The notes beneath the pieces are model-generated. The model was given only the letters and a program-made list of their open reading frames with translations. It was not told the origin of the DNA and made no database searches. This document shows, piece after piece, positions 1 to 64,000 of a stretch of 64,000 nucleotides of DNA (the stretch's first letter is position 1; each line of letters opens with the position of its first letter). A program made the translations under genes and the position numbers. The DNA is from a virus: positions 1 through 64,000 of the IMG/VR virus record IMGVR_UViG_3300028571_002266; one strand, written 5' to 3'.

Positions 1-626
1 ATCCAATAGGATATTGGGGAGACAAAAGTGGAAATGGCAACAATGTAATTCAATCTGATGTTTCATTAAAACCATCTTTGAAATTGACAATACAGAATAA
101 TAAAAACACACTTCGATTTGACGGAACAAATGATAAATTAACTGGAAATTTATCTCCACAGTCAAGTGATCGCACAATGTTCATTGTTGCTAAAAGAACT
201 AGCACTACATCTGCATGGCGTGGAGCGATTTTACTTAATGCCAATGACATAAATGATCAAACGGGAACAACTAAATACATAATACAACAAGCTGGAAATG
301 GAACAAACAGTCTTGGTGGCGGTCGCCCAACTCCTGGATTAGAATATACATATACTGGAAATGGTACTAATTATTTTATAATTAGTCAGACAAATACGCT
401 TACTGGATCGGCGGCTAAAATGAACGGTGCATCTGCTGGAAGTGTATCTCATGCATCGACTTCTATTGGGACAGGAGTTCAAGTGCGAATAGGTTCTGGC
501 AGACTTTCCAACACTGAAACGTGGTACGGTGATATTGCAGAAGTTATTGTTTATAATTCAGTATTATCAGCATATAATATAGTATTTTTAGAATCCTACC
601 TCAATACGAAGTGGGGTGTTTACTAA
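1..626 (+). CDS. LamG-like lectin-fold virion protein, 5' end cut by window
   Basis: The reading frame is open from the first bases (codons start at base 3), so the N-terminus lies outside the window. The visible part begins with Trp-Gly-Asp-Lys-Ser-Gly-Asn-Gly and then Leu-Arg-Phe-Asp-Gly-Thr-Asn-Asp, the entry pattern of concanavalin A/LamG-type beta-sandwich domains in phage tail and adhesin proteins. It ends in a short helix (SYLNTKWGVY), also typical of these domains. The stop TAA overlaps the ATG of the next gene, another LamG-like protein, so the two are translationally coupled. A carbohydrate-binding role at the fibre tip is inferred from fold and context. Confidence 0.7.
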   Translation, partial: PIGYWGDKSGNGNNVIQSDVSLKPSLKLTIQNNKNTLRFDGTNDKLTGNLSPQSSDRTMFIVAKRTSTTSAWRGAILLNANDINDQTGTTKYIIQQAGNGTNSLGGGRPTPGLEYTYTGNGTNYFIISQTNTLTGSAAKMNGASAGSVSHASTSIGTGVQVRIGSGRLSNTETWYGDIAEVIVYNSVLSAYNIVFLESYLNTKWGVY

Positions 627-1300
627 TGAGTGTCATTTCTGGTCCAAATATTGTCATAGATGGATTGATTTTCCATGCAGATGCTGGAAACACAAAAAGT
701 TATTCTGGTTCAGGAACAACTTGGACTGATTTAAGCGGTAATAGCAGGCACATAACACTTATCAATAGCCCTACATTTAATTCTGATAGTATTTTATTTA
801 ATGGAAGCAACCATTATAGTGAAAGTGTTATATTCACTCCAAATATTACATCAAAAACAACAATGGCATGGTGCAAATTAACTTCAATATCACAAACTGC
901 TGGTGGTTTAATTGGAATTATGGGAAGCGGAGGAGAACCTTTTGACTCTATAGTTTATAACGAAACCAGTAACGGATGGGGTTTTGGTTCAACCGGATTC
1001 CAGAGAACAGCATGGTCTGGTGTAAAAGAAACATCGACATCAGCTTGGGTTCATTTAGCAGCAACATATTCAAATCTAAATTACAATCTATACAGAAACG
1101 GTGTCAACATACTTACAACAACACTTTATAATGCTCTAAATTACAACTTTGCTTCTAAAATAATAATGGGGAAGAGACATGGATCACTTATAGGACCATT
1201 AGGCGCATATATTTCTCAAGGAATGGTTTACAGTCGTGCTTTGTCATCAGCAGAAGTTTTGCAGAATTATAATTCATTAAAAAGTAGATACAACCTATAA
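626..1300 (+). CDS. LamG-like lectin-fold virion protein
   Basis: The chosen start is the ATG overlapping the preceding stop (TAATG). A longer frame five codons upstream has no better signal. The 224-residue protein is one concanavalin A/LamG-like domain: FHADAGN, WTDLSGNSRH and LFNGSNHY near the N-terminus, WVHLAATYSN in the middle, then YRNGV and a C-terminal YSRALSSAEVLQNYNSLKSRY helix. That order is the standard LamG_3 arrangement. No signal peptide is present. The protein is probably a tail or fibre lectin binding surface sugars (inferred). It is followed after 10 bases by the next gene with an AAAGGAG ribosome site. Confidence 0.75.
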   Translation: MSVISGPNIVIDGLIFHADAGNTKSYSGSGTTWTDLSGNSRHITLINSPTFNSDSILFNGSNHYSESVIFTPNITSKTTMAWCKLTSISQTAGGLIGIMGSGGEPFDSIVYNETSNGWGFGSTGFQRTAWSGVKETSTSAWVHLAATYSNLNYNLYRNGVNILTTTLYNALNYNFASKIIMGKRHGSLIGPLGAYISQGMVYSRALSSAEVLQNYNSLKSRYNL

Positions 1301-1310
1301 AGGAGAATTT

Positions 1311-1625
1311 ATGAATATTGAGCCAATTATTTCGACGAATCCAGTTACAACAGTTCCAGTTCCAGAAAAGGTTTATGACACATGGTTTCTATCAGATTTT
1401 CGTCTAAGCGCAACAGGTGATCGTAAATTTGTTGCAGAAATATTCTGGACATTAGGAAAAATTAATGCAGATGGAACATCAGAACTAAGCGAAAAAAGAA
1501 CAAATCACTTTATTCCAGATCTTTTAAGTGAAGAAAGTTTACTCGCAAACCCAGAAATTGCAACTTTAGTTCCAGATTTCTTGTCTACTCTGGCAGCAGT
1601 TAGCAAAAGAGCTAATGTTATTTAA
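1311..1625 (+). CDS. Small phage protein, paralogue of the gene at 23207-23521
   Basis: A 104-residue protein of unknown function with a good AAAGGAG ribosome site. It resembles the 104-residue protein at 23207-23521 in length and layout: an N-terminal NP(I/V) segment, EK(V/I)Y followed by W and a Leu/Asp beta pattern, a central DG or NG turn, a Lys/Arg-rich H-x-x-(P/R)DL segment, and a hydrophobic C-terminal helix. The two are diverged paralogues by eye. Each sits next to fibre or glycan genes, so an accessory structural or chaperone role is possible, but no function is claimed. Confidence 0.7.
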   Translation: MNIEPIISTNPVTTVPVPEKVYDTWFLSDFRLSATGDRKFVAEIFWTLGKINADGTSELSEKRTNHFIPDLLSEESLLANPEIATLVPDFLSTLAAVSKRANVI

Positions 1626-1635
1626 TGATAACAGA

Positions 1636-1642
1636 CTAAATA
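1636..1642 (+). promoter_or_regulatory. Late-promoter-like CTAAATA element
   Basis: ACTAAATAC lies about 45 bases before the ATG of the long fibre gene. It shares CTAAATA with elements before other structural genes (30548 and 37733) and resembles the T4 late promoter TATAAATA. Assignment as a late promoter is inferred. Confidence 0.45.
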
Positions 1643-1687
1643 CAATAAATAAGTTTTCTTTTTGGAAAGTGAAGAAAAGGAAATAAA

Positions 1688-4222
1688 ATGTCTAATGAAT
1701 TTGTAGTTAAAAAAGGCTTGATTCTAAATAATCAAGCCCCAGTTAAGTTTACAGATGCGTCTGGAACAATCTATGTTGCTGTTCAAGCTCCAAGTGCTGT
1801 TAGTTCAGGCAATGTAAATATAACTCTACCCGGATCTTATGGTACAAGTGGTCAAATACTAGCAACCAATTCATCTGGAACACTTTCTTGGGTCACACCA
1901 GCATCAATAACTTCTGGTTCTGTCACTTCTGGATTTATTGGTGACGCTGCTGTAGTTAGTGGATCTGTTGGAAGTGGTCAAATAGGAGCAGTTCACTTAG
2001 CGTCTGGTACTATCCCTTCTGGTTTTGCTTTATCTTCTGGATCTGTCATCTCTGGCTATATTGGTGATGCTGCTGTAGTTAGTGGAAGCATTGCTTCTGG
2101 ACAAATTGGTGCTAACCACATTGCTTCTGGTGTAATTCCGACAAGTTTCAGCTTAACTTCAGGAATTGTTCAGAGTGGGAACATTGGTAACAATGCAGTA
2201 AACAGTGGAAATGTCAGTAGTGGAAGCATTGGTTTAGTTCATCTTGCAAGTGGAACTGTATTCTCTGGAACATTTGTTGCATCTGGAACAGTACAAAGTG
2301 GATCATTAGGTAATGCTTCTGTAGTTTCTGGTAGTATCGCTAGTGGAAGCATTGGAAGTATTCATTTGGCTTCTGGAGTTTTAGTTCCGACTTATATTTC
2401 TGGAACAGCAAATCAAATTCTTGGAATCAATGCTGGAGCAACAGCAAATGAATACAAAACACTTGCTGCTGCTGGAAATATATCAATTACAAATAATCCA
2501 AATCTGGTTACAATTGGAACAACAGGTGAAGTTCCTCTTGGATATTACATTTCAGCATATTCAGATGTGACACAAACTAATACAGGATTAGCTTCTGGCA
2601 ATTTAATGACATATAATAATGTTGCCGAAGCAAATGGAATTTCAGTTAGATCTGGATCAAATGTCGTATTTGGATACCCCGGAACTTATAATATTCAGTT
2701 TTCAGCACAACTTGATAAAACAGATTCTGGATTAGATCAAATTGATATTTGGTTAAAATTAAATGGATCAAATGTTGATAACAGTAGCACAAGACTTGAT
2801 TTGACTGGTAATGATGCTAAAGTAGTAGCAGCATGGAACTGGGTTTTATCTGTTTCTTCAGGCGATTATACAGAAATTGCTTGGTATTCAGCAGATGCAG
2901 ATTTAAGGTTGTATGCCGAAGCATTAATTAGCGGTCGTATTCACCCAGCCATCCCATCTGTTATCATGACAGCTGTTCAGGTCATGAACACAAGTGCTTA
3001 TGGAACAGTGACTAATGTTGATTTAAGTTTACCTAATCAATTTGTTGTAAGTGGTAATCCAGTAGTTTCTTCTGGAACATTAAGTGCTGCATGGGCATAT
3101 CAACCACAAAATACATTCCTAGCTGCTCCTGCAAATACTAGTGGAACTCCAAGTTTCAGAGTTATTTCTTCTGGTGATCTTATTTCTGGACAAGTAATGT
3201 CTGGAAGCATTAGTAGCGGACAAATTGGAAGTATTCATTTAGCTTCTGGAGTTGTTGTTGGCTTTTTGACTTCTGGAATTATAACTTCTGGAATGATTGG
3301 CTCAGGGGTAGTTTTCAACAATAATATTGCATCTGGTGGAGTTGTTAGTGGAAAACTTGCTGACGGTTCTGTTGTTTCTGGAAGCATAGCTTCTGGTCAA
3401 ATTGGTGTTAGTCATTTAATTTCTGGATTAATTACAACATTAACATTAGGAAGTGGTCAGGTAACTAGTGGAAACATTGCTAGTGGAGTTGCATTTAGAT
3501 TACTTTCTGGAAGTATTACTTCTGGATTTATTGGTGATAATGCTGTTGTTTCTGGAAGCATAGCATCTGGACAGATTGGACAATTCCATCATGCTTCTGG
3601 ATCGGTAACAAGTGGAAGCATTGGTAATGCTGCTGTAGTAAGCGGAAGTATAGCATCTGGGCAAATTGGTGTTAATCACTTAATTTCTGGATTAATCACA
3701 ACATTGTCCCTTGGTTCTGGTCAGGTAACCAGCGGAAATATTGCTAGTGGAGTTGTGTTTAGATTGCTTTCTGGAAGTATTACTTCTGGATTTGTTGGTG
3801 ATAATGCTGTAAACAGTGGAAATATTAGTTCTGGACAGATATTTACATTACATATTGCTTCAGGTGGATTACTTTCGGGAGCAATTGGTAGTGGTCAAAT
3901 TGGTTCTTTTCATTTAGCTTCTGGTGCAGTCACTTCTGGAGACATAGGTAACGCTGCTGTAGTTAGTGGAAGTATCGGATCTGGTCAGATTGGACAATTT
4001 CACTTAGCTTCTGGTGTAGGTGGTGGTGGAGCTAGTCTTACTTCAGGTTCTGTTACATCTGGATATATTGGAAATGCTGCTGTAGTAAGTGGAAGTATTG
4101 GTAGTGGACAAATTTCTTATCCGCATATAGCAGTTGCATCTGGATTTATAGCTGGTCAAATGTTGGCTATAAGTTATTCTGGAACTCTATATTTTAGTAA
4201 TATAGATGGAGGGACTTTCTAA
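1688..4222 (+). CDS. Long Ser-Gly-repeat fibre protein with internal C1q/TNF-like domain
   Basis: An 844-residue fibre. Residues about 75-230 and 490-820 consist of SG-spaced repeats with the consensus SGxIGxxAVxSGSIxSGQIGxxHLASG, in steps of about 10-11 residues. Between them, about residues 280-430, lies a non-repetitive beta-rich domain with a YPGTYNIQFSAQL strand, WLKLNGSNV and AWYSADADLRL; this looks like a C1q/TNF jelly roll as found in phage receptor-binding fibres. The N-terminus (MSNEFVVKKGLILNNQ) resembles fibre attachment segments. The repeats probably form a trimeric beta shaft (inferred). A GAAAAGGAAATAAA leader and a CTAAATA element precede the ATG. Confidence 0.8.
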   Translation: MSNEFVVKKGLILNNQAPVKFTDASGTIYVAVQAPSAVSSGNVNITLPGSYGTSGQILATNSSGTLSWVTPASITSGSVTSGFIGDAAVVSGSVGSGQIGAVHLASGTIPSGFALSSGSVISGYIGDAAVVSGSIASGQIGANHIASGVIPTSFSLTSGIVQSGNIGNNAVNSGNVSSGSIGLVHLASGTVFSGTFVASGTVQSGSLGNASVVSGSIASGSIGSIHLASGVLVPTYISGTANQILGINAGATANEYKTLAAAGNISITNNPNLVTIGTTGEVPLGYYISAYSDVTQTNTGLASGNLMTYNNVAEANGISVRSGSNVVFGYPGTYNIQFSAQLDKTDSGLDQIDIWLKLNGSNVDNSSTRLDLTGNDAKVVAAWNWVLSVSSGDYTEIAWYSADADLRLYAEALISGRIHPAIPSVIMTAVQVMNTSAYGTVTNVDLSLPNQFVVSGNPVVSSGTLSAAWAYQPQNTFLAAPANTSGTPSFRVISSGDLISGQVMSGSISSGQIGSIHLASGVVVGFLTSGIITSGMIGSGVVFNNNIASGGVVSGKLADGSVVSGSIASGQIGVSHLISGLITTLTLGSGQVTSGNIASGVAFRLLSGSITSGFIGDNAVVSGSIASGQIGQFHHASGSVTSGSIGNAAVVSGSIASGQIGVNHLISGLITTLSLGSGQVTSGNIASGVVFRLLSGSITSGFVGDNAVNSGNISSGQIFTLHIASGGLLSGAIGSGQIGSFHLASGAVTSGDIGNAAVVSGSIGSGQIGQFHLASGVGGGGASLTSGSVTSGYIGNAAVVSGSIGSGQISYPHIAVASGFIAGQMLAISYSGTLYFSNIDGGTF

Positions 4223-4800
4223 TGAGAAAAATTGGAGTCTTAATTTTAGGAACATATAGATCAGGCACCAGTGTTACTGCTGGTGTAATGCATCATTTAG
4301 GATTTGACACAAATTCAAAGACGGCAGAAGAAGAAAATTCAAAATTTAATCCAACCGGATCTTTTTCAGACAAACATTTCCACATACCAGTAAAAATTGA
4401 CTTTCAAGAATATTTTTTAATCAAAAATAAATTTGATTTGTGGGCATGTAAAAGTCATTTGTTTTTTCAAAACAATTTAATTGAAGATTATAAGAAAAAT
4501 TTTCCAGAAGATAGAGAATCTTGGTTGATAGTAACCGACAGACAAACTCAAAATTCAATTGATTCGTTCACATCAGTTAGCGGTGGTCGTGATTTATCAT
4601 CTGAAATAAACAAACAAAAGAAAATTTGCCAAGAAACATATGATTCATGGGATAGCGACAAAAAAATAATTGTAAATTTTAATGAACTTAAAAATAATAC
4701 TTTTGAAACTATAAAAAACATTTGCTCTAAATTAAATGTAAATTTTGTAGAAGAATCACAAAATCATGTTCAAGCTAATTTAAGCAAGTTTGGGGAATAA
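4222..4800 (+). CDS. Sulfotransferase-like P-loop protein inside the fibre operon
   Basis: A 192-residue protein starting with a beta strand and GTYRSGTSVTAG, the 5'-phosphosulfate-binding loop of PAPS-dependent sulfotransferases. Length and the later VNFNELKNN...ICSKLNV pattern match the C-terminal half of the fold. It is shorter than typical enzymes (250-300 residues), so the acceptor region is reduced. The ATG overlaps the stop of the upstream fibre gene, and the next fibre gene begins 2 bases after its stop, so it is co-translated with fibres. A role in sulfating a virion protein or its glycan is inferred from this position. A second sulfotransferase-like gene lies at 25057-25848. Confidence 0.65.
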   Translation: MRKIGVLILGTYRSGTSVTAGVMHHLGFDTNSKTAEEENSKFNPTGSFSDKHFHIPVKIDFQEYFLIKNKFDLWACKSHLFFQNNLIEDYKKNFPEDRESWLIVTDRQTQNSIDSFTSVSGGRDLSSEINKQKKICQETYDSWDSDKKIIVNFNELKNNTFETIKNICSKLNVNFVEESQNHVQANLSKFGE

Positions 4801-4802
4801 AA

Positions 4803-6983
4803 ATGGCACAAACACATCATTACCTATTTGATACGGCTACTGGGTTTAATGACAGTACTGGAAGCGACAATTTCGTAAACACAACGGGGACTATTGACGC
4901 TTCTGGCAAAATTAATCAAGGTTTTCGTTTTGAATACTTGGGTATGATACCAACAAGCACAGCAAATAACTTGTTGCCAACATCTGGCGCATTTACAATA
5001 GCTTTTTGGATGAACGAAAACTTTGGTGGTGCTGGTCTTCTTTTGTTCACTGTCGGAGACATGAGTGTTGCAGTTTACGGAAAAAGTAGTGAAATAGGAG
5101 TTTATCAGACTGGATCTGGTACTTTTTATTTCCCCAGAACTAGCGGCTCTTATACTCATTACATCATAAGTACAAATGGATCTGGAACTTGGACAGTTTA
5201 TAAAAATAATGTCTCACAAACATTAACAGGTGCTTCAAGTTGGACACCAAACGCCACAACATATAACTCTACTAGTGATTTTAGTTTTAATGGTGGATCA
5301 AATGGCGATCCAGTATTCATAGACGATCTTAGAATTTATAACGAAGTCATAGATGCCACAGAACGAGCATTCATCTATAATTCTGGCACAGGTACACAAT
5401 CTGATAGTGGTGGTGGCGGTGGAGGATCAGCAACACAACTTAGCGTTACGACACAACCAACAAGATCTTATTCAACAAGAAACATTCCAACTCAACCAGT
5501 TATAAATCTTCTCACAAGTGGTGGGACAGTTGATGGTGCAGCTACAAATACAGTTTTTGCAAATGTTGTTTCTGGTGCTGGTACTATCGGTGGTAGTACA
5601 AGTGTATCTGCAACTAGTGGTGTTGCTACATTTTCTGGATTAAGCGTTACTGGATTTGGTCCTATTGGACTAGGTTTTACCGCATCTGGATTAACAGCAG
5701 CTTATGCTACCAGTTTCTTAGTAGACATACCTGTTCCCATTAGACCAATAAGGTCTGAAACTTCTGGATTAGTTCCAACTTCTGGTCAACTTCAAATTGG
5801 TGAATTAGCAATAAACATAGTTGATCAAAAAGGTTATGTTAAAAAAACAGATGGAACAATTGCCACAGTTTGGCAACCATCAACTCTTACTTCTGGTTCT
5901 GTCACTTCTGGATTCATAGGTAACGCTGCTGTAGTCAGCGGAAGTGTCGGCTCTGGACAAATTGGACAATTTCATCTTGCTAGCGGAGTTGGAGGCAGTT
6001 CTAGCCTTACTTCAGGACAAGTAGTTAGTGGAAATATTGGAAATAATTCAGTTAACTCTGGAAATATCAGTTCAGGACAGATTGGAACATTTCATCTGGC
6101 ATCTGGCACATTTTCTTCAGGTCAATTCTTTGTTTCAGGAGCAGTTACATCTGGCGATGTAACTATAAACGGCATTTCAATTGGTAGAGGTCTAAGTAAC
6201 GAGGAAACAAATACAGTTATTGGAAACACTGATGTTTATCCTGCATCTGGAGGTCAAAATGTTTATATTGGCTATGAAGTTGGAAATTACACTTCTGGAC
6301 TAGGCGCAAATGTCGTCATTGGCGGATTGGCTGCTCGATATCAAAGAGAGTTGAATCAATCAGTTATTATTGGTAGCTTAGTTGCGATTTCGTCTGGAAC
6401 ATTAAACAATGCGACAATTATTGGTGCCAGTGCTGCAATTAATGTTCAATCTGGTATAAATACAACAATTTTGGGAACATCGGCAGGATCAGATACGTTT
6501 CTGAGTGGCAAGGTTACCTCATTATCAAACTGTCTTTTACTTGGCGCATTTGCATCACCTAAATTTCCGTCAGAAAGCGATTCCATAGCTATTGGTCAAG
6601 CTGCAACAACAGAAGGCTCTCAAACCCTAGTAATTGGAACTTCTGTAATTATTTCAGGTACAATTCACGGTAATATAAATTTCCCCAAAGGCATAAGAAT
6701 TGGCGGAACAACAGCAAGCATTACATCCGGTGGTTTGCTTACTGCAACACTAGCCTCTGGCATTGTCACTTCTGGATCAATTGGCAACGGAAGTGTATTT
6801 TCCGGGTCGATTGCAAGCGGACAAATAGGCAAATACAGTTTAACAAGTGGTCTTGTCCCATCTTTTACAATTAGCGCATCTACTCCATCTAGCCCACTTT
6901 ATGGTGATAGGTGGTTCGATACAAATACAGGAACATTACTAACTTATATTTATGATGGTGCTACAGCACAATGGGTCCAGTAA
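4803..6983 (+). CDS. Multidomain tail-fibre protein: LamG, Ig-like, SG repeats, YadA-like head
   Basis: A 726-residue mosaic. Residues about 1-200 form a LamG-like lectin domain (HHYLFDTATGFNDSTG, AFWMNENFGG, IDDLRIYNEVI). A Gly linker follows, then residues about 215-315 form a bacterial Ig-like domain. Around 325-360 is GQLQIGELAINIVDQKGYVKKTDG, the common phage fibre module of the LxxGELAIN type. SG repeats follow. Residues about 460-630 carry repeated IGxxAG-like motifs (VYIGYEVGNYTSG, VIGGLAAR, ILGTSAG), as in trimeric autotransporter head rolls. The C-terminal FDTNTGTLLTYIYDGATAQWVQ is a fibre-end motif. It is an adhesin by architecture; the receptor is unknown. Confidence 0.8.
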   Translation: MAQTHHYLFDTATGFNDSTGSDNFVNTTGTIDASGKINQGFRFEYLGMIPTSTANNLLPTSGAFTIAFWMNENFGGAGLLLFTVGDMSVAVYGKSSEIGVYQTGSGTFYFPRTSGSYTHYIISTNGSGTWTVYKNNVSQTLTGASSWTPNATTYNSTSDFSFNGGSNGDPVFIDDLRIYNEVIDATERAFIYNSGTGTQSDSGGGGGGSATQLSVTTQPTRSYSTRNIPTQPVINLLTSGGTVDGAATNTVFANVVSGAGTIGGSTSVSATSGVATFSGLSVTGFGPIGLGFTASGLTAAYATSFLVDIPVPIRPIRSETSGLVPTSGQLQIGELAINIVDQKGYVKKTDGTIATVWQPSTLTSGSVTSGFIGNAAVVSGSVGSGQIGQFHLASGVGGSSSLTSGQVVSGNIGNNSVNSGNISSGQIGTFHLASGTFSSGQFFVSGAVTSGDVTINGISIGRGLSNEETNTVIGNTDVYPASGGQNVYIGYEVGNYTSGLGANVVIGGLAARYQRELNQSVIIGSLVAISSGTLNNATIIGASAAINVQSGINTTILGTSAGSDTFLSGKVTSLSNCLLLGAFASPKFPSESDSIAIGQAATTEGSQTLVIGTSVIISGTIHGNINFPKGIRIGGTTASITSGGLLTATLASGIVTSGSIGNGSVFSGSIASGQIGKYSLTSGLVPSFTISASTPSSPLYGDRWFDTNTGTLLTYIYDGATAQWVQ

Positions 6984-6999
6984 AAATTTAGGATAAAAA

Positions 7000-9234
7000 A
7001 TGCCAATTAGTTTTCCATCATCACCAACTTCAGGACAAAGATATGAATTCAGCTTCAATGCTTGGATTTATAATGGTACATTTTGGCGTTCAACTAACGC
7101 CTCTGGAAGCATTACAAGCGGTCAGTTGGGCGACAATGTTATATTCAGCGGTAATATCGCCTCTGGGCAGGTAGGACAGTACCATCTTGCTAGTGGAGTA
7201 GGTGGTGGAGGCGGAGGTAGCCTTACCTCTGGACAAGTCCAGTCGGGGAATATAGGTAACAATTCCGTCACAAGCGGCAACATCGCTTCTGGTCAGGTGG
7301 GACAGTACCACATTGCCAGCGGAGCAATTGTTCTTTCTTCTGGTCAAGTCCAGTCGGGGAATATTGGCGACAATGCAATATTTAGCGGTAATATTGCAAT
7401 TGGACAAATTGGTTTTTTCCATTTAGCGAGTGGAACACTTGAATTGAGTTCTGGGCAGGTCACAAGTGGCGAAATTGGCAATAATGCAGTCTTGAGTGGC
7501 AACATCGCTTCGGGTCAGGTGGGACAATTTCACATTGCAAGTGGAGCAATTGTTTTATATTCTGGACAAATTCAGTCTGGAAATGTGGGCGATAATGCTA
7601 TATTAAGCGGAAATATTGCATCAGGACAGGTAGGACAATTTCATGTATCAAGTGGAGCCATTACTGTTTCCTCTGGTCAAGTTCAAAGTGGAAATATTGG
7701 CAACAATGCGGTCCTGAGTGGTTCAATTTCTTCGGGTCAGATAGGTCAGTTTCATCTTTCAAGTGGTTCTGTGACGAGTGGAGCCATAGCCTCTGGTCAA
7801 ATATTCTCGTTTCACATTGGAAGTGGCGCTGTTCAAAGTGGACAATTAGGTAGCGGACAAGTAGGTTATCCTCACATTGCCTCAGGAGCAATCACATCAG
7901 GCAAGCTGGCGGCAGGCGCTGTGCTAAGTGGAAACTTGGCTTCAGGTCAATTCGGCGGTTTGCATCTGGTTTCAGGTGCTGTTCAGAATTTTCACATACA
8001 GTCGGGTCAAATTTTTGATTATCATATTTTGTCTGGTGCTGTCATAAGTGGAAAATTATCACTAAACGCAGTTTTAAGTGGAAACATTGCTTCGGGAAAT
8101 ATCGACTGGATTCATATTGCCAACGCTGGTGTGAGAAGCGGAAACATAGCCAGTGGTCAAATCGGCGCTCCTCACTTGGCAAGCGGTGCAGTCAGAAGCG
8201 GAGCCATAGCATCAGGTCAAATCGGACAATTTCACATTTCGTCGGGAGCAATATCAAGTGGTAAAATAAGTTCAGGATCTATTCTTAGTGGAAATATAGC
8301 AAGTGGTCAAATCGGTAGCGGTCACCTAGCGGCAGGTGTCGTCCTTGGGGCTAATATAAAATCAGGCGATATTAAGTCAGGCATGGTTGGAGACGGCGCT
8401 GTATTTAATTTTAACATTGCCTCAGGTCAAATATTCAATAACAACATAGCATCAGGCGTTATCTTCAACACAAATTTGGGATCAGGTTCTGTAACAAGTG
8501 GTGCCATAGCTTCAGGTCAAATTGGACAATTTCATCTTGCCAACAACTCTGTAAGAAGTGGAAATATTGCCAGCGGTCAGGTCGGTGGTTTTCATATTTC
8601 AAGTGGAACTTTTATAAGTGGAGTAATCGCAAGTGGAATTATAGGTTCGGTTCACCTGAGTTCAGGAGCCTTGTCAAGTGGTCAAATCGGCAGTGGTCAG
8701 ATAGGCACATTCCATCTTGCGAGTTCATCTATTATTGGAGCCAATATTGGTTCAGGTCAAATTGACACTGTTCATATTTCTCCTACTGCTGTTGCTTTGC
8801 AGGCTTACAGATTGATGACAACAACTTTTAATGCTGGCGAGCTTATTTCTGGAATAAAATCTGTTTGTATCGGTTCTGGTGGTGTGATTTTATTAGCTCA
8901 ATGTGGTAGTGGATTGAGATTACCAGCAATAGGTGTCACTATGAGTGGAGCTTTAAGTGGAACTGCGTGTTCTGTTGTTTCTTACGGAAGAATATTTAGT
9001 GCTGCTTCTGGGATGATTGCAAGTGGATTTGAAGGTAACTTACTTTATGTTGGTTCTGGCGGAATTGTTGTGAACAGAAGTGGCTTTACTATTGGTGGTG
9101 TTTTGTCAGCACCGGGACTTTCTGGTGATATGCAGCAGTCAATCGGCGTGTATGTTAGTGGCGGAATGTTTGTTATGCCAAGCTTGTGCGTCCACAGAAG
9201 TGGATTTGCAAACAACTTACCTTATGATGTTTAA
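7000..9234 (+). CDS. Ser-Gly-repeat fibre protein with C-terminal head domain shared with next gene
   Basis: 744 residues. The first ~30 residues (MPISFPSSP, QRYEFSFNAWIYNGTFW) are nearly identical to the start of the next gene. Residues about 35-600 are almost entirely SGxIASGQIGxFHLASG-type repeats. The last ~140 residues form a different domain (IKSVCIGSGG, RLPAIGVTMSG, LLYVGSGGIVV, SGDMQQSIGVYVSGGMFVMPS) that recurs at the end of the following 1982-residue protein. Its repeating G-V and GVYVSGG pattern resembles DUF2190-like capsid or decoration folds (weak). It is likely a homotrimeric shaft ending in a shared cap; this is inferred from repeat composition. Confidence 0.75.
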   Translation: MPISFPSSPTSGQRYEFSFNAWIYNGTFWRSTNASGSITSGQLGDNVIFSGNIASGQVGQYHLASGVGGGGGGSLTSGQVQSGNIGNNSVTSGNIASGQVGQYHIASGAIVLSSGQVQSGNIGDNAIFSGNIAIGQIGFFHLASGTLELSSGQVTSGEIGNNAVLSGNIASGQVGQFHIASGAIVLYSGQIQSGNVGDNAILSGNIASGQVGQFHVSSGAITVSSGQVQSGNIGNNAVLSGSISSGQIGQFHLSSGSVTSGAIASGQIFSFHIGSGAVQSGQLGSGQVGYPHIASGAITSGKLAAGAVLSGNLASGQFGGLHLVSGAVQNFHIQSGQIFDYHILSGAVISGKLSLNAVLSGNIASGNIDWIHIANAGVRSGNIASGQIGAPHLASGAVRSGAIASGQIGQFHISSGAISSGKISSGSILSGNIASGQIGSGHLAAGVVLGANIKSGDIKSGMVGDGAVFNFNIASGQIFNNNIASGVIFNTNLGSGSVTSGAIASGQIGQFHLANNSVRSGNIASGQVGGFHISSGTFISGVIASGIIGSVHLSSGALSSGQIGSGQIGTFHLASSSIIGANIGSGQIDTVHISPTAVALQAYRLMTTTFNAGELISGIKSVCIGSGGVILLAQCGSGLRLPAIGVTMSGALSGTACSVVSYGRIFSAASGMIASGFEGNLLYVGSGGIVVNRSGFTIGGVLSAPGLSGDMQQSIGVYVSGGMFVMPSLCVHRSGFANNLPYDV

Positions 9235-9247
9235 GAGAATATAAAAA

Positions 9248-12200
9248 ATGCCAATCAGCTTTCCATCTTCGCCTTCATCTGGACAAAGATATGAGTTCAG
9301 CTTCAACGCTTGGACTTATAATGGTACATTTTGGCAATCGACGGGATCTTCTGGCCAAATTACCAGTGGTGCAATAGGCGACAATGTAATTTTTAGTGGC
9401 AATATTGCCAGTGGAAGTATTAGTGCTTTTAATTTAGCTAGTGGAGTAGGTGGTTCCAGTCTTGTTCTGACAAGTGGTTCAATTACATCTGGTTTTATTG
9501 GAAATGATGCAGTAACAAGCGGAAACATCGCATCAGGTCAGGTGGGTCGAGTCCAAATAAATGATTATAATGTGGGAACTAATCTCTCCAAAATAAGAGA
9601 TGGAATAAAAGGATATTTTGCTGGTGGAAGTACTGGAGATTATGTTGCAACAGCAGACAAATTAACATATTCGACTGACACGACTGCTGCACAAACCACT
9701 GCGAATATAAGTCAAGCAAGAGAGCAATTAGCAGGAATTTCAGAAGGATCAACAAAAGGTTATTTTGCTGGTGGAATTAATGCAGGAGGTTTTATTGCAA
9801 CAGCAGATAAAATAACATATTCAAATGATACGACTATAGCACAAACCACTGCAAATTTAAGTAAAGAAAGACAAGGATTGGCTGGTTGTTCTGGACAAGG
9901 AACAAAAGGTTATTTTGCTGGTGGATCTAGTGGTGCACTTGTTGCAACAGCAGACAAATTAACATATTCGACTGACACGACTGCTGCACAAACCACTGCG
10001 AATATAAGTCAAGCAAGAGAGCAATTAGCAGGAATTTCAGAAGGATCAACAAAAGGTTATTTTGCTGGTGGTCGTAGTAGTTTAACCCAGTACAGCACAA
10101 CGGATAAGATATTATATTCCACAGATACAACTGCTGCACAAACAACAGCCAATCTAAGTCAAGCAAGACGACAATTGGCTGGATGCGATGGAGAAGGAAA
10201 AAAAGGCTATTTTGCTGGTGGGAATGGTCCTGTGGCAACAGCAGACAAATTAACATATTCCACAGACATAACTGTCGCCCAAACAACAGCAAATTTAAGT
10301 CAAGCAAAAAATAGTTTAGCAGGTTGTTCTGGAGAAGGAACAAAAGGATTCTTTGCTGGTGGGACTACTGGTGCCACGCCTATCGCAACAGCAGATAAAA
10401 TAACATATTCAACTGATACAACTATAGCACAAACAAGTGCTAATTTAAGTCAAGCAAGATTTAACTTGGCAGGTGTTGGAAATAATTATTCAACAGTATT
10501 TGGAGATAATTGCGTTTTTTCTGGCAATATTTCTTCAAGCGAAATTGGATCAATTCATTTTGGATTCTCGTATCCAACTAGCGGTTCAATTAAATCAGGC
10601 AATATCGGCGACAATTCTGTAAATTCTGGAAATATTGGTAGTGGACAAGTTGGAAGATTTCATATAAGTTATTTTAATCCGGGTAATAATTTAGCTTTAG
10701 TTAGAGGTGGAATAAAAGGTTATTTTGCTGGTGGATATATTGCTGGTGGTGTTGCAACAGCAAATAAATTAACATATTCAACAGACACAACTACAGTTCA
10801 AGCAACAGCAAATTTAAGTCAGTCAAGAGGTTTTTTGGCAGGTTGTTCTGGAGAAGGATCAAAAGGTTATTTTGCTGGTGGATCTAATGACGCATCTACA
10901 GCATTAGCAACGGCAGATATAGTATCATATTTAACAGATACAACTGCTGCTCAAACAAGTGCAAATCTAAGTCAAGCAAGATATATATTAGCTGGTTGTT
11001 CTGGAGAAAAAACAAAAGGTTATTTTGCTGGTGGAAACACAGGTGCTGCTGTTGCAACAGCAGACAAATTAACATATTCAACTGACACAACTGCCGCTCA
11101 AGCAAGTGCAAATCTAAGTCAAGCGAGAGGATACTTAGCAGGAGTTTCTGAAGGATCAACAAAAGGTTATTTTGCTGGTGGATCTACATCTGATGAATCT
11201 GGTGTAGCATTATTAACAGCAGATAAATTAACATATTCAACAGACACAACCGCTGCCCAAACATCAGCTAATCTAAGTCAAGCAAGATCAGGATTAGCAG
11301 GTTGTGACGGAGATGGAATAAAAGGTTATTTTGCTGGTGGATATACTAGCAACTATGTTGCAACATCAGATAAATTAACATATTCAACAGACACAACCGC
11401 TGCCCAAACATCAGCTAATCTAAGTCAAGCAAGATTATCTTTGGCTGGAATTTCAGAAGGATTAACAAAAGGTTATTTTGCTGGTGGAAACATAGGTTCA
11501 AGTGTTGCAACAGCAGACAAATTAACATATTCAACTGACACAACTATTGCCCAAACAACTGCAAATCTAAGTCAAGCAAGAGCACAATTGGCTGGAGCAA
11601 GTCAAGAATTCACTAGTGTATTTGGCAACAATTCAATAACTTCTGGCAACATATCATCTGGTCAAATTGGACAATTTCATTTTTTATCTGGAGTTATACG
11701 AACTGCAACGAATATCGTAAACAGTGGAAATTTTGGTGATTCTTCCGTTAATTCAGGAAACATTGCATCAGGAGTTGTATCCCAATTTAATTTTTCTGAT
11801 TCTTCTATTTACTCTGATTCAGTAAGAAGCGGAAACGTATCAACATTTAAGTTCGCCAATAATGCCGTTTTCAGCGGAAATATAAGTAGTAGCAATACAA
11901 TAACAACTGTAAACTTAGCTTCAGGAGGCGTGCGGAGTGGTGCATTTGGTGACAATGCAATAAGTAGTGGAGATATTCTCAGCGGTAGAATCACCAGAGA
12001 TAACATCAGTAGCGGAGCATTCCAATCATTTAATATTGCGAGCGGATCAATAAGCACTGTGAAACTGGCAAGCGGAGCAGCAGTAGGCGCATTCAACCTT
12101 GCAAGCGGAATTGTCGTGAGCGGAAACATTGCTTCTGGCTCTATATTTTTTACCCCATTTATTGATGGAGCTATTGAAAGCGGTAACATTGCAAGCGGCG

Positions 12201-15196
12201 CAATTGGAAATACACATTTGGGGGCTGCGTCCGTAACAAGTGGTGCAGTTCCTAGTGGAACAGTTATTTTCAATATGGTTGGTGCGAATGCAACAGTTGC
12301 TTATAACTTTGCAGATGTCGCATTAGCTTCAGGAAACTTTGCACTCCAGTCTGTAACTGGTGAAAATCTTGCAGATGGACTTTGGCCAATTCCTACTGCA
12401 TTTTATGTGTCTGGCGGTATTACCGCTTTCATGTTCAATAACAACTCAATTGTTAGTGGATCAATATCAACAACAACCACTTTAATTAGTCAAGGTTATT
12501 TTGCAGGTGGATCTACAGGAGCAAATGTTTCAACAACAGACAAAATATTATATTCAACAGACACAACTGCCGCTCAAACATCTGCCAATCTAAGTCAATC
12601 AAGAAATGAATTGGCGGGAATTTCTGATTATACAACTAATGGTTATTTTGCTGGTGGAGCAACATCTTCGTTTTCTGGACATGTTGCAACAACAGATAAA
12701 ATTGTATATTCAACAGACACAACTGCCGCTCAAACATCTGCAAATTTAAGTCAAGCAAGACAAGGATTGGCTGGATGTTCAGGAGAAAGAACAAAAGGAT
12801 ATTTTGCTGGTGGAACTACTGATCAAGTAAACAGCTTAAACACAGCAGACAAGCTAACATATTCAACAGGCACAACTACCGCACAATCAAGTGCAAACTT
12901 AAGTCAAGCAAGATATTACCTTACTGGAATTTCAGAAGGAACAACTAAAGGTTATTTTGCTGGTGGGCAGAGTAGCACCGTTTTAGTAACGGCAGACAAA
13001 TTAACATTTTCAAATGATACAACTGCTGCTCAAACAACAGCGGATCTTAGCACGGCAACAGCCTATATTTCTGGATGTTCTGGCGAAGGAACTAAAGGTT
13101 ATTTTGCTGGTGGTGGTACATTTGCCATAACAATTAATGCATATAAATTAACATACACAACAGATACAACTACCGCTCAAACTACTGCAAATTTAAGTCA
13201 AGCAAGAAGAGAATTAGCAGGAATTTCAGAAGGATCAACTGAAGGTTATTTTGCTGGCGGTAACGGTCCTGTGACAACAACGGATAAGCTATTATTTTCT
13301 ACTGATACAACTGCTGCACAAACAACCGCTAATTTGAGTCAAGCAAGAAATAGTTTAGCAGGAATTGATGGCGCACAAAATTATTTAATCATACCTTACC
13401 TAGTCACTTCTGGAAAACTAACAACAACAGAAGCCAACGAAATTCGTTTTACAAACTTGGCATCTGGTTCAGTATTAAGCGGAAATATAGTTTCTGGTGT
13501 TGTATTCAGCGATGCAACCACAAATAACTTCTCAAACGCAGGAGTAAGAAGCGGAAATATTGCCTCTGGACAAGTTGGTAGAGTTCATTTTGCCAATGAA
13601 ACAATACTTTCAGGAAATATAGGAAGCGGTGTAATAAGATTCCCAGAATTCTTCGGCGATACTACAACATACACAAATATTGCCAGCGGACAAATTGGGA
13701 ATGTACATCTTGAATCAATCGATGTTTCACTTCAAACAAAAATGGGATATTTTGCTCCTGTTACATTTTTTGGTATAACAGGAAATAAATTAAATTATTC
13801 CACAGATACAACTTCTTCAATTATAATTTTGAACCAAGCAAGAGTTGCTTTAACTGGAATATCAGAAGGATTAACAAAAGGATATTTTGCAGGAGGATAT
13901 AGTACAGGCGGGACAATTGTTGCAATAACAGAAAAATTCTCATATTCAACAGAAACAACTATTACTCAAGCAACAGCAAATCTAAGCCAAGCAAGATATC
14001 GTTTGGCGGGATGCTCTGGAGAAAGAACAAAAGGTTATTTTGCCGGTGGAACTACTGGAGGATCAGATATTGCAACAGCAGACAAATTAACATATTCAAC
14101 AGACACAACTGTCGCACAAGCAAGCGCAAACTTAAGTCAAGGAAGATTTTACCTTGCTGGAATTTCAGAAGGATTAACAAAAGGTTATTTTGCTGGTGGA
14201 GTATCAATAGCAATCGTTGCAACAGCAGAAAAATTAACATATTCAACAGACACCACAACGGCACAAACAACTGCAAATTTAAGCCAAGCAAGATCAGGGG
14301 TGGTTGGATGCTCAGGTGAAGGAACAAAAGGTTATTTTGCTGGCGGAGATACAGATTCAGTAGTCACAACAGCAGATAAAATAACATATTCAACTGATAC
14401 GACTGTTGCTCAAACAAGTGCTAATTTAAGTCAAGCAAGATTTTCATTATCAAGTGTATCCCAAGGATCTACAAAAGGTTATTTTACAGGAGGAACACTC
14501 GATTTTAGTATTATTTATAAAACAGCAGATAAATTAACATATTCAACAGAAACAACTGCTGCTCAAACAACAGCAGATTTAAGTGGAGCAAATTATGATT
14601 TTGCTGGAATTGATGGTGGCGTGTCTTATTCTCAATTGATTGCAAGCAGCAAGCTTTCATCTGGAACAATTGGTCTTACAACAGCAAGTGGACAGAATGC
14701 AGCATTCCCATACAATCTCTCAGAAACAGCAGAAATAAATACAAACAGACCAATGTTTGATTATTTCGTTTTCCAAGAACAGTGTTCAGGCATCAAAGCA
14801 GTTTGCATTGCATCTGGAAGCAGAGTTGTAAGGGCACAAAGAGCAAGTGGAATGAGACTTCCAGCAATTGGCGTTACAAGCGGAACTGTCAACAGCGGAA
14901 CAATTGGAGCAGTTTACTATTACGGATATGTTGGAAGAACTGGAACATTCGCTCAAAACTCTGGTCTAAATAATGGAATTTCTGGATTCCAAGGAAGACC
15001 TCTTTATGTCGGATCGGGCGGAAATATCGTTAATCAAAGCGGAATGCGTGGAGCATCCTCTGGCGCACCATTCATATCAGGCGACATGCAACAACAAATA
15101 GGCATCGCCATGAGCGGAGGACTATTCGTTATGCCAAGTCCAAGAGTTGTAAGATCAGGATTCAGAGGCACATTACCTTATAATCATCCTGCTTAA
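9248..15196 (+). CDS. Giant fibre protein with four six-bladed kelch-like propellers
   Basis: 1982 residues. N-terminal module MPISFPSSP...YNGTFW as in the previous gene. Four blocks of kelch-like repeats follow, at about residues 120-415, 487-790, 1082-1380 and 1498-1795. Each repeat of about 50 residues starts GYFAGG and continues TADKLTYSTDTT..Q.(S/T)ANLSQAR..LAG. I count six repeats per block, so each block probably closes as a six-bladed propeller. SG-repeat shaft segments separate the blocks. The last ~140 residues match the C-terminal domain of the previous gene. Some blades are identical at DNA level, showing recent duplication or conversion. The stop codon shares the TTAA at 15193-15196 with the convergent gene. 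Likely a multivalent glycan-binding fibre (inferred). Confidence 0.8.
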   Translation: MPISFPSSPSSGQRYEFSFNAWTYNGTFWQSTGSSGQITSGAIGDNVIFSGNIASGSISAFNLASGVGGSSLVLTSGSITSGFIGNDAVTSGNIASGQVGRVQINDYNVGTNLSKIRDGIKGYFAGGSTGDYVATADKLTYSTDTTAAQTTANISQAREQLAGISEGSTKGYFAGGINAGGFIATADKITYSNDTTIAQTTANLSKERQGLAGCSGQGTKGYFAGGSSGALVATADKLTYSTDTTAAQTTANISQAREQLAGISEGSTKGYFAGGRSSLTQYSTTDKILYSTDTTAAQTTANLSQARRQLAGCDGEGKKGYFAGGNGPVATADKLTYSTDITVAQTTANLSQAKNSLAGCSGEGTKGFFAGGTTGATPIATADKITYSTDTTIAQTSANLSQARFNLAGVGNNYSTVFGDNCVFSGNISSSEIGSIHFGFSYPTSGSIKSGNIGDNSVNSGNIGSGQVGRFHISYFNPGNNLALVRGGIKGYFAGGYIAGGVATANKLTYSTDTTTVQATANLSQSRGFLAGCSGEGSKGYFAGGSNDASTALATADIVSYLTDTTAAQTSANLSQARYILAGCSGEKTKGYFAGGNTGAAVATADKLTYSTDTTAAQASANLSQARGYLAGVSEGSTKGYFAGGSTSDESGVALLTADKLTYSTDTTAAQTSANLSQARSGLAGCDGDGIKGYFAGGYTSNYVATSDKLTYSTDTTAAQTSANLSQARLSLAGISEGLTKGYFAGGNIGSSVATADKLTYSTDTTIAQTTANLSQARAQLAGASQEFTSVFGNNSITSGNISSGQIGQFHFLSGVIRTATNIVNSGNFGDSSVNSGNIASGVVSQFNFSDSSIYSDSVRSGNVSTFKFANNAVFSGNISSSNTITTVNLASGGVRSGAFGDNAISSGDILSGRITRDNISSGAFQSFNIASGSISTVKLASGAAVGAFNLASGIVVSGNIASGSIFFTPFIDGAIESGNIASGAIGNTHLGAASVTSGAVPSGTVIFNMVGANATVAYNFADVALASGNFALQSVTGENLADGLWPIPTAFYVSGGITAFMFNNNSIVSGSISTTTTLISQGYFAGGSTGANVSTTDKILYSTDTTAAQTSANLSQSRNELAGISDYTTNGYFAGGATSSFSGHVATTDKIVYSTDTTAAQTSANLSQARQGLAGCSGERTKGYFAGGTTDQVNSLNTADKLTYSTGTTTAQSSANLSQARYYLTGISEGTTKGYFAGGQSSTVLVTADKLTFSNDTTAAQTTADLSTATAYISGCSGEGTKGYFAGGGTFAITINAYKLTYTTDTTTAQTTANLSQARRELAGISEGSTEGYFAGGNGPVTTTDKLLFSTDTTAAQTTANLSQARNSLAGIDGAQNYLIIPYLVTSGKLTTTEANEIRFTNLASGSVLSGNIVSGVVFSDATTNNFSNAGVRSGNIASGQVGRVHFANETILSGNIGSGVIRFPEFFGDTTTYTNIASGQIGNVHLESIDVSLQTKMGYFAPVTFFGITGNKLNYSTDTTSSIIILNQARVALTGISEGLTKGYFAGGYSTGGTIVAITEKFSYSTETTITQATANLSQARYRLAGCSGERTKGYFAGGTTGGSDIATADKLTYSTDTTVAQASANLSQGRFYLAGISEGLTKGYFAGGVSIAIVATAEKLTYSTDTTTAQTTANLSQARSGVVGCSGEGTKGYFAGGDTDSVVTTADKITYSTDTTVAQTSANLSQARFSLSSVSQGSTKGYFTGGTLDFSIIYKTADKLTYSTETTAAQTTADLSGANYDFAGIDGGVSYSQLIASSKLSSGTIGLTTASGQNAAFPYNLSETAEINTNRPMFDYFVFQEQCSGIKAVCIASGSRVVRAQRASGMRLPAIGVTSGTVNSGTIGAVYYYGYVGRTGTFAQNSGLNNGISGFQGRPLYVGSGGNIVNQSGMRGASSGAPFISGDMQQQIGIAMSGGLFVMPSPRVVRSGFRGTLPYNHPA
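9644..9774 (+). repeat. 131-bp kelch-blade direct repeat, copy 1
   Basis: This stretch inside the giant fibre gene appears base-for-base identical to 9941-10071. It encodes one full blade from VATADKL to GYFAGG. Other blades differ by many synonymous changes, so this pair reflects recent duplication or gene conversion. Confidence 0.85.
9941..10071 (+). repeat. 131-bp kelch-blade direct repeat, copy 2
   Basis: Identical partner of 9644-9774, in the same reading frame two blades downstream. Unequal recombination between the two would change blade number by two and keep the frame. Confidence 0.85.
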
Positions 15197-15783
15197 AACT
15201 TATCAAAAAATATATTGAAACTCATGCTGATTCTGTCTTCAGAAGACCTATTCATCTGAACACTATGCATAAGCCAAGAAGGGAATATATAACATCTTCC
15301 CGCTATTGCAGGATAAATTAAATTATTTGCAGTAACAATACTAAAATCCTTATAAGTAGCATCAAGCATCCCCTTCGCAATCAAAGGGGAATGGAAAATA
15401 ATATTTCCAGAATTTTCAGGTGCCTGTAAATAATAACACCCAGAAAATATGTTGCGTGGATGTGTATGACTCGCATTATATGCGCCAGAAGGATTAACAT
15501 TAACCCAAGAATTATAAATTTTTATTTCTTCAACAATAGTCAAAGATTCACGAATATTTTGAACAAAACCAGATAAATCACGCTTCAACTCAGAACAAAC
15601 ATGATTATCAAGAAAATTGTCTTGGCTCTGCCAACCACCACCCATATTCGTTTTTTCAACACCAACAGGATCAGAAGCCTGTCGGTATCTCGTGTAATCA
15701 ATTAAATTTTGCCTGTAACCCTGATCATTCAAATCACAAACATATATCGTCGAAGGAAATGCTAACTCACACTTAATCATCAA
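15193..15783 (-). CDS. 2-oxoglutarate/Fe(II)-dependent oxygenase-like protein
   Basis: 196 residues, close to the usual length of the family annotated as putative 2OG-Fe(II) oxygenase (TIGR02466 type). Visible hallmarks are YNSWVNVNPSGAYNASHTHP with the iron-site His pair, a jelly-roll strand SGCYYLQAPENSGNIIFHSP, then IFPSWLMHSVQMN with the distal His and an Arg in DRISMSFN for the oxoglutarate carboxylate. It should hydroxylate a protein or small molecule; the substrate is not predictable. It ends tail-to-tail with the giant fibre gene and is the last gene of a minus-strand operon with a thioredoxin and a glycosyltransferase. Confidence 0.75.
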   Translation of the reverse strand: MMIKCELAFPSTIYVCDLNDQGYRQNLIDYTRYRQASDPVGVEKTNMGGGWQSQDNFLDNHVCSELKRDLSGFVQNIRESLTIVEEIKIYNSWVNVNPSGAYNASHTHPRNIFSGCYYLQAPENSGNIIFHSPLIAKGMLDATYKDFSIVTANNLIYPAIAGRCYIFPSWLMHSVQMNRSSEDRISMSFNIFFDKF

Positions 15784-16151
15784 TCATCCAACCACTTTGA
15801 AAACTTATATCTCGTCTGGCCACCAACAAATTTCTTTTCAACCTCAAGATCTGAATTCAAAATGCGATAATCTGGAATACTCTTAACCTTATACTTTTTC
15901 TTCAAAGTCGAATTTTCATCTACATCAACAATAAGCACCACAAACTTATCAAGCTTTTCCTTTACCTCTTTTTCCTTAAACATTTTCTTCATGGATTGAC
16001 ATGGCGCACACCAAGATGCACCAAAATAAAGGAAAATTTTCTTTTTATCTTTCTTCGCAATCTTAACAGCCTCATCATAAGATGAGGCTTCCTCTGCCTT
16101 AATAAAACTCAATGACAAAAACAATAAAACAAGAACTAAAATTCTAAACAT
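15780..16151 (-). CDS. Exported thioredoxin-fold protein
   Basis: The start was placed at the ATG giving MFRILVLVLLFLSLSFIKAEE, with a GAGGCG ribosome site. A longer upstream frame has no such signal. The first ~20 residues are a signal peptide or membrane anchor, followed by a thioredoxin domain: FLYFGASWCAPCQSMKKMF with the redox pair in WCAPC, VDVDENSTLKKKYKV, and SIPD, where the Pro is the expected cis-proline. Length 123 residues. Export implies action in the host periplasm, for example on disulfides of envelope or late virion proteins (inferred). Its stop overlaps the start of the 2OG oxygenase gene. Confidence 0.8.
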   Translation of the reverse strand: MFRILVLVLLFLSLSFIKAEEASSYDEAVKIAKKDKKKIFLYFGASWCAPCQSMKKMFKEKEVKEKLDKFVVLIVDVDENSTLKKKYKVKSIPDYRILNSDLEVEKKFVGGQTRYKFSKWLDD

Positions 16152-16158
16152 AATCGCC

Positions 16159-17328
16159 TCATTCGTATGAATTGCCAGTAGCAAAATCAACATGACGACA
16201 ACGAACACTTGCATCAACCAACAACTTAAATCCCTTCTCACGCAACTTCTGAGACAAAAAACTATCCTGCGTGAGATGAGCAGTTGTCACTGTCCAAGGA
16301 TATTCTGTCTGAAGAAAACATTCAATAGGGAAAAGAGTGAAACCTTGAGCAATAGTGTAAACTTCATGCACACCAACATCATCTTTATTCAAAGTCAATG
16401 CCTGACGCTTGCCAGCAATAACCTGAATGTGAACACCTTCTGGATATGGGACTTTCTTCACATAATATCCACCCAAAACAGCCTTAGGATCACCAATTTC
16501 ACGGTAACGAGCCAAAAGCCTTTGGAATCCATCAGTAGGTGGGAAAGTATCATCCTCAACAGTCAAAAGCATATCGCAACCATCATTCAGGGCAGTCTGG
16601 ATGGCATCGTTATACGCTTCTGCGGTTGTCCTCCCAAATACATTCAGGAATTTAACCTGAACTCCTGATGGAATGGCTAGATTTTCCAAAACAGGCAATC
16701 TCTCTGCCTTTTCACGAGTTGGAACAACAATTAAAATCTTGACATCACCAACTTCTAGATACTTTTTCTCAACTTCCCTGATATGGTCCAGCTTTGGAGT
16801 CGCTGCAAGATTGATCTGGCGTAGTGCTTCACTGTTACCAACGCCAACCCTTCCAGTCGCCTGAAGATCTTGCTGCGCTTGTCGATCTAGACGAAGCTTC
16901 CAATAGCTTTCCTGAGCATTATCAATTTCTTCTCGTGTATATTTCTTGGGAAAACTTTGATAAATCTTATAAAGAGCATCCAATTCTCTTAAAGCGCCTA
17001 GCACGGCATAATCTTGTTCTTGAAGGTCAATTCTTTTCAAGTCTGCATCAATCTGATCAATTTCAGTTCCCTTGTCTTCAAGTTCTTTAATTTGAATTTC
17101 GATCCTTCTTTTTCCTAGTTTCGCTCTTTTCAAATTAGCAACTTTTATTTGTATCTCAAGGACACACTGGCTAAATTGCATTTCAATTGTATCGTGCTGA
17201 CCAACTACAAATTTTTCAATTACATATGATGTTCTTGGCTGTTGGATCTCAAGAAATGATTGTTCCAATTCCTCAATAGCTTTTACTGCTTCATTTACTC
17301 TTTCATCAATCGTAGTCAATTCGTTCAT
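16159..17328 (-). CDS. GT-A glycosyltransferase with N-terminal coiled coil
   Basis: 389 residues. About residues 1-190 are charged helices with heptad-like spacing (VNEAVKAIEELEQSFLEIQ, IEIQIKELEDKGTEIDQIDADLKRI), probably an oligomerising coiled coil. Residues about 195-389 are a GT-A fold: ILIVVPTREKAERLPVLENLA, TTAEAYNDAIQTAL, then LLTVEDDTFPP with the metal/UDP-sugar acidic motif, and a C-terminal FKLLVDASVRCRHVDF also seen in the divergent gene at 17409. Transcribed from one side of a bidirectional promoter. Donor and acceptor unknown. Confidence 0.75.
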   Translation of the reverse strand: MNELTTIDERVNEAVKAIEELEQSFLEIQQPRTSYVIEKFVVGQHDTIEMQFSQCVLEIQIKVANLKRAKLGKRRIEIQIKELEDKGTEIDQIDADLKRIDLQEQDYAVLGALRELDALYKIYQSFPKKYTREEIDNAQESYWKLRLDRQAQQDLQATGRVGVGNSEALRQINLAATPKLDHIREVEKKYLEVGDVKILIVVPTREKAERLPVLENLAIPSGVQVKFLNVFGRTTAEAYNDAIQTALNDGCDMLLTVEDDTFPPTDGFQRLLARYREIGDPKAVLGGYYVKKVPYPEGVHIQVIAGKRQALTLNKDDVGVHEVYTIAQGFTLFPIECFLQTEYPWTVTTAHLTQDSFLSQKLREKGFKLLVDASVRCRHVDFATGNSYE

Positions 17329-17341
17329 TTTTAAGCCTCAT

Positions 17342-17370
17342 TTGAAAAAATAAATCTATTACATTATAAT
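17342..17370 (+). promoter_or_regulatory. Sigma70 promoter, rightward half of a bidirectional promoter
   Basis: TTGAAA at 17342-17347, 17-base spacer, TATAAT at 17365-17370, about 38 bases before the ATG at 17409. The -10 lies in the palindrome ATTATAAT, which is also the -10 of the leftward promoter. Confidence 0.75.
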
Positions 17371-17390
17371 GTCAATGACACCATTGTCAA
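17363..17390 (-). promoter_or_regulatory. Sigma70 promoter, leftward half of a bidirectional promoter
   Basis: Read on the minus strand: TTGACA at 17390-17385, 16-base spacer, TATAAT at 17368-17363. It drives the minus operon starting at 17328. The -10 overlaps the rightward -10 by four bases, so the two starts should exclude each other. Confidence 0.75.
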
Positions 17391-17408
17391 AATAAATGAG
17401 ATTCAATT

Positions 17409-18062
17409 ATGCCGGGATCATGGGAACTTATCAATCAAAATCGTGTCCTATGTTGCATTTTAACGAGAGAATATGCACCAGTTGCATGGGCTTTCGGACT
17501 CAGAAACCTGCAAATTCCCGGTGCAGTCACAGCACTCCAAGGAATGCCATATGACCATGCACGAAATACAGGATGCTTAAAACTACTCGAACTCGGCTGG
17601 GAATGGCTATTCTTTCTCGATGACGATGTCATTCCTCCTCCTGATGCAATCATAAAACTAATGTCTCACAAGAAACCAATCGTAAGTGGCTTGTACTACA
17701 GAAGATACGAACCACTTGCCCCTGTAATGTTGAGAGAATCAGAAAATGGTCCTCAATGGATTCAAGAATTTAATGCTCCTGACCTTCTGGAAGTCGATTA
17801 TGTAGGAGCAGGATGCCTTCTCATACATCGTGATGTTATCAAACAATTACCTCCACTCAGCAATCGTTGCCAATGGTTTGAATGGCGATGCGATAGAACT
17901 GATCTTCCTCATCTTGAAAAAACAAGCGAAGACTTTACTTTCTGCAAACATGCCAGAAATCATGGATTCAAAATTTATGTTGATACCAGTGTGCAATGCC
18001 GACATGCAGGATTGGGACAAAGTGAAATTGGCGGATTCAAACCATTGGAGATCAGAGCCTGA
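17409..18062 (+). CDS. GT-A glycosyltransferase (GT2-like)
   Basis: 217 residues. LGWEWLFFLDDDVIPPPDAIIKLM carries the DDD metal/nucleotide-sugar motif of GT2-type enzymes. GLYYRRYEPLAPVM and DYVGAGCLLIHRDVI form the acceptor side, and SEDFTFCKHARNHGFKIYVDTSVQCRHAG closes the fold. The C-terminal end resembles that of the divergent gene at 16159-17328, suggesting paralogy. First gene of a tightly packed plus operon of glycosyl- and methyltransferases; its TGA overlaps the next ATG. Confidence 0.8.
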   Translation: MPGSWELINQNRVLCCILTREYAPVAWAFGLRNLQIPGAVTALQGMPYDHARNTGCLKLLELGWEWLFFLDDDVIPPPDAIIKLMSHKKPIVSGLYYRRYEPLAPVMLRESENGPQWIQEFNAPDLLEVDYVGAGCLLIHRDVIKQLPPLSNRCQWFEWRCDRTDLPHLEKTSEDFTFCKHARNHGFKIYVDTSVQCRHAGLGQSEIGGFKPLEIRA

Positions 18063-19120
18063 TGAAACTTACATACTTGCCAACAACTCCAATGAAAAAG
18101 TTAAAAATCTGTGTCATATCCAGCACAGTCCTACATTGCCCCCCAAAGGGCTATTCTGGACTAGAAATGCTGGCTTGGCAAATAGCTGAAGGGCTTACAG
18201 CCAAAGGTCATGAAGTAATGCTTGTTGCACCAAGAGGATCAACAAGTAGTTGTGAAATTCATGAAACAACACAATATGAACCAGAAGGACAAGCCTACAG
18301 CGGTTATTGGCACAAACTACCAAGCTTTGATGTGATCATCGATCATAGTTGGGAAAAATGGAGCTACATCCTGAAAATGGAAGGTAAGCTTCCACAACCA
18401 ATCCTTGGCGTTCTACACGCTCCTGTAGACACTATGTACAGCACAGCACCATCAGTCCCATTCCCATGCTTTGTTTGCATCAGCAAAGACCAATCAGATG
18501 GTTGCTCCGCACACCTGAAAGTCGCTTCCCGTGTCGCTTATAACGGAGTTGATGTTAATTTTTATAAAAACACAGGATTAACAAGAAACGACCGTTATCT
18601 CTTCCTCGCCAGAATAAGCACAATCAAGGGTCCACATATTGCTGTTGATGTGGCCAATACTTGTAAAATTGGACTTGATCTCGTAGGAGATGACAGAATC
18701 ACAGGAGAACCAGAACTTCTCAACAGTATTAAATCTAAATGCTCTGTATCGCCCAATCTTAGGTATGTAGGGCATCAAAACCGTGATGAGTGCAGTGTAT
18801 GGTTTAATACAAATAAAGCCCTCCTACACCCCAACAAACACTTCCGTGAGCCATTCGGACTTGCACCAGTCGAAGCTCAACTATGTGGAATGCCTGTTAT
18901 TGCATGGAATCATGGTGCCTGCAAAGAAACAATCAAGCATGGCGAGACAGGATTCCTTGTCAATAGTCAAGAAGAAATGGAAAAACTTATCAAAGACGAT
19001 GCTGTTTCAACAATTAAATCAGAAAACTGCATTGAATGGGCAAATCAGTTTTCTTATGACAACATGATTAAAAGATATGAAGATCTTTGTTTTGAAGCAA
19101 TAGACACAGGTGGCTGGTGA
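18062..19120 (+). CDS. GT4-family glycosyltransferase
   Basis: 352 residues with GT-B architecture. The N-terminal half contains KICVISSTVLHCPPKGYSGLEMLAWQIAEGL, the nucleotide-sugar loop with the GGxE-like GLE of GT4. The C-terminal half contains RYLFLARISTIKGPHIAVDVA and REPFGLAPVEAQLCGMPVIAWNHGACKE, matching the conserved E-P-x-G/E-A GT4 donor-binding motif. The first ATG overlaps the upstream stop and has GGAGATC nearby. A second ATG ten codons later is possible. It transfers a sugar from an activated donor; specificity not deducible. Confidence 0.85.
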   Translation: MKLTYLPTTPMKKLKICVISSTVLHCPPKGYSGLEMLAWQIAEGLTAKGHEVMLVAPRGSTSSCEIHETTQYEPEGQAYSGYWHKLPSFDVIIDHSWEKWSYILKMEGKLPQPILGVLHAPVDTMYSTAPSVPFPCFVCISKDQSDGCSAHLKVASRVAYNGVDVNFYKNTGLTRNDRYLFLARISTIKGPHIAVDVANTCKIGLDLVGDDRITGEPELLNSIKSKCSVSPNLRYVGHQNRDECSVWFNTNKALLHPNKHFREPFGLAPVEAQLCGMPVIAWNHGACKETIKHGETGFLVNSQEEMEKLIKDDAVSTIKSENCIEWANQFSYDNMIKRYEDLCFEAIDTGGW

Positions 19121-19821
19121 AAATACATATTTCTTATACTTATGGCTGTCCTGATGAAACAATTCTTCGTGAATTGATGAGCTATGACATTCAATGCCCA
19201 GAATGCACAATTTTAGAGCCACATGAAAATGCTCCACTAAACTTTGAGGTTCCAACTAGCTTTACAAGTTTGCACTGGAGCAGACAATACGAATATCCTT
19301 GGGCAATTATGCATAGTAATTTGAAGCCAAGCGATGTTTGTCTTGATGCTGGTGGAGCATATGCTGTTTTCAAGTATGCAGTTGCCAAAAGATGCGCCAA
19401 AGTAGTCACGATTGATATGAATCAAGACTATCTTGACAAATCTATAAGGTCAGCAAAAAGACTTGGTTTCAAAAACATTGAGTTTTATAATTCTAAAATT
19501 CAAGATTATAGAAGTGAAGAAAAATTTGATAAAGTCTATTGTATATCTGTTCTAGAACACATACAGAGTAGTAGTGAAAGAATTGAATGTATTGAAAACA
19601 TGATAGGAATGCTAAAGAAGGATGGAGAGCTTTATTTAACTTTCGATTTTATCATAGAAGAAGGTGAAAATCAGTTTGATTTTTACATGGGAAAAAATGA
19701 AGCAGCAGAAATATTAAATTATTTTGGCGTATCTGAATTTAATGATGAAAAATATTATTCTGCGAGTTTCCCCGGTGGTTGCGTTCTTGCAACAATATGT
19801 TTGAAAGTGTGGGAAATATGA
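19117..19821 (+). CDS. Class I SAM-dependent methyltransferase
   Basis: 234 residues, GTG start overlapping the previous stop (GTGA). Rossmann-type motif I appears as VCLDAGGAYAVFKYAVAKR, motif II as VVTIDMNQDYL, and the post-motif FDKVYCISVLEHIQ with the LEH typical of small-molecule or sugar methyltransferases, then MLKKDGELYLTFDF. Embedded between glycosyltransferases, so a methylated sugar is a reasonable product (inferred). Confidence 0.8.
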   Translation: MKIHISYTYGCPDETILRELMSYDIQCPECTILEPHENAPLNFEVPTSFTSLHWSRQYEYPWAIMHSNLKPSDVCLDAGGAYAVFKYAVAKRCAKVVTIDMNQDYLDKSIRSAKRLGFKNIEFYNSKIQDYRSEEKFDKVYCISVLEHIQSSSERIECIENMIGMLKKDGELYLTFDFIIEEGENQFDFYMGKNEAAEILNYFGVSEFNDEKYYSASFPGGCVLATICLKVWEI

Positions 19822-20477
19822 GGATACCTGACCATATTATTCAAGAATATAAAACCTTTGATCCAGAATCAAGATTATTTTTTGCTGATTTTGATGAGCC
19901 ACAAGGTTCAAAAATACTTGAAGTTGGATCTCAACATAGTCCTATAGCCAGCATGATGGCTAAGTGTGGATTTCATGTTACAGGTGTTGATTTAAGAGAT
20001 TCTGATCAAGAATTAAACTATAATCACATTACTGCTGATTTCTGCCGATTACCATCTTACTTCCTTCGTGAAAACATAGGAACTTTTGATGCTGCTGTTA
20101 TTGTCTCTGCCATTGAACATTTTGGTTTGAATACTTATGGAGAAGGCAAGATACATGAATATTATGATGTTATTGCCATGCGATATATTTATGATTTATT
20201 GAAACCGGGAGGAACATGTTATTTGACAACACCTTTCGGTGGTAAATTTGTTGTACACAAGCCTCATTGGCGTGTTTATGATTGGGCTAATCTACTTGAA
20301 CGAATTGTTCAAGACTTTAGAACAGAAGTGTTTAATCTTGGTGTTTGTGAAGAAATAACAATCAACGGTAAGGTTTTTCCTGTTGGAAGCCCAATATCAA
20401 TGAACGAGGCTATACTGAATACAATTGGATTACCTCATGTTTCTTGCTATGTAAGATTAAGAAAACCATTGGATTAA
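19818..20477 (+). CDS. Class I SAM-dependent methyltransferase
   Basis: The start is the ATG overlapping the upstream stop (ATGA), giving 219 residues. Motifs: KILEVGSQHSPIASMMAKCGFHVTGVDL (motifs I and II), FDAAVIVSAIEHFG (motif IV with the EH pair), LLKPGGTCYLTTPFGG. Same class as the neighbouring methyltransferases but not obviously a recent duplicate. Part of a +4/-4 overlapping operon, suggesting coordinated production with the glycosyltransferases around it. Confidence 0.8.
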   Translation: MRIPDHIIQEYKTFDPESRLFFADFDEPQGSKILEVGSQHSPIASMMAKCGFHVTGVDLRDSDQELNYNHITADFCRLPSYFLRENIGTFDAAVIVSAIEHFGLNTYGEGKIHEYYDVIAMRYIYDLLKPGGTCYLTTPFGGKFVVHKPHWRVYDWANLLERIVQDFRTEVFNLGVCEEITINGKVFPVGSPISMNEAILNTIGLPHVSCYVRLRKPLD

Positions 20478-20480
20478 ATC

Positions 20481-21488
20481 ATGTTTTTATTTGTAACAAA
20501 TGATAAAATCGGTTCAGAAACAGGAGGCGGTCAAGTAACCGCACATGAATTTGAAGCGTTAAATCAACTTGGTCCTGTTGATGTCATCAATCCCGCACCA
20601 ACCAATAATCCTTTTGATTCAGAAAAGTCTATTCAAGAAATTGATTTCAGTAAGTATAAGCTTGCACACTTCTATGCTGGCACATTCCCAGAACTAACCA
20701 CCAAATTAAAAGCAAATGGCGTAAAAATAACTTACACTGTTGCTGCTCATGATGTTGACATCAGCAGAGAAGAATTTTTAGGATTAGGTGCTTCCTTTGA
20801 TTTTCCACACTTAAATGATCCAAATTTATTTCAAAAATATATAAGCTGCTACAAGAATGCTGATGTTGTAATATGTCCATCAATGGTTGCAGAAAAAACC
20901 AATAATAAATATGGAATAAACAATACAAAAATAATTCCACATGGTCATGTTCCCGTCAGGAACAAGAAGATTCCAAATAAGTTTGCAGTTGGGTATCTTG
21001 GTCAGTGTGGACCTGATAAAGGATTGAGATATTTGTTAGAAGCTTGGTCTATTCTAAATTACAAAGATGCCATATTGAATCTTGCAGGAATTCAAACTCC
21101 CAGATTGTTGCCTTTAATTAGACATTTTGGAAAAGGCAATATCAATATTCAAGGCTGGGTTAAATCGACAGAAGATTTTTACAATAGTTGTTCTGTTTAT
21201 GTTCAGCCAAGCGCAACAGAAGGATTTGGCATTGAAGTTCTTGAGGCTATGAGTTCTGGCAGACCTGTTGTTGTTTCTGATGGTGCTGGAGCATCCGATT
21301 GCATTGAAGGTTGCGGTTTTGTATTTGAGAAAAAGAATGCTAAGCAGCTTGCACAAATGATCGACACATTGAAAAACAATCAAAATCTTTGTGAAGAGTT
21401 TGGCAAAAATGCGGAAACAAAAGCGAAAAATTACACTTGGGACAAGGTCAAAGAACAATACATCCAATTGTGGCGGGGCATGATATGA
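20481..21488 (+). CDS. GT4-family glycosyltransferase
   Basis: 335 residues, GT-B. N-terminal SETGGGQVTAHEFEALNQLG is the glycine-rich acceptor/donor loop. FAVGYLGQCGPDKGLRYLLEAW begins the C-terminal Rossmann domain, and EGFGIEVLEAMSSGRPVVVSDGAG is the conserved GT4 donor-binding region with both glutamates. IIPHGHVPV precedes the hinge. Likely extends or caps a glycan. Its stop overlaps the next start (ATGA). Confidence 0.85.
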   Translation: MFLFVTNDKIGSETGGGQVTAHEFEALNQLGPVDVINPAPTNNPFDSEKSIQEIDFSKYKLAHFYAGTFPELTTKLKANGVKITYTVAAHDVDISREEFLGLGASFDFPHLNDPNLFQKYISCYKNADVVICPSMVAEKTNNKYGINNTKIIPHGHVPVRNKKIPNKFAVGYLGQCGPDKGLRYLLEAWSILNYKDAILNLAGIQTPRLLPLIRHFGKGNINIQGWVKSTEDFYNSCSVYVQPSATEGFGIEVLEAMSSGRPVVVSDGAGASDCIEGCGFVFEKKNAKQLAQMIDTLKNNQNLCEEFGKNAETKAKNYTWDKVKEQYIQLWRGMI

Positions 21489-23059
21489 GTTATTCATTTC
21501 CATTTAGTCAAAATGATAAAGTAATTGAATTGGGAGGAGGAGATAGACCATATTTCCGTCCAAATCTCGATGTTCGCTCAGGAACAAGCATTGACATAGT
21601 TGCTGATTTTAATGAACCATTGCCAATACCAGAAAATGAATACAATGGTGTATTCAGTCAATTTTGCATTGAACATCTTTCTTGGCGTAAAGTAAAACTA
21701 TTCATCAGTGAAGTTTATCGTATTCTCAAGAACAATGGTAAAGTTGTTTTTATTACAGCTAATACCGAAAAGCAAATGCAATATGTTCTTGATCACGATG
21801 AGTGGAACGACAACTGTTCTTGTATTATTTTCGGTGACCAAGATTATCCAGAAAACACTCATCGCAATAGCTTCAGTCCAAAATATGCAATTAAGTTAAT
21901 GACTGATGCTGGATTCACCAATGTTATTGTATTGCCTTTTGGGGAATTACAAACAGATATGATTATTGAAGCAACCAAAAAAACCAATAAAATTGATTTT
22001 GATAGAGAGTATTTTGATAATCCTCATTTTTATGGTGAGAATACTGGATTCTATCGTGATCATCCAAGCAATTGGATTGTTTTCAATAACATCATGAAGA
22101 AGAATCCAACTTCTGTTTTGGAAATTGGTTGTGGTAGAGGATATTTGCTTAAAAGACTTGAAGTAAATGGTGTTCCATCCAGAGGATTAGAAATATCCAA
22201 GCATTGTTTTCTAACAAGAGTGAGTGATTCTGTTGCTGAATTTGATGTGAGGCAAACACCTTGGCTATTTGAAGACAATCAATTTGATTTGTGTGTGTCA
22301 CATGGTTTTTTTGATTTTATTGAAGCTGAATATATTCCTGTTATTCTTAAAGAAATAAATCGTGTTTGTTCAAGAGGAATGCATGGAGTAAACACAAATA
22401 GTCTAAATCTTTCTTGGAGCAATCAGGAATTTATCGACAACAAGCATTTAACAGAAGGATCTCTTGCTCTGAATATACCTGCTGGAGATGGTAGGCTTAA
22501 ACTCAATATTGGTAGCTTCACGGTGATGTTACATAATGGCTGGATCAACACAGACATTGTAAATCTGAATGATTATGCTGCTCAAAATCAATACAAATTC
22601 CTTCAGATGGATTGTAGGCATCCGCTTCCATTTGAAAAAAGTACTGTTGATTTAATTGTTTCCAGTCACATGTTAGAGCATCTTGATTGGAATGAAGGAT
22701 TGAATTTTCTTAAAGAGTGTAATCGCATTATGAAACCAAATGCGACCATAAGGATCGCTGTTCCAGATGCAGAAAAATTAGTTAGTTATTATAAGGATAA
22801 CAATCTTGAATTTTTAGATCAGATGAATGTTACTGCTGCTCAAAATAAAGCGCAATCATTCAAGTTATGGTCATTCTTATTTGATGGTCACAAGATTGCA
22901 TATGATTTTAGTAGTTTAGAGCAGATTGGAATGGAAGCTGGATTCCGTGTTGAGAGAAGGAATTTTAATGAAGGTAATTTACAGATAATCAGGGAGACGA
23001 TGGATTATCTCCCTGAAATTAGCATATATGTTGAAATGACTAAGAATTCCAATGTCTGA
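21485..23059 (+). CDS. Three-domain SAM-dependent methyltransferase fusion
   Basis: The start is the ATG overlapping the upstream stop, giving 524 residues. Three class I methyltransferase domains follow one another. Domain 1 (~residues 8-170): KVIELGGGDRPYFRPNLDV, FCIEHLSW, ILKNNGKVVFIT. Domain 2 (~205-335): SVLEIGCGRGYLLKRLEVNG, with the later motif QFDLCVSHGFFDFI. Domain 3 (~335-515): LKLNIGSFTVMLHNGWINTDI, DLIVSSHMLEHLDW, IMKPNATIRIAVPD. Each keeps its SAM-loop region; domain 3 has a weaker glycine motif. It could add several methyl groups to one glycan chain, as in O-antigen capping enzymes (inferred). Confidence 0.8.
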   Translation: MSYSFPFSQNDKVIELGGGDRPYFRPNLDVRSGTSIDIVADFNEPLPIPENEYNGVFSQFCIEHLSWRKVKLFISEVYRILKNNGKVVFITANTEKQMQYVLDHDEWNDNCSCIIFGDQDYPENTHRNSFSPKYAIKLMTDAGFTNVIVLPFGELQTDMIIEATKKTNKIDFDREYFDNPHFYGENTGFYRDHPSNWIVFNNIMKKNPTSVLEIGCGRGYLLKRLEVNGVPSRGLEISKHCFLTRVSDSVAEFDVRQTPWLFEDNQFDLCVSHGFFDFIEAEYIPVILKEINRVCSRGMHGVNTNSLNLSWSNQEFIDNKHLTEGSLALNIPAGDGRLKLNIGSFTVMLHNGWINTDIVNLNDYAAQNQYKFLQMDCRHPLPFEKSTVDLIVSSHMLEHLDWNEGLNFLKECNRIMKPNATIRIAVPDAEKLVSYYKDNNLEFLDQMNVTAAQNKAQSFKLWSFLFDGHKIAYDFSSLEQIGMEAGFRVERRNFNEGNLQIIRETMDYLPEISIYVEMTKNSNV

Positions 23060-23159
23060 TGCAATTTGCCATGACGAAACCACATGTGATAATGTTTATT
23101 ATCCAAAAGAATGTGCGAATGATGGCTCCTATGTGACATTCAATGTCATCATACATTAA
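23052..23159 (+). CDS. Possible 35-residue cysteine-containing peptide
   Basis: A short frame whose ATG overlaps the stop of the methyltransferase gene. The product begins MSDAICHDETTCDNVYYPKEC and has three Cys in the first 21 residues. There is no clear ribosome site beyond the coupling overlap. Coding is plausible because of the same -4/-8 overlap style as its neighbours, but the peptide is short and unrecognised. Confidence 0.35.
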   Translation: MSDAICHDETTCDNVYYPKECANDGSYVTFNVIIH

Positions 23160-23206
23160 GTCGTCACCCATGGCTTTACGCCAAATTGACCAGAATTTTT
23201 TCAACA

Positions 23207-23521
23207 TTAGTCAAGAACACCTTGAGTTTTTCCAATATTACCAAGAACATCAACTGCATTCCATACGGCGTTGTAGACAGTTTCGTCTGTAGCGGTGTAA
23301 GAAAAAAGATCTCTCATGTGAAGTCTTCTTCTTTCTGTTGGATGAAAGTTTGGTTTTCCATTTTCATCTAGGTAGCATAATCTGTAGTCAACAACCAGAA
23401 TTGGTTCTGGGCTAGAGGTGAGTGTTGCATCAAGAGTAAGGTTTTCGACCCACCAAACATTATAGATTTTTTCAATTGTTGCAGGCTCTATGATTGGATT
23501 TTCTTTTGTGATTAAGGCCAT
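23207..23521 (-). CDS. Small phage protein, paralogue of the gene at 1311-1625
   Basis: 104 residues, with a strong AGGAGAAAAA ribosome site. Same length and layout as the protein at 1311-1625: ENPIIEPATIEKIYNVWWVENLTLDAT, a two-strand central part with a DENGKP turn, then RRRLHMRDLFS and a C-terminal helix. Not recognised as a known family. It lies at the downstream end of the minus-strand glycan operon. Confidence 0.7.
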   Translation of the reverse strand: MALITKENPIIEPATIEKIYNVWWVENLTLDATLTSSPEPILVVDYRLCYLDENGKPNFHPTERRRLHMRDLFSYTATDETVYNAVWNAVDVLGNIGKTQGVLD

Positions 23522-23536
23522 TTTTTCTCCTATACG

Positions 23537-23686
23537 TTATTTAATAAATTCACTTGTTTCGACGCATTCTTTTTGAGCTTGATTATATCCATTATAGTAA
23601 CCTATTAGATAACCACACGATAAATAAATCATACTTAAAATTAAAAGCATGATGAAATAAGGTATTTTTTTCAAGAATGACATCAT
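23537..23686 (-). CDS. Small single-pass membrane protein
   Basis: 49 residues: MMSFLKKIPYFIMLLILSM and a continuing hydrophobic run to about residue 30, then a polar tail with Asn, Gln, Lys and Glu. Lys-Lys before the segment and a polar C-terminus predict a single N-in membrane span or an uncleaved signal. A Cys at the membrane edge follows Leu-Ser but does not fit the lipobox well. Lies 7 bases after one gene and 15 bases before the next in a tight operon, which supports coding. Function unknown. Confidence 0.6.
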   Translation of the reverse strand: MMSFLKKIPYFIMLLILSMIYLSCGYLIGYYNGYNQAQKECVETSEFIK

Positions 23687-23693
23687 GACCTAT

Positions 23694-24380
23694 TTAGAGG
23701 ATTTTGCCACAAATTCTTTGATCTTCAGCGGATTTATTTCTCTTTATCACTGATTCACTATTCTTTTTGTCATATGCAAAAATGCCATTTTGAATTTGAG
23801 TGAATATATCTGACCTCATATAAACATCTACGCTTTTGTTTATTCCTGTTACGATAACGCTTGATAAAAGCCTTCTTGCGATGAAGGGATCAATACTATA
23901 AGCGTGTGCTCTGCACAAACAGCGTAGTCCTTGCCATTGCATCATGATTGGAACAGGATTACAGATGAAATTATTTTCAACTTGCTCATGGCTTCCTAAG
24001 TATATGATTGCGTTTATTGCTGAGTGTTGTGTGATTTTTTGTAAAAGTATTGCATCATGTTCAAGAATAACAATTGGCTTATCTTGTTCGGCACACTCTG
24101 CCCAAAGGCTTATGTGTGTTAAAAAAATTGAAATTTCTGTTTTATCTAAGGTTGGATTTGAGCATTTGATCCACTTCAGCCAATCTTTTCTTTTCAAGTG
24201 TTCTGGTTCTTTTATTTCATCGCCTGTGCCATCAAAAGCTGGCCACATTTTGTAAGACATTCCTACATCTTCACATGATTTGGCGCATTCATTTGCGTAC
24301 TGACATGATTTTTCATTGTCGGGCAAATAGATGATATAAGCTGAATCAACTCCAATTTCATATTTGTAATGTAAATTCAC
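23694..24380 (-). CDS. GT25-like glycosyltransferase, tandem paralogue 2
   Basis: 228 residues, GTG start overlapping the stop of the upstream paralogue (GTGA). The GT25 pattern is visible: SAYIIYLPDNEKSCQYANECAKSCEDVGMSYKMWPAFDG, then EISIFLTHISLWAECAEQDKPIVILEHDAILLQ, where LTHxSLW...P.vILEHDA corresponds to the conserved LSH..(L/I)W...vLEDD region. The acidic motif is EHDA rather than EDD. GT25 includes LPS galactosyl/glucosyltransferases and collagen hydroxylysine galactosyltransferases. Acceptor unknown. Confidence 0.75.
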   Translation of the reverse strand: MNLHYKYEIGVDSAYIIYLPDNEKSCQYANECAKSCEDVGMSYKMWPAFDGTGDEIKEPEHLKRKDWLKWIKCSNPTLDKTEISIFLTHISLWAECAEQDKPIVILEHDAILLQKITQHSAINAIIYLGSHEQVENNFICNPVPIMMQWQGLRCLCRAHAYSIDPFIARRLLSSVIVTGINKSVDVYMRSDIFTQIQNGIFAYDKKNSESVIKRNKSAEDQRICGKIL

Positions 24381-25057
24381 TTTTCTTTTCCTTTCTCTGG
24401 AATTGTTGATTCACTGGGAACATCCATGGCATATATCCCGAAACACAACATTGAAAAACGATTTAGACTTATTGTTACATCAGCAGAAGAAAATATTCCT
24501 TTTTCCAATATATGGCTAACTAAATTTTTTGCCATAAAAGGATCAATGCTATAAGCATGTGTTCTGAGTATGTGTCTATAATCTGGATTAAGTTGTGCAT
24601 GAGGAGGAATGATACTCCAAAAATTATTTCTTACTTGTTCATTACATCCCAAATAAATGATCGCATTTACTGCTTGATGTTCTGTAAAAGGCTGAAGCAT
24701 CACAGCGTCATGTTCTAATACAATTAAAGGTCTGTTTTGTTCTATGCACTTGCACCACAAAGAGAAATGACTTAACAAGCAGCATACTTCTGGCTTTGTC
24801 AATTCGTGATTTACAAGACGAAGCCATTTAAGCCATGTGGCTTCTTGGCAATGTTCTGGGACTTTGATACCTTCAACATGAGGGTCAGTTCCATCAAAAG
24901 CATCGTAGATTTCGGCTTTTTGACCTACTCTTTTGCAAGATTCAAGGCATCGAGATGCTAATCTCTCTGATAATTCATGACCACGAATGGTGATGATATA
25001 TGCTTTTCCCACTGCTAAATCATATTTTGGATGAAGGGTTTCATTTAATATTTGCAT
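24377..25057 (-). CDS. GT25-like glycosyltransferase, tandem paralogue 1
   Basis: 226 residues and clearly related to the gene at 23694-24380: both have FDGT, a WLKW segment, LSHFSLWCKCIEQNRPLIVLEHDAVMLQPF, AVNAIIYLGxxEQVxNNF and HAYSIDPFxAxxL. This is the GT25 core. Tandem duplication followed by divergence is evident. The start ATG overlaps the stop of the upstream sulfotransferase gene (TAATG). Confidence 0.75.
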   Translation of the reverse strand: MQILNETLHPKYDLAVGKAYIITIRGHELSERLASRCLESCKRVGQKAEIYDAFDGTDPHVEGIKVPEHCQEATWLKWLRLVNHELTKPEVCCLLSHFSLWCKCIEQNRPLIVLEHDAVMLQPFTEHQAVNAIIYLGCNEQVRNNFWSIIPPHAQLNPDYRHILRTHAYSIDPFMAKNLVSHILEKGIFSSADVTISLNRFSMLCFGIYAMDVPSESTIPEKGKEK

Positions 25058-25848
25058 TAGTACACCAGATTAAATTGATTATAATGTTCAGTCAAATATG
25101 GCCCAAGTATCTCATCAGGAGGAGTGCTTGTCTTCTTCAAAATTGTTCTAATCAAATGTAAATTTTCTAATCCCCAAGCAGCATCTTTTTCTTCAGCGCA
25201 AAAATTATGAATGTTTTCATAAAGATGACCCAAATGATGAGGCAATCCTAAAAAGTCATAAATTTCTTTCAACACAATATCAGGTTTGTTTACCAAGTTT
25301 TCATATTCAACAATATGCAAATTATCTCTATAATTTTTCAAACCAAACTTCATGCTTTCATATGGAGATATGATGTATTCTTCCCACAAACATTTAGCAC
25401 GATTGCCAATGTTAATTGGTATTTTTTTTGATTTCAAATGATTGTCAATAAAGTTATCAGATTGTTTGTTTTTTTCAATTAATTTAATATAAGAAGCAAT
25501 TATTTCTGAAACTGGACGAACAGTGCAAATTATTTTAGGTTCATCTGTTACAAATCTTTTCAAAGGAATCAAATTTCGTGGATGACCACGATGTTTATCT
25601 AAAATGTATTTCTTGTCTATATGCTTGTAAAAGCTTTCGATAATACCTTTATAAACATTGGCAGAAACCACATCTTTATCATAAGTGTATTTTTGGTCCA
25701 ACAAGTTGAAATTTTGGTTGGTGAAACAAAGTAAATCTAAAAGAGGACTAGTTGGAGTGACATGAAAATCTGGGTTTTGACCTATGATCGAACCTAAAAG
25801 TGTAGATCCAGATCTTGGAAGACCAGACAAGAAAAATATCGTTTTCAA
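25057..25848 (-). CDS. Sulfotransferase
   Basis: 263 residues, a normal length for PAPS-dependent sulfotransferases. FFLSGLPRSGSTLLGSIIGQNP is the 5'-phosphosulfate loop, KIICTVRPVSEIIASYIKLIEK holds the 3'-phosphate-binding Arg/Ser, and HIVEYENLVNKPDIVLKEIYDFLGLP is the conserved C-terminal helix. Similar to bacterial and TPR-type sulfotransferases of the tyrosyl or glycan class. Overlaps both neighbours by 1-4 bases. Likely sulfates the glycan or protein built by this operon (inferred). Confidence 0.8.
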   Translation of the reverse strand: MKTIFFLSGLPRSGSTLLGSIIGQNPDFHVTPTSPLLDLLCFTNQNFNLLDQKYTYDKDVVSANVYKGIIESFYKHIDKKYILDKHRGHPRNLIPLKRFVTDEPKIICTVRPVSEIIASYIKLIEKNKQSDNFIDNHLKSKKIPINIGNRAKCLWEEYIISPYESMKFGLKNYRDNLHIVEYENLVNKPDIVLKEIYDFLGLPHHLGHLYENIHNFCAEEKDAAWGLENLHLIRTILKKTSTPPDEILGPYLTEHYNQFNLVY

Positions 25849-27245
25849 TTCAAATCCCCTAACAAATCTTTAAGCTTTGCCATGGGTTCATCCCAATTTC
25901 TTGGTTTTATTTGCCTTAGCAGTGTTACATTTTCACCATACCAAGGGGTTTTCTCTGTTGAGTGACACCAAGTGTAGTATGCTGAAATTGGAATGAAAAT
26001 ATAAACCTTTTTGCCTTGTGATGCAGCCATATGAGCAATACTTGTGCATGATGTAATGACAATGTCAAGATTACTGATTAGGGCAAAAGTATCTTCAATT
26101 GTTTCTAGCTTATCATTATAATCAACAATATTAGGGAAATCAACAGTTTCTTCTACTCCATCATCTCTTTGCAGACTAATGAAATGAGCATCAATATGAC
26201 CAATATTTGAATAAAGCTGAGAGACAGGATAGGATCGATGTAGATCTTGTTCGTAATTCTTACTTCCCTTCCAACGAATACCGATTTTCGGCTTATCTGT
26301 TTCAATTTTCCATTTGTTCTGGAATTCTGGACAAGGTTTTAGATATGGTTCTTTCCATAAATCTGCATATCCAAGATTCAAATAAATTGGTAATTGCATT
26401 GAATATGTCCACATGACATCAGGCATATGCAATGCTTCTTCCAAATCTTGAATGACAGGATAACCATTTTTTACAAAAAGGTCAGTTATTCCTTGTCTAT
26501 CATTTTTTTTATTTTTCTGTGTAGCTTCATACCAATAGGCATTAATGCCACGTTCTTTCAAATGATTCATAAATCGAATATTGATGATCTCATCGCCGAT
26601 TCCTGCTTCGGCATAAACAACAAGGTTTTTTACATCTGGAGAACCTTGCCAAAATGGCAGATTCAAAGCATTATTTTTTGCAAATATTGTTTGTGTATTC
26701 CAAAGTTTCATCTTGGCTCCACCCAAGAGAAATTGTCTCATTCCTTTTTGGAATTTATCTTCATAAAGATAATATGTCCCCAAGTTGAATTCAATCTTAT
26801 CACGAATTTCTTCAGGAATATCATCGCTCAACAATGCTTTTTCAAGTATTTTTTGAGCTTCAGGTTTTCTGTTTAGCAAATAAAGAGCATAAGACTTATG
26901 AAGTTCGATTTCACCAGATGATCCTGCTCCTTCATTGAAGCCAATGTATATCATTGCCTCTTCTGGCATATTGGCGCTGTTGTAAACATTTATAAGATTG
27001 CTTCTTGTTACAAATACATGTTGTGCTGTTGGAGCAACAATTAAAGATGCCTTACCATGCTTTATTGATTTCTTATATTCTTTTATCTTAAAATAACATT
27101 TAGATAAATTATCATGTTGACCAAATAGTGAAGCTGATTCGGCAAAAGCATCAAGACATTGAACTGCAAGGTCTTTATGCCCAATTTTTTCAAGAGCAAT
27201 TATAAATGGCTCTAGATCGCTTATGCCTTGTGGTTCTTGGCTCAT
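25845..27245 (-). CDS. TPR-repeat protein fused to a GT-B glycosyltransferase-like domain
   Basis: 466 residues. About 1-185 are helical TPR-like repeats (KDLAVQCLDAFAESASLFG, DNLSKCYFKIKEYKKSIKHGKASL, HKSYALYLLNRKPEAQKILEKALL, NLGTYYLYEDKFQKGMRQF). Residues ~210-460 form a GT-B domain: LVVYAEAGIGDEIINIRFM (GDEi loop), PKIGIRWKGSKNYEQDLHRSYP, HFISLQRDDG, and LDIVITSCTSIAHMAASQGKKVYIF, the TPR-glycosyltransferase/heptosyltransferase donor motif. Known relatives glycosylate proteins or LPS. Confidence 0.8.
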   Translation of the reverse strand: MSQEPQGISDLEPFIIALEKIGHKDLAVQCLDAFAESASLFGQHDNLSKCYFKIKEYKKSIKHGKASLIVAPTAQHVFVTRSNLINVYNSANMPEEAMIYIGFNEGAGSSGEIELHKSYALYLLNRKPEAQKILEKALLSDDIPEEIRDKIEFNLGTYYLYEDKFQKGMRQFLLGGAKMKLWNTQTIFAKNNALNLPFWQGSPDVKNLVVYAEAGIGDEIINIRFMNHLKERGINAYWYEATQKNKKNDRQGITDLFVKNGYPVIQDLEEALHMPDVMWTYSMQLPIYLNLGYADLWKEPYLKPCPEFQNKWKIETDKPKIGIRWKGSKNYEQDLHRSYPVSQLYSNIGHIDAHFISLQRDDGVEETVDFPNIVDYNDKLETIEDTFALISNLDIVITSCTSIAHMAASQGKKVYIFIPISAYYTWCHSTEKTPWYGENVTLLRQIKPRNWDEPMAKLKDLLGDLN

Positions 27246-27547
27246 AGGTTCCTGATATATTGTTCGACTTTGTAGAAGTCTCCTACAATTCTACTGATAC
27301 GGGAGTCTTTATCTTTTTCAACTAGTTCTTTTGATGGAACATTTTCACCCATATCTTGAATGAACTTCTCCAATCCAACTAAGTAAGACCAAAACCAATA
27401 TTTTCTATTCCTAAGCCTTTTTTGAACATCCTTAACATATGTCTTCCAAGGAATTTTCCATTTTTTGAAAATAACTACATATCTTTCCATCATCATGCGA
27501 TTCTGTTCATCATAAAATTCAGGTTCAAAATCAGGACTGTCAAGCAT
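27242..27547 (-). CDS. Small helical protein of unknown function
   Basis: 101 residues, Trp/Tyr/Lys-rich and predicted mostly helical (RYVVIFKKWKIPWKTYVKDVQKRLRNRKYWFWSYLVGLEKFIQDMG). No family recognised. Its stop overlaps the start of the TPR-glycosyltransferase gene, so it is probably co-translated with it. No signal peptide or membrane span. Confidence 0.6.
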   Translation of the reverse strand: MLDSPDFEPEFYDEQNRMMMERYVVIFKKWKIPWKTYVKDVQKRLRNRKYWFWSYLVGLEKFIQDMGENVPSKELVEKDKDSRISRIVGDFYKVEQYIRNL

Positions 27548-27606
27548 AAAATCCTTATTGATAAATTTAACCCATTGCTATCTCGACACCGATATGATTT
27601 TCAATT

Positions 27607-28290
27607 CTAGACTTGCCATTTTTTTTTGTAAACACCCTTCATGTCATGAGTCATCTCATTTAATCTGTCGCCCATAAGTCTATGTGAGGCACTAAACTCA
27701 TGATAAACATGGCTACCATTTACAAGAAAATGTTTTATATTCAACTTTTTCAAGGAATTAGCATAATCGTTGTCTTGATACCAGAATAAAAAATTCTCAT
27801 CTAAAATTTTATTTTCACATAACATTTTTCTTTCAGCACAAATACACCAACCAACTAAATATTTTTCTACTTCATATCCTTCCAAAAATTGTGATTTATA
27901 TTCATCTGGAGTTAGTATTACCTTATGACGATTTGGCTCAAGAGGAGAAGCACTCTTCATATTATGAAGAATCATGGTCTGAAGAAGAATCTCTGCTGAA
28001 TTAGGACCAAATATCAAATCATTATTGCACATTAAGACAAAATCAGACTCGCAATATTGTAAACCTATGTTAAGGAATTTATTGTAATTAAAATCCTCAC
28101 AAGGATGAATAACTTTACATCCATTATAGAAAAAAGAATCATTGTCTGAAGAACTGTTTGTTTCAACAATTATTACATTTAACGACAAATTAGTATTGTT
28201 GCGAAACAAAGATGAGACACATCTTTGTGTAAGACCATAAAAAGACAAGTCTTTCGTGTAAGAAAGAATTATAACATCTAATTTTTGCAT
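27607..28290 (-). CDS. GT2-family glycosyltransferase
   Basis: 227 residues with a GT-A core: KLDVIILSYTKDLSFYGLTQRCVSSLF, NVIIVETNSSSDN, FNYNKFLNIGLQYCESDFVLMCNNDLIFG with the NND acidic motif, and WYQDNDYANSLKKLNIKHFLVNGSHVYHE. Matches rhamnosyl/hexosyltransferase-type GT2 enzymes. The C-terminal SRLM/MKGVYKKKW tail is typical. Starts 3 bases after the stop of UvsW, so it belongs to the same minus operon. Confidence 0.8.
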   Translation of the reverse strand: MQKLDVIILSYTKDLSFYGLTQRCVSSLFRNNTNLSLNVIIVETNSSSDNDSFFYNGCKVIHPCEDFNYNKFLNIGLQYCESDFVLMCNNDLIFGPNSAEILLQTMILHNMKSASPLEPNRHKVILTPDEYKSQFLEGYEVEKYLVGWCICAERKMLCENKILDENFLFWYQDNDYANSLKKLNIKHFLVNGSHVYHEFSASHRLMGDRLNEMTHDMKGVYKKKWQV

Positions 28291-28293
28291 GAA

Positions 28294-29745
28294 TCAACCA
28301 CCTAATTCCAACTCCTTAATTTCAACATTATGGCCTTCTTTCTTCAAAATATCAATTCTTTTGTTGCTATGATCTTCCAGATAATCATTAATTTCAAAAA
28401 CAAAGTCAAAATAATTCAATCTTTCTTTGTCATCTGCCGTTCTTAGTCCACGACCCATACGCTGAATAATCATGTGATCAGCCTGACCACCAGCAGCGTT
28501 AATTAAATTGTTTGGATGGACGTTGATTCCAGTATTGAAAATTTGCTGAGTCGCAATTGCAATTAAATCGCCTTTAGCCTTCTGCAATTCTTTAATTACC
28601 GACTTTCTGGTAACGGCATTATCCTTGCCTTGAACCCAAAGACTATTGGGAAGAAGCTTATTTAGAGCATCTCCATGGGCAATCCTATCAACTAGAATAA
28701 GAGTTCTTCCTCTTAGACTCTTAGCAAGACGAGTCACGACATCATGAAAATGAAAGCTTTCGGCAATTCCACGAGTTACTGCATCGATATAAATATCATG
28801 TGGAATTTTTGGTTCACGGATTGGATAAAATATACACTTGCTCTTTGCCAAAATTCCACGGTCTTGCAATTCAGAAGTAGTTAGAACTCCACCTTCTGCT
28901 GACTTAATCTTCAATATTGGCCCAAAGAAACCACGAACATAAAATTTTTGAACTTGATCTTTGCCACCAAATTTGAAAGGTGTAGCACTTACTGCAACAC
29001 GAATATCAGCAGACTTGAGACGACGATAAACAGCTTTTGGTAAAGCACTCATCATATCATGAATTTCATCGACAATAAGAACTTTTATTTTGGGTAATAC
29101 TTTTTCCATTTTGGCAATAGATTGAACAGTTGCGACTGTGATCATACTGGGATTAACACTTCCTCCCCATAATGAACCAACATTCGGCAATCCCCATTTA
29201 ACAAACTCATCATAATTTTGCTGAGCCAAACTAGCTCTGTTCTGTAAAACCAATGTAGGTGTATTAGGAGCAATAGTTTTAAGGATACCGAGCATTACCA
29301 ATGATTTTCCAGCAGAAGTAGGAGCATAAATCACACCTCTTCTGTGCTTAACAACTTGATTTATCATTTCAACTTGATAATCATAAAGTTCAAGAGACTT
29401 GATCTTGTCGCCAATACTGTTCGTTTCTGGAAGCCATTGATTAAGAAAAAGTTTGTCAACTTCTTGATAGGCGAAAAGGCTCTTAGTTCTTAAGTCTTCA
29501 ACTGTATATTCTGTCTTGAAATGATTCAAAACAGCACTGACTTCAGGAAGCAAGCCAGTCAAAAATTTACCTGTTTCTAATGCGAAAAAATTGATGAAGC
29601 CATCCCATTTCTTCATCTTATAAGCACGGTTGTGAAAATAATTTTTATCACGAAAACGCAATCTGTCCCATAACTCTGTTCTAATTTTCATATCATCAGA
29701 CAAGAAAAAAGAATAATCATTGTTGATTCGGAGGATGTTGGTCAT
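28294..29745 (-). CDS. uvsW: UvsW-type superfamily 2 DNA/RNA helicase
   Basis: 483 residues, as expected for the T4 UvsW family. An N-terminal domain precedes LYDYQVEMINQVVKHRRGVIYAPTSAGKSLVMLGIL (Q-motif-like plus Walker A), VLIVDEIHDM (DEIH motif II), VAVSATPF (motif III), and C-terminal QQIFNTGINV and IQRMGRGLRTADDKE (motifs V-VI). UvsW remodels branched intermediates, drives fork regression and unwinds R-loops at T4 origins. It overlaps a small frame at its start and follows the exonuclease gene in one operon. Confidence 0.9.
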   Translation of the reverse strand: MTNILRINNDYSFFLSDDMKIRTELWDRLRFRDKNYFHNRAYKMKKWDGFINFFALETGKFLTGLLPEVSAVLNHFKTEYTVEDLRTKSLFAYQEVDKLFLNQWLPETNSIGDKIKSLELYDYQVEMINQVVKHRRGVIYAPTSAGKSLVMLGILKTIAPNTPTLVLQNRASLAQQNYDEFVKWGLPNVGSLWGGSVNPSMITVATVQSIAKMEKVLPKIKVLIVDEIHDMMSALPKAVYRRLKSADIRVAVSATPFKFGGKDQVQKFYVRGFFGPILKIKSAEGGVLTTSELQDRGILAKSKCIFYPIREPKIPHDIYIDAVTRGIAESFHFHDVVTRLAKSLRGRTLILVDRIAHGDALNKLLPNSLWVQGKDNAVTRKSVIKELQKAKGDLIAIATQQIFNTGINVHPNNLINAAGGQADHMIIQRMGRGLRTADDKERLNYFDFVFEINDYLEDHSNKRIDILKKEGHNVEIKELELGG

Positions 29746-29830
29746 CTTTTTTTAACTTCTCCTGAGATTGCTCTTTTGCACGAGACTTAATTAACCCAGA
29801 TCTTGGGCCTGTAGTCTTCCTCTTTTTCAC
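29717..29830 (-). CDS. Possible 37-residue basic peptide overlapping uvsW start
   Basis: GTG start overlapping the stop of the exonuclease gene (GTGA). The product starts MKKRKTTGPRSGLIKSRAKE and is rich in Lys, Arg and Gln. Its last ten codons overlap the start of uvsW in another frame. The coupling overlap favours translation, and the gap between the two larger genes would otherwise be unused. Very short and unrecognised, so only moderately supported. Confidence 0.4.
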   Translation of the reverse strand: MKKRKTTGPRSGLIKSRAKEQSQEKLKKDDQHPPNQQ

Positions 29831-30456
29831 CTTTTTTCTTCCGCAACACATTCTTTATTTATCAACTTGTGTCTCAATAATTTAACCACTACTAAAGCAT
29901 CTTCGATTGCTGTATGAGCAACTTCTCCTGCGATGCCTGCTCTTTCCATACACTTTTTCATGTCAGGAAGAGAATCATCATTTTCCAAATCAAAATACAA
30001 TATAGCAGGATCTATAGAACGATTTAGAAAATAAATGCTTCCCCAATCCTTAATTTTTGATTTAAGGAAAGGAATGTCGAAAGAAGATAAATTCTTACCT
30101 GCTGGATTTATATAAATATTGCCATTTTTATCATTTTGATTATAACCATTTTTGAGAAAAAAGGCGGTAAGAGCAGTTGGTAAATGGTCTATCGCTATAA
30201 AATGAATGTCTTGATTTGGACAATATTCCATATTTTTCTTTTTAGCCATATCAATTTTTTTGAATATTTCCGAATGCATGCTTAAGGCAAATGGATTGCC
30301 CTTGTAGTTGTCCTGCATAAATATAGCTTGGAATCGAGGAAGTTCTTCAAGTGGCTTTGGGTTTTTCAAATCATCTAAAACAACAGCAAACTGTAATATA
30401 TCGCTGTTTTCCTGAGAAAGACCTGTTGTTTCAATGTCAATGCTAGCAAATTTCAT
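29827..30456 (-). CDS. DnaQ-type 3'-5' exonuclease
   Basis: 209 residues. Exo I motif FASIDIETTGLSQE supplies the D-E pair, LSSFDIPFLKSKI is Exo II, and EVAHTAIEDALVVVKLL is Exo III of the DEDDh type (His and Asp five apart). It is a stand-alone proofreading-type exonuclease. The family A polymerase at 42148 has no exonuclease domain, so this protein could supply proofreading in trans or trim ends for recombination (inferred). A sigma70-type promoter lies just upstream. Confidence 0.85.
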   Translation of the reverse strand: MKFASIDIETTGLSQENSDILQFAVVLDDLKNPKPLEELPRFQAIFMQDNYKGNPFALSMHSEIFKKIDMAKKKNMEYCPNQDIHFIAIDHLPTALTAFFLKNGYNQNDKNGNIYINPAGKNLSSFDIPFLKSKIKDWGSIYFLNRSIDPAILYFDLENDDSLPDMKKCMERAGIAGEVAHTAIEDALVVVKLLRHKLINKECVAEEKR

Positions 30457-30491
30457 GATTTTGACCTCATCAGAACGGTCTCCAAGTGCTT

Positions 30492-30520
30492 ATTGTACAG
30501 GAGTTTTTGGGAAAATTCAA
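30492..30520 (-). promoter_or_regulatory. Sigma70-like promoter for the exonuclease/uvsW operon
   Basis: Minus strand: TTGAAT at 30520-30515, 17-base spacer, TACAAT at 30497-30492, about 36 bases before the ATG at 30456. Confidence 0.55.
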
Positions 30521-30547
30521 GAAGAATAAGTTTTGTGGCATGAAGTG

Positions 30548-30554
30548 CTAAATA
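30548..30554 (+). promoter_or_regulatory. Late-promoter-like CTAAATA element
   Basis: AAGTGCTAAATAT lies 21 bases upstream of the ATG at 30575, with AAGGAG between. The same AAGTGCTAAATA string occurs at the same distance before the structural gene starting at 37712 on the other strand. Confidence 0.6.
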
Positions 30555-30574
30555 TATAAGGAGAAAAGTCAAAT

Positions 30575-31114
30575 ATGGCTGATGATTACACAATACTTAA
30601 TCCCGGCGTTGGCGGGGATGTCATGGATGAATCACTTGTGGTTTATCCATCGTCTCCCACTAATCGCAAAAGACCCCGTGTTGTCATTACAGGGGAAGGT
30701 ATTGATGATATAGTCCCAGCGCAAGTGACGAACCCTGTTGGAGATGAGTTCGGTTTAGTAACTAGACCAATAGTTCCTAGCTACCCCGGAACTGAAGCAA
30801 ATACGTTTGGAGATGTAGCTCTTGTTTTAACATCAACCGAAACAACAGTTGTCACTTATACTGTTCCAGCAAACAAAACATTTTATTTTATTGGATTTGT
30901 TGTTAGCGGAAATGCCAATGCTCTTTTTAAGCTTTATGTTGATGGAGTTGCAGTATTAGCTGGTCGTAGTTCAGTAGCAAATTTAACACTCAATTTGACT
31001 TACAGCTATTCTCCAATCAAAGTCCCAGAAGGAGTTACAATCGTTTTGAAAGTAACTCATGAGGTTTCTGTTGGTTGTGACTTTGAAGGAACAATACTAG
31101 GCTATATTCTGTAA
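30575..31114 (+). CDS. Putative virion protein with C-terminal beta-sandwich
   Basis: 179 residues with an AAGGAG ribosome site. Residues ~1-80 are extended and proline-rich (YPSSPTNRKRPRVVITGEGIDDIVPAQ). Residues ~85-179 alternate hydrophobic strands (ETTVVTYTVPANKTFYFIGFVVSG, FKLYVDGVAVLAG, SPIKVPEGVTIVLKVTHEV, FEGTILGYIL), which fits a jelly-roll or receptor-binding sandwich. No close family recognised. The CTAAATA element and the neighbouring collagen-like fibres suggest a late structural protein. Ends 4 bases from a convergent fibre gene. Confidence 0.6.
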   Translation: MADDYTILNPGVGGDVMDESLVVYPSSPTNRKRPRVVITGEGIDDIVPAQVTNPVGDEFGLVTRPIVPSYPGTEANTFGDVALVLTSTETTVVTYTVPANKTFYFIGFVVSGNANALFKLYVDGVAVLAGRSSVANLTLNLTYSYSPIKVPEGVTIVLKVTHEVSVGCDFEGTILGYIL

Positions 31115-31117
31115 AAT

Positions 31118-34100
31118 TTAGCCTTCTCTCCATCTACTCCAGAATGTATTATTCCTAACCATTTCTTCGTAGGTATGGGTTGCAAATCTCTTATGTGCAG
31201 CGCCAGCCCTTATTCCAGAAAGTCTTACTACGACTTCAATTTCATTGTCGATAATCTTATCACTTTCCACATCAATGATAATAAGATTGTCTCTCACATA
31301 AGCTCCGACACTAACTGGCATAGATGGAACAACACTTACAGGTTTTATTGTGTTAAAGGCACAAACTTGTAACAACCGATCATCAATAAATTTTGAAACA
31401 TTTTCTGTTTTATGTCCTAATCCACCAACCTTGAATATGACGATATCCTCAAATCTAACTTCTGGCATTTCTACACAGATAAGTTCAACATATTCAGTTC
31501 CTTGTGAAGTAACAACAGGAAGAATCGCATACTTATCACCTTGTGGACCTTGAGGGCCTTGAGATCCTTGTAATCCATCTGCCCCAGCAGAACCTTGGAA
31601 TCCTGCTCCTTGAGATCCTTGAGCTCCAGTTGGACCTGTAGGTCCAGTAGCGCCATTTGATCCTGCGGGTCCCGTAAATCCTATATCCCCTTGATATCCT
31701 TTTGTTCCACTTGGAACAAAAATTATGCTCAAAGATTCTTCGTTAAAAGGTGTTATTCCAGAAAGAGGTTGGACAACAATTTCATAAAAAACTCCATGAT
31801 CTATTAAATAACCATTAACCGCCATTGTACAAATAGTTGATCCTGCGTTGTTGCCATTGATATAAATCAAACCTGTAAAATTAGATCCATCATATAGATC
31901 ATCAAAATAACTAATCCATAAACTTTGGTCAATACCATTAGCGTCAAATGCAGAAATATAAATTCTAGTAACAGAACCTATCGAAAAATCGTTAAAACGA
32001 ATTTTTCCACTACCGGGAGGAGTAGTTGGCGCATTAGTTACATCAGGATTAAATATATACTTTACACCACCTTTATCTCCAATTCCTTGATTTCCTTGTA
32101 ACCCTTGAAATCCGTCTGCTGGTCCTTGAAGACCTTGATTTCCTTGATTTCCTTGATATCCAAATCCTTGCAATCCTTGAAAACCTTGAAGACCTTGAAG
32201 ACCTTGAAGACCTTGAAGACCTTGAAATCCTTGAAATCCTTGATGTCCTTGATTTCCTTGATTTCCTTGGTAACCTTGATTTCCTTGTTCTCCTTGAAAT
32301 CCATCTGCTGGTCCTTGAAGTCCTTGATTTCCTTGATTTCCTTGGTAACCTAGACCTTGATAACCTTGATTTCCTTGATAACCTTGATAACCTTGATAGC
32401 CTTGATTTCCTTGGAATCCGTCTGCTGGCCCTTGGAACCCTTGTCTTCCTTGATTACCTTGGAATCCTTGGAATCCTTGGAACCCTTGATTGCCTTGATT
32501 ACCTTGATTTCCTTGGAATCCTGCACCTTGATTTCCTTGATTTCCTTGATTTCCTTGCTCTCCAACATCTCCTTGATAGCCTTGTTCTCCTATTCCTTGC
32601 CATCCTTGATGACCCTGTTCTCCCTGATGACCTTGTGGTCCTAATTCTCCTTGACTTCCTTGAACTCCTGTAGGTCCAGTATTGCCAGTATCTCCTTGGA
32701 CTCCCTTAAATCCTTGTTCTCCTACACGTCCTTGACTTCCTTGATGTCCTTGTTCTCCTTGAGGCCCAATCTCTCCTTGACGGCCTTGATGGCCTTGATA
32801 ACCTTGATATCCACGATCTCCTTGATAACCTGCTCCTTGTCTTCCTTGATATCCTTGTTGACCTTGATATCCTTGAAATCCTCTTGTTCCTTGAATTGGT
32901 CCTACGTTTTCCCATTGCGATCCGTCCCATATAATTCCATCTCCAACTTGTGCTGGGCTGGTATCTGCCCTAATTGGGGCAGGTACTGGACCAGATCCAC
33001 AATCAGCATTTGCAGTATCAATCAAAATATACATGTCGCCAAAGCTTGGCGCTAAAATAACACAATTAATATATTGCCATGATTCAGAACCTCTTATTGC
33101 TATAGAAGGTCCAATTTCACCTTGATTTCCTTGATTTCCTTGATAACCAATATCTCCTTGATTTCCTTGATAACCTTGTTCTCCTTGATATCCAGAACCT
33201 TGATATCCTTGATAACCTTGGTTTCCCTGATTTCCTTGATATCCTTGTTCTCCCTGATATCCCTGATCTCCTTTAGATCCTACTACTCCTTGATGTCCTT
33301 GTCTTCCTTGAAGTCCTATTGGCCCTGTATCTCCTAATTCACCTTGTGGTCCTTGTAAACCCGTTCTTCCTGTTGGTCCTTGTAGACCATCTCTCCCTTG
33401 TTGTCCAACACCTCTTTCTCCTTGACGACCCTGAGAACCCTGAGGTCCAGTATCGCCAATATCTCCTTGACTTCCTTGACTTCCAATATCTCCTTGGCTT
33501 CCTTGGCTTCCAATATTTCCTTGATTTCCTTGATAACCAATATCCCCTTGATTTCCTTGGAATCCTTGATTACCTTGTTCTCCCTGATTTCCTTGATTTC
33601 CTTGATAGCCAATATCTCCTTGATTTCCTTGGAATCCTTGATCTCCTTGATTCCCCTGATTACCTTGTTCTCCCTGATTTCCTTGATTTCCCTGATAACC
33701 ATATCCTTGATATCCTTGATTACCTTGAGATCCTTGATCTCCTTGATCTCCTTGAGCGCCAATAACTCCTTGGGAACCTTGAGATCCTTGATTGCCTTGA
33801 TAACCACGTTCTCCTTGATTTCCTTTTTCTCCTTGAGCACCAATTTCTCCTTGGCGACCTTGACGACCTTGATTTCCTTGTAATCCTATATCGCCCTTTT
33901 CTCCTTGAACTCCAATTTCTCCTTGGCGACCTTGACGGCCTTGATTTCCTTGATATCCTTCGCCTTTTTCTCCTTGTGATCCTTGCGCTCCTGTCAGTCC
34001 AAGATCACCTTGATTTCCTTGCAGGCCAATAATGCCTTGCAATCCTTGATATCCTGCTCCTTGTGTTCCTTGTGCTCCTGTTAGTCCAAGATCACCTTGA

Positions 34101-34864
34101 TTTCCTTGATTACCTTGATTTCCTTGATATCCTGCTCCTTGTGTTCCTTGTGCTCCTGTCAGTCCAGCATCACCTTGATTTCCTTGCAGGCCAATAATGC
34201 CTTGCAATCCTTGATATCCTGCTCCTTGTAGTCCTTGCAGTCCTTGTAATCCTTGTTCACCTTGAACTGTACTTGGAGAACCTTGAGATCCTTGTGCCCC
34301 ACGACCTCCTTGGCGACCTTGAAAACCTTGTAGTCCTTGTAATCCTTGAGTTCCATCAATTCCTTGATAACCTATAACGCCTTGATATCCAGCACCTTGA
34401 AGACCTTGATATCCCTGAAGGCCAATAACGCCTTGATTTCCTATGATTCCTTGATATCCAGCACCTTGAAGACCTTGATATCCAGCACCTTGATTGCCTT
34501 GAAGTCCTTGATCTCCTTGATAGCCTGCTGGTGTTCCTTGATATCCTACAATTCCTTGTAAACCCTGATTGCCTTGAACTCCTACAATTCCTTGTAAACC
34601 TTGATTTCCTTGTGGACCCTGAACTGTACTTGGAGAACCTTGAGCTCCTTGCGAGCCTGCTCTTCCCTGCGGACCTTGAAGTCCTGTTGTTCCCGGAGTT
34701 CCTTGGCTACCTTGTGGACCTTGTTTTGATGCGTCAACTTGTGCGGAAACGACAAAGTCACGAATGTCTTGTGCGGTAATGCCACCTTCACTATTGTCGG
34801 CAAATATGCACAACAATTCTTCTTCTGTTCTTAGTGTTCCCGACTGGTTACATTGATTTGCCAT
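31118..34864 (-). CDS. Collagen-like fibre protein (Gly-X-Gln), long paralogue
   Basis: 1248 residues. Residues 1-52 are a non-collagen head (MANQCNQSGTLRTEEELLC...). Long Gly-X-Y triplets follow, with Gln dominating position Y (GNQ, GYQ, GFQ, GLQ). Two globular inserts interrupt them: about residues 583-658 (YILIDTANADCG, IIWDGSQWENVG) and about 928-1055 (IRFNDFSIGSVTRIYISAFDANG). The C-terminal ~140 residues (VEMPEVRFEDIV to YEEMVRNNTFWSRW) form a cap also present in the neighbouring paralogue. Phage collagen-like fibres are trimeric. Few prolines are present, so Gln may stabilise the helix instead (inferred). Probably cotranscribed with the gene upstream. Confidence 0.85.
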   Translation of the reverse strand: MANQCNQSGTLRTEEELLCIFADNSEGGITAQDIRDFVVSAQVDASKQGPQGSQGTPGTTGLQGPQGRAGSQGAQGSPSTVQGPQGNQGLQGIVGVQGNQGLQGIVGYQGTPAGYQGDQGLQGNQGAGYQGLQGAGYQGIIGNQGVIGLQGYQGLQGAGYQGVIGYQGIDGTQGLQGLQGFQGRQGGRGAQGSQGSPSTVQGEQGLQGLQGLQGAGYQGLQGIIGLQGNQGDAGLTGAQGTQGAGYQGNQGNQGNQGDLGLTGAQGTQGAGYQGLQGIIGLQGNQGDLGLTGAQGSQGEKGEGYQGNQGRQGRQGEIGVQGEKGDIGLQGNQGRQGRQGEIGAQGEKGNQGERGYQGNQGSQGSQGVIGAQGDQGDQGSQGNQGYQGYGYQGNQGNQGEQGNQGNQGDQGFQGNQGDIGYQGNQGNQGEQGNQGFQGNQGDIGYQGNQGNIGSQGSQGDIGSQGSQGDIGDTGPQGSQGRQGERGVGQQGRDGLQGPTGRTGLQGPQGELGDTGPIGLQGRQGHQGVVGSKGDQGYQGEQGYQGNQGNQGYQGYQGSGYQGEQGYQGNQGDIGYQGNQGNQGEIGPSIAIRGSESWQYINCVILAPSFGDMYILIDTANADCGSGPVPAPIRADTSPAQVGDGIIWDGSQWENVGPIQGTRGFQGYQGQQGYQGRQGAGYQGDRGYQGYQGHQGRQGEIGPQGEQGHQGSQGRVGEQGFKGVQGDTGNTGPTGVQGSQGELGPQGHQGEQGHQGWQGIGEQGYQGDVGEQGNQGNQGNQGAGFQGNQGNQGNQGFQGFQGFQGNQGRQGFQGPADGFQGNQGYQGYQGYQGNQGYQGLGYQGNQGNQGLQGPADGFQGEQGNQGYQGNQGNQGHQGFQGFQGLQGLQGLQGLQGFQGLQGFGYQGNQGNQGLQGPADGFQGLQGNQGIGDKGGVKYIFNPDVTNAPTTPPGSGKIRFNDFSIGSVTRIYISAFDANGIDQSLWISYFDDLYDGSNFTGLIYINGNNAGSTICTMAVNGYLIDHGVFYEIVVQPLSGITPFNEESLSIIFVPSGTKGYQGDIGFTGPAGSNGATGPTGPTGAQGSQGAGFQGSAGADGLQGSQGPQGPQGDKYAILPVVTSQGTEYVELICVEMPEVRFEDIVIFKVGGLGHKTENVSKFIDDRLLQVCAFNTIKPVSVVPSMPVSVGAYVRDNLIIIDVESDKIIDNEIEVVVRLSGIRAGAAHKRFATHTYEEMVRNNTFWSRWREG

Positions 34865-34888
34865 TTTTTATTCTCGCTCTTTATTAAG

Positions 34889-37360
34889 TCAGCTTTTTTT
34901 CCAACTATCCCAGAATGTATTGTTCTTTATCATGTTTTCATATGTGTGTTGTGCGAACCTTCTACCAGCATTGCCTATTCTAATGCCAGAAAGTCGAATA
35001 TTTACAGAAACAAATTCATCAATTAAACAATCATCTTTTGCCCTTACATATATTTTATTATTTGAAACTTCAGCGCCGATCAATATTGGTCTGGAAGGCA
35101 TTGCGCTAACAACTTGTATTGAATCATATTCACAAACCTTGATAAAATTTTCATCTATGTTGAAAACAGAAAGTACATTATTTTTACCTTCTCTACCAAT
35201 ATTAACAACAATTAAATCTTCAAATCTTACTTCTGGCATTTCCATACATGCCAATTCAATATATTTTTCAGAAGATCCATCATAAACAGGCAAAATAGCA
35301 TTTTTAGAACCCGGCTGACCAGTTTCCCCTCTTTCGCCCTGATCTCCTTTTCGACCTTGTTGCCCTTGTTGGCCTGTAGAACCTTGATTCCCTCTATCAC
35401 CTTTATCGCCTTTTACTCCTTGACGACCTTGTTCACCTTTTGGTCCTTGCAGTCCTTGATTTCCTTGACTTCCTTGATTTCCTTGTTCGCCTTGTTGACC
35501 TTGCTCACCTTGATCGCCTTGTTCGCCTTTTTCTCCTTGATGTCCTTGGTTTCCTTGATTTCCTTGATGTCCTTGATGTCCTTGATGTCCTTGGCGACCT
35601 TGATGTCCTTGATGTCCTTGGCGACCTTGGTGTCCTTGATGTCCTTGATGTCCTTGGTGTCCTTGGCGACCTTGGTGGCCTTGATTGCCTTGGTGGCCTT
35701 GATTGCCTTGGTGGCCTTGATTGCCTTGGTGTCCTTGATTGCCTTGGTGTCCTTGATTTCCTTGATTTCCTTGATTTCCTTGATTTCCTTGATTGCCTTG
35801 ATTTCCTTGATGGCCTTGATTTCCTTGGTGTCCCTGATTGCCTTGGTGTCCTTGATTTCCTTGATTTCCTTGATTGCCTTGATTTCCTTGGTGTCCCTGA
35901 TTGCCTTGATTTCCTTGATTTCCTTGATTGCCTTGGTGTCCTTGAAAACCTTGAAAACCTTGAAATCCTTGATTTCCTTGAAAACCTTGAAATCCTTGGT
36001 TTCCTTGAAAACCTTGAAATCCTTGGTTTCCTTGAAAACCTTGAAATCCTTGTCTACCTTGAAAACCTTGTCTTCCTTGAAATCCTTGATATCCTTGAAA
36101 TCCTCTTTCTCCTTGAAAACCTTGTCTTCCTTGATATCCTTGATATCCTTGATGACCTTGAAAGCCTCTTTCTCCTTGAAAACCTTGTCTTCCTTGAAAT
36201 CCTTGATTACCTTGATTGCCTCTTTCTCCTTGATATCCTTGCCTTCCTTGAAATCCTTGGCGACCTTGAGATCCTTGATTGCCTTGATAACCACGTTCTC
36301 CTTGATTTCCTTTTTCTCCTTGAGCACCAATTTCTCCTTGACGGCCTTGACGACCTTGATTTCCTTGCAATCCTAGATCGCCCTTTTCTCCTTGAACACC
36401 AATTTCTCCTTGGCGACCTTGACGGCCTTGATTTCCTTGTAGTCCTTGATCGCCTTTTTCTCCTTGTGGACCAGTAGTTCCTATTACTCCTTGTCGTCCT
36501 TGATTGCCTTGATTTCCTTGAAAACCCTGACTACCTTTTTCACCTTGATATCCTGATCCTTGATTTCCTTGATTTCCTTGATTTCCTTGATTTCCTTGAA
36601 AACCTTGACGGCCTTGATTGCCTTGAAATCCTGATCCCTGATTACCTTGAAATCCTATTGATCCTTGACGACCTTGAGATCCTTGTGTTCCAAAAGCGCC
36701 TTGAAGTCCTTGAAAACCCGCTCCTTGAGAACCCGAAGATCCTTGTCGTCCTTGTTGACCTTGAACTCCAGTTGTTCCTTGCTGTCCTTGAACTCCTTTT
36801 CCTCCCTGTAATCCTTGTAGTCCTTGAACTCCTTGTAATCCTTGAGAACCATCAAGACCTTGCAAACCTTGATATCCAGCACCTTGTAAACCTTGTAAGC
36901 CTAGATTTCCCTGAAGTCCTTGATATCCAGCACCTTGTAATCCCTGTAAACCTTGTAGGCCAAAGCCTTGTTCGCCTTGTTCACCTTGTTCTCCCTGATC
37001 TCCTTGCGATCCTTGATAACCTGCTGGAGTCCCTTGATAACCAATAATTCCTTGATTACCTTGAACTCCAATAATTCCTTGTAAGCCTTGATTGCCTTGT
37101 GGACCTTGAACAGTACTTGCTGATCCTTGAGAACCTTGAGCTCCTTGTGAACCTGCTCTTCCCTGTGGACCTTGAAGTCCTGTTCCCCCAGATGAACCTT
37201 GGCTACCTTGTGGACCTTGTTTTGATGCATCAACTTGTGCTGAAACAACTAAATCACGAATATCTTGTGCGGTAATACCACCTTCGCTATTGTCGGCAAA
37301 TATGCACAACAATTCCTCTTCTGTCCTTAGTGTTCCCGACTGGTTACATTGATTCGCCAT
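34889..37360 (-). CDS. Collagen-like fibre protein (Gly-X-Gln), short paralogue
   Basis: The start was placed at the ATG giving MANQCNQSGTL, identical to the paralogue's start, with AAGG upstream. A ten-residue longer frame overlaps the previous gene. 823 residues: the same ~50-residue head, one uninterrupted Gly-X-Gln collagen block of roughly 640 residues including a stretch of GNQ/GHQ/GFQ triplets, then a C-terminal cap (IELACMEMPEVRFEDLIVVNIG to YENMIKNNTFWDSW) homologous to that of the longer protein. The head regions are also very similar at DNA level, so the pair arose by duplication. Confidence 0.85.
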   Translation of the reverse strand: MANQCNQSGTLRTEEELLCIFADNSEGGITAQDIRDLVVSAQVDASKQGPQGSQGSSGGTGLQGPQGRAGSQGAQGSQGSASTVQGPQGNQGLQGIIGVQGNQGIIGYQGTPAGYQGSQGDQGEQGEQGEQGFGLQGLQGLQGAGYQGLQGNLGLQGLQGAGYQGLQGLDGSQGLQGVQGLQGLQGGKGVQGQQGTTGVQGQQGRQGSSGSQGAGFQGLQGAFGTQGSQGRQGSIGFQGNQGSGFQGNQGRQGFQGNQGNQGNQGNQGSGYQGEKGSQGFQGNQGNQGRQGVIGTTGPQGEKGDQGLQGNQGRQGRQGEIGVQGEKGDLGLQGNQGRQGRQGEIGAQGEKGNQGERGYQGNQGSQGRQGFQGRQGYQGERGNQGNQGFQGRQGFQGERGFQGHQGYQGYQGRQGFQGERGFQGYQGFQGRQGFQGRQGFQGFQGNQGFQGFQGNQGFQGFQGNQGFQGFQGFQGHQGNQGNQGNQGNQGHQGNQGNQGNQGNQGHQGNQGHQGNQGHQGNQGNQGNQGNQGNQGNQGHQGNQGHQGNQGHQGNQGHQGNQGHQGRQGHQGHQGHQGHQGRQGHQGHQGRQGHQGHQGHQGNQGNQGHQGEKGEQGDQGEQGQQGEQGNQGSQGNQGLQGPKGEQGRQGVKGDKGDRGNQGSTGQQGQQGRKGDQGERGETGQPGSKNAILPVYDGSSEKYIELACMEMPEVRFEDLIVVNIGREGKNNVLSVFNIDENFIKVCEYDSIQVVSAMPSRPILIGAEVSNNKIYVRAKDDCLIDEFVSVNIRLSGIRIGNAGRRFAQHTYENMIKNNTFWDSWKKS
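35450..36660. repeat. Dense 9-bp-periodic repeat array in a collagen-like gene
   Basis: On the plus strand this stretch is built from CCTTGATTT, CCTTGGTGT, CCTTGAAAA and similar 9-base units, each encoding one Gly-X-Gln triplet in reverse. It is prone to slippage and in-frame length change. The periodicity leaves several other frames open and creates long false reading frames on both strands. Confidence 0.85.
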
Positions 37361-37370
37361 TTTAGCCTTG

Positions 37371-37712
37371 TTATTTGAAACTACTTGCAAATGATACGTT
37401 GAACTGTTTGTTTGTTCCGCCTATAGAATCTTGCTTTGCATTTTGACATTTTCGATAAGCCTTTAGATAAGGAATTGGATATGAAACAAATGCTCCATCA
37501 CTTCTATTGGCTACGCAAATCTCAATATTTTTATAAGGAGGACACGAAAAATAAGACTCTGGCTTGAGACAACAATCAACCAAGCCTGCTGGAATTTGAC
37601 AAAAATTAGTATTTATGTTTGCCATATTGTTTACTTGAGTTAAATCCTGACCTTTTTCAATTTGTTTAAGAGCAACATCTGGTACTAAAGCACCTTTCAA
37701 ATAAGTATCCAC
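37371..37712 (-). CDS. Putative structural protein, unknown
   Basis: The start was placed at a GTG 5 bases after AAGGAGG, giving 113 residues beginning MDTYLKGALVP. A longer frame would run through the CTAAATA element and is rejected. The protein has six Cys (FCQIPAGLVDCCLKPESYFSCPP...) and a C-terminal FNVSFASSF. Not recognised. It is the first gene of the minus operon that continues into both collagen-like fibres, so a fibre-associated or baseplate role is plausible. Confidence 0.6.
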   Translation of the reverse strand: MDTYLKGALVPDVALKQIEKGQDLTQVNNMANINTNFCQIPAGLVDCCLKPESYFSCPPYKNIEICVANRSDGAFVSYPIPYLKAYRKCQNAKQDSIGGTNKQFNVSFASSFK

Positions 37713-37732
37713 AACAACCTCCTTGATATAGG

Positions 37733-37739
37733 TATTTAG
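37733..37739 (-). promoter_or_regulatory. Late-promoter-like CTAAATA element
   Basis: Minus strand AAGTGCTAAATACC, 21 bases before the GTG at 37712. It matches the element before the gene at 30575 in sequence and distance. It would drive the fibre operon 37712-31118. Confidence 0.6.
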
Positions 37740-37752
37740 CACTTAAAGTCAT

Positions 37753-38046
37753 CTATTTTTTAGCCTCTTTTGCCATAAGCCTTATAATGTCTTCCAAAGT
37801 ACCATCTCCACTCGATATTTTATCTTTCACTTGCATCTGAACATCATCATTCAAATCCCTAAACTCGCCCAAAACTTCAAGAGAACTAATTAAATTTTCT
37901 GGAGGTTTCCACATATTCAAAGACGTTGATATATCATATTTTTCAGATTTATCATTAGAATTAAGCTTTCCAATCACTAAATCCTTATAAAACTCATAAT
38001 CTTTCTGATCATCTTCGAGCCAAATTCTAAAAGATAATTTATTCAT
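37753..38046 (-). CDS. Small protein with MNxLSFxxWL N-terminus
   Basis: 97 residues, charged, no recognised family. It begins MNKLSFRIWLEDDQKDYEFY, and the divergent gene at 38095 begins MNRLSFSYWLVNEMADYGFE, so the two share a ~10-residue N-terminal motif. The C-terminal half is helical (MQVKDKISSGDGTLEDIIRLMAKEAKK). The shared motif could be a packaging, targeting or anchoring tag; this is inference. Confidence 0.6.
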   Translation of the reverse strand: MNKLSFRIWLEDDQKDYEFYKDLVIGKLNSNDKSEKYDISTSLNMWKPPENLISSLEVLGEFRDLNDDVQMQVKDKISSGDGTLEDIIRLMAKEAKK

Positions 38047-38094
38047 AATCGACTTCCGGTAAATAGTATTGATGCTTGTTCATATATAGATTTA

Positions 38095-38907
38095 ATGAAC
38101 AGATTGTCATTCTCTTACTGGCTAGTCAATGAAATGGCTGATTATGGATTTGAAGGCGTATCCAGTCAAATCATGGGCGGAACTGATATCATGAAAGGTG
38201 ACGAACTTTTCAAAATAATCAAACCAAGCGTTATAATTAGTGAACTTTTGCAAATGCCTTCCTTAGGACAACTTGAAGGTGTTCAACTTTATAATGATGA
38301 AATTCAATGGGGAACTGAACCCGGAGCACTAAAAATACAAATGTCTCCTTTAGGTTCCATGAGAGTGGTAACTAGAAGATTAACCAAAGACCTAGAAGGC
38401 AATAATGCTTGGGTTTGCAAAAAAGTTCATCCAATTAACGATTATAAAGACCAAGACCATGAATTAAAAATAGCAAATCATGTCTATGAGAACTTAACAA
38501 AAATTAATGAAGAAGATATTGATTCACCAGATAAAGATTACAACGAAATTGAACGACTTGCACAAAAATTGTGGTATACAACTAAAAAGCAACATCCTTC
38601 TTACATTATGTTTCCAACACAGTTAAGGAAACAGGATGAAAATTATTACAAGCTTGTCTATGAATTCAGAGGCCAAGGTGTTGGATCTCCATATAACGGA
38701 AAAACTGGAAGGGCTGAACAGTTCGACATTGATTTGATCTACTATCCGAAAAAAGGCATGATTAGATGCTTTGGCTACGATATTGACAGTAGCTCTAGAG
38801 AAAGAAAGTTTTATGTTCAGCCTTCTGAGTGGGATGAAATGTTTTCCCCAAAGCAAGAAGACAACGATATAGTTGAAAATATTGTTAAACTTTTCTTGCA
38901 GTACTAA
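38095..38907 (+). CDS. Unknown phage protein with MNxLSFxxWL N-terminus
   Basis: 270 residues, starting MNRLSFSYWL like the divergent neighbour. Beyond residue ~25 it is a mixed alpha/beta protein (VQLYNDEIQWGTEPGALKIQMSPLGSMRVVTRRL, IDLIYYPKKGMIRCFGYDI). No catalytic motif recognised. A GTAAATA element at 38059-38065 lies about 30 bases upstream and may be a weak late promoter. Its terminal codons overlap the promoter of the next gene. Confidence 0.6.
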   Translation: MNRLSFSYWLVNEMADYGFEGVSSQIMGGTDIMKGDELFKIIKPSVIISELLQMPSLGQLEGVQLYNDEIQWGTEPGALKIQMSPLGSMRVVTRRLTKDLEGNNAWVCKKVHPINDYKDQDHELKIANHVYENLTKINEEDIDSPDKDYNEIERLAQKLWYTTKKQHPSYIMFPTQLRKQDENYYKLVYEFRGQGVGSPYNGKTGRAEQFDIDLIYYPKKGMIRCFGYDIDSSSRERKFYVQPSEWDEMFSPKQEDNDIVENIVKLFLQY

Positions 38908-38923
38908 ATTCTCAGCATATAAT
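38896..38923 (+). promoter_or_regulatory. Sigma70 promoter for pyrB
   Basis: TTGCAG at 38896-38901, 16-base spacer, TATAAT at 38918-38923, about 35 bases before the ATG at 38959. It begins inside the end of the preceding gene, giving pyrB its own early-type promoter. Confidence 0.65.
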
Positions 38924-38958
38924 TAATTGTCAAGCAAAAAAAATTACGAGATGAACAA

Positions 38959-39891
38959 ATGCGTCATTTCCTGTCTATTTCCGACTTCACTAAAGATCAA
39001 ATTGAAACTGTTTTAGAAATTGCGACAGACATTGAAAAGAATTGGGAATTTTGTCGCCAAATGAACAACAAATGTATTTCTTCGTTTTTTGCAGAACCTT
39101 CTACTAGAACCAGATTTTCATTCGAGAGAGCAATGCATTGGCTTGGAGGAAGATGTGTCACAGCTGCTGATGCATCTTCAAGTAGCAGTTTAATCAAAGG
39201 CGAAAGTCTCAAGGACACATTTCGCACTCTTGGTCAGTATTCTGACGCTATCATTATGCGTCATGGTGATTCAAGCTGGCCAGAAATAGCAAGAGCATAT
39301 TCTCGTGTTCCAGTAATTAATGCAGGAAGTGGATCTGGAGAACATCCAACACAAGCACTTCTTGACCTTCATACAATTAAACAAAAATGGAAAGATGTCA
39401 GTAATCTCAAGGTTATGTTGTGTGGAGATCTTAAAAACGGAAGAACAATACACAGTCTTATTGAACTTCTTCACATTTATGGTTGCAAAATATATTATTG
39501 CGCTGCCACTGATCATGCAGATTGTGATTTGAGCATACCTGAAAAATACCTTGCAAATATTCCTTGTAAAAATGTTGAAATATGTGACGCAAATGACATT
39601 CTTCCAGAAATCGATGTCATTTATATGACCAGAATCCAAAAAGAAAGATTCAAAGGTGTCAGTGGTTCTCTAGATTTCTTTAAGATTGACAAAACCAATA
39701 TCAATAAAATCAAAGAAAACGCTGCTATTCTTCATCCTCTTCCTAGAAACGAAGAAATTAGTGAAGATATAGATGATGATTCTCGTGCTGACTATCACGA
39801 AAGACAAGTCAGAAATGGTCTTTATATAAGAACTGCTCTTTTAGATTATATTCTTTACACAAGTCCTTTACACAGATACTACAGATCATAA
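38959..39891 (+). CDS. pyrB: Aspartate carbamoyltransferase (catalytic chain)
   Basis: 310 residues, full length for PyrB. It condenses carbamoyl phosphate with L-aspartate to N-carbamoylaspartate, the committed step of pyrimidine synthesis. Visible active-site motifs: FFAEPSTRTRFSFE (STRTR carbamoyl phosphate loop), SSLIKGESLKDT with the catalytic Lys, IIMRHGD, SGEHPTQALLDLHT (HPTQ), YMTRIQKERF (aspartate-binding Arg and Gln) and LHPLPRNEE (HPLPR). These separate it from ornithine carbamoyltransferase. No regulatory PyrI gene is adjacent. A sigma70 promoter lies just upstream. A phage metabolic gene that would raise UMP/dNTP supply. Confidence 0.93.
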   Translation: MRHFLSISDFTKDQIETVLEIATDIEKNWEFCRQMNNKCISSFFAEPSTRTRFSFERAMHWLGGRCVTAADASSSSSLIKGESLKDTFRTLGQYSDAIIMRHGDSSWPEIARAYSRVPVINAGSGSGEHPTQALLDLHTIKQKWKDVSNLKVMLCGDLKNGRTIHSLIELLHIYGCKIYYCAATDHADCDLSIPEKYLANIPCKNVEICDANDILPEIDVIYMTRIQKERFKGVSGSLDFFKIDKTNINKIKENAAILHPLPRNEEISEDIDDDSRADYHERQVRNGLYIRTALLDYILYTSPLHRYYRS

Positions 39892-39903
39892 TCATAAAAA
39901 CAA

Positions 39904-40623
39904 TTAATTGTTTTCTAAAGGGAATAACTGACGGAATTTTTGCTCAACATCTTTGTTGATGCATGGCAAATAAACTTTGATGTCGAAATTAATTTTTTTA
40001 TAATCATCTTCAGTGAAGATTGATTTCATGAATGGTGAAATAGCAATGTAATATGGAGATATTTTAGCAAGGTTTATCCAACGGAAAATATTATTGTTGA
40101 TATAACATTCTCGATATTTTTCAATTGTCAGTTCGGAACCGAATGTTTTAACTAAAAATTCTTTTGTCTTTTCAATTCCATCAATTGCTTTTTGGAATCC
40201 GATTCCACTTGCAACAGATTCTGCTGGTTTATTTTTGACTGAATCGTATCTTTTCTTCCAAAGCTTCCATCTTTTCCAAGCTTTTTCACCAACTAGACAA
40301 TTTGGGTCAATAAGAGGATGATCTTTGCCAGAATTGATATATTTGAGAACTTCTAACTGAGCACGGATATAAAGTGGATATTCATTATTCTCAAGAATTC
40401 CCTGAGTTTCTCTTGCAAGCTTATATGCTATTTTGAATATAAGAGACTTTCTAGGGTCACCCTTTCTCATTGTTGAGTGACGATAATCAGGAAATGTTTT
40501 TCTGCTTTGTTCAAGCCACATTGCAGAAAGATTGCAAGCTTTTGCCTCAAGATCGTCCATATTGTACTTTTCAACTGCATCTAAAAGCCACATGTAGTCA
40601 TCCTCTTTTTTTTCAGACTTCAT
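39904..40623 (-). CDS. Unknown helical phage protein
   Basis: The start was placed at the ATG 4 bases after AAGGAG (239 residues); a frame nine codons longer lacks a site. Mostly helical and basic: LEAKACNLSAMWLEQSRKTFPDYRHSTMRKGDPRKSLIFKIAYKLARETQG, GEKAWKRWKLWKKRYDSV. It shares a short divergent region with the next gene. Small basic proteins of this size near replication genes can be helicase loaders, but no specific similarity is claimed. Confidence 0.6.
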   Translation of the reverse strand: MKSEKKEDDYMWLLDAVEKYNMDDLEAKACNLSAMWLEQSRKTFPDYRHSTMRKGDPRKSLIFKIAYKLARETQGILENNEYPLYIRAQLEVLKYINSGKDHPLIDPNCLVGEKAWKRWKLWKKRYDSVKNKPAESVASGIGFQKAIDGIEKTKEFLVKTFGSELTIEKYRECYINNNIFRWINLAKISPYYIAISPFMKSIFTEDDYKKINFDIKVYLPCINKDVEQKFRQLFPLENN

Positions 40624-40662
40624 GATACTCCTTTGAATTTGTGAAAGCAAGGTATGTATTAA

Positions 40663-41550
40663 ATGAAAATAGCATTTTGCCCATTAGTTAGTCGTGATAT
40701 GGACAAGGCAATTCGTGCCACAAATTCTTGTCGTAATCAATTTCCAACCGAATCCATTGAAATAGAAACAGTTGCAATTATCAATTCTCAGAATCAAGAA
40801 TTTGTTTCTCAGTTTTCAGAATGGTGTGAAAAAGAGAATGTCAAATATAAAATTACTCAGTCAAATGGTACTCCGAGTAAGGGAAAAAATTCTGTATTAA
40901 ATTTTTTACAAAACTCAAATTATGATGGTCTGAGTCTTACTGATGGAGACGACCTATTTTACCCAACAGGTGCAATTCAAATTGAAAAACATATGAAACA
41001 TCACCCCGGAACTGATGTTTTGATTGTTAAACCTGCCGATCATGTTTCAAATGAAAAAACAAATACTTCTAAGGAAGTTGGAGAAAATAAATATGCAGTA
41101 TGCTGGGGTATGAATGTTGTTAATCTTGGATATAAATATGGACCCGGAAAGCACGATATATTTACATCTGGACACAAAGCAGCAAGAAATTTAGGTGGAC
41201 ATGTCTTTTATAGCAAAAAATTAAGCAATATGATAAGATATGACGAAGAACAGGTTTTAGGAGAAGATTTACTTCTTGAATTTAATCTTCTTAAACTTCA
41301 TCAACAAAATAAAATATCATTTTGGTTAAGTTTTGCTAGTGATGTTCAGATGTTAGACAGAACAAAGCAAGAAAGCATACAAAATCTTAAGAATGAAAGT
41401 TTAGGTAAAATTTGTTTTGAAAGATTGATTAAAAAAGTAAAAGAAATATTACCTGAAGATAGAAGTTCATTTAATGAATTGCCAGTAGAGTTTCCCGAAA
41501 TTATTTTTAATCATGATCGAAAAATTGAATGGTTGAAACAAGTCTTTTGA
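40663..41550 (+). CDS. GT-A-like glycosyltransferase
   Basis: 295 residues. MKIAFCPLVSRDMDKAIRATNSCRNQF starts the Rossmann-like GT-A core, and YDGLSLTDGDDLFYPTGAIQIEKHM holds the DGDD metal/sugar motif. VYSKKLSNMIRYDEEQVLGEDLLLEFNLL supplies a later acidic segment. Lacks other recognised modules. Its stop codon lies inside the -35 box of the promoter for the structured RNA region downstream. Confidence 0.65.
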   Translation: MKIAFCPLVSRDMDKAIRATNSCRNQFPTESIEIETVAIINSQNQEFVSQFSEWCEKENVKYKITQSNGTPSKGKNSVLNFLQNSNYDGLSLTDGDDLFYPTGAIQIEKHMKHHPGTDVLIVKPADHVSNEKTNTSKEVGENKYAVCWGMNVVNLGYKYGPGKHDIFTSGHKAARNLGGHVFYSKKLSNMIRYDEEQVLGEDLLLEFNLLKLHQQNKISFWLSFASDVQMLDRTKQESIQNLKNESLGKICFERLIKKVKEILPEDRSSFNELPVEFPEIIFNHDRKIEWLKQVF

Positions 41551-41574
41551 CATTCCCATAAAAGATGGTATAAT
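41547..41574 (+). promoter_or_regulatory. Consensus extended -10 sigma70 promoter
   Basis: Perfect TTGACA at 41547-41552, 16-base spacer, perfect TATAAT at 41569-41574 preceded by TGG (extended -10). The predicted start is near 41581. It is the best promoter in the window and faces the non-coding region. Confidence 0.85.
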
Positions 41575-41580
41575 AGATAT

Positions 41581-42147
41581 GGCAGTCCCAAGCTTTGGCG
41601 TGAAAGGTCTCGTACTACCTTGAATGTTGAAGTTGCTAAACCTGTGAGGCTCTCACCAAGAGCGGGTCTTTGTAGTTGTTTCTACAACAAATGCTGTAAC
41701 GGGCAGCATTGTTCTCACAAGCAACATAGGTCAAGCCAGATAGCATCGATGCTGACTTCTATGACTATAGTGTATCCCACTAGCAAACACTCATGTCATA
41801 GACTATCTGGTTTTAAGATTGTTGCAAAAGAAAGTACGCTACTCTTCATCACCACTAATCTTTTTGCTGGAGTAAGTAAGATTAAAGAACAAAAACAAAG
41901 CTTAAACGCTAAATTTTTGCTCTACTAATCTTGTTTACTCAATAAGTCATTATTCTTAATGATTTATACAGTAATAACCATTAGGGTCAGCATCCCGTTC
42001 TGGAATTTGATTGTAAATAAAAGTTTCTCAAAAATATTTTCATGTTGTTAATGAAGAATTTGTTTAGTATGACATTTGTAAATCCGTTCATCAATGAATG
42101 AAGGGATAAGGCTAGAAGGCTCAAAATTGACTTAGGAGTGATTATCT
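41581..42147 (+). ncRNA. Large structured non-coding RNA (or 567-nt polA leader)
   Basis: The only gap over 300 bases. From the predicted start it shows many helices: AAGGT/ACCTT (41604/41617), GTGAG/CTCAC (41644/41652) competing with GCTCT/AGAGC (41649/41659), TTGTAG/CTACAA (41670/41682), AATGCTG/CAGCATT (41690/41704), and a large arm of CCAGATAG/CTATCTGG (41736/41803) stacked on TCTATGAC/GTCATAGA (41758/41795), enclosing TAGTG/CACTA (41768/41778). Further on are a 15-pair helix GAGTAAGTAAGATTA/TAATCTTGTTTACTC (41870/41926) with tandem G-U pairs, and an 11-pair hairpin with one G-U (41942/41957). Past 42003 little structure is seen. The 3' end is unknown. Confidence 0.65.
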
Positions 42148-43482
42148 ATGAACTTTGAGTCTCTGGCCAAGTTGCTTACAGAAATCGACCACAAGACCCT
42201 ATTCTTGCGATTTAATCCTGAGGTTCTTGATTTCACAGACAAGGAATCGTCTTGTGAGCTTCAGTTCTTTATTCCTGATGGTCGAATCTTCAAGATTGAG
42301 TTGAAAGATGAGACTATGCCTTTGATTCTAAGCTTCTTGGGTATATCTTTGTTTGAAAAAGATTGCAAAATATTTACTTGGAATTGGAAGTGTTTTGCTT
42401 CTTATGTTTTTGCTAAGAAGAACAAGTTTTATGACATAAAGGCTTCTATTGTTGATATCAAGATAATTGAGTCATTTAGCGGTATAAAGAAGAATGCTCC
42501 TGAAAGTTATGTTGAGGCTTTCAATAGAATAAAGAATTTAGTTTCTTCTGGTTTGTGGAAGGAAAGTGAGAATATTTACAAGAACATTCATCTTCCTTTG
42601 ATGACAACAGTTATACCAGCATTGGAGAAGATAGGTATTGTTGATTCTTCTTTGCATTCTAAGGTTCATGCTTATTACGAGATTGATGGGCAGGACAATG
42701 GTCGATTGAAGTGTTTCGGTGCCTTCAAGAATTCTTATGTTCCTCACACAATGGGATCTGAACTGAAAGAAGTTTTGAGGCCTGTTGGTTACGATAATTT
42801 TTTTATGAGTTTTGACTTTAAGGGGATGGAAGTATTTGTTTTGGCGCATTTGAGTAAGGATCGAAATTTATTGAGACTTTGCGATCAGGAAGACATATAT
42901 CTTTCCTTGTATAGGGTTTTAATTGGACAGGAGAAGGAAAAAAATGATAGGGAATTGGCAAAAAAATGTTTTTTGCCGGTTATATATGGACAGTCAGCCC
43001 GATCACTTTCTTTGAGATGTGGTTTGGCGGCTGATGTGGCCGAAAAAGTGGTGGAACGAATTAGTTCTTTGTTTCCTGCTGCTATTTCATTTGTTGCCGA
43101 TTGCGAAAGCAAAGTTAAAAAAGATGGATATGCAAAGGATTTCTTCGGTAAGAGAAGAACAAACTTTGAGGTTGGGAAGGAATACCTTGCCAGAAATTTT
43201 GCAGTGCAGTCTCCTGCTGCGACGATATGCCTAGAGAAACTTATCAGTTTATATTTTTGTTTGCAAAAACTCAATGAGTCATTGAAAGATAAAGCTGAAA
43301 TTGCTTATACTGTTCATGACGGATATGTTGTTTATGCCACAAAGGAAAACTGGAAGCAAGTTTACAAAAAATGTATGGATGCTTTGACTAGTGAATCTGA
43401 GTTGTGTCCCGGCCTTAAGCTGAAAGTTTCATGCAAAGGAGGACGCAATCTAAATGATCTAAAGGTTATAAAAAACGGCTAG
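42148..43482 (+). CDS. polA: Family A DNA polymerase without exonuclease domain
   Basis: 444 residues, so only the polymerase part of the PolA family is clear. Motif A is FMSFDFKGMEVFVLAHLSKD with catalytic Asp223. Motif B is RELAKKCFLPVIYGQS (residues 268-283), with the O-helix Arg, Lys and Tyr-Gly. Motif C is YTVHDGYVVYA with Asp391, where the usual HDE is HDG. The residue aligned with E. coli Phe762 is Leu276. No 3'-5' exonuclease motifs are visible in the first 200 residues; a separate DnaQ-like protein lies at 29827. The start has GGAG upstream. Extends DNA in replication with the DnaB helicase nearby. Confidence 0.88.
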   Translation: MNFESLAKLLTEIDHKTLFLRFNPEVLDFTDKESSCELQFFIPDGRIFKIELKDETMPLILSFLGISLFEKDCKIFTWNWKCFASYVFAKKNKFYDIKASIVDIKIIESFSGIKKNAPESYVEAFNRIKNLVSSGLWKESENIYKNIHLPLMTTVIPALEKIGIVDSSLHSKVHAYYEIDGQDNGRLKCFGAFKNSYVPHTMGSELKEVLRPVGYDNFFMSFDFKGMEVFVLAHLSKDRNLLRLCDQEDIYLSLYRVLIGQEKEKNDRELAKKCFLPVIYGQSARSLSLRCGLAADVAEKVVERISSLFPAAISFVADCESKVKKDGYAKDFFGKRRTNFEVGKEYLARNFAVQSPAATICLEKLISLYFCLQKLNESLKDKAEIAYTVHDGYVVYATKENWKQVYKKCMDALTSESELCPGLKLKVSCKGGRNLNDLKVIKNG

Positions 43483-43493
43483 AGGATTAAGAA

Positions 43494-44045
43494 ATGCTTG
43501 ATATTGTACACAATTTCCCCATTACTGAAGCTGAATTTTTTGATTTGGATAAGAAGTTTTCAAAGCTTTGCTGGCATGCTGCTCATGAATTGAAGAAAAA
43601 GAATACAAACAATAATTTTCTTGATGATGCAGAAGACATCAAACAAGAATTACAAATGAGTATGCTTCGTGCTGGAAGTTATTATAAGCGTCAGGTTTAT
43701 ATCGAGAAATGCTTTGAAATTGCCAAGAATTATGTGAGTGATCAATTCATCATGAAGGTTCTTAAAGAGCTTGAGAATCTTTGGAGCAATAGAACCAGAC
43801 ATGGTGCAAATAGGCAGAAGTATGGTCATTTCCAAGAAAAGATACTTGACAGAATAATTAACAAGTTTGTGCCTAAAGAACATAGGCCTAAGAAGGATGC
43901 TCCTTTGAAGATTGACAGTAAGTTTACAACATATTGCAAGGCAATTGTGTGGAACGGTCAGAAGAGCATGGGCAAAAAGATTACCCGTGAAAAATCGATT
44001 CGTAGCGGTATGGTTTCACTAAGCGAGTTTGATTTCTTACATTGA
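43494..44045 (+). CDS. Sigma-factor-like protein (possible gp55-type late sigma)
   Basis: 183 residues. FSKLCWHAAHELKKK, then DDAEDIKQELQMSMLRAGSYYKR, looks like sigma region 2.1-2.2 (the AEDIxQE segment that binds RNA polymerase). IDSKFTTYCKAIVWNGQKSMGKKI resembles the region 2.3-2.4 FxTYxxxxVxN helix. A ~70-residue insert separates them. No region 4 is seen, as in T4 gp55. It lies between DNA polymerase and helicase genes, and the window holds CTAAATA late-type elements. Assignment is by pattern; a divergent helical DNA-binding protein is the alternative. Confidence 0.5.
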   Translation: MLDIVHNFPITEAEFFDLDKKFSKLCWHAAHELKKKNTNNNFLDDAEDIKQELQMSMLRAGSYYKRQVYIEKCFEIAKNYVSDQFIMKVLKELENLWSNRTRHGANRQKYGHFQEKILDRIINKFVPKEHRPKKDAPLKIDSKFTTYCKAIVWNGQKSMGKKITREKSIRSGMVSLSEFDFLH

Positions 44046-44057
44046 GATTAATATAAT
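44029..44057 (+). promoter_or_regulatory. Sigma70-like promoter for the small RNA
   Basis: TTGATT at 44029-44034, 17-base spacer, TATAAT at 44052-44057. The predicted start, at about 44063-44064, coincides with the first base of the long closing stem of the RNA downstream. The -35 is inside the end of the sigma-like gene. Confidence 0.65.
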
Positions 44058-44062
44058 ATCTT

Positions 44063-44167
44063 GAGCAGCATAGTTCGCCGTCCTGACCATATTTTATAAA
44101 ATACATTTAATTAATTTACATAGTCCGATCTAATGGCTGAGTTTAACGGCGTGCTGCTCATTTTTTT
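44063..44167 (+). ncRNA. Candidate small RNA with closing stem and intrinsic terminator
   Basis: About 105 nt. GAGCAGCA (44063-44070) pairs with TGCTGCTC (44152-44159), and CGCCGT (44076-44081) pairs with ACGGCG (44146-44151), leaving a 5-nt bulge on the 5' side. The loop of ~64 nt is AT-rich and contains TTTTATAAAA. The 3' strand is followed by A and seven T, a terminator. With its own promoter, the unit looks like a stand-alone RNA. It could instead be an attenuator for dnaB, whose ATG is 63 bases further on. Confidence 0.65.
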
Positions 44168-44229
44168 CAAATCAATCTGGATCATTCCATATTTTGTGCT
44201 ATTCTGGTGTGAGCCTATAGGAATCATAG

Positions 44230-45759
44230 ATGCGTGAACTCACACCAGAAGAACAAGCCCAACTTGAGTCAATGACTGACCCAGAGGTGGTCAAATCAAA
44301 GTTTGCATGGGACGATACTTTTCAGCGCAGACTCTTAGCAATGCTTTTAACTGATGATTACATGCTTATTCAGTCGATGGATAAAATAAAGCCAGAATAT
44401 TTCAGCAATGAATCTCATATTCTTATTTGTCGAATTCTTTTGACTTATTTTACCAAAGAAAAATTTAGACCTAAAGATTGGATCATATCTCAAGAACTTA
44501 CCAATCTTCTAAAGGATCGTGATCGCACAATTCAGTTGCATTATCAGGCCGAACTCAAAAGCATATATGACTATTACGTTCCGGGAGTTGATTCCCGTGA
44601 ATACTTGATCGACAAAGTAACATATTTCGCTAAAGTTCAAGCTGTAAAGCTTGCTTTCCATTCTAGTTTGGAAAAAATGCAAGAAGCTCCTGAGGATGAA
44701 AAGACATGGAGTTTTGTTTACGAAAAAATGCGTGAAGCAATGCTTATCGACAGGAGCTACGAACCCGGTCTTGAATACTTCATGAACATTGATGAAATGT
44801 TTCGTCGTATGGACGATGTATTTGTCGGTAAAGACAGATTCACATCAGGTTTCCCAGCAATTGATAATGCTTTAACTGGTGGTGGATTATTTGCTGGTCA
44901 GATAGCAAGTTGGATTGGTTTGCCGGGAACTGGTAAATCATTAGCCTTAGTAAAGGCGGCTGTTGAAAATGTACTCTTGGGCCATAAGGTTCTTTATATC
45001 ACGTTGGAAATGGATGAACTTGGCATTGTGCAGCGTTTTACAAGTCAGTTCGCAAAGAAGGACATCAATAATCTTCGTGACATGAAAGATGAAATCAAAG
45101 CAACTATCGAAGAATTCAAGAAGGACAAGGCAGATCCTAACCTTTTGCATGTCAAGCAGTTTCCCGGTGGTCAGATTGATGTTAACGGCATAAGAGCCTA
45201 CATGGCTCAGTTGGAGCTAAGAGGATGGAAACCTAATGTTTTAATTGTTGACTATGTTGGTGAAATGAAAGACGATCCATCAGTTAAAAAATATGAAAGT
45301 GCCTATCGTATTTTGCGTGATCTTCGTGGTTATGGAGTTGAAAAAGGTCACTGCACTTTCACATGCGTTCAGCCAAATCAAACAGCCGCAAAGCTTGAAA
45401 TTGGACAATTTATTGATGAGTCTAATATCGGCACAAGCTTTGATCAGTTCAAGCCTCTTGATGCTTTTTGGTCAATTAATCAGCAGGTTTTGGAGAAGGA
45501 TGCTGAAGTTGGAAGGGTTTTTGTCATTAAGCATAGGAATGGTAGATCAAGGTTCGCATTCAAGATTGGCTTTGATTATAAGATTGGTACTCTTGATATG
45601 TTTGAAATATCGAAGGATACATATCGTGAAAGAATGAACTTGGTTCAAGAAAAGAAAGCTGAAGAAGTTACTATGGACAATGTAGGCGATGCTCCTTCGG
45701 GTAAGAGGCAGCGCAGTAAAAAGGGATTTGTTCCAGAAGAAGACACCTACGAGGCATAA
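44230..45759 (+). CDS. dnaB: Replicative DNA helicase, DnaB/T4 gp41 type
   Basis: 509 residues. N-terminal helical domain (FQRRLLAMLLTDDYMLIQSMDKIKPEYFSN). The RecA-like motor starts near residue 213: SGFPAIDNALTGGGLFAGQIASWIGLPGTGKSLALVKAA (Walker A), VLYITLEMDE (motif H1a), PNVLIVDYVGEM (Walker B), and a later CVQPNQTAAKLE/IGTSFDQFKPLDAFWSI segment with sensor Gln. It unwinds duplex at the fork 5'-3'. Sits beside the family A polymerase and the small basic protein. The C-terminus is charged and unstructured. Confidence 0.9.
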   Translation: MRELTPEEQAQLESMTDPEVVKSKFAWDDTFQRRLLAMLLTDDYMLIQSMDKIKPEYFSNESHILICRILLTYFTKEKFRPKDWIISQELTNLLKDRDRTIQLHYQAELKSIYDYYVPGVDSREYLIDKVTYFAKVQAVKLAFHSSLEKMQEAPEDEKTWSFVYEKMREAMLIDRSYEPGLEYFMNIDEMFRRMDDVFVGKDRFTSGFPAIDNALTGGGLFAGQIASWIGLPGTGKSLALVKAAVENVLLGHKVLYITLEMDELGIVQRFTSQFAKKDINNLRDMKDEIKATIEEFKKDKADPNLLHVKQFPGGQIDVNGIRAYMAQLELRGWKPNVLIVDYVGEMKDDPSVKKYESAYRILRDLRGYGVEKGHCTFTCVQPNQTAAKLEIGQFIDESNIGTSFDQFKPLDAFWSINQQVLEKDAEVGRVFVIKHRNGRSRFAFKIGFDYKIGTLDMFEISKDTYRERMNLVQEKKAEEVTMDNVGDAPSGKRQRSKKGFVPEEDTYEA

Positions 45760-45761
45760 AA

Positions 45762-45935
45762 ATGGCTAAATATAAAGTTTTTGAAAATGTTCTGAATGAA
45801 TATGTCAATCATCCAACTCAAGTTTTGGTTGACGAAGTTGAGGCTAATTCCCCAGAAGAAGCGGCTAATATTATCCGTATGATCCACCCAAATAAAGGTT
45901 CACTGACAATCAATGGTCAGCAATTCGAGGGATAA
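45762..45935 (+). CDS. Small 57-residue phage protein
   Basis: Begins MAKYKVFENVLNEYVNHPTQ two bases after the helicase stop and ends two bases before the next gene. The composition is ordinary and globular: a beta strand, VEANSPEEAANIIRMIHP as an amphipathic helix, then KGSLTINGQQFEG. Codon use matches its neighbours. Unrecognised, but tight packing makes it very likely real. Confidence 0.7.
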   Translation: MAKYKVFENVLNEYVNHPTQVLVDEVEANSPEEAANIIRMIHPNKGSLTINGQQFEG

Positions 45936-45937
45936 TC

Positions 45938-46672
45938 GTGAGAAATTTTGAAAAATCCATTTTCTCGCAAAGAGGACAAGATGGAATCAATGAGATCTTG
46001 GTTCATAGAATTTACAGTGACCCAAGATCTCATTTTTTTGTCGAAATAGGAACTCAGGATGGAGGAGAATGCAATACACGATATTTTCGTGAAGCATATG
46101 GATGGAATGGATTGTTGATTGATGGAGAATATGAAAATCCTAAAATTAATTTACATAAACATTTTATAACTGTAGAAAACATCGTTGGTATATTGCAGAA
46201 ATACAATGTTCAACGTGATTTTCAGTTGTTGTCTTTAGACATTGATCAAAACACATTTTATATTCTTAAAAAAATCATGACATCTTTCAGGCCTGATATA
46301 ATTGATGTTGAATACAATTCAACTCATAGTCCAGATGAAGACAAAGTTGTTTTTTATTATGATCATTCTAAGTGGGATAAAACAAATTATTTTGGTGGAT
46401 CACTTTTAAGTTTTTATAATATGTTGAAACCATTAGGTTATTCGTTGGTTTACACAGAAGTGACTGGAACAGATGCTTTTTTCGTCAAGAACGAAATAAT
46501 CAGTAAGAAAAATTTATATTTTGAAAATATAAACGATGTTGCTAAAATCTATAATAGTCCAAAATATGGACTTGGTCCTGATGGAGGTCATCCTCCAGAT
46601 CAATTTGATCGTAGTTATTTTACCGCTGATCAGGCTTGTTTTTTTATTGGAGAATCATTATATGGCCAGTGA
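45938..46672 (+). CDS. FkbM-like SAM-dependent methyltransferase
   Basis: 244 residues, GTG start with GAGGGA upstream. SQRGQDGINEILVHRIY and FFVEIGTQDGGECNTRYFREAYGWNGLLIDGE follow the FkbM layout (VEIGaxxGxxs...GwxGlliE). LLSLDIDQNTFYILKKI and PDIIDVEYNS are the acidic acceptor-side motifs. Relatives O-methylate sugars or peptidic metabolites. The end overlaps the next gene by 11 bases. Confidence 0.7.
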   Translation: MRNFEKSIFSQRGQDGINEILVHRIYSDPRSHFFVEIGTQDGGECNTRYFREAYGWNGLLIDGEYENPKINLHKHFITVENIVGILQKYNVQRDFQLLSLDIDQNTFYILKKIMTSFRPDIIDVEYNSTHSPDEDKVVFYYDHSKWDKTNYFGGSLLSFYNMLKPLGYSLVYTEVTGTDAFFVKNEIISKKNLYFENINDVAKIYNSPKYGLGPDGGHPPDQFDRSYFTADQACFFIGESLYGQ

Positions 46673-47150
46673 TGCACCTTTGGAAAAAGTTCGAGTAACA
46701 GTTCAGGGTAAAGAGATCATTCTCGACCCTGATAACATGAAATATAATGAAAATAATCTCCCAGAATATATGAGTAAAGAATATGGATGGGTTGATTATT
46801 TGGGCAAACAACTGGAATATGCTCAGAAAGAATTATTGATTGCAGAAGTTGATTCGGAAGCGATTTATAGTTTGAGATTCATTGAGTCAAAAGACGCTGG
46901 AAATTCAGATAATTATGCCAAGGCTTATTCAACAGCAAATGTTGATGTTGTTGCTGCAAAAAGACATGTTATCGATAGGAAAGAAGTTGTCGGGCATATT
47001 AAGGCTCATTTGAAAGCATGGGATAAGAATCATGAAAATGTACAAAATAGAGGTCATTCTTTAAGACAAGAAATGAAAGTTCTTAATCGTGATATTTATG
47101 ATACTGATTCATCTAAAAATTCTTGTACATTTGAGGATTATCTGAAATAA
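46662..47150 (+). CDS. uvsY: UvsY-like recombination mediator
   Basis: The start was placed at MASDAPLEK, with GGAGAA upstream (162 residues). A longer frame runs through the preceding gene in another phase. The layout follows T4 UvsY: an N-terminal strand, DPDNMKYNENNLPEYMSKEYGWVDYLGKQLEYAQKELLIAE (long helix with the Y..W pattern), a central helix, then HENVQNRGHSLRQEMKVLNRDIY, matching the UvsY C-terminal SRGFxIKxxxD. UvsY loads UvsX on gp32-coated DNA, and both partners are encoded at 53924-56215. Assignment is by pattern, not search. Confidence 0.5.
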   Translation: MASDAPLEKVRVTVQGKEIILDPDNMKYNENNLPEYMSKEYGWVDYLGKQLEYAQKELLIAEVDSEAIYSLRFIESKDAGNSDNYAKAYSTANVDVVAAKRHVIDRKEVVGHIKAHLKAWDKNHENVQNRGHSLRQEMKVLNRDIYDTDSSKNSCTFEDYLK

Positions 47151-47152
47151 GA

Positions 47153-47181
47153 TTGACATTTATTATTTTTTTTTGTAAAAT
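47153..47181 (+). promoter_or_regulatory. Sigma70 promoter for the GNAT/dCMP deaminase pair
   Basis: TTGACA at 47153-47158, 17-base spacer, TAAAAT at 47176-47181. The start is near 47188, giving a ~19-nt leader that includes AGGAGA before the ATG at 47207. Confidence 0.7.
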
Positions 47182-47206
47182 AACTTCAGGCAAAAGGAGA
47201 CAAGGA

Positions 47207-47731
47207 ATGTCAGAGTCGATTATGCGCTGGATGCGTCAAAGTGATATGCCTGAAATTGTTAAAATTGAAAACCAGTGTTTCCCCCATCCTTGGGATCGTG
47301 ATGATTTTGATATTTGTCTTAAAAAGAAAGATCACATTGGAGTGGTCTTAACCATAGACAAGAAAATTGTCGGCTATATGATTTTTAACTTTAATAAGAG
47401 TTCTTATAACATATTAAGCATAGCTGTTGACCCAAATCATTATAAAAATGGATTTGGACGAAGAATGATAGAATACTTGAAGACAAAGATAAGGTCTTCA
47501 GCAGAAGGTCCAAAAGATAAGATTCATTTAATTGTTAGTGATCAGAATCTTAATTGTCACAATTTTTTGAAAGCTTTGAAATTTAAGGCCATTAGAATTC
47601 ATAAGAGATATTTTGGACCAGAACATGATGCTTATGAATTTTTCCTTGACATGAATGAGAATAAAGTCGAAGTCAAGAAAGTAAAAAATAGGAAACCAAG
47701 GAAAATAAAAGATGGCGACAGATTGGAATAA
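47207..47731 (+). CDS. GNAT-family N-acetyltransferase (RimI-like)
   Basis: The start is the ATG after AGGAGACAAGGA. A frame starting at 47153 is inside the promoter and is rejected. 174 residues: IMRWMRQSDMPEIVKIENQCFPHPWDRDDF (RimI-type N-terminus), VVLTIDKKIVGYMIF, then NILSIAVDPNHYKNGFGRRMIEYL, the acetyl-CoA motif A (V-x-P-x-x-x-x-x-G-x-G). HNFLKALKFKAIRIHKRYF closes the fold. The C-terminal ~20 residues are Lys-rich. Acetylates an unknown amine, perhaps a host protein N-terminus. Confidence 0.8.
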   Translation: MSESIMRWMRQSDMPEIVKIENQCFPHPWDRDDFDICLKKKDHIGVVLTIDKKIVGYMIFNFNKSSYNILSIAVDPNHYKNGFGRRMIEYLKTKIRSSAEGPKDKIHLIVSDQNLNCHNFLKALKFKAIRIHKRYFGPEHDAYEFFLDMNENKVEVKKVKNRKPRKIKDGDRLE

Positions 47732-48140
47732 ATGGTTTCTTGGTCTTGCTGAATATGTTTCAACTGCATCAAAAGACCCTTCAACAAAAGTCGGTGCTGT
47801 GATAGTTGACGATGAACGCCGTGTGGTATCACTTGGATACAACGGTCTTCCTCGTGGAGTAGACGACACAGAAGAAAGACTTAACAATCGTGACCTTAAA
47901 TATCGCATCATTGTTCATGCTGAGAGGAACAGCTTGTTGTTTGCAAGAGGTTCCGTTAAAGGATGTACAATTTACACATATCCCATGATGCCATGTGCTG
48001 TGTGTGCTTCTATGATTATTCAATCTGGAATTAAAAGGGTTGTTGCTCCAAGAAGCGATAACCCTCGTTGGCAGTCTGACATAGAACTTTCAATGCAGTT
48101 GTTTGGAGAGGCAGGAGTGGAAGTTGAATTTGTTGATTAA
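47712..48140 (+). CDS. dCMP deaminase
   Basis: 142 residues of the zinc-dependent cytidine/deoxycytidylate deaminase family. DPSTKVGAVIVDDERRVVSLGYNGLPRG is the conserved N-terminal substrate region, IIVHAERNSLL holds the zinc His and catalytic Glu (HAE), and YTYPMMPCAVCASMIIQSGIKRV holds the zinc Cys pair (PCxxC). It converts dCMP to dUMP for dTTP synthesis and fits with PyrB in pyrimidine supply. Overlaps the GNAT gene by 20 bases, and its TAA shares TTAA with the convergent gene. Confidence 0.9.
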   Translation: MATDWNKWFLGLAEYVSTASKDPSTKVGAVIVDDERRVVSLGYNGLPRGVDDTEERLNNRDLKYRIIVHAERNSLLFARGSVKGCTIYTYPMMPCAVCASMIIQSGIKRVVAPRSDNPRWQSDIELSMQLFGEAGVEVEFVD

Positions 48141-48730
48141 GAAGACCAAATATTGATCTGTTTTTCAAATTTACATATTTGCTTTTTATAAAATAAATCA
48201 ACTCTTTTTTTCAGTTGAGATTCCCAATCTTCTTGACATTCTGAAGTAAGAAGAAATTTCTTGTTTTTATCTTTTATTTGAAGTTGTCCATATCCAAGAG
48301 CTCCAATTGTGAGATTATTCCAGTCTAATTCACAAATATTAAAAACCTTTACATCTAAAATTTCCACTAAATCTTTATTTCTTTTGTAATCAACAAAAAT
48401 ATAATTTAAGCTTTGGTTTTTGTTTTGGAAAAACTTTTTGAGTCTTTTTACCGATATAAGGTTTGGCATCGAAAATCCAGCTTTTTCTTGGACATGATGT
48501 GTCTTGACATCGTAGAAAACATATTTTTTTTCAAATGGAATTATAAAGTCTTCTATTGATCTTTTGCTTTTGGCGGGGGAGAATCGTTCTTTGAATTGAT
48601 ATTCAACTATTTTAGAGCAAAGATTTTCTATCTTATCTCCTACAGCACGATGAGAAAAAGTCTCGTCAATTGTGAAATTTTTGAGATTTTCAGCGATTAT
48701 ATTTTTTATTTCTAAATTCAAAATCATCAA
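48137..48730 (-). CDS. Putative PD-(D/E)XK nuclease
   Basis: 197 residues. SIEDFIIPFEKKYVFYDVKTHHVQEKAGFSMPNLISVKRLKKFF places an acidic residue (Glu in SIED), then D-V-K (DVKTHH), as the D...(D/E)xK active-site core of restriction-endonuclease-fold proteins, followed by a strand SLNYIFVDYKR. The FSMPNLISV segment recalls type II restriction enzymes and phage host-degrading nucleases. Substrate unknown. Its ATG overlaps the stop of the glycosyltransferase upstream, and its stop is shared in TTAA with dCMP deaminase. Confidence 0.55.
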   Translation of the reverse strand: MMILNLEIKNIIAENLKNFTIDETFSHRAVGDKIENLCSKIVEYQFKERFSPAKSKRSIEDFIIPFEKKYVFYDVKTHHVQEKAGFSMPNLISVKRLKKFFQNKNQSLNYIFVDYKRNKDLVEILDVKVFNICELDWNNLTIGALGYGQLQIKDKNKKFLLTSECQEDWESQLKKRVDLFYKKQICKFEKQINIWSS

Positions 48731-49734
48731 ATGATCTCTTCTTTTATCAATTCTAAATTTGTAGATGAAATAAGTCCAGCGATAGGATATTTTCTTATGA
48801 GATTTTCAAAACCTTGAATAATTTGATCAGATTTAAGTTCTGTGATGCAAGGTTTTTGCATCTCTTTGCTTTTTGGGCAAACAATGCAAAGATAACATGG
48901 TCCGCATTCCCAATCGCCGTTATCACGATGTTTTTGCACAAGCTCAAAATCGTAATGTCTACCGTAAACCTTTCCATCAGTGAAAGAAAAAACACCAACT
49001 AGAGGTTTTTTTAACGCACCAGCAAGATGAAATGTTCCAGTATCAATTGATATTACATAATCTGCCGCTGCAACTAGCCCTTTCCAAGATTCAGGTTCAA
49101 TTTTTATAAATTGTGGAATATTTATGCTTGTAAAAATTTCAAGAGGTTCATTGTGAATGGTATAAACAAAAAATCCTTTATCACATAGTTTTTTGCATAC
49201 TTCATATATTTGTGTGTCTGTTAAGCTTTTTGATTGTCCAAACATACATTTGGTTGATTTGGCCGCAACTAAAACCATTGGAAGCTTTTTAGTGTTTATT
49301 TCATATAATTTTTCAATATAAAATTCTTTTTCTTTGCATTCCATGAAGCAGTTATGGTTTGAAAGCTTAACACCACAATGATTGGCCCAGATATCGCTAC
49401 GGTGAATGGTGTTTTTACCTCCCATTTTACTTTCATGCACACGACACACTGTCGTTATGTCATATGATGCTCCATATGTTCTTTCATTGATTTCTTCTAT
49501 TGCCACTGTTTTTGCATAAGGATGATCTTTAGCAAATTCTAAATATGTTCTAGGACAGGCATATGTTAAATTAATTTCAGGCATTACCTTATGAAAATCT
49601 TCAAACATCATTCTTTGCATAATGATGTCGCCATATCCACCTGCTTTTCTCTTGATGAGGACTTTATTCCTTCTGAGAAAATGTTCTTTTATCGTGATTG
49701 GACAAATAGTTTTTTTCTTAACGTAAGGAAACAT
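48727..49734 (-). CDS. GT9/heptosyltransferase-like glycosyltransferase
   Basis: 335 residues, GT-B. NKVLIKRKAGGYGDIIMQRMMFEDFHK (GDxxxxxR of GT9), VLVAAKSTKCMFGQSKSLTD, FVYTIHNEPL, and VAAADYVISIDTGTFHLAGALKKPLVGVF with the D-T-G-x-x-H-L-A donor motif of ADP-heptose:LPS transferases. Near the C-terminus WECGPCYLCIVCPKSKEMQKPC is a Cys-rich insert that may bind metal. Probably acts in host-like or virion glycan assembly with the UGM downstream. Confidence 0.8.
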   Translation of the reverse strand: MFPYVKKKTICPITIKEHFLRRNKVLIKRKAGGYGDIIMQRMMFEDFHKVMPEINLTYACPRTYLEFAKDHPYAKTVAIEEINERTYGASYDITTVCRVHESKMGGKNTIHRSDIWANHCGVKLSNHNCFMECKEKEFYIEKLYEINTKKLPMVLVAAKSTKCMFGQSKSLTDTQIYEVCKKLCDKGFFVYTIHNEPLEIFTSINIPQFIKIEPESWKGLVAAADYVISIDTGTFHLAGALKKPLVGVFSFTDGKVYGRHYDFELVQKHRDNGDWECGPCYLCIVCPKSKEMQKPCITELKSDQIIQGFENLIRKYPIAGLISSTNLELIKEEII

Positions 49735-49799
49735 ATATATCTTGTCTCTTTTTTACTACCTCAGTATTACAATTATACAAGTTCCAGCTGTCTGCATGG

Positions 49800-49919
49800 A
49801 TGTTTGATCTTTATGTAATGCTTGAAACCCTAATGCAGGAAAAGGATGCTTCAAGGCACTTTTCAAAGGTAATTCAACTAAGTTTAATTGAAAACTTGAA
49901 ATTGAGACAGAGAGGTTAA
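49800..49919 (+). CDS. Possible 39-residue basic peptide
   Basis: Plus-strand frame in a 200-base gap between two minus genes. The product starts MFDLYVMLETLMQEKDASRH and ends IENLKLRQRG, amphipathic and helical. No convincing ribosome site and only a weak upstream promoter (TTGTCT-17-TATTAC). The stop falls in the hairpin at 49909. Weak candidate. Confidence 0.25.
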   Translation: MFDLYVMLETLMQEKDASRHFSKVIQLSLIENLKLRQRG

Positions 49920-49940
49920 CCTTGTTGGTTCAACCTCTCT
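49909..49940 (-). terminator. Hairpin at the end of the UDP-galactopyranose mutase gene
   Basis: AGAGAGGTTAACC pairs with GGTTCAACCTCTCT with one bulged C. It lies against the stop of the minus-strand gene at 49939. The U-run after it on the minus strand is poor, so termination is uncertain. Confidence 0.45.
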
Positions 49941-51063
49941 ATACAAATGTTCTAAACTTAGTTAATGCCGAAGCAATTGTCTGGTCGATGTCCAGATATT
50001 TATATTCACCAAGCCTTCCTCCAAAAGTAATTTCTTTGTGATTTGTTTTAAGATTGGCATATCTGTTGTATAAGTCACTGTTTTTATCATCTCTGATTGG
50101 GTAGTAAGGCTCAGGATGATCTTTGAATGCAACTGGGATGTCATAGGAAACAACAGTTTCTTCTTTTGAATGTGGTTTTACTTCATAGTGTTTTGGAGCA
50201 TTTTTGTAAAAATGCTTGTGTTCTATTGTTCTTATGTGTGGCACAGACATATCTGTGTGGTTAAAAACAGCATTTCCTTGATAGTCACCATATATTGTTT
50301 TGTGTTCAAATCTTAAAGTGTTGTATTCCAAAGATCCAAACTCATAGTCGTAAAATTTATCTATCGGTCCTGTGTAAACCAGATGTTTGGCATAATCACG
50401 CCATTTGTTTCTAATTGTGAAAAAATCAGTGTTGAGTTCTGTTTTAATTCCATCAAGCATATTTTTTATTGTTGCTGAGTATCCTTCATTTGGAATGCCT
50501 TGATATTTTGTTGTAAAATAATTTTCTTCATAAGTGAGTCTGATTGGCAGTCTCTGAATTATTGAGGATGGAAGATCTCTAGGTTCTTTCATCCATTGTT
50601 TTTTAGTGTATCCATAAAAGAATAATTCATAGATTTCCTTGCCAACTCTGTCTAAAGCCCATTCTTCAAAGTTTCTAGGATTTTCGCATGGTATTCGCAC
50701 ATCTTGTAGTTTGCGGTATGCTTCTTCTGGAGTGACAACTCCCCATAGTTGATGAAGAGTCATCATGTTAATTGGAAATGAATAAACATTTCCTTGAGAC
50801 AAAACTTTTGGTTTATTGATGAAAGGGTTGATTTTCGTGAATTTATTGATGAAATCCCATACTTCTTCGCTTTGAGTGTGGAATATGTGTGCTCCATATT
50901 CGCTTACAATGATGCCATTGTCCCATTTTCGGTCATATGTCGCACCAGCAATGTGATTATTTTTATCAATTACAAGGCACTTTTTACCAGCATCTGCTGC
51001 TTTTCTTGCAAAGGTAGCGCCAAAGAATCCTGATCCCACAATCATGAAGTCAAATTCAGGCAT
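49939..51063 (-). CDS. glf: UDP-galactopyranose mutase
   Basis: 374 residues, normal for Glf. It interconverts UDP-galactopyranose and UDP-galactofuranose using reduced FAD. FDFMIVGSGFFGATFARKAADAGKKCLVIDKNNHIAGATYD is the FAD Rossmann motif plus the family-specific HxGG-like NHIAG. YGAHIFHTQSEEVWDFI, VYSFPINMMTLHQLW and YTKKQWM hold active-site Arg, Trp and Tyr residues. YPIRDDKNSDLYNRYANL and VTFGGRLGEYKYLDIDQTIASAL are the conserved C-terminal FAD/substrate segments. Supplies a galactofuranose donor for the glycosyltransferases next door. Confidence 0.93.
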   Translation of the reverse strand: MPEFDFMIVGSGFFGATFARKAADAGKKCLVIDKNNHIAGATYDRKWDNGIIVSEYGAHIFHTQSEEVWDFINKFTKINPFINKPKVLSQGNVYSFPINMMTLHQLWGVVTPEEAYRKLQDVRIPCENPRNFEEWALDRVGKEIYELFFYGYTKKQWMKEPRDLPSSIIQRLPIRLTYEENYFTTKYQGIPNEGYSATIKNMLDGIKTELNTDFFTIRNKWRDYAKHLVYTGPIDKFYDYEFGSLEYNTLRFEHKTIYGDYQGNAVFNHTDMSVPHIRTIEHKHFYKNAPKHYEVKPHSKEETVVSYDIPVAFKDHPEPYYPIRDDKNSDLYNRYANLKTNHKEITFGGRLGEYKYLDIDQTIASALTKFRTFV

Positions 51064-51889
51064 TTTTACTCCCAGCTAGATGATCACTCAAACATCCTGC
51101 TAAGTATGCGTCACAGTATTCTTTTTGTGAACTCCAACCGTATTTGTAATAATTCCTATTTCCAAGAAATCCAGTAACCCAAAAATCGATGTTATTTTCC
51201 ATCCTATAGCCCCATGCTGTAAATGTTGGTATTTTTGCAGCAGGACCCCATATAGCACTCCAACTGTCACAAGCAAGAACAATATCAGCACGATAAATTG
51301 TAAAGGCTAATGCTTCTAATATCGACCAAGATCCAATTTTATTGATTGTTTTTTTAATGCTCTCTTTCTTCATTGTTCTTTCTATTGGATCATTTGGACC
51401 ACCAACCATGTAAATGCTATAACCCTTTTCGTGCAATAAGTTTATACATCTGTCCCATATTGGTATATACCAATCTATAAATTGTTGTGGTTTTAGATCG
51501 ATGCTTACTGGTTGAAGAACTGCTATTTTTTCAGTTTTTTCAGTTAAAGGAATGTATTTTTTAAGGTCAACCCATGATTTCATGTCATTGTTTTCACGCA
51601 AAATCATTGGTTGAAGTATAGAGCAGTTGTGTTTTTTACTAAAATAGAAAGATTCTCTGATGTCATAGTCAATGTCGTATTCTACGGATTTTATAAAATT
51701 ACAAGATTTTATGATTTCTACGACATTTGGACATGATTGCTTTATCTTCCCGTGAGATTTGAAAATAGGAGATGTGTGAACAATAGCCGCATCATGTCCT
51801 AAAGCTTGCATTGCTATGTTTGCACGGCAAATATTTAGGCCAGTATCGCCTATTGCTCCGGTTTCAAAATAAATATGTAAGTCTGACAT
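51056..51889 (-). CDS. GT-B glycosyltransferase-like protein
   Basis: 277 residues. IYFETGAIGDTGLNICRANIAMQALGHDAAIVHTSP is a GDTG-type GT9-like start. EKIAVLQPVSIDLKPQQFID corresponds to the linker, and ALAFTIYRADIVLACDSWSAIWGPAAKIPTFTAWG resembles the GT9 donor motif D-S/T-x-x-x-H-x-A with divergence. WGYRMENNIDFW and the Cys-containing tail are unusual. Overlaps the mutase gene by 8 bases. Probably transfers the sugar made by the mutase (inferred). Confidence 0.6.
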   Translation of the reverse strand: MSDLHIYFETGAIGDTGLNICRANIAMQALGHDAAIVHTSPIFKSHGKIKQSCPNVVEIIKSCNFIKSVEYDIDYDIRESFYFSKKHNCSILQPMILRENNDMKSWVDLKKYIPLTEKTEKIAVLQPVSIDLKPQQFIDWYIPIWDRCINLLHEKGYSIYMVGGPNDPIERTMKKESIKKTINKIGSWSILEALAFTIYRADIVLACDSWSAIWGPAAKIPTFTAWGYRMENNIDFWVTGFLGNRNYYKYGWSSQKEYCDAYLAGCLSDHLAGSKNA

Positions 51890-51903
51890 TACTCTTATTC
51901 AGT

Positions 51904-52536
51904 GTGAATATAAAAAATTATAATCTTATTGATTTGAAATGCAAGATTGATTCTGATTTGCAAAAGCAAACCATAAGTGGTAGAGTTTTGCTTGATCGAT
52001 TTTGCATGATTGATGAAACATCAAGAAAATCACCTTCATATACAGATCCAAATTACGCTGGATTTTACTACCATTTTGGCAAATACATAGAACCAAATTC
52101 AATATTTGAATTCGGATTCGACCTTGGACTTTTTCCAGCAAGTTTCATGATTTCATGTAAAACAGTTCAAAGATTTCTTGGTTTTAGAGAAAAAGATGGA
52201 GATTTTTTCTCTGAAAGAATAGGAGCGAGAAATATAAAAAAATCATTCAAAGGAAAATCTGATTATTACCATGGGACAATTTATGACAAAAAATTTGATA
52301 AATTTTTGATGAATTCTTGGGATATGATTATATTTGCCACTGAATATAAATATGATAAACAACTTGAATATCTTGATTTTATATGGCCTCATGTAAGTGA
52401 TTACGGTATAATTGTTTGCGACAACTTAAACAGGCATTCTCCAACAAAAGAAGCTTTTAATGCATTCGCACAGAGTAAGAACAGGGAGCCTATTCTCTTT
52501 TCAACTCGTCACGGAACAGGATTGCTGCAAAAATAA
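51904..52536 (+). CDS. Class I methyltransferase-like protein
   Basis: The start was taken as a GTG that just clears the divergent gene; a longer frame overlaps it. 210 residues. PNSIFEFGFDLGLFPASFMIS resembles SAM motif I (E-x-G-x-x-x-G), WDMIIFATEYKYDKQLEYLDFIWPHVSDYGIIVCDN is the later D-x-x-F...G-G-I-V-x-D-N strand order, and LFSTRHGTGLLQK ends the fold. Typical of Methyltransf_24-like sugar or lipid methyltransferases. Start uncertain. Confidence 0.55.
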   Translation: MNIKNYNLIDLKCKIDSDLQKQTISGRVLLDRFCMIDETSRKSPSYTDPNYAGFYYHFGKYIEPNSIFEFGFDLGLFPASFMISCKTVQRFLGFREKDGDFFSERIGARNIKKSFKGKSDYYHGTIYDKKFDKFLMNSWDMIIFATEYKYDKQLEYLDFIWPHVSDYGIIVCDNLNRHSPTKEAFNAFAQSKNREPILFSTRHGTGLLQK

Positions 52537-52579
52537 ATAAAAGGCAAGACTAATTTAAGTTGATGAACAGGAGGCTGTT

Positions 52580-53347
52580 GTGGGATTTGAATGTTGCTAT
52601 TATTATCACGAAAAAGTAGATGGTGAATATAACAAAGAGGAGACAAAAACTTTCAAGAAGAAAGTTGGAGATCCTTTTGATGATGTTCCTCTTGAAAAAA
52701 TAGCCGCATCAATCATGGCTCAGATGGCAAGAAGAGACATTTGGATCATTGATGTTGAGATATTTGAGTTGAGTAAAAAACAAGTTAGTTTCAAAGAATC
52801 AAAGGGCGGAATTATAATCAAGAACAAGAAATTTTCCTTTGATGGTGGGGAAGATGTTTTTGTTGCCGTTGAAGAATTACCTCAGATATGTCAAGCCACT
52901 CCTTCCACGAACTCTCAATACACTGTTACGGAATTTCAGCAGACCAATTCTGTCAGTATGCCAGCACAACAGCTTTCTGCCGCTGCTCATCCCCACAATG
53001 TAAGTAAAACAGCTACTCGCAGGGTAGTTGATCAGATGGTTTTTTTGCCTGAACCTTTACATCTTCATCAAGCTAGACAGAAAAACATGAAGTTTACTGT
53101 TAATAAAAAGTATTTAATTTTTGAAAAGAGACTTGCTGCAAATGGAGTTGGTCAGGTTTTTGTAACACAAGATGATACAGGAAGAGATCAGATTGTGTCT
53201 GACATTTATTTTGTGCCAGCAAGTATAAATTTGGTTGCTGATAAAGAATTGAATTTTAGTGAAACCCCTGAAGAAAAAGATGGCGGTAATCTTTACTGGG
53301 GTAAAGCATCTAGTGAACCGGGAATGCCTGATCTTAGAAGGAGATGA
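52580..53347 (+). CDS. Unknown phage protein
   Basis: 255 residues, GTG start with AGGAGG six bases upstream. MGFECCYYYHEKVDGEYNKEETKTFKKKVGDPFDDVP, then helix LEKIAASIMAQMARRDIWIIDVEIFE, a low-complexity Ser/Thr/Gln linker (QATPSTNSQYTVTEFQQTNSVSM), and a second beta domain (MKFTVNKKYLIFEKRL...GQVFVTQDDTGRDQIVSDIYF). No family recognised. The stop overlaps the next ATG (ATGA). It lies upstream of gp32/UvsX and may be part of the replication set. Confidence 0.6.
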   Translation: MGFECCYYYHEKVDGEYNKEETKTFKKKVGDPFDDVPLEKIAASIMAQMARRDIWIIDVEIFELSKKQVSFKESKGGIIIKNKKFSFDGGEDVFVAVEELPQICQATPSTNSQYTVTEFQQTNSVSMPAQQLSAAAHPHNVSKTATRRVVDQMVFLPEPLHLHQARQKNMKFTVNKKYLIFEKRLAANGVGQVFVTQDDTGRDQIVSDIYFVPASINLVADKELNFSETPEEKDGGNLYWGKASSEPGMPDLRRR

Positions 53348-53814
53348 CGAAAATGTCTTTATCTAGAAAAGAAATTCAAAAGCGTAAACAACGTCAAGAA
53401 TCTGTGAGAAAAAAACTCACAGAACAAAGGGATGAAATACGCAAAGAACGCAAGTTAGTAGAAGTAGAAAGAAATAGGGAAAGAGAAATGTGGAAACTTG
53501 AACATGGAAGAACTCCTCCAGCTTTGCCCGGAAATCCTGAATTAGCAGCGATTAGGCAGGCTGAAAGAGACAAGAGGATTTCAGAAAAATTAAATCATAA
53601 CTTAGAAATTTTGAGAAATCTTGAGCAGGAATACGAGCGTGAACAAGCATCTCGTAAAGAAATCAATGATCGTCTTGAGTCAGAAGGCTATATGACAATG
53701 AAAGATAAGATGGATGCTCTTCACGAAAAAGCACTCAAAATGCAAAGAGTCGCAGACGATCTTGAAGAAGCAGCAAATATGAGTGATGTAAATAAAAATT
53801 GTGATGTAAAGTAA
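53344..53814 (+). CDS. Coiled-coil phage protein
   Basis: 156 residues, start overlapping the upstream stop. Almost entirely charged helix: SRKEIQKRKQRQESVRKKLTEQRDEIRKERKLVEVERNREREMW, then LNHNLEILRNLEQEYEREQASRKEINDRLES. Reads as one or two coiled coils separated by a short Pro/Gly hinge (RTPPALPGNP). Could be a structural spacer or DNA-associated protein; nothing firmer can be said. Confidence 0.6.
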   Translation: MTKMSLSRKEIQKRKQRQESVRKKLTEQRDEIRKERKLVEVERNREREMWKLEHGRTPPALPGNPELAAIRQAERDKRISEKLNHNLEILRNLEQEYEREQASRKEINDRLESEGYMTMKDKMDALHEKALKMQRVADDLEEAANMSDVNKNCDVK

Positions 53815-53868
53815 AAATAAAATATTTTTGTATTTGGGCTAAAGTTTTTTGTAGTTTCATGTGATAAT

Positions 53869-53910
53869 AATACGGCGATGCCAACAAAGACATCGTCGTA
53901 TTACTTTTTA
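53869..53910 (+). terminator. Hairpin between coiled-coil gene and gp32 gene
   Basis: AATACGGCGATG (53869-53880) pairs with CATCGTCGTATT (53891-53902), 12 pairs with one G-U and a 10-nt loop, followed by ACTTTTTAC. It may end the upstream operon or act as a leader structure of the gp32 gene 14 bases downstream. Confidence 0.5.
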
Positions 53911-53923
53911 CTATGAGGCCACT

Positions 53924-54922
53924 ATGTCACTTGACTTTGAACCACTTGATCTGTCTGAGATTAACAAAGAGGCTAAAAGAGTCTCTGAAGAAGGCGCAGC
54001 CGCTGGAAACAGTGGTGATTATCTTGATAAATTCGTCAAGATGCCTGACCGTGATGGGTTTGTAATCATGCGTGTTCTTCCCCGCAAAAAGGGTGGAAGC
54101 GTATGGTGTGCAACTCGTGTACACACTCTCACTAATCCTGATACACGCAGCAAAAAGACCTACCATTGCCCACGCAAGTTGGTTGAAACCGACAAGGGTG
54201 AAAGATGGATGGGCGATTGCATTATTTGCAAGTATTACAGTGATTTGTGGCAGAAGTCTGAAAGTCTTTCTGGTAAAGCCCAAGAGGATCTTCAGAATCA
54301 AGCCAGAGCAATCAAGCCTGTAGAACGATATTACTACAATGTAATTGTTCGTTCTGAAAAGGACAAAGAAGGCAACATTAAAAAGAATGTCGGACCCAAG
54401 ATATTCTCTTGCGGTAAGACAACCCACGCCAAGATCATGCTTGCCATGCGTGGAGACGAAGCAGCTGGTGAAAAGCCACTTGGAGACATCACTCATCCAA
54501 AGGATGGACGTGACTTCAGAGTCGTTAAGAAAGTTATCAAGGGTGGTGGAGGGATGGAATATCCCAACTACGATAACAGCAAGTTTGAAGAACCAACACC
54601 TGCTGGAAACCTTGATGAATTGAAATCATGGATGGAAAGCATTCATGATCTTCAGGCTCTTCGTGTGATCAAGACTTCAGATGAATTGAAGCAAGCACTT
54701 CGTGTTCATCTTGGCATGGTCAAAGAAGGACCAGCTGCCAATGATACAGAACTCGATGAATTCAGGAAAGCAGGATCTGCTACTCCTTCCAAACCTAAAG
54801 CAGTTGAGACAATTCGTGAAGAATTAGTCGTCAGCAGCACTCCTCCTGTTGCTAAAGAAGAGTCAAAACCAAGCGATGATCTCGCCGATGACGACTTCCT
54901 GAAAGAACTTTCAGGCATGTAA
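53924..54922 (+). CDS. gp32: Single-stranded DNA-binding protein, gp32 type
   Basis: The start is the ATG before SLDFEPLDLSEINKEAKRV, with GAGG upstream; an upstream extension crosses the hairpin and is rejected. 332 residues. A basic N-terminal B-domain precedes a core with DRDGFVIMRVLPRKKGGSVWCATRVHTL and HCPRKLVETDKGERWMGDCIICKYY. His81, Cys82, Cys99 and Cys102 can form the zinc site. YYYNVIVRSEKDKEGN is an OB-fold strand pair. The C-terminus ends SDDLADDDFLKELSGM, the acidic partner-binding tail. It covers ssDNA for UvsX/UvsY and the helicase. Confidence 0.85.
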   Translation: MSLDFEPLDLSEINKEAKRVSEEGAAAGNSGDYLDKFVKMPDRDGFVIMRVLPRKKGGSVWCATRVHTLTNPDTRSKKTYHCPRKLVETDKGERWMGDCIICKYYSDLWQKSESLSGKAQEDLQNQARAIKPVERYYYNVIVRSEKDKEGNIKKNVGPKIFSCGKTTHAKIMLAMRGDEAAGEKPLGDITHPKDGRDFRVVKKVIKGGGGMEYPNYDNSKFEEPTPAGNLDELKSWMESIHDLQALRVIKTSDELKQALRVHLGMVKEGPAANDTELDEFRKAGSATPSKPKAVETIREELVVSSTPPVAKEESKPSDDLADDDFLKELSGM

Positions 54923-54929
54923 TCAAAAC

Positions 54930-54970
54930 AGAATGGGTGTCCAGAGCATAATCTGGACACCCATTCTTTT
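54930..54970 (+). terminator. Intrinsic terminator after gp32
   Basis: Perfect 16-pair stem AGAATGGGTGTCCAGA/TCTGGACACCCATTCT with a 6-nt loop, followed by TTT. It lies 7 bases after the gp32 stop and separates it from uvsX. Confidence 0.85.
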
Positions 54971-54997
54971 CATTCTCTCAACATAAGGTGGTGTACT

Positions 54998-56215
54998 ATG
55001 GCAAAGAAAAAGATAAGCGAAGGCGTGGATGATAATTTTTTTGAAAATCTCGCAGAAGAAACCGGAGGCGATGTTCTTGATGCAATCGACTCAGTCAAGT
55101 ATTTTGTTGACACAGGAAGCTTAGCACTTAATTATATTTGCTCAGGTCAGTTCATCACTGGAGGAATTCCCGGTGGTAAGTTGACTGAAATATATGGTCC
55201 AAACAGTTCATCCAAGTCTCTTCTTGGTGCCAATATTTTGTTTGGCACACAGAAAGTCAAAGGCATTCCTGTCCTCATGGATTGTGAAAATAGCGCCAAC
55301 AAAGAATTCATTCAGATTGCAAGCCATTGTAATTTGAAGCGAATAGTAAGACATACTCCAGAAACACTGGAAGCAGTTTTTTCAACAATGTACAGGGTTA
55401 TTGAAAAAGCCCGTGAAAAAACAAGCAATGAAGTTCCTATCGTCATTGTTTATGACTCGATTGGAGTAAGCCCCTCTGCCCGTGAACTTCGTGAAGTTGC
55501 TCTTCCAGAAAACTACACGAAAGAACAGTTCAAAAAGATTGTAGGGGGAAATGAACAACCCGGTGAAAGAGCTAAAATTTGCTCAAGAGAATTAAGAAAA
55601 CTCAACACGGTTATGGAGAAACATAACGCAACAGTTGTGATTCTTAACCAGACTCGTGATAAAATTGGAACTTACATCCCCACCAAAACAACTGCTGGTG
55701 GTGGAAATGCCCTTCCTTTCTACGCATCTTGTCGTCTTGAAACCAAGACAATGCAGAAAATAGAAAAGAAGATAAGCGCCAAAAAGAAGAAGATTCTTGG
55801 GATTAATGTGAAGCTCAAGAATGTTAAAAATAAGACTCACAGACCTTTTGTTGAGTCTGAGAATGTTCAGCTTCTTTTTGATAAGGGAATCAATCCAATT
55901 AGTGGACTTCTCTCTTGTTTATTAGATGCTGATAGGATTGAAATATCAGGAACAGGATCATTTAAGGTTAAGCCTGCTTTTTCTAATGGTGAAGAAGTTA
56001 AATTCCGTGCAAGCATGGATCGCAATGATGTTCCTATGGACATTTTGCTAAAATGCCCAGCACTCATTGATGCCAGCACATCTGAACAGGTTGAGACTTA
56101 TCTCGAACCTTATAAGCTGGCAATTGCTAGTAGAGCAGAAGATGATTCTGATGTTGAATTGAGTGAAACTGATTCTTACGACGATGAAAACATCGACGAA
56201 GAATTAGAAGGATAA
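54998..56215 (+). CDS. uvsX: UvsX/RecA-type recombinase
   Basis: 405 residues. FVDTGSLALNYICSGQFITGGIPGGKLTEIYGPNSSSKSLLGANIL is the RecA core start with Walker A GPNSSSKS. VPVLMDCENSA and VPIVIVYDSIGVSPS are motif Ia and Walker B. ATVVILNQTRDKIG is the RecA QTR signature (NQTRxKIG), and KTTAGGGNALPFYAS the DNA-binding loop 2 region. The end is very acidic (ETDSYDDENIDEELEG). Catalyses strand invasion for recombination-dependent replication with gp32 and the UvsY-like protein. Preceded by AAGGTGG. Confidence 0.92.
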   Translation: MAKKKISEGVDDNFFENLAEETGGDVLDAIDSVKYFVDTGSLALNYICSGQFITGGIPGGKLTEIYGPNSSSKSLLGANILFGTQKVKGIPVLMDCENSANKEFIQIASHCNLKRIVRHTPETLEAVFSTMYRVIEKAREKTSNEVPIVIVYDSIGVSPSARELREVALPENYTKEQFKKIVGGNEQPGERAKICSRELRKLNTVMEKHNATVVILNQTRDKIGTYIPTKTTAGGGNALPFYASCRLETKTMQKIEKKISAKKKKILGINVKLKNVKNKTHRPFVESENVQLLFDKGINPISGLLSCLLDADRIEISGTGSFKVKPAFSNGEEVKFRASMDRNDVPMDILLKCPALIDASTSEQVETYLEPYKLAIASRAEDDSDVELSETDSYDDENIDEELEG

Positions 56216-56218
56216 TCA

Positions 56219-56255
56219 AAAAAGTTTGAGGGGCATGAAAAAATGCCCCTCAAAC
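56219..56255 (-). terminator. Terminator overlapping the stop of the 56250 gene
   Basis: GTTTGAGGGGCAT pairs with ATGCCCCTCAAAC (13 pairs, 6-nt loop). Reading on the minus strand it is followed by five T, so it ends the glycosyltransferase gene whose stop codon lies in the stem. It may also stop uvsX readthrough. Confidence 0.75.
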
Positions 56256-57281
56256 CTCTATCATGCTATATTCTTCATGTGTGAATTTGTCTTTTTGAAA
56301 AACAATAAGATTGTTGTGTACTTCATGTATGATTACGATCTTATTGTTTCTCACACACCAAAGACCAATTGTACGAATAAACTCTTCATCTTTTGAATTA
56401 TCATCAAAAACTTTGATTCTATGATCGTCGCAAAATTCAACCAATTCTTTGTTTTCGTTGCTTCCAAATAAGAAAGTTTTATTTTTTAGTTCTTCGCATG
56501 GACTATCATTGTAAATTTCCATCCAGTCCATGAATTGTGGATTTTTATCTCTTCCAACCCAGTGAATGTGATTGAGATGACCACTGAAAATGCTATGATG
56601 ACAAATGCTAGACTCATGTGTCAGGAATGGCACTTTAGTACCATAAATTTTACACATGCGAAGACCATATGAAAGACCATGATCTCCATATCCTTCTGCA
56701 AATTCTTTTCTTATGTTAAAGTATTTCTTTGCATCGGTATTTTCAACGAGTCTGTTGATTGCAGCAAGGCTTGTTATCCCTACTTCTTGCTCATGTGCTG
56801 GAGCTTCCATGAACTCCGTTGATTTGCTTGTTCTGTACCACCATCCATATCCCATTTTTGTCAATATTCTTTGATCAGTGGCAAAGATGTCATATAAGAA
56901 TCTTGATCCTAAATGGTATTCACGATTGTGATCGAAGTCTCTTTCAAGATTAGCCATCAATCCGCCAAGATCAGTGATGCTGTCCTCGTCCATTCTGATG
57001 TACCATTTGGCAAAATCCTTTTGTATATGCTTGCTGTAATAGTTGTAAATTCTTTGTGCTGTAAATGAATAAGGACATATTATGACATCAACATCAATAT
57101 TTGATGGCCAATCATTTTTTAGAAAATCAGCACTTTCACCGCAATTTTTTGTGCCAAGAAATGATATGTGAATCCGCAAATCCTTAGTGTTCAAAAGACC
57201 ATATTTTTTGAAGTCTTCTAATCTCATCTTGATTTGCGGACGTGTTGTGTCTGATGGTACTGCTATTTCAAAATCATACAT
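56250..57281 (-). CDS. Large GT-A-like glycosyltransferase
   Basis: 343 residues. VDVIICPYSFTAQRIYNYYSKHIQKDFAKWYIRMDEDSITDLGGLM contains the MDED nucleotide-sugar/metal motif of a GT-A fold. YHLGSRFLYDIFATDQRILTKMGYGWWYRTS and HEQEVGITSLAAINRLVENTDAKKYF form the acceptor side. HESSICHHSIFSGHLNHIHW is His-rich. Not an exact known family by eye. The next gene upstream overlaps by one base. Confidence 0.6.
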   Translation of the reverse strand: MYDFEIAVPSDTTRPQIKMRLEDFKKYGLLNTKDLRIHISFLGTKNCGESADFLKNDWPSNIDVDVIICPYSFTAQRIYNYYSKHIQKDFAKWYIRMDEDSITDLGGLMANLERDFDHNREYHLGSRFLYDIFATDQRILTKMGYGWWYRTSKSTEFMEAPAHEQEVGITSLAAINRLVENTDAKKYFNIRKEFAEGYGDHGLSYGLRMCKIYGTKVPFLTHESSICHHSIFSGHLNHIHWVGRDKNPQFMDWMEIYNDSPCEELKNKTFLFGSNENKELVEFCDDHRIKVFDDNSKDEEFIRTIGLWCVRNNKIVIIHEVHNNLIVFQKDKFTHEEYSMIEV

Positions 57282-57742
57282 TAGGCAATCCTATATGAAT
57301 CTTTATCGACTTTGGCAAAACTAAAGCCTCTGGCTGATAGTTCAGCTTTAATTTCTTTCATGTAACTGCAAAGATTCGATGAATTAATTCCATATTTTGA
57401 GTATTTTTCCTCAAGCTGCTTGATGTTTACAACTTTTTTGGACAAAAAGGCTCGACGTATTGAATTTTTAATTTTATTGGGAACGGTTTGTTTTAACTTT
57501 TTACTTGGCTTGGAAATTATTTTATTTTCAATAACGACATAATCATAATCTTGCTTTTTTTGTTTCTGATTACAAAGGACAGGCGCAAGTTCGTCTAGAT
57601 CCAACAATTCGCCATTTTTAAGCTTTACTGTTGATAAATTTGCTTTGAAACTGTTACAAAATTCAATCAACTGGTCAAAATTTTTCTCATCCGTGAAGAA
57701 TTTTCTTTTATCCTTAAGTTCGATTAAAAGGCACTTCATTGA
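57281..57742 (-). CDS. Unknown phage protein
   Basis: The start was placed at the ATG after AAGGAGCAATCA (153 residues, MKCLLIELKDKRKFF); an eight-residue longer frame lacks a site. First half is a small alpha/beta domain (KDKRKFFTDEKNFDQLIEFCNSFKANLSTVKLKNGELLDLDELAPVLC). Second half is a basic linker and a possible winged-helix-like helix set (IKNSIRRAFLSKKVVNIKQLEEKYSKYGINSSNLCSYMKEIKAELSARGFSFAKVDKDSYRI). The last part looks like a DNA-binding helix-turn-helix. Function not assigned. Confidence 0.5.
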   Translation of the reverse strand, partial: SMKCLLIELKDKRKFFTDEKNFDQLIEFCNSFKANLSTVKLKNGELLDLDELAPVLCNQKQKKQDYDYVVIENKIISKPSKKLKQTVPNKIKNSIRRAFLSKKVVNIKQLEEKYSKYGINSSNLCSYMKEIKAELSARGFSFAKVDKDSYRIA

Positions 57743-57799
57743 TTGCTCCTTGTGTCTTGATGACACTTGTCTAAATAATTATAGGGAAATGCAAATAAA

Positions 57800-57828
57800 T
57801 TGCCACTCATCTTGGCTATTCTTATAAT
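57800..57828 (+). promoter_or_regulatory. Sigma70 promoter for the amidoligase gene
   Basis: TTGCCA at 57800-57805, 17-base spacer, TATAAT at 57823-57828, 20 bases before the ATG at 57848, with GGAGG between. A CTAAATA element also occurs further upstream at 57771-57777. Confidence 0.65.
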
Positions 57829-57847
57829 GTAATATGGAGGCATTTCG

Positions 57848-58870
57848 ATGGATTCTTACAAAGAACATATCAACTTAAACTGCCTCCGCAGGTTTGGTTC
57901 AGAAATTGAAATCAATGCTTTTGATTTTCGCAATAGACCAGTAGGTCATAATGAGGGCAGAATGCCCGAAGGCACACACTATATAGCAAACTTAGTGCAA
58001 AAGTCATCTGGTAAAATTGTAAAAATACACAAGTGGTCTTATGATCATAACAACAGTAATTGGATTATAAAGCCAGATAGCAGTTGCGGAATTGAAATAT
58101 GCACACCAGTACTTAAGGGCTGGGTAGGTCTTATGGAGACTTGTAGGGTAATTGATGCCCTTGGGAACGATAATAAAGTTCATGCCGATGATAGATGCAG
58201 TTTTCATGTTCATGTCGATGTGAGCGATCTTAGCGAGCAAGAATTGGCAACGGTTATCACATGGTGGATTAAATGTGAACCTGTTTTTATGGATTCAGTT
58301 CCAATCAACAGGAAGAGAAATCAGTATTGCCAGCTTTTGGGACAGTCTGAAATATTTGAAAATGTTGAGGACGGATTCCATCCAAATGATTATCTGATCA
58401 GAAGACTTGGCTCTTGTAAGTATTACACGATTAATACTTATCATTATCACAACAATAAGCGTAAAACAATTGAATTCAGAATAATGGATGGAGATTGCTG
58501 TCTTGATCCTTGGATAGCTAAAAATTACATCAGACTTCTTCTCCATTTTATTGATAGATCATTGAAGTATGGAATGCCTAGTTCATATTATCCGGGTGAT
58601 AAGTGGTCTGGTTATTGTTGGCTTGATCCAAGAGATGTGTTAGATTTTCTTGGATTTAATGAAAAACATGTTCTTTCACCTGCATGCAAACAGGTTCATG
58701 AATGGTTTTTAGATCGTTTGCATATGAATTGTAATTACTCTAATAATCATGGGATTATGGGAAATAATGCAAGAAGATATGCTTATAAGGAAATAGAAGA
58801 TCTTTGCGCTGAATATGGTGATATAAACATAAATCATGATGATATATTCAGCGATAAGTTTCGCACATAA
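57848..58870 (+). CDS. Amidoligase-family (COOH-NH2 ligase) enzyme
   Basis: 340 residues, glutamine-synthetase-like Amidoligase_2 pattern. RRFGSEIEINAF carries the G-x-E-(I/L)-E start. WIIKPDSSCGIEICTPVLKGW is the second conserved block (D-S-S...xEx.(T/S)P), CSFHVHVDVSDLS the His-x-His metal motif, and KTIEFRIMDGDCC a conserved EFR strand. It should form an amide or peptide-like bond using ATP; substrate unknown. Amidoligases in phages are often paired with transferases or peptidases, but the adjacent gene here is unrecognised. Confidence 0.75.
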   Translation: MDSYKEHINLNCLRRFGSEIEINAFDFRNRPVGHNEGRMPEGTHYIANLVQKSSGKIVKIHKWSYDHNNSNWIIKPDSSCGIEICTPVLKGWVGLMETCRVIDALGNDNKVHADDRCSFHVHVDVSDLSEQELATVITWWIKCEPVFMDSVPINRKRNQYCQLLGQSEIFENVEDGFHPNDYLIRRLGSCKYYTINTYHYHNNKRKTIEFRIMDGDCCLDPWIAKNYIRLLLHFIDRSLKYGMPSSYYPGDKWSGYCWLDPRDVLDFLGFNEKHVLSPACKQVHEWFLDRLHMNCNYSNNHGIMGNNARRYAYKEIEDLCAEYGDININHDDIFSDKFRT

Positions 58871-58882
58871 ATTTAAGGTGTT

Positions 58883-59350
58883 ATGTATTTTTACATACAA
58901 TCAAAACTAGATGATATTGTAAAAGAAATGAAATCTCTTGGTGAGGTTCTCGTTCCTTTTAACTATCCATTGAAACCGATTAGTAGTTGGGAAGACGACT
59001 TGGCAATTTTCAAAATGCGAGAAGTAACCATAGATGGTTATCAAATTTTCATTCATTATCAAAAATCAGATTATACAGAATATTTGATTGAAACATTACA
59101 AATTCATAATATGAAACATCCATTTTTACCATTTTACATAGTTTCAAAGCTTGGTAAAAGGTTCTTTGGCAAAGATTATCTTTCGCTTATTGAAATTTAC
59201 AAAGAACATCGAAAAATTTATATTTGGTCTGTTTGTTCAGATAGAAATGGCAATAAAGTGCCAATTCCTAATCAAACTGACACTGAAATGTGTGAATTTG
59301 AGGGACTTCAGTATCTTTATATGCAACCCAAAAATATAGATTTTTTCTAA
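58883..59350 (+). CDS. Unknown protein next to amidoligase
   Basis: 155 residues, with AAGGTG five bases upstream and 12 bases after the amidoligase stop, so probably one transcription unit. Alpha/beta composition: FKMREVTIDGYQIFIHYQKSDYTEYLIETLQIHNMKHPFLPFYIVSKLGKRFFG, then YIWSVCSDRNGNKVPIP. No motif recognised. Genomic pairing makes it a candidate partner or substrate-related protein for the amidoligase. Confidence 0.55.
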   Translation: MYFYIQSKLDDIVKEMKSLGEVLVPFNYPLKPISSWEDDLAIFKMREVTIDGYQIFIHYQKSDYTEYLIETLQIHNMKHPFLPFYIVSKLGKRFFGKDYLSLIEIYKEHRKIYIWSVCSDRNGNKVPIPNQTDTEMCEFEGLQYLYMQPKNIDFF

Positions 59351-59369
59351 TTCGCATGGTGAATATATA

Positions 59370-59407
59370 CCTCGTAGCGTCACTCTTGGCGCTTTCCTTT
59401 AACGAGG
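59370..59407 (+). promoter_or_regulatory. Leader hairpin covering a ribosome binding site
   Basis: CCTCGTAGCG pairs with CGCT...ACGAGG (inner four pairs, an 8-nt bulge, outer six pairs). The GAGG of the outer 3' strand (59404-59407) is the ribosome site of the ATG at 59417. Pairing would hide it, so translation may be regulated. Confidence 0.5.
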
Positions 59408-59416
59408 TGTCCAAAC

Positions 59417-59716
59417 ATGAAAAAACGAAAAATTCAGGCTCTCATCGTAGAGCATCTTCTGAAACATGGACAATTGGAAATTCTTCTCCCTGATGGAGTT
59501 AAGCTGGAAATAGGCACTACTCAGGAAAATCAGAATGGTAAACTTGTAAGGAAAGATGATTATTGTTGGGTTATTGCATCAAGAGACGATAGGTCAACAA
59601 GTCTAGACGCTTATAACATGGGTCTTAGATTTTCTGATGACGATAAGATATTGGTTTTTGAAGATAAATTCATTGATCAGGATGGCGAAAACATTAGAAG
59701 ACTTGATGTTGTCTAA
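59417..59716 (+). CDS. Small phage protein under possible translational control
   Basis: 99 residues. MKKRKIQALIVEHLLKHGQLEILLPDGVKLEIGTTQENQNG then a beta-rich half (YCWVIASRDDRSTSLDAYNMGLRFSDDDKILVFEDKFIDQDG). No family recognised. Its start is preceded by a hairpin that contains the ribosome site. It ends convergently, sharing four bases with the minus gene at 59713. Confidence 0.55.
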   Translation: MKKRKIQALIVEHLLKHGQLEILLPDGVKLEIGTTQENQNGKLVRKDDYCWVIASRDDRSTSLDAYNMGLRFSDDDKILVFEDKFIDQDGENIRRLDVV

Positions 59717-60039
59717 ATGATATTACCATTCATTGACATGAAATTAAATTGTCCTTGTAAATCCAAAAGAAGCTCCATAGTTCCCTCAACATAGTTGTTG
59801 GGAACTAGAGGAGCATTGAATTCAACCCATATAATAAAACCATGAGGATTAAGGCTAAACCTTGATAAGGTCATCTTTACACCTTTGTTTTTTATTTTTT
59901 CTGGGGATATAATATCAAGGCTGCTGGCATTTTCTTGTATTTTTTGTAATACATAGGCCATCAGTTTTGAACTGTCCAGAAAGTGTGTCCAGTTGGCAAC
60001 AAGGATTTTTTCCAATTTGTCAGCATCAAAAATATTCAC
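59713..60039 (-). CDS. Small phage protein, unknown
   Basis: 108 residues, MNIFDADKLEKILVANWTHFLDSSKLMAYVLQKI (helical), then KMTLSRFSLNPHGFIIWVEFNAPLVPNNYVEGTMELLLDLQGQFNFMSMNGN (beta). Compact and globular, not recognised. The isolated minus gene among plus genes may be independently expressed. Overlaps the convergent gene by four bases. Confidence 0.5.
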   Translation of the reverse strand: MNIFDADKLEKILVANWTHFLDSSKLMAYVLQKIQENASSLDIISPEKIKNKGVKMTLSRFSLNPHGFIIWVEFNAPLVPNNYVEGTMELLLDLQGQFNFMSMNGNII

Positions 60040-60063
60040 ACTCGTGTCTCTGTGAGGATTAAA

Positions 60064-60318
60064 ATGAAGAAACCTGAAGTATATCTAAGAGAGTTCTGTC
60101 TTAAGCTTTCCGACGACAATCTCCGTTCAATTCACGGAAGATTAAGTCAACGTCTTGGTGGCGATATGGCAGAAGCTGTTGACTTTTTGAGCGGAACTCG
60201 TGAAATTGACAAGTGGCTATCGTCAGCTTCTGACTGCAATGAATTTTATGACATGATTGACCTGATTTATTTTGCAGTCAATAAGGAGCACGAAAAGAGG
60301 TCTGGAGTTGTTGTTTGA
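60064..60318 (+). CDS. Small helical phage protein
   Basis: The start was placed at the ATG with GAGG upstream, giving 84 residues; a longer frame overlaps the divergent gene. MKKPEVYLREFCLKLSDDNLRSIHGRLSQRLGGDMAEAVDFLSGTREIDKWLSSASDCNEFYDMIDLI is all helix. No family recognised. Its stop overlaps the start of the next gene. Confidence 0.6.
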   Translation: MKKPEVYLREFCLKLSDDNLRSIHGRLSQRLGGDMAEAVDFLSGTREIDKWLSSASDCNEFYDMIDLIYFAVNKEHEKRSGVVV

Positions 60319-60536
60319 TTAAGTACGCATTACATTTAATTCCAATGAGCCTTGCTGGTATTACCTGCTTGGCTCTTGGATTTTGTTGGGGAAGATCTCA
60401 CGGTTATCGTGAAGGCGCAGCAGACGCCATCATTATGTTTGATAGCTTTGATCGATCAACAAATAGAAACGATGGACAACGATTCAAAGAGAACAAAAAA
60501 ATCCTTGATATGTTCAATGATAAAATTCCATATTGA
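60315..60536 (+). CDS. Small membrane-anchored protein
   Basis: 73 residues. The TTG start overlaps the upstream stop (TTGA), giving MIKYALHLIPMSLAGITCLALGFCWGR. An internal ATG at the eleventh codon is the alternative. Residues ~5-25 form one transmembrane segment and the rest is polar (YREGAADAIIMFDSFDRS). It may be an inner-membrane anchor. Its end overlaps the promoter of the helicase gene. Confidence 0.55.
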   Translation: MIKYALHLIPMSLAGITCLALGFCWGRSHGYREGAADAIIMFDSFDRSTNRNDGQRFKENKKILDMFNDKIPY

Positions 60537-60560
60537 AAACCTTGATTGATTTGCTATAAT
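60533..60560 (+). promoter_or_regulatory. Extended -10 sigma70 promoter for the Hel308-like gene
   Basis: TTGAAA at 60533-60538, 16-base spacer, TATAAT at 60555-60560 with TGC before it (extended -10). The ATG at 60583 is 22 bases further on, after GAGGT. Confidence 0.75.
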
Positions 60561-60582
60561 CAAAAAAAATCAAGAGGTCTTC

Positions 60583-62607
60583 ATGCCGCCCATCATCAAA
60601 GTATCAGATCAAGATGTTTGCGTAGCCACATCAGAATTTCCATTCGCCAAATGGAAATTTGAAAAATTCAATCCTGTCCAAAGCAGGATCATGGACTTCT
60701 ACAATCAAGACTGCAATACACTTGTCGCAGCAAGGACAAGTGCTGGGAAAACCGTAATTGCAGAGCAGTTCCTCTCTCAAGAAATTCGTGAAAGAGGAGG
60801 AAAAGGAATGTTCCTTGCCCCTCTCAGAGCTTTAGCCCGTGAAAAGGTAACTGATTGGACAAATCCAGAATATCACCTCTCTGACCTAAAAATAAGCATC
60901 TGCACAGGTGACTACAGGTTAACCAAAGAAAGAACTCAAGAACTTGATGATGCTGATATTATCATCATGACAAGTGAAATGCTTAGTCATCGAAGCAGGT
61001 CACACAATTCAGAACAAAGTCAATTTCTTAAGAAAATTGGTACTCTTGTCATTGATGAATTCCACACAATTGGAGTTCATAATCGTGGAGATCACCTTGA
61101 AGTTGGATTGATGAAATTCACTCAAATCAATCCAACAGCAAGACTTGTTCTTCTTTCCGCAACAATGCCGAATGTAGAACAACTTGCAGAATGGGTTAGT
61201 TATAGCCTTAATCAAAAGCAAACATTTGTTCTAAGGTCAGAATATAGACCTGTTCCTCTTACAATCCATTATGAAACATATGATGACAGTATAAGAAGAT
61301 ATGATCTTTTAGAACAAGAAAAAATCAATAAGGCAATGGATATTGTTGAATGGTATAAAGATGATAAGTTTATCGTCTTTACTCATACCAAAAGAACTGG
61401 CGAAATGATGAAGAAAGAACTTCAATCAGCAGGGATTGATTGCCAATTTCATAGCTCTGACCTTGAATCAGCAGAAAGAGCAAAGGTAGAAGATAAGTTC
61501 CGTAACGATCCAAAATTCAAAGTAGTTGTTGCAACAAGTACTTTGGCGGCAGGTCTTAATATGCCTGCTAGAAGAGTAATTATTTTAGGTGTCAATCGTG
61601 GTGTTGACGAAGTAGAATCTCATGAAATTATTCAGATGTGTGGGAGATCAGGAAGATATGGCATTGATCCTATGGGAGATGCTTACATTCTTGTCCCAGA
61701 AAGCCAAGTAAATTTATATAAGCAAAAATTCAATAAGCCTAACAGGATTGAGTCTCAGCTTCTTGAAAAATCTGGGAATAATCATAAAACATTAGCATTT
61801 CATTTAGTTAGTGAAATTTATTTTGGTGGGATCGAAACAACAGATGATGTTCGCAAGTGGTTTAAGAGATCATTGGCTTATTTTCAGAACAAGGTATTTG
61901 ATGATAGTGTTGTTGATTCTACTCTTGAGTTATTGAGGAAGTGTGGGGCTATTGGTTTAGATGATGATAAGTGGAATGCCAGAACAATTGGCAAAGTTTC
62001 CAGTATGTTTTACATGAGTCCTTTTGATGTAAGCGATTTGTATTTTAACTTTAAGTCTTTGTTTGATTCTGGAAAAGAGAATGATGATCACATTCTTTCT
62101 TTGGCATTAGGCAATATTGACAGTCAAAGGTGTAATATTGTCAATAAGGCAGAGAAAGATGAAATGAGTTTGTATGCGAATCAGGCTAGATTGAAGTTTA
62201 CTGGTAAGTTTTTGGCTGATGGAGCTATTAAGGCTGGATACTGTTATTATTCACTTTTGAATGGTACTAATTCACAAGCTTTGGCTAGTTTTCAAAGAAA
62301 TTTACAGTTTGATTTCAATAGATTATCTCAGATTTTGATGGCTTTGGATAGCATAGGAGGTTCTTGGAATCGTTCTGGTTGGTTAAAAACTCTTGAGGGA
62401 AGAATCGCTTATGGTGTTCCTGTACACTTGATTGATTTGTGTCGAATTCCTAATGTTGGAAAAGTTAGAGCAAATAAGCTTTATGATGCAGGAATAAAAA
62501 GCATGAAACAGTTTCAATCTTGTGAAATTGGAAAACTTAAATCTCTTTTGAATATGAAAGAAGATGCAGTTAAAAAAATGTTAGAAAAATCCTCTGATTT
62601 GAAGTAA
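60583..62607 (+). CDS. Hel308/Ski2-type superfamily 2 helicase
   Basis: 674 residues. Q-motif-like FEKFNPVQSRIMDFYNQDCNTLVAARTSAGKTVIAEQFL (Walker A), LAPLRALAREKV (motif Ia), LVIDEFHTIG (DEFH, motif II), VLLSATMPN (motif III), IVFTHTKRTGEMM, TLAAGLNMPARRVI and IQMCGRSGRYGIDPMG (motif VI). A winged-helix and ratchet region follows, then LCRIPNVGKVRANKLYDAGIKSMKQFQSCEIGKL, a helix-hairpin-helix as in Hel308/Ski2 enzymes. It should unwind branched DNA 3'-5' at forks. Has its own strong promoter. Confidence 0.85.
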   Translation: MPPIIKVSDQDVCVATSEFPFAKWKFEKFNPVQSRIMDFYNQDCNTLVAARTSAGKTVIAEQFLSQEIRERGGKGMFLAPLRALAREKVTDWTNPEYHLSDLKISICTGDYRLTKERTQELDDADIIIMTSEMLSHRSRSHNSEQSQFLKKIGTLVIDEFHTIGVHNRGDHLEVGLMKFTQINPTARLVLLSATMPNVEQLAEWVSYSLNQKQTFVLRSEYRPVPLTIHYETYDDSIRRYDLLEQEKINKAMDIVEWYKDDKFIVFTHTKRTGEMMKKELQSAGIDCQFHSSDLESAERAKVEDKFRNDPKFKVVVATSTLAAGLNMPARRVIILGVNRGVDEVESHEIIQMCGRSGRYGIDPMGDAYILVPESQVNLYKQKFNKPNRIESQLLEKSGNNHKTLAFHLVSEIYFGGIETTDDVRKWFKRSLAYFQNKVFDDSVVDSTLELLRKCGAIGLDDDKWNARTIGKVSSMFYMSPFDVSDLYFNFKSLFDSGKENDDHILSLALGNIDSQRCNIVNKAEKDEMSLYANQARLKFTGKFLADGAIKAGYCYYSLLNGTNSQALASFQRNLQFDFNRLSQILMALDSIGGSWNRSGWLKTLEGRIAYGVPVHLIDLCRIPNVGKVRANKLYDAGIKSMKQFQSCEIGKLKSLLNMKEDAVKKMLEKSSDLK

Positions 62608-62614
62608 ATAAATT

Positions 62615-63619
62615 ATGAAAGAATATAAGATTAAGCTTCCAAGAAATTGTTGTAGAGGAAGTAAAATTTTGGAAAACAATCCTGTATTAAAATTGCAGAA
62701 TGATCTTTTCGCTAAATTAAATAAAAATAAAGATTCAATAGAAAATAAAGATTCAATAGAAAATAAAGATTCAATAGAAAATAAAGATTCAATAGAAAAT
62801 AAAGATTCAATAGAAAATAATAGTAAGGTTCAAATTCTTACATCGTCTGGACCAAGATATCCAATTGCTTGCTATACTGATGCGATACCTCCATTGCCGC
62901 CGGGTCAGTGTCAATATCAAAATACTTGCGATCAAGCTGTACCATATTTTTGTATTCAAAGTTGTTGTCAAAAATTCAAAACTAGAATTTATTATGACTG
63001 GCGTGGAACAGGTAGGCGAGATGTAGATACTGCGACTAAGGCATATTACGCATTCCGTATAGAGGATGACGGTGGAGCAGATTATTTTCCAGAAGTAGTG
63101 GGTTATTCTTGTGGGGCAACGCCAAACAACGAGGGTCAGGCTCAATATTTGCAATGGTATGGAGACAATACAGGTACTGATGGTTATGAAATTGTTGATA
63201 TTTATCAAAGTAAAGTTTACAGAGATGGTTTTTCTTGTAGATACAATCAAGGCTTGGGTGGTCATGTCTCTGTCGAATTGCATGCAGGGTTTTATCCTAG
63301 AGGAGTGTCATCAGGAACAATCAAATTAATAATTTACGCTAATGTTCCTGAAGATTATGGGAATGTTAGTGATATCGATACAACACCGCCGGGTGCAAGA
63401 AAAAAAACTTTTAATGATTTTTATATTAATTCTACATCTAGATGTTATGTAGAATCCCCTGTTTATGAGGGATTGCAAAATAACGGAAGCTATTTTACTT
63501 TATCAATTCCAACTAATATTTTTGGTGATAGGAGGGGTAAATTGATGGTGTATAGAAATTTCGGAACTTTTGGCCCAAGTAGTCCTTATCCTTATGATTA
63601 TGGACCTTGGCTTGTTTGA
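62615..63619 (+). CDS. Putative structural protein with tandem hexapeptide repeat
   Basis: 334 residues. Residues ~1-38 are a basic N-terminus with two Cys. Residues 39-68 are five perfect KDSIEN repeats. From about residue 80 a Cys-rich and aromatic domain follows (TCDQAVPYFCIQSCCQKFKTRIYYDWRGTGRRDVDTATKAYYAF...), and beta strands continue to the end (YGPWLV). The repeat forms a charged linker. Receptor-binding or capsid decoration roles are possible but not shown. Starts 7 bases after the helicase stop without a strong ribosome site. Confidence 0.6.
   Translation: MKEYKIKLPRNCCRGSKILENNPVLKLQNDLFAKLNKNKDSIENKDSIENKDSIENKDSIENKDSIENNSKVQILTSSGPRYPIACYTDAIPPLPPGQCQYQNTCDQAVPYFCIQSCCQKFKTRIYYDWRGTGRRDVDTATKAYYAFRIEDDGGADYFPEVVGYSCGATPNNEGQAQYLQWYGDNTGTDGYEIVDIYQSKVYRDGFSCRYNQGLGGHVSVELHAGFYPRGVSSGTIKLIIYANVPEDYGNVSDIDTTPPGARKKTFNDFYINSTSRCYVESPVYEGLQNNGSYFTLSIPTNIFGDRRGKLMVYRNFGTFGPSSPYPYDYGPWLV
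62729..62818 (+). repeat. 18-bp tandem repeat, five copies (KDSIEN)
   Basis: Five exact copies of AAAGATTCAATAGAAAAT in frame, encoding Lys-Asp-Ser-Ile-Glu-Asn. Identity at every base implies very recent expansion by slippage and predicts copy-number variation among relatives. Confidence 0.95.
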
Positions 63620-63622
63620 ATA

Positions 63623-63649
63623 CCACGACCTTAAAAATCGGTGTTTTTT
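63623..63649 (+). terminator. Weak terminator after the hexapeptide-repeat gene
   Basis: CACGACC and GGTGT can form a short bulged stem over TTAAAAATC, followed by six T. Short and imperfect, but placed 5 bases after the stop. The rest of the gap to 63732 shows no gene. Confidence 0.35.
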
Positions 63650-63731
63650 GACAAGTTAATTTATGAAAAACAATAAGCATGATCAATATTGATAGATGAA
63701 ACTAATTGCATGTAAATAGCAAACAATTATT

Positions 63732-63995
63732 TCACTTTTCGCCGAAGAAATCTTTTGGGTATTCTATTTTTACGACACCAGAACCTTCTACTTTATTTCC
63801 TTTTTCGTCTTCGACCCACCAGCGAACTTGTTGGACTGGAATATTTAGTTCATCCATATGACATTTGTCACGAGGAAAAACAGGAAGGTGATATTCTTTT
63901 CCTTCTACTAGAACTGCAATTTTGCATTCTTTTTTTTCATTATTGTATAGAAGGCAGTTGCCACAGATTTTTTCTATTTCTTTTTTCTTAGTCAT
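63732..63995 (-). CDS. Small cysteine-motif protein
   Basis: 87 residues, complete within the window. EKICGNCLLYNNEKKECKIAVLVEGKEYHLPVFPRDKCHMDEL has C-x2-C, then Cys and Cys-His, a possible zinc- or iron-binding site. The rest is beta-rich (QVRWWVEDEKGNKVEGSGVVKIEYP). No family recognised. Any upstream partner lies outside the window. Confidence 0.55.
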   Translation of the reverse strand: MTKKKEIEKICGNCLLYNNEKKECKIAVLVEGKEYHLPVFPRDKCHMDELNIPVQQVRWWVEDEKGNKVEGSGVVKIEYPKDFFGEK

Positions 63996-64000
63996 GGTCT

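Follow-up and report, generated by a model that had tools for sequence, protein, structure and literature searches.

A predicted large structured RNA with a double-pseudoknot core upstream of family-A DNA polymerase genes in uncultured phages

The window analysed here, a stretch of 64,000 nucleotides, is part of a 168,478-base IMG/VR virus record. Around the locus of interest, its gene order is a carbamoyltransferase gene, a gene for a 248-aa protein on the minus strand, a gene for a 295-aa protein, the RNA described below, a family-A DNA polymerase gene (polA), a gene for a 183-aa protein and a gene for a DnaB-like helicase. The polymerase, encoded on the plus strand at 42148 to 43482, comprises 444 residues and matches PF00476 with an E-value of 4.1e-29. 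It is followed on the same strand by the conserved 183-aa protein (43494 to 44045), which gave no match above any cut-off in the family search and has a counterpart of 185 to 191 aa at the same place in relatives, and by the DnaB-like replicative helicase (44230 to 45759; phrog_19, E 3.2e-48), for which similar reading frames occur in the same order in relatives. Much of the gene order is retained in the relatives, some of which lack the 295-aa gene; not every gene was seen at each locus. The best named match to the polymerase (35.8%) lies in an unannotated 595-kb record, LR756511. By eye, this record also carries a carbamoyltransferase in a like neighbourhood, and the phage-encoded aspartate/ornithine carbamoyltransferase of the window lies at 38959 to 39891 (PF02729, E 9.7e-45; PF00185, E 6e-25). 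The minus-strand protein (39904 to 40650 in the window) has no assigned family; a protein of about 225 to 255 aa is found beside the RNA and polA in several relatives and, by eye, in LR756511 too.

The gap of 597 nucleotides noticed in an earlier, sequence-only reading of this DNA is real: it separates the end of the upstream reading frame (41550) from the start of the polymerase frame (42148). The perfect promoter reported at its beginning was also recovered. This sigma-70-type promoter, on the plus strand at 41547 to 41574, consists of TTGACA (41547 to 41552), a spacing of 16 nucleotides and TATAAT (41569 to 41574), with a TG before the -10 element; its score of 12/12 was reached by none of 60 composition shuffles, and the relatives L002, L003 and L011 keep 12, 11 and 10 of the 12 positions. 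Behind it lies a conserved structured RNA of about 445 nucleotides on the plus strand, 41581 to 42025, as judged from alignment, folding energy and covariation; its start is placed from the promoter and its end from the loss of conservation, which by eye fades in the alignment at about 42025 and not at 42147. The stretch from 41581 to 42147 (567 nucleotides) folds with a minimum free energy of -160.2 kcal/mol (z -5.9), and none of 100 shuffles was equally stable. No conserved reading frame passes through the RNA in the ten loci compared, where the longest stop-free runs differ in both frame and length.

Compensatory changes in homologues are abundant, and the case for a large structured phage RNA behind the promoter is stronger than the sequence-only reading had claimed. 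Alignment A8 was built with MAFFT from nine core sequences; L057 was left out because MAFFT misplaces its insertion. When the proposed structure, pseudoknots included, was imposed on A8, 92.9% of cells were paired versus 80.2% after shuffling, 31 of 56 pairs changed on both sides versus 16.5 expected, and the covariation score was 0.445 versus 0.201, each value being reached by none of 500 shuffles. Further pair types numbered 55 versus 48.7 expected (14 of 500 shuffles), and sliding the partners by one to three columns reduced pairing to 32-40%. The RNA thus appears, from these alignments, to keep its shape while its letters change.

Several domains make up the predicted fold, all on the plus strand. 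The P3 domain (41640 to 41731) is closed by an outer helix (41640-41643 with 41728-41731) and an inner helix (41644-41648 with 41714-41718), which enclose three hairpins at 41649-41663, 41670-41687 and 41690-41710. Across 17 sequences, 90.2% of the cells of this domain were paired versus 77.4% in shuffles, with changes on both sides in 14 of its 25 pairs (0/500 shuffles); support is poorest for the middle hairpin (75% and 63% of cells). The compound arm noted earlier at 41736 to 41810, here P4, exists: its outer helix (41736-41743 with 41803-41810) covaries strongly, with 7 of 8 pairs and 99% of cells, and its inner helix (41759-41765 with 41795-41801) less so, with 4 of 7 pairs and 80% of cells. 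The 10-base palindrome GCATCGATGC of this arm, which had been thought capable of mediating RNA-RNA dimers, is indeed present in the window at 41743 to 41752; none of the seven relatives checked carries it. In the 3' domain (41870 to 41940), the long 15-pair helix (41870-41884 with 41926-41940) was likewise corroborated, with changes on both sides in 8 of its 15 pairs and 84% of cells paired among seven sequences; it encloses an inner hairpin, AGC-UUAAAC-GCU, at 41899 to 41910. The neighbouring 11-pair hairpin (41942 to 41967) exists, although it covaries weakly (2 of 11 pairs, 74% of cells). For the small terminal hairpin GGG-UCAGCAU-CCC (41984 to 41996) there is little evidence because none of its pairs changes on both sides.

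The core of the RNA is a double pseudoknot, which is absent from the sequence-only description. A short hairpin, P2 (GGU/ACC, 41606 to 41619, plus strand; one of three pairs changes on both sides), carries in its loop the segment PKa, CGUAC (41611 to 41615), which pairs about 220 nucleotides downstream with PKb, GUACG (41834 to 41838); three of these five pairs change on both sides. In the second pseudoknot, P5, the strand GCAACA (41721 to 41726) lies between the two closing helices of P3 and pairs with UGUUGC (41820 to 41825), just upstream of PKb. Five of the six P5 pairs change on both sides, with 82% of cells paired, and in A8 no P5 pair is invariant. Among 25 sequences the first helix occurs as CGUAC/GUACG, CGCAC/GUGCG, UGUAC/GUACA, GAUACC/GGUAUC, AGUAUC/GAUACU, GUACC/GGUAC, UGCGUU/AACGCA, GCGCU/AGCGC, UAUGC/GCAUA and other variants. 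When partners were swapped between sequences, the first helix fell from 5.72 to 3.79 base pairs and P5 from 5.00 to 3.23, neither difference being reached in 20,000 permutations; this test is biased towards pairing because the segments were picked by eye, and the alignment counts from A8 and unguided RNAalifold are the stricter evidence. In the swap set, P5 retains only three Watson-Crick pairs in L121, L128 and L181, as does the first helix in L171 (five with G-U). Unguided RNAalifold recovers the same long-range helices in two other subfamilies, in alignments A7 (five sequences) and A5 (seven sequences). Some core types (D and F) were read by eye.

Relatives were collected in three ways: a polymerase protein search yielded 11 loci in viral contigs, a search with a DNA pattern of the RNA core yielded 24 stretches (9 of the 22 compared were exact copies of others), and a polymerase profile search yielded 72 loci. 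In 22 of the 24 stretches found through the RNA, the polymerase starts 334-475 nucleotides downstream on the same strand. The remaining two, L040 and L086, are incomplete, but in L155 and L011, which come from the same contigs, the core precedes the polymerase. As expected of a leader, the RNA thus lies upstream of the polymerase and on its strand in all 24 stretches of this search, L155 and L011 standing in for the two incomplete ones. This count covers subfamilies A to C only; the other subfamilies, having been reached by way of the polymerase, prove no linkage. P2 and the polymerase ATG are 400 to 608 nucleotides apart, with a median of 485 (27 loci). For a survey of upstream regions, 47 of the 72 profile loci were submitted, which after removal of 5 duplicates left 42 distinct regions; the rest had been set aside as apparent copies from the same contig (not individually checked) or as cut off upstream (L198 and L199). 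At least 417 nucleotides without a reading frame of 120 aa precede polA in 36 of the 42 regions, four of which (L036, L162, L179 and L181) are limited by the edge of the locus, and in six only 58-196 nucleotides precede the polA match.

Model R1 of the RNA, at E <1e-3, matches 8 of 21 records, each time once and before polA. In relatives without the RNA, R1 finds no copy elsewhere at E <0.1 (G007 gave 0.136), a weak negative because R1 also misses G016, G018, L163, L166 and L168-L171, in all of which the core can be read by eye. The core was not readable by eye in the gaps of L156, L158, L160, L177 and L206, and in L172 the RNA is matched by R1 only. With the queries used, searches at the sensitivity of blastn gave no match to the RNA in named phages and plasmids, apart from 34 bases of a Spiroplasma phage (E 0.04) that we take as chance. 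In bacterial genomes R1 finds nothing at E up to 5; nine matches of a 19-base pattern, and weak nhmmer matches for L031 and L027 only, were likewise taken as chance. As far as these searches reach, the RNA is so far seen only just upstream of, and on the same strand as, a family-A polymerase gene in uncultured phages.

The RNA also stands outside the families listed in Rfam, a check that the sequence-only reading had proposed. With the 4227 models of Rfam 15, no gathering match was obtained in the window or in 14 homologous loci; a run by E-value on the region gave nine matches, all far below gathering scores. A group I intron was considered, as the strand order P3 5', domain, P5 5', P3 3', hairpin, P5 3' resembles the P3/P7/P8 arrangement of these introns. 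Group I introns have a conserved G-binding P7, whereas the P7-like P5 lacks an invariant pair for a guanosine site, three hairpins lie in the closed domain, and the RNA is not inside a gene; this identity was rejected on the lack of an Rfam intron match in the window and the 14 loci and on the absence of an invariant pair in P5. Among the literature matches listed, no title or opening of an abstract describes a structured RNA linked to phage polA, subscription papers lying mostly outside this scope. This RNA may already stand as a bare entry in a survey from 2023 that covered candidate structured RNAs of viruses and phages. What we consider new is the RNA family itself, with no gathering match among the Rfam models and a covarying double-pseudoknot core; on the alignment evidence, its members are structured RNAs some 445 nucleotides long.

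The large RNA probably controls, or takes part in, the copying of the phage genome. The reading that we favour, tentatively and as a real possibility, is that it serves the replication operon as a 5' leader of very large size and probably acts as an autogenous operator. A long leader for polA had been named earlier as an alternative; it fits the same-strand linkage and the missing terminator, short of proof. No terminator-like hairpin follows the core in 25 of 27 loci, so read-through into polA would be expected, and this absence together with the linkage favours a function in cis. The RNA would form the first part of the replication-operon transcript, with transcription from the promoter at 41547-41574 passing through the fold into polA. 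The conserved core, which is followed by an A/U-rich tail, would be recognised by the polymerase or by another replication protein of the operon when in excess, and the bound protein would spread over the tail towards the ribosome site, lowering translation. We also count for a leader that each of the 16 records examined holds one family-A polymerase, and that in relatives without the RNA the polA match begins 58-196 nucleotides after another gene or polA overlaps that gene.

The logic of such a leader would be that of the gene 43 and gene 32 operators of phage T4 on a far larger scale. The polymerase here belongs to family A, unlike that of T4, which belongs to family B. As described in part of PMC3014915, T4 gp43 and gp32 bind operators in the leader that are hairpins or pseudoknots, so that both systems place an RNA structure upstream of a phage replication gene, and in gene 32 a pseudoknot is followed by an A/U-rich stretch, a layout like that of the core and tail described here. 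The T4 operators, however, amount in the same account (PMC3014915) to a single hairpin of 16-18 bases or a single small pseudoknot, whereas the present RNA has about 445 nucleotides and its own promoter, and this far larger size is a point against a leader. So is the spacer between RNA and ATG, which is not conserved in the alignment and therefore shows no shared expression platform at the ribosome site. Promoter-like sites of at least 9/12 occur just before polA in 13 of 27 loci versus 6.8 expected, about twice the expectation, which would allow polA to be expressed independently of the RNA; the window itself showed no good second promoter. Finally, only 5 of 27 loci (the window, L002, L003, L154 and L162) have a promoter before the RNA that at most 3 of 60 shuffles can match, and the promoter matches at the remaining loci are mostly no better than shuffles.

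Some of these observations suit a separate, trans-acting phage RNA or part of a ribonucleoprotein, with its own promoter and a processed end, which would bind the replication machinery or host factors and owe its place beside polA to co-inheritance. The perfect promoter of the window, the elaborate conserved architecture, the unconserved spacer and the promoter-like sites that 13 of 27 loci have immediately ahead of polA would all be in keeping with it. We nevertheless regard it as rather unlikely, as none of the 24 RNA-driven stretches has the RNA away from polA, the single R1 match (E <1e-3) in each of 8 of the 21 records lies before polA, and a terminator is missing from 25 of 27 loci.

An unlikely reading, a little behind the trans-acting one, is that the locus is a replication origin at which the folded transcript primes or loads the adjacent family-A polymerase. 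The composition of the strands points in this direction. The GC3 skew of the plus strand, taken over genes of each orientation, changes from -0.250/-0.048 left of the RNA to +0.079/+0.204 right of it in the window, and the change from negative to positive in both gene orientations is also seen in G009, a longer record with the same polymerase; the sign changes at 38-42 kb in the window and 146-149 kb in G009. The minimum of the cumulative GC3 skew lies at 39.9 kb in the window (RNA at 41.6 kb) and at 147.0 kb in G009 (RNA at 148.7 kb). The top-ranking change point of G009 over 120 kb falls at 146.6-148.9 kb. Once gene orientation is regressed out, half of the ten records (G009, G005, G014, G015 and G018) have the RNA position among their top three change points, with ranks of 3/102, 2/67, 2/65, 3/97 and 3/107. 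Fisher's method gives p of about 2e-4 over ten records and 0.003 for the seven in which the pseudoknot was read, G021 left out, values that are rough since rank fractions serve as p-values. Against this, the other five records show no sharp switch at the RNA (G021 11/53, G022 8/54, G023 45/69, G003 9/130, G016 32/80), and the best change point of the window alone is at 18.6 kb. Of the relatives without the RNA, G007 switches at polA (2/100) and G019 does not (24/90); the switch in G007 means that the skew signal may belong to the polA locus. The RNA and polA locus is accordingly a plausible origin region on compositional grounds, with a signal that is not specific to the RNA.

What occupies the slot before polA in relatives without the RNA also bears on the origin reading. 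In L033, L122 and L123 a protein of about 387-394 aa lies between the minus-strand protein and the polymerase, and polA overlaps the preceding gene; this protein is homologous (31%) to the one before the L209 polymerase. These slot proteins, of about 387 to 402 aa, are encoded at 3787-4950 in L122, 3766-4950 in L123, 2784-3947 in L033 and 1522-2730 in L209. No Pfam family matches them (L033 and L209 tested); by eye, their motifs D..NSQP, FKE..FF..FFGK and TIHDS resemble those of family-A polymerases. All 50 fold matches listed for an AlphaFold model of the slot protein are family-A polymerases (best E 2.9e-3, none below 1e-3), which is only a hint because the mean pLDDT of the model is 49. Together, model and motifs suggest a second, divergent family-A-type polymerase. 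In L200, the gene before polA (2657-3937) matches the archaeo-eukaryotic primase (AEP) family PF22548 with E 9e-5, below the cut-off, and has homologues in L203 and L204. A polymerase-like (L033, L122, L123, L209) or AEP-primase-like (L200, L203, L204) protein thus occupies the slot of these relatives, in favour of the origin reading, but others carry unrelated genes there, an unassigned one in L205 and, by eye, a methylase in L207 and L208. DnaG-type primase matches in G003, which has the RNA, and in G007, G019 and W01, which lack it, count against the origin reading and weaken the idea of the RNA as a substitute for a primase; such matches also occur in G014 and G015, in which the gap was not read for the RNA.

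In an unlikely version of the origin reading, the RNA would itself be a component of the replication machinery: made at the origin, it would fold, remain at the locus and prime or recruit the adjacent, otherwise solitary family-A polymerase, a job that sister phages would give to a second polymerase-type or primase-type protein encoded in the slot. A familiar precedent is the primer RNA II of ColE1, like the present RNA a long structured transcript, which serves at an origin alongside a family-A polymerase; the plasmid collection, searched at the sensitivity of blastn, holds no match to the present RNA. Only 6 of the 32 loci carry tandem repeats in the 1 kb that precedes polA; this counts against an origin, and an origin of the iteron type was rejected on this ground. 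The clearest of these repeats lie upstream of the RNA in L164 (about 620-770 nucleotides before polA) and L181 (about 570-620 nucleotides before polA), with units of 21 and 11 nucleotides.

The likeness to GOLLD and ROOL raised by the sequence-only reading did not hold as membership. As described in part of PMC12286853, these are bacterial and phage RNAs of 659 nucleotides (one ROOL) to more than 800, often near tRNA islands, which form cages and have profiles in Rfam; in the same account they share with the present RNA a large size, phage encoding, pseudoknots (ROOL) and the lack of a known function. GOLLD, ROOL and OLE are absent from the Rfam matches to the region up to E 10, and membership of these three was rejected as no gathering match was found in the window or the 14 loci and nothing on the region came near a threshold. 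The 64-kb window holds no tRNA or tmRNA gene, the tRNA island being frequent and not absolute in GOLLD and ROOL, and the size and setting of the RNA differ. It is very improbable that the RNA is a new large "ornate" RNA self-assembling into a cage or RNA-only particle like GOLLD or ROOL, for although it is large, multiply pseudoknotted, phage-borne and behind a strong promoter, it has no Rfam gathering match, no tRNA genes in its window and a polA context, its dimer palindrome is not conserved, and it is shorter than the sizes given for GOLLD and ROOL in that part of PMC12286853. The interpretation given by the sequence-only reading is, overall, partly supported.

The function of the RNA may prove to be a variant of the known idea of an autogenous leader. 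Either as leader or as origin RNA, it is compact enough to be a good target for reporter tests, structure probing and cryo-EM. A true leader of this size would rank among the largest known controls of a viral polymerase; a true origin RNA would add an RNA component to phage replication. As to the polymerase itself, residues 1 to about 160 resemble, by eye, a degenerate 3'-5' exonuclease domain, and the window polymerase is possibly an exonuclease-dead enzyme.
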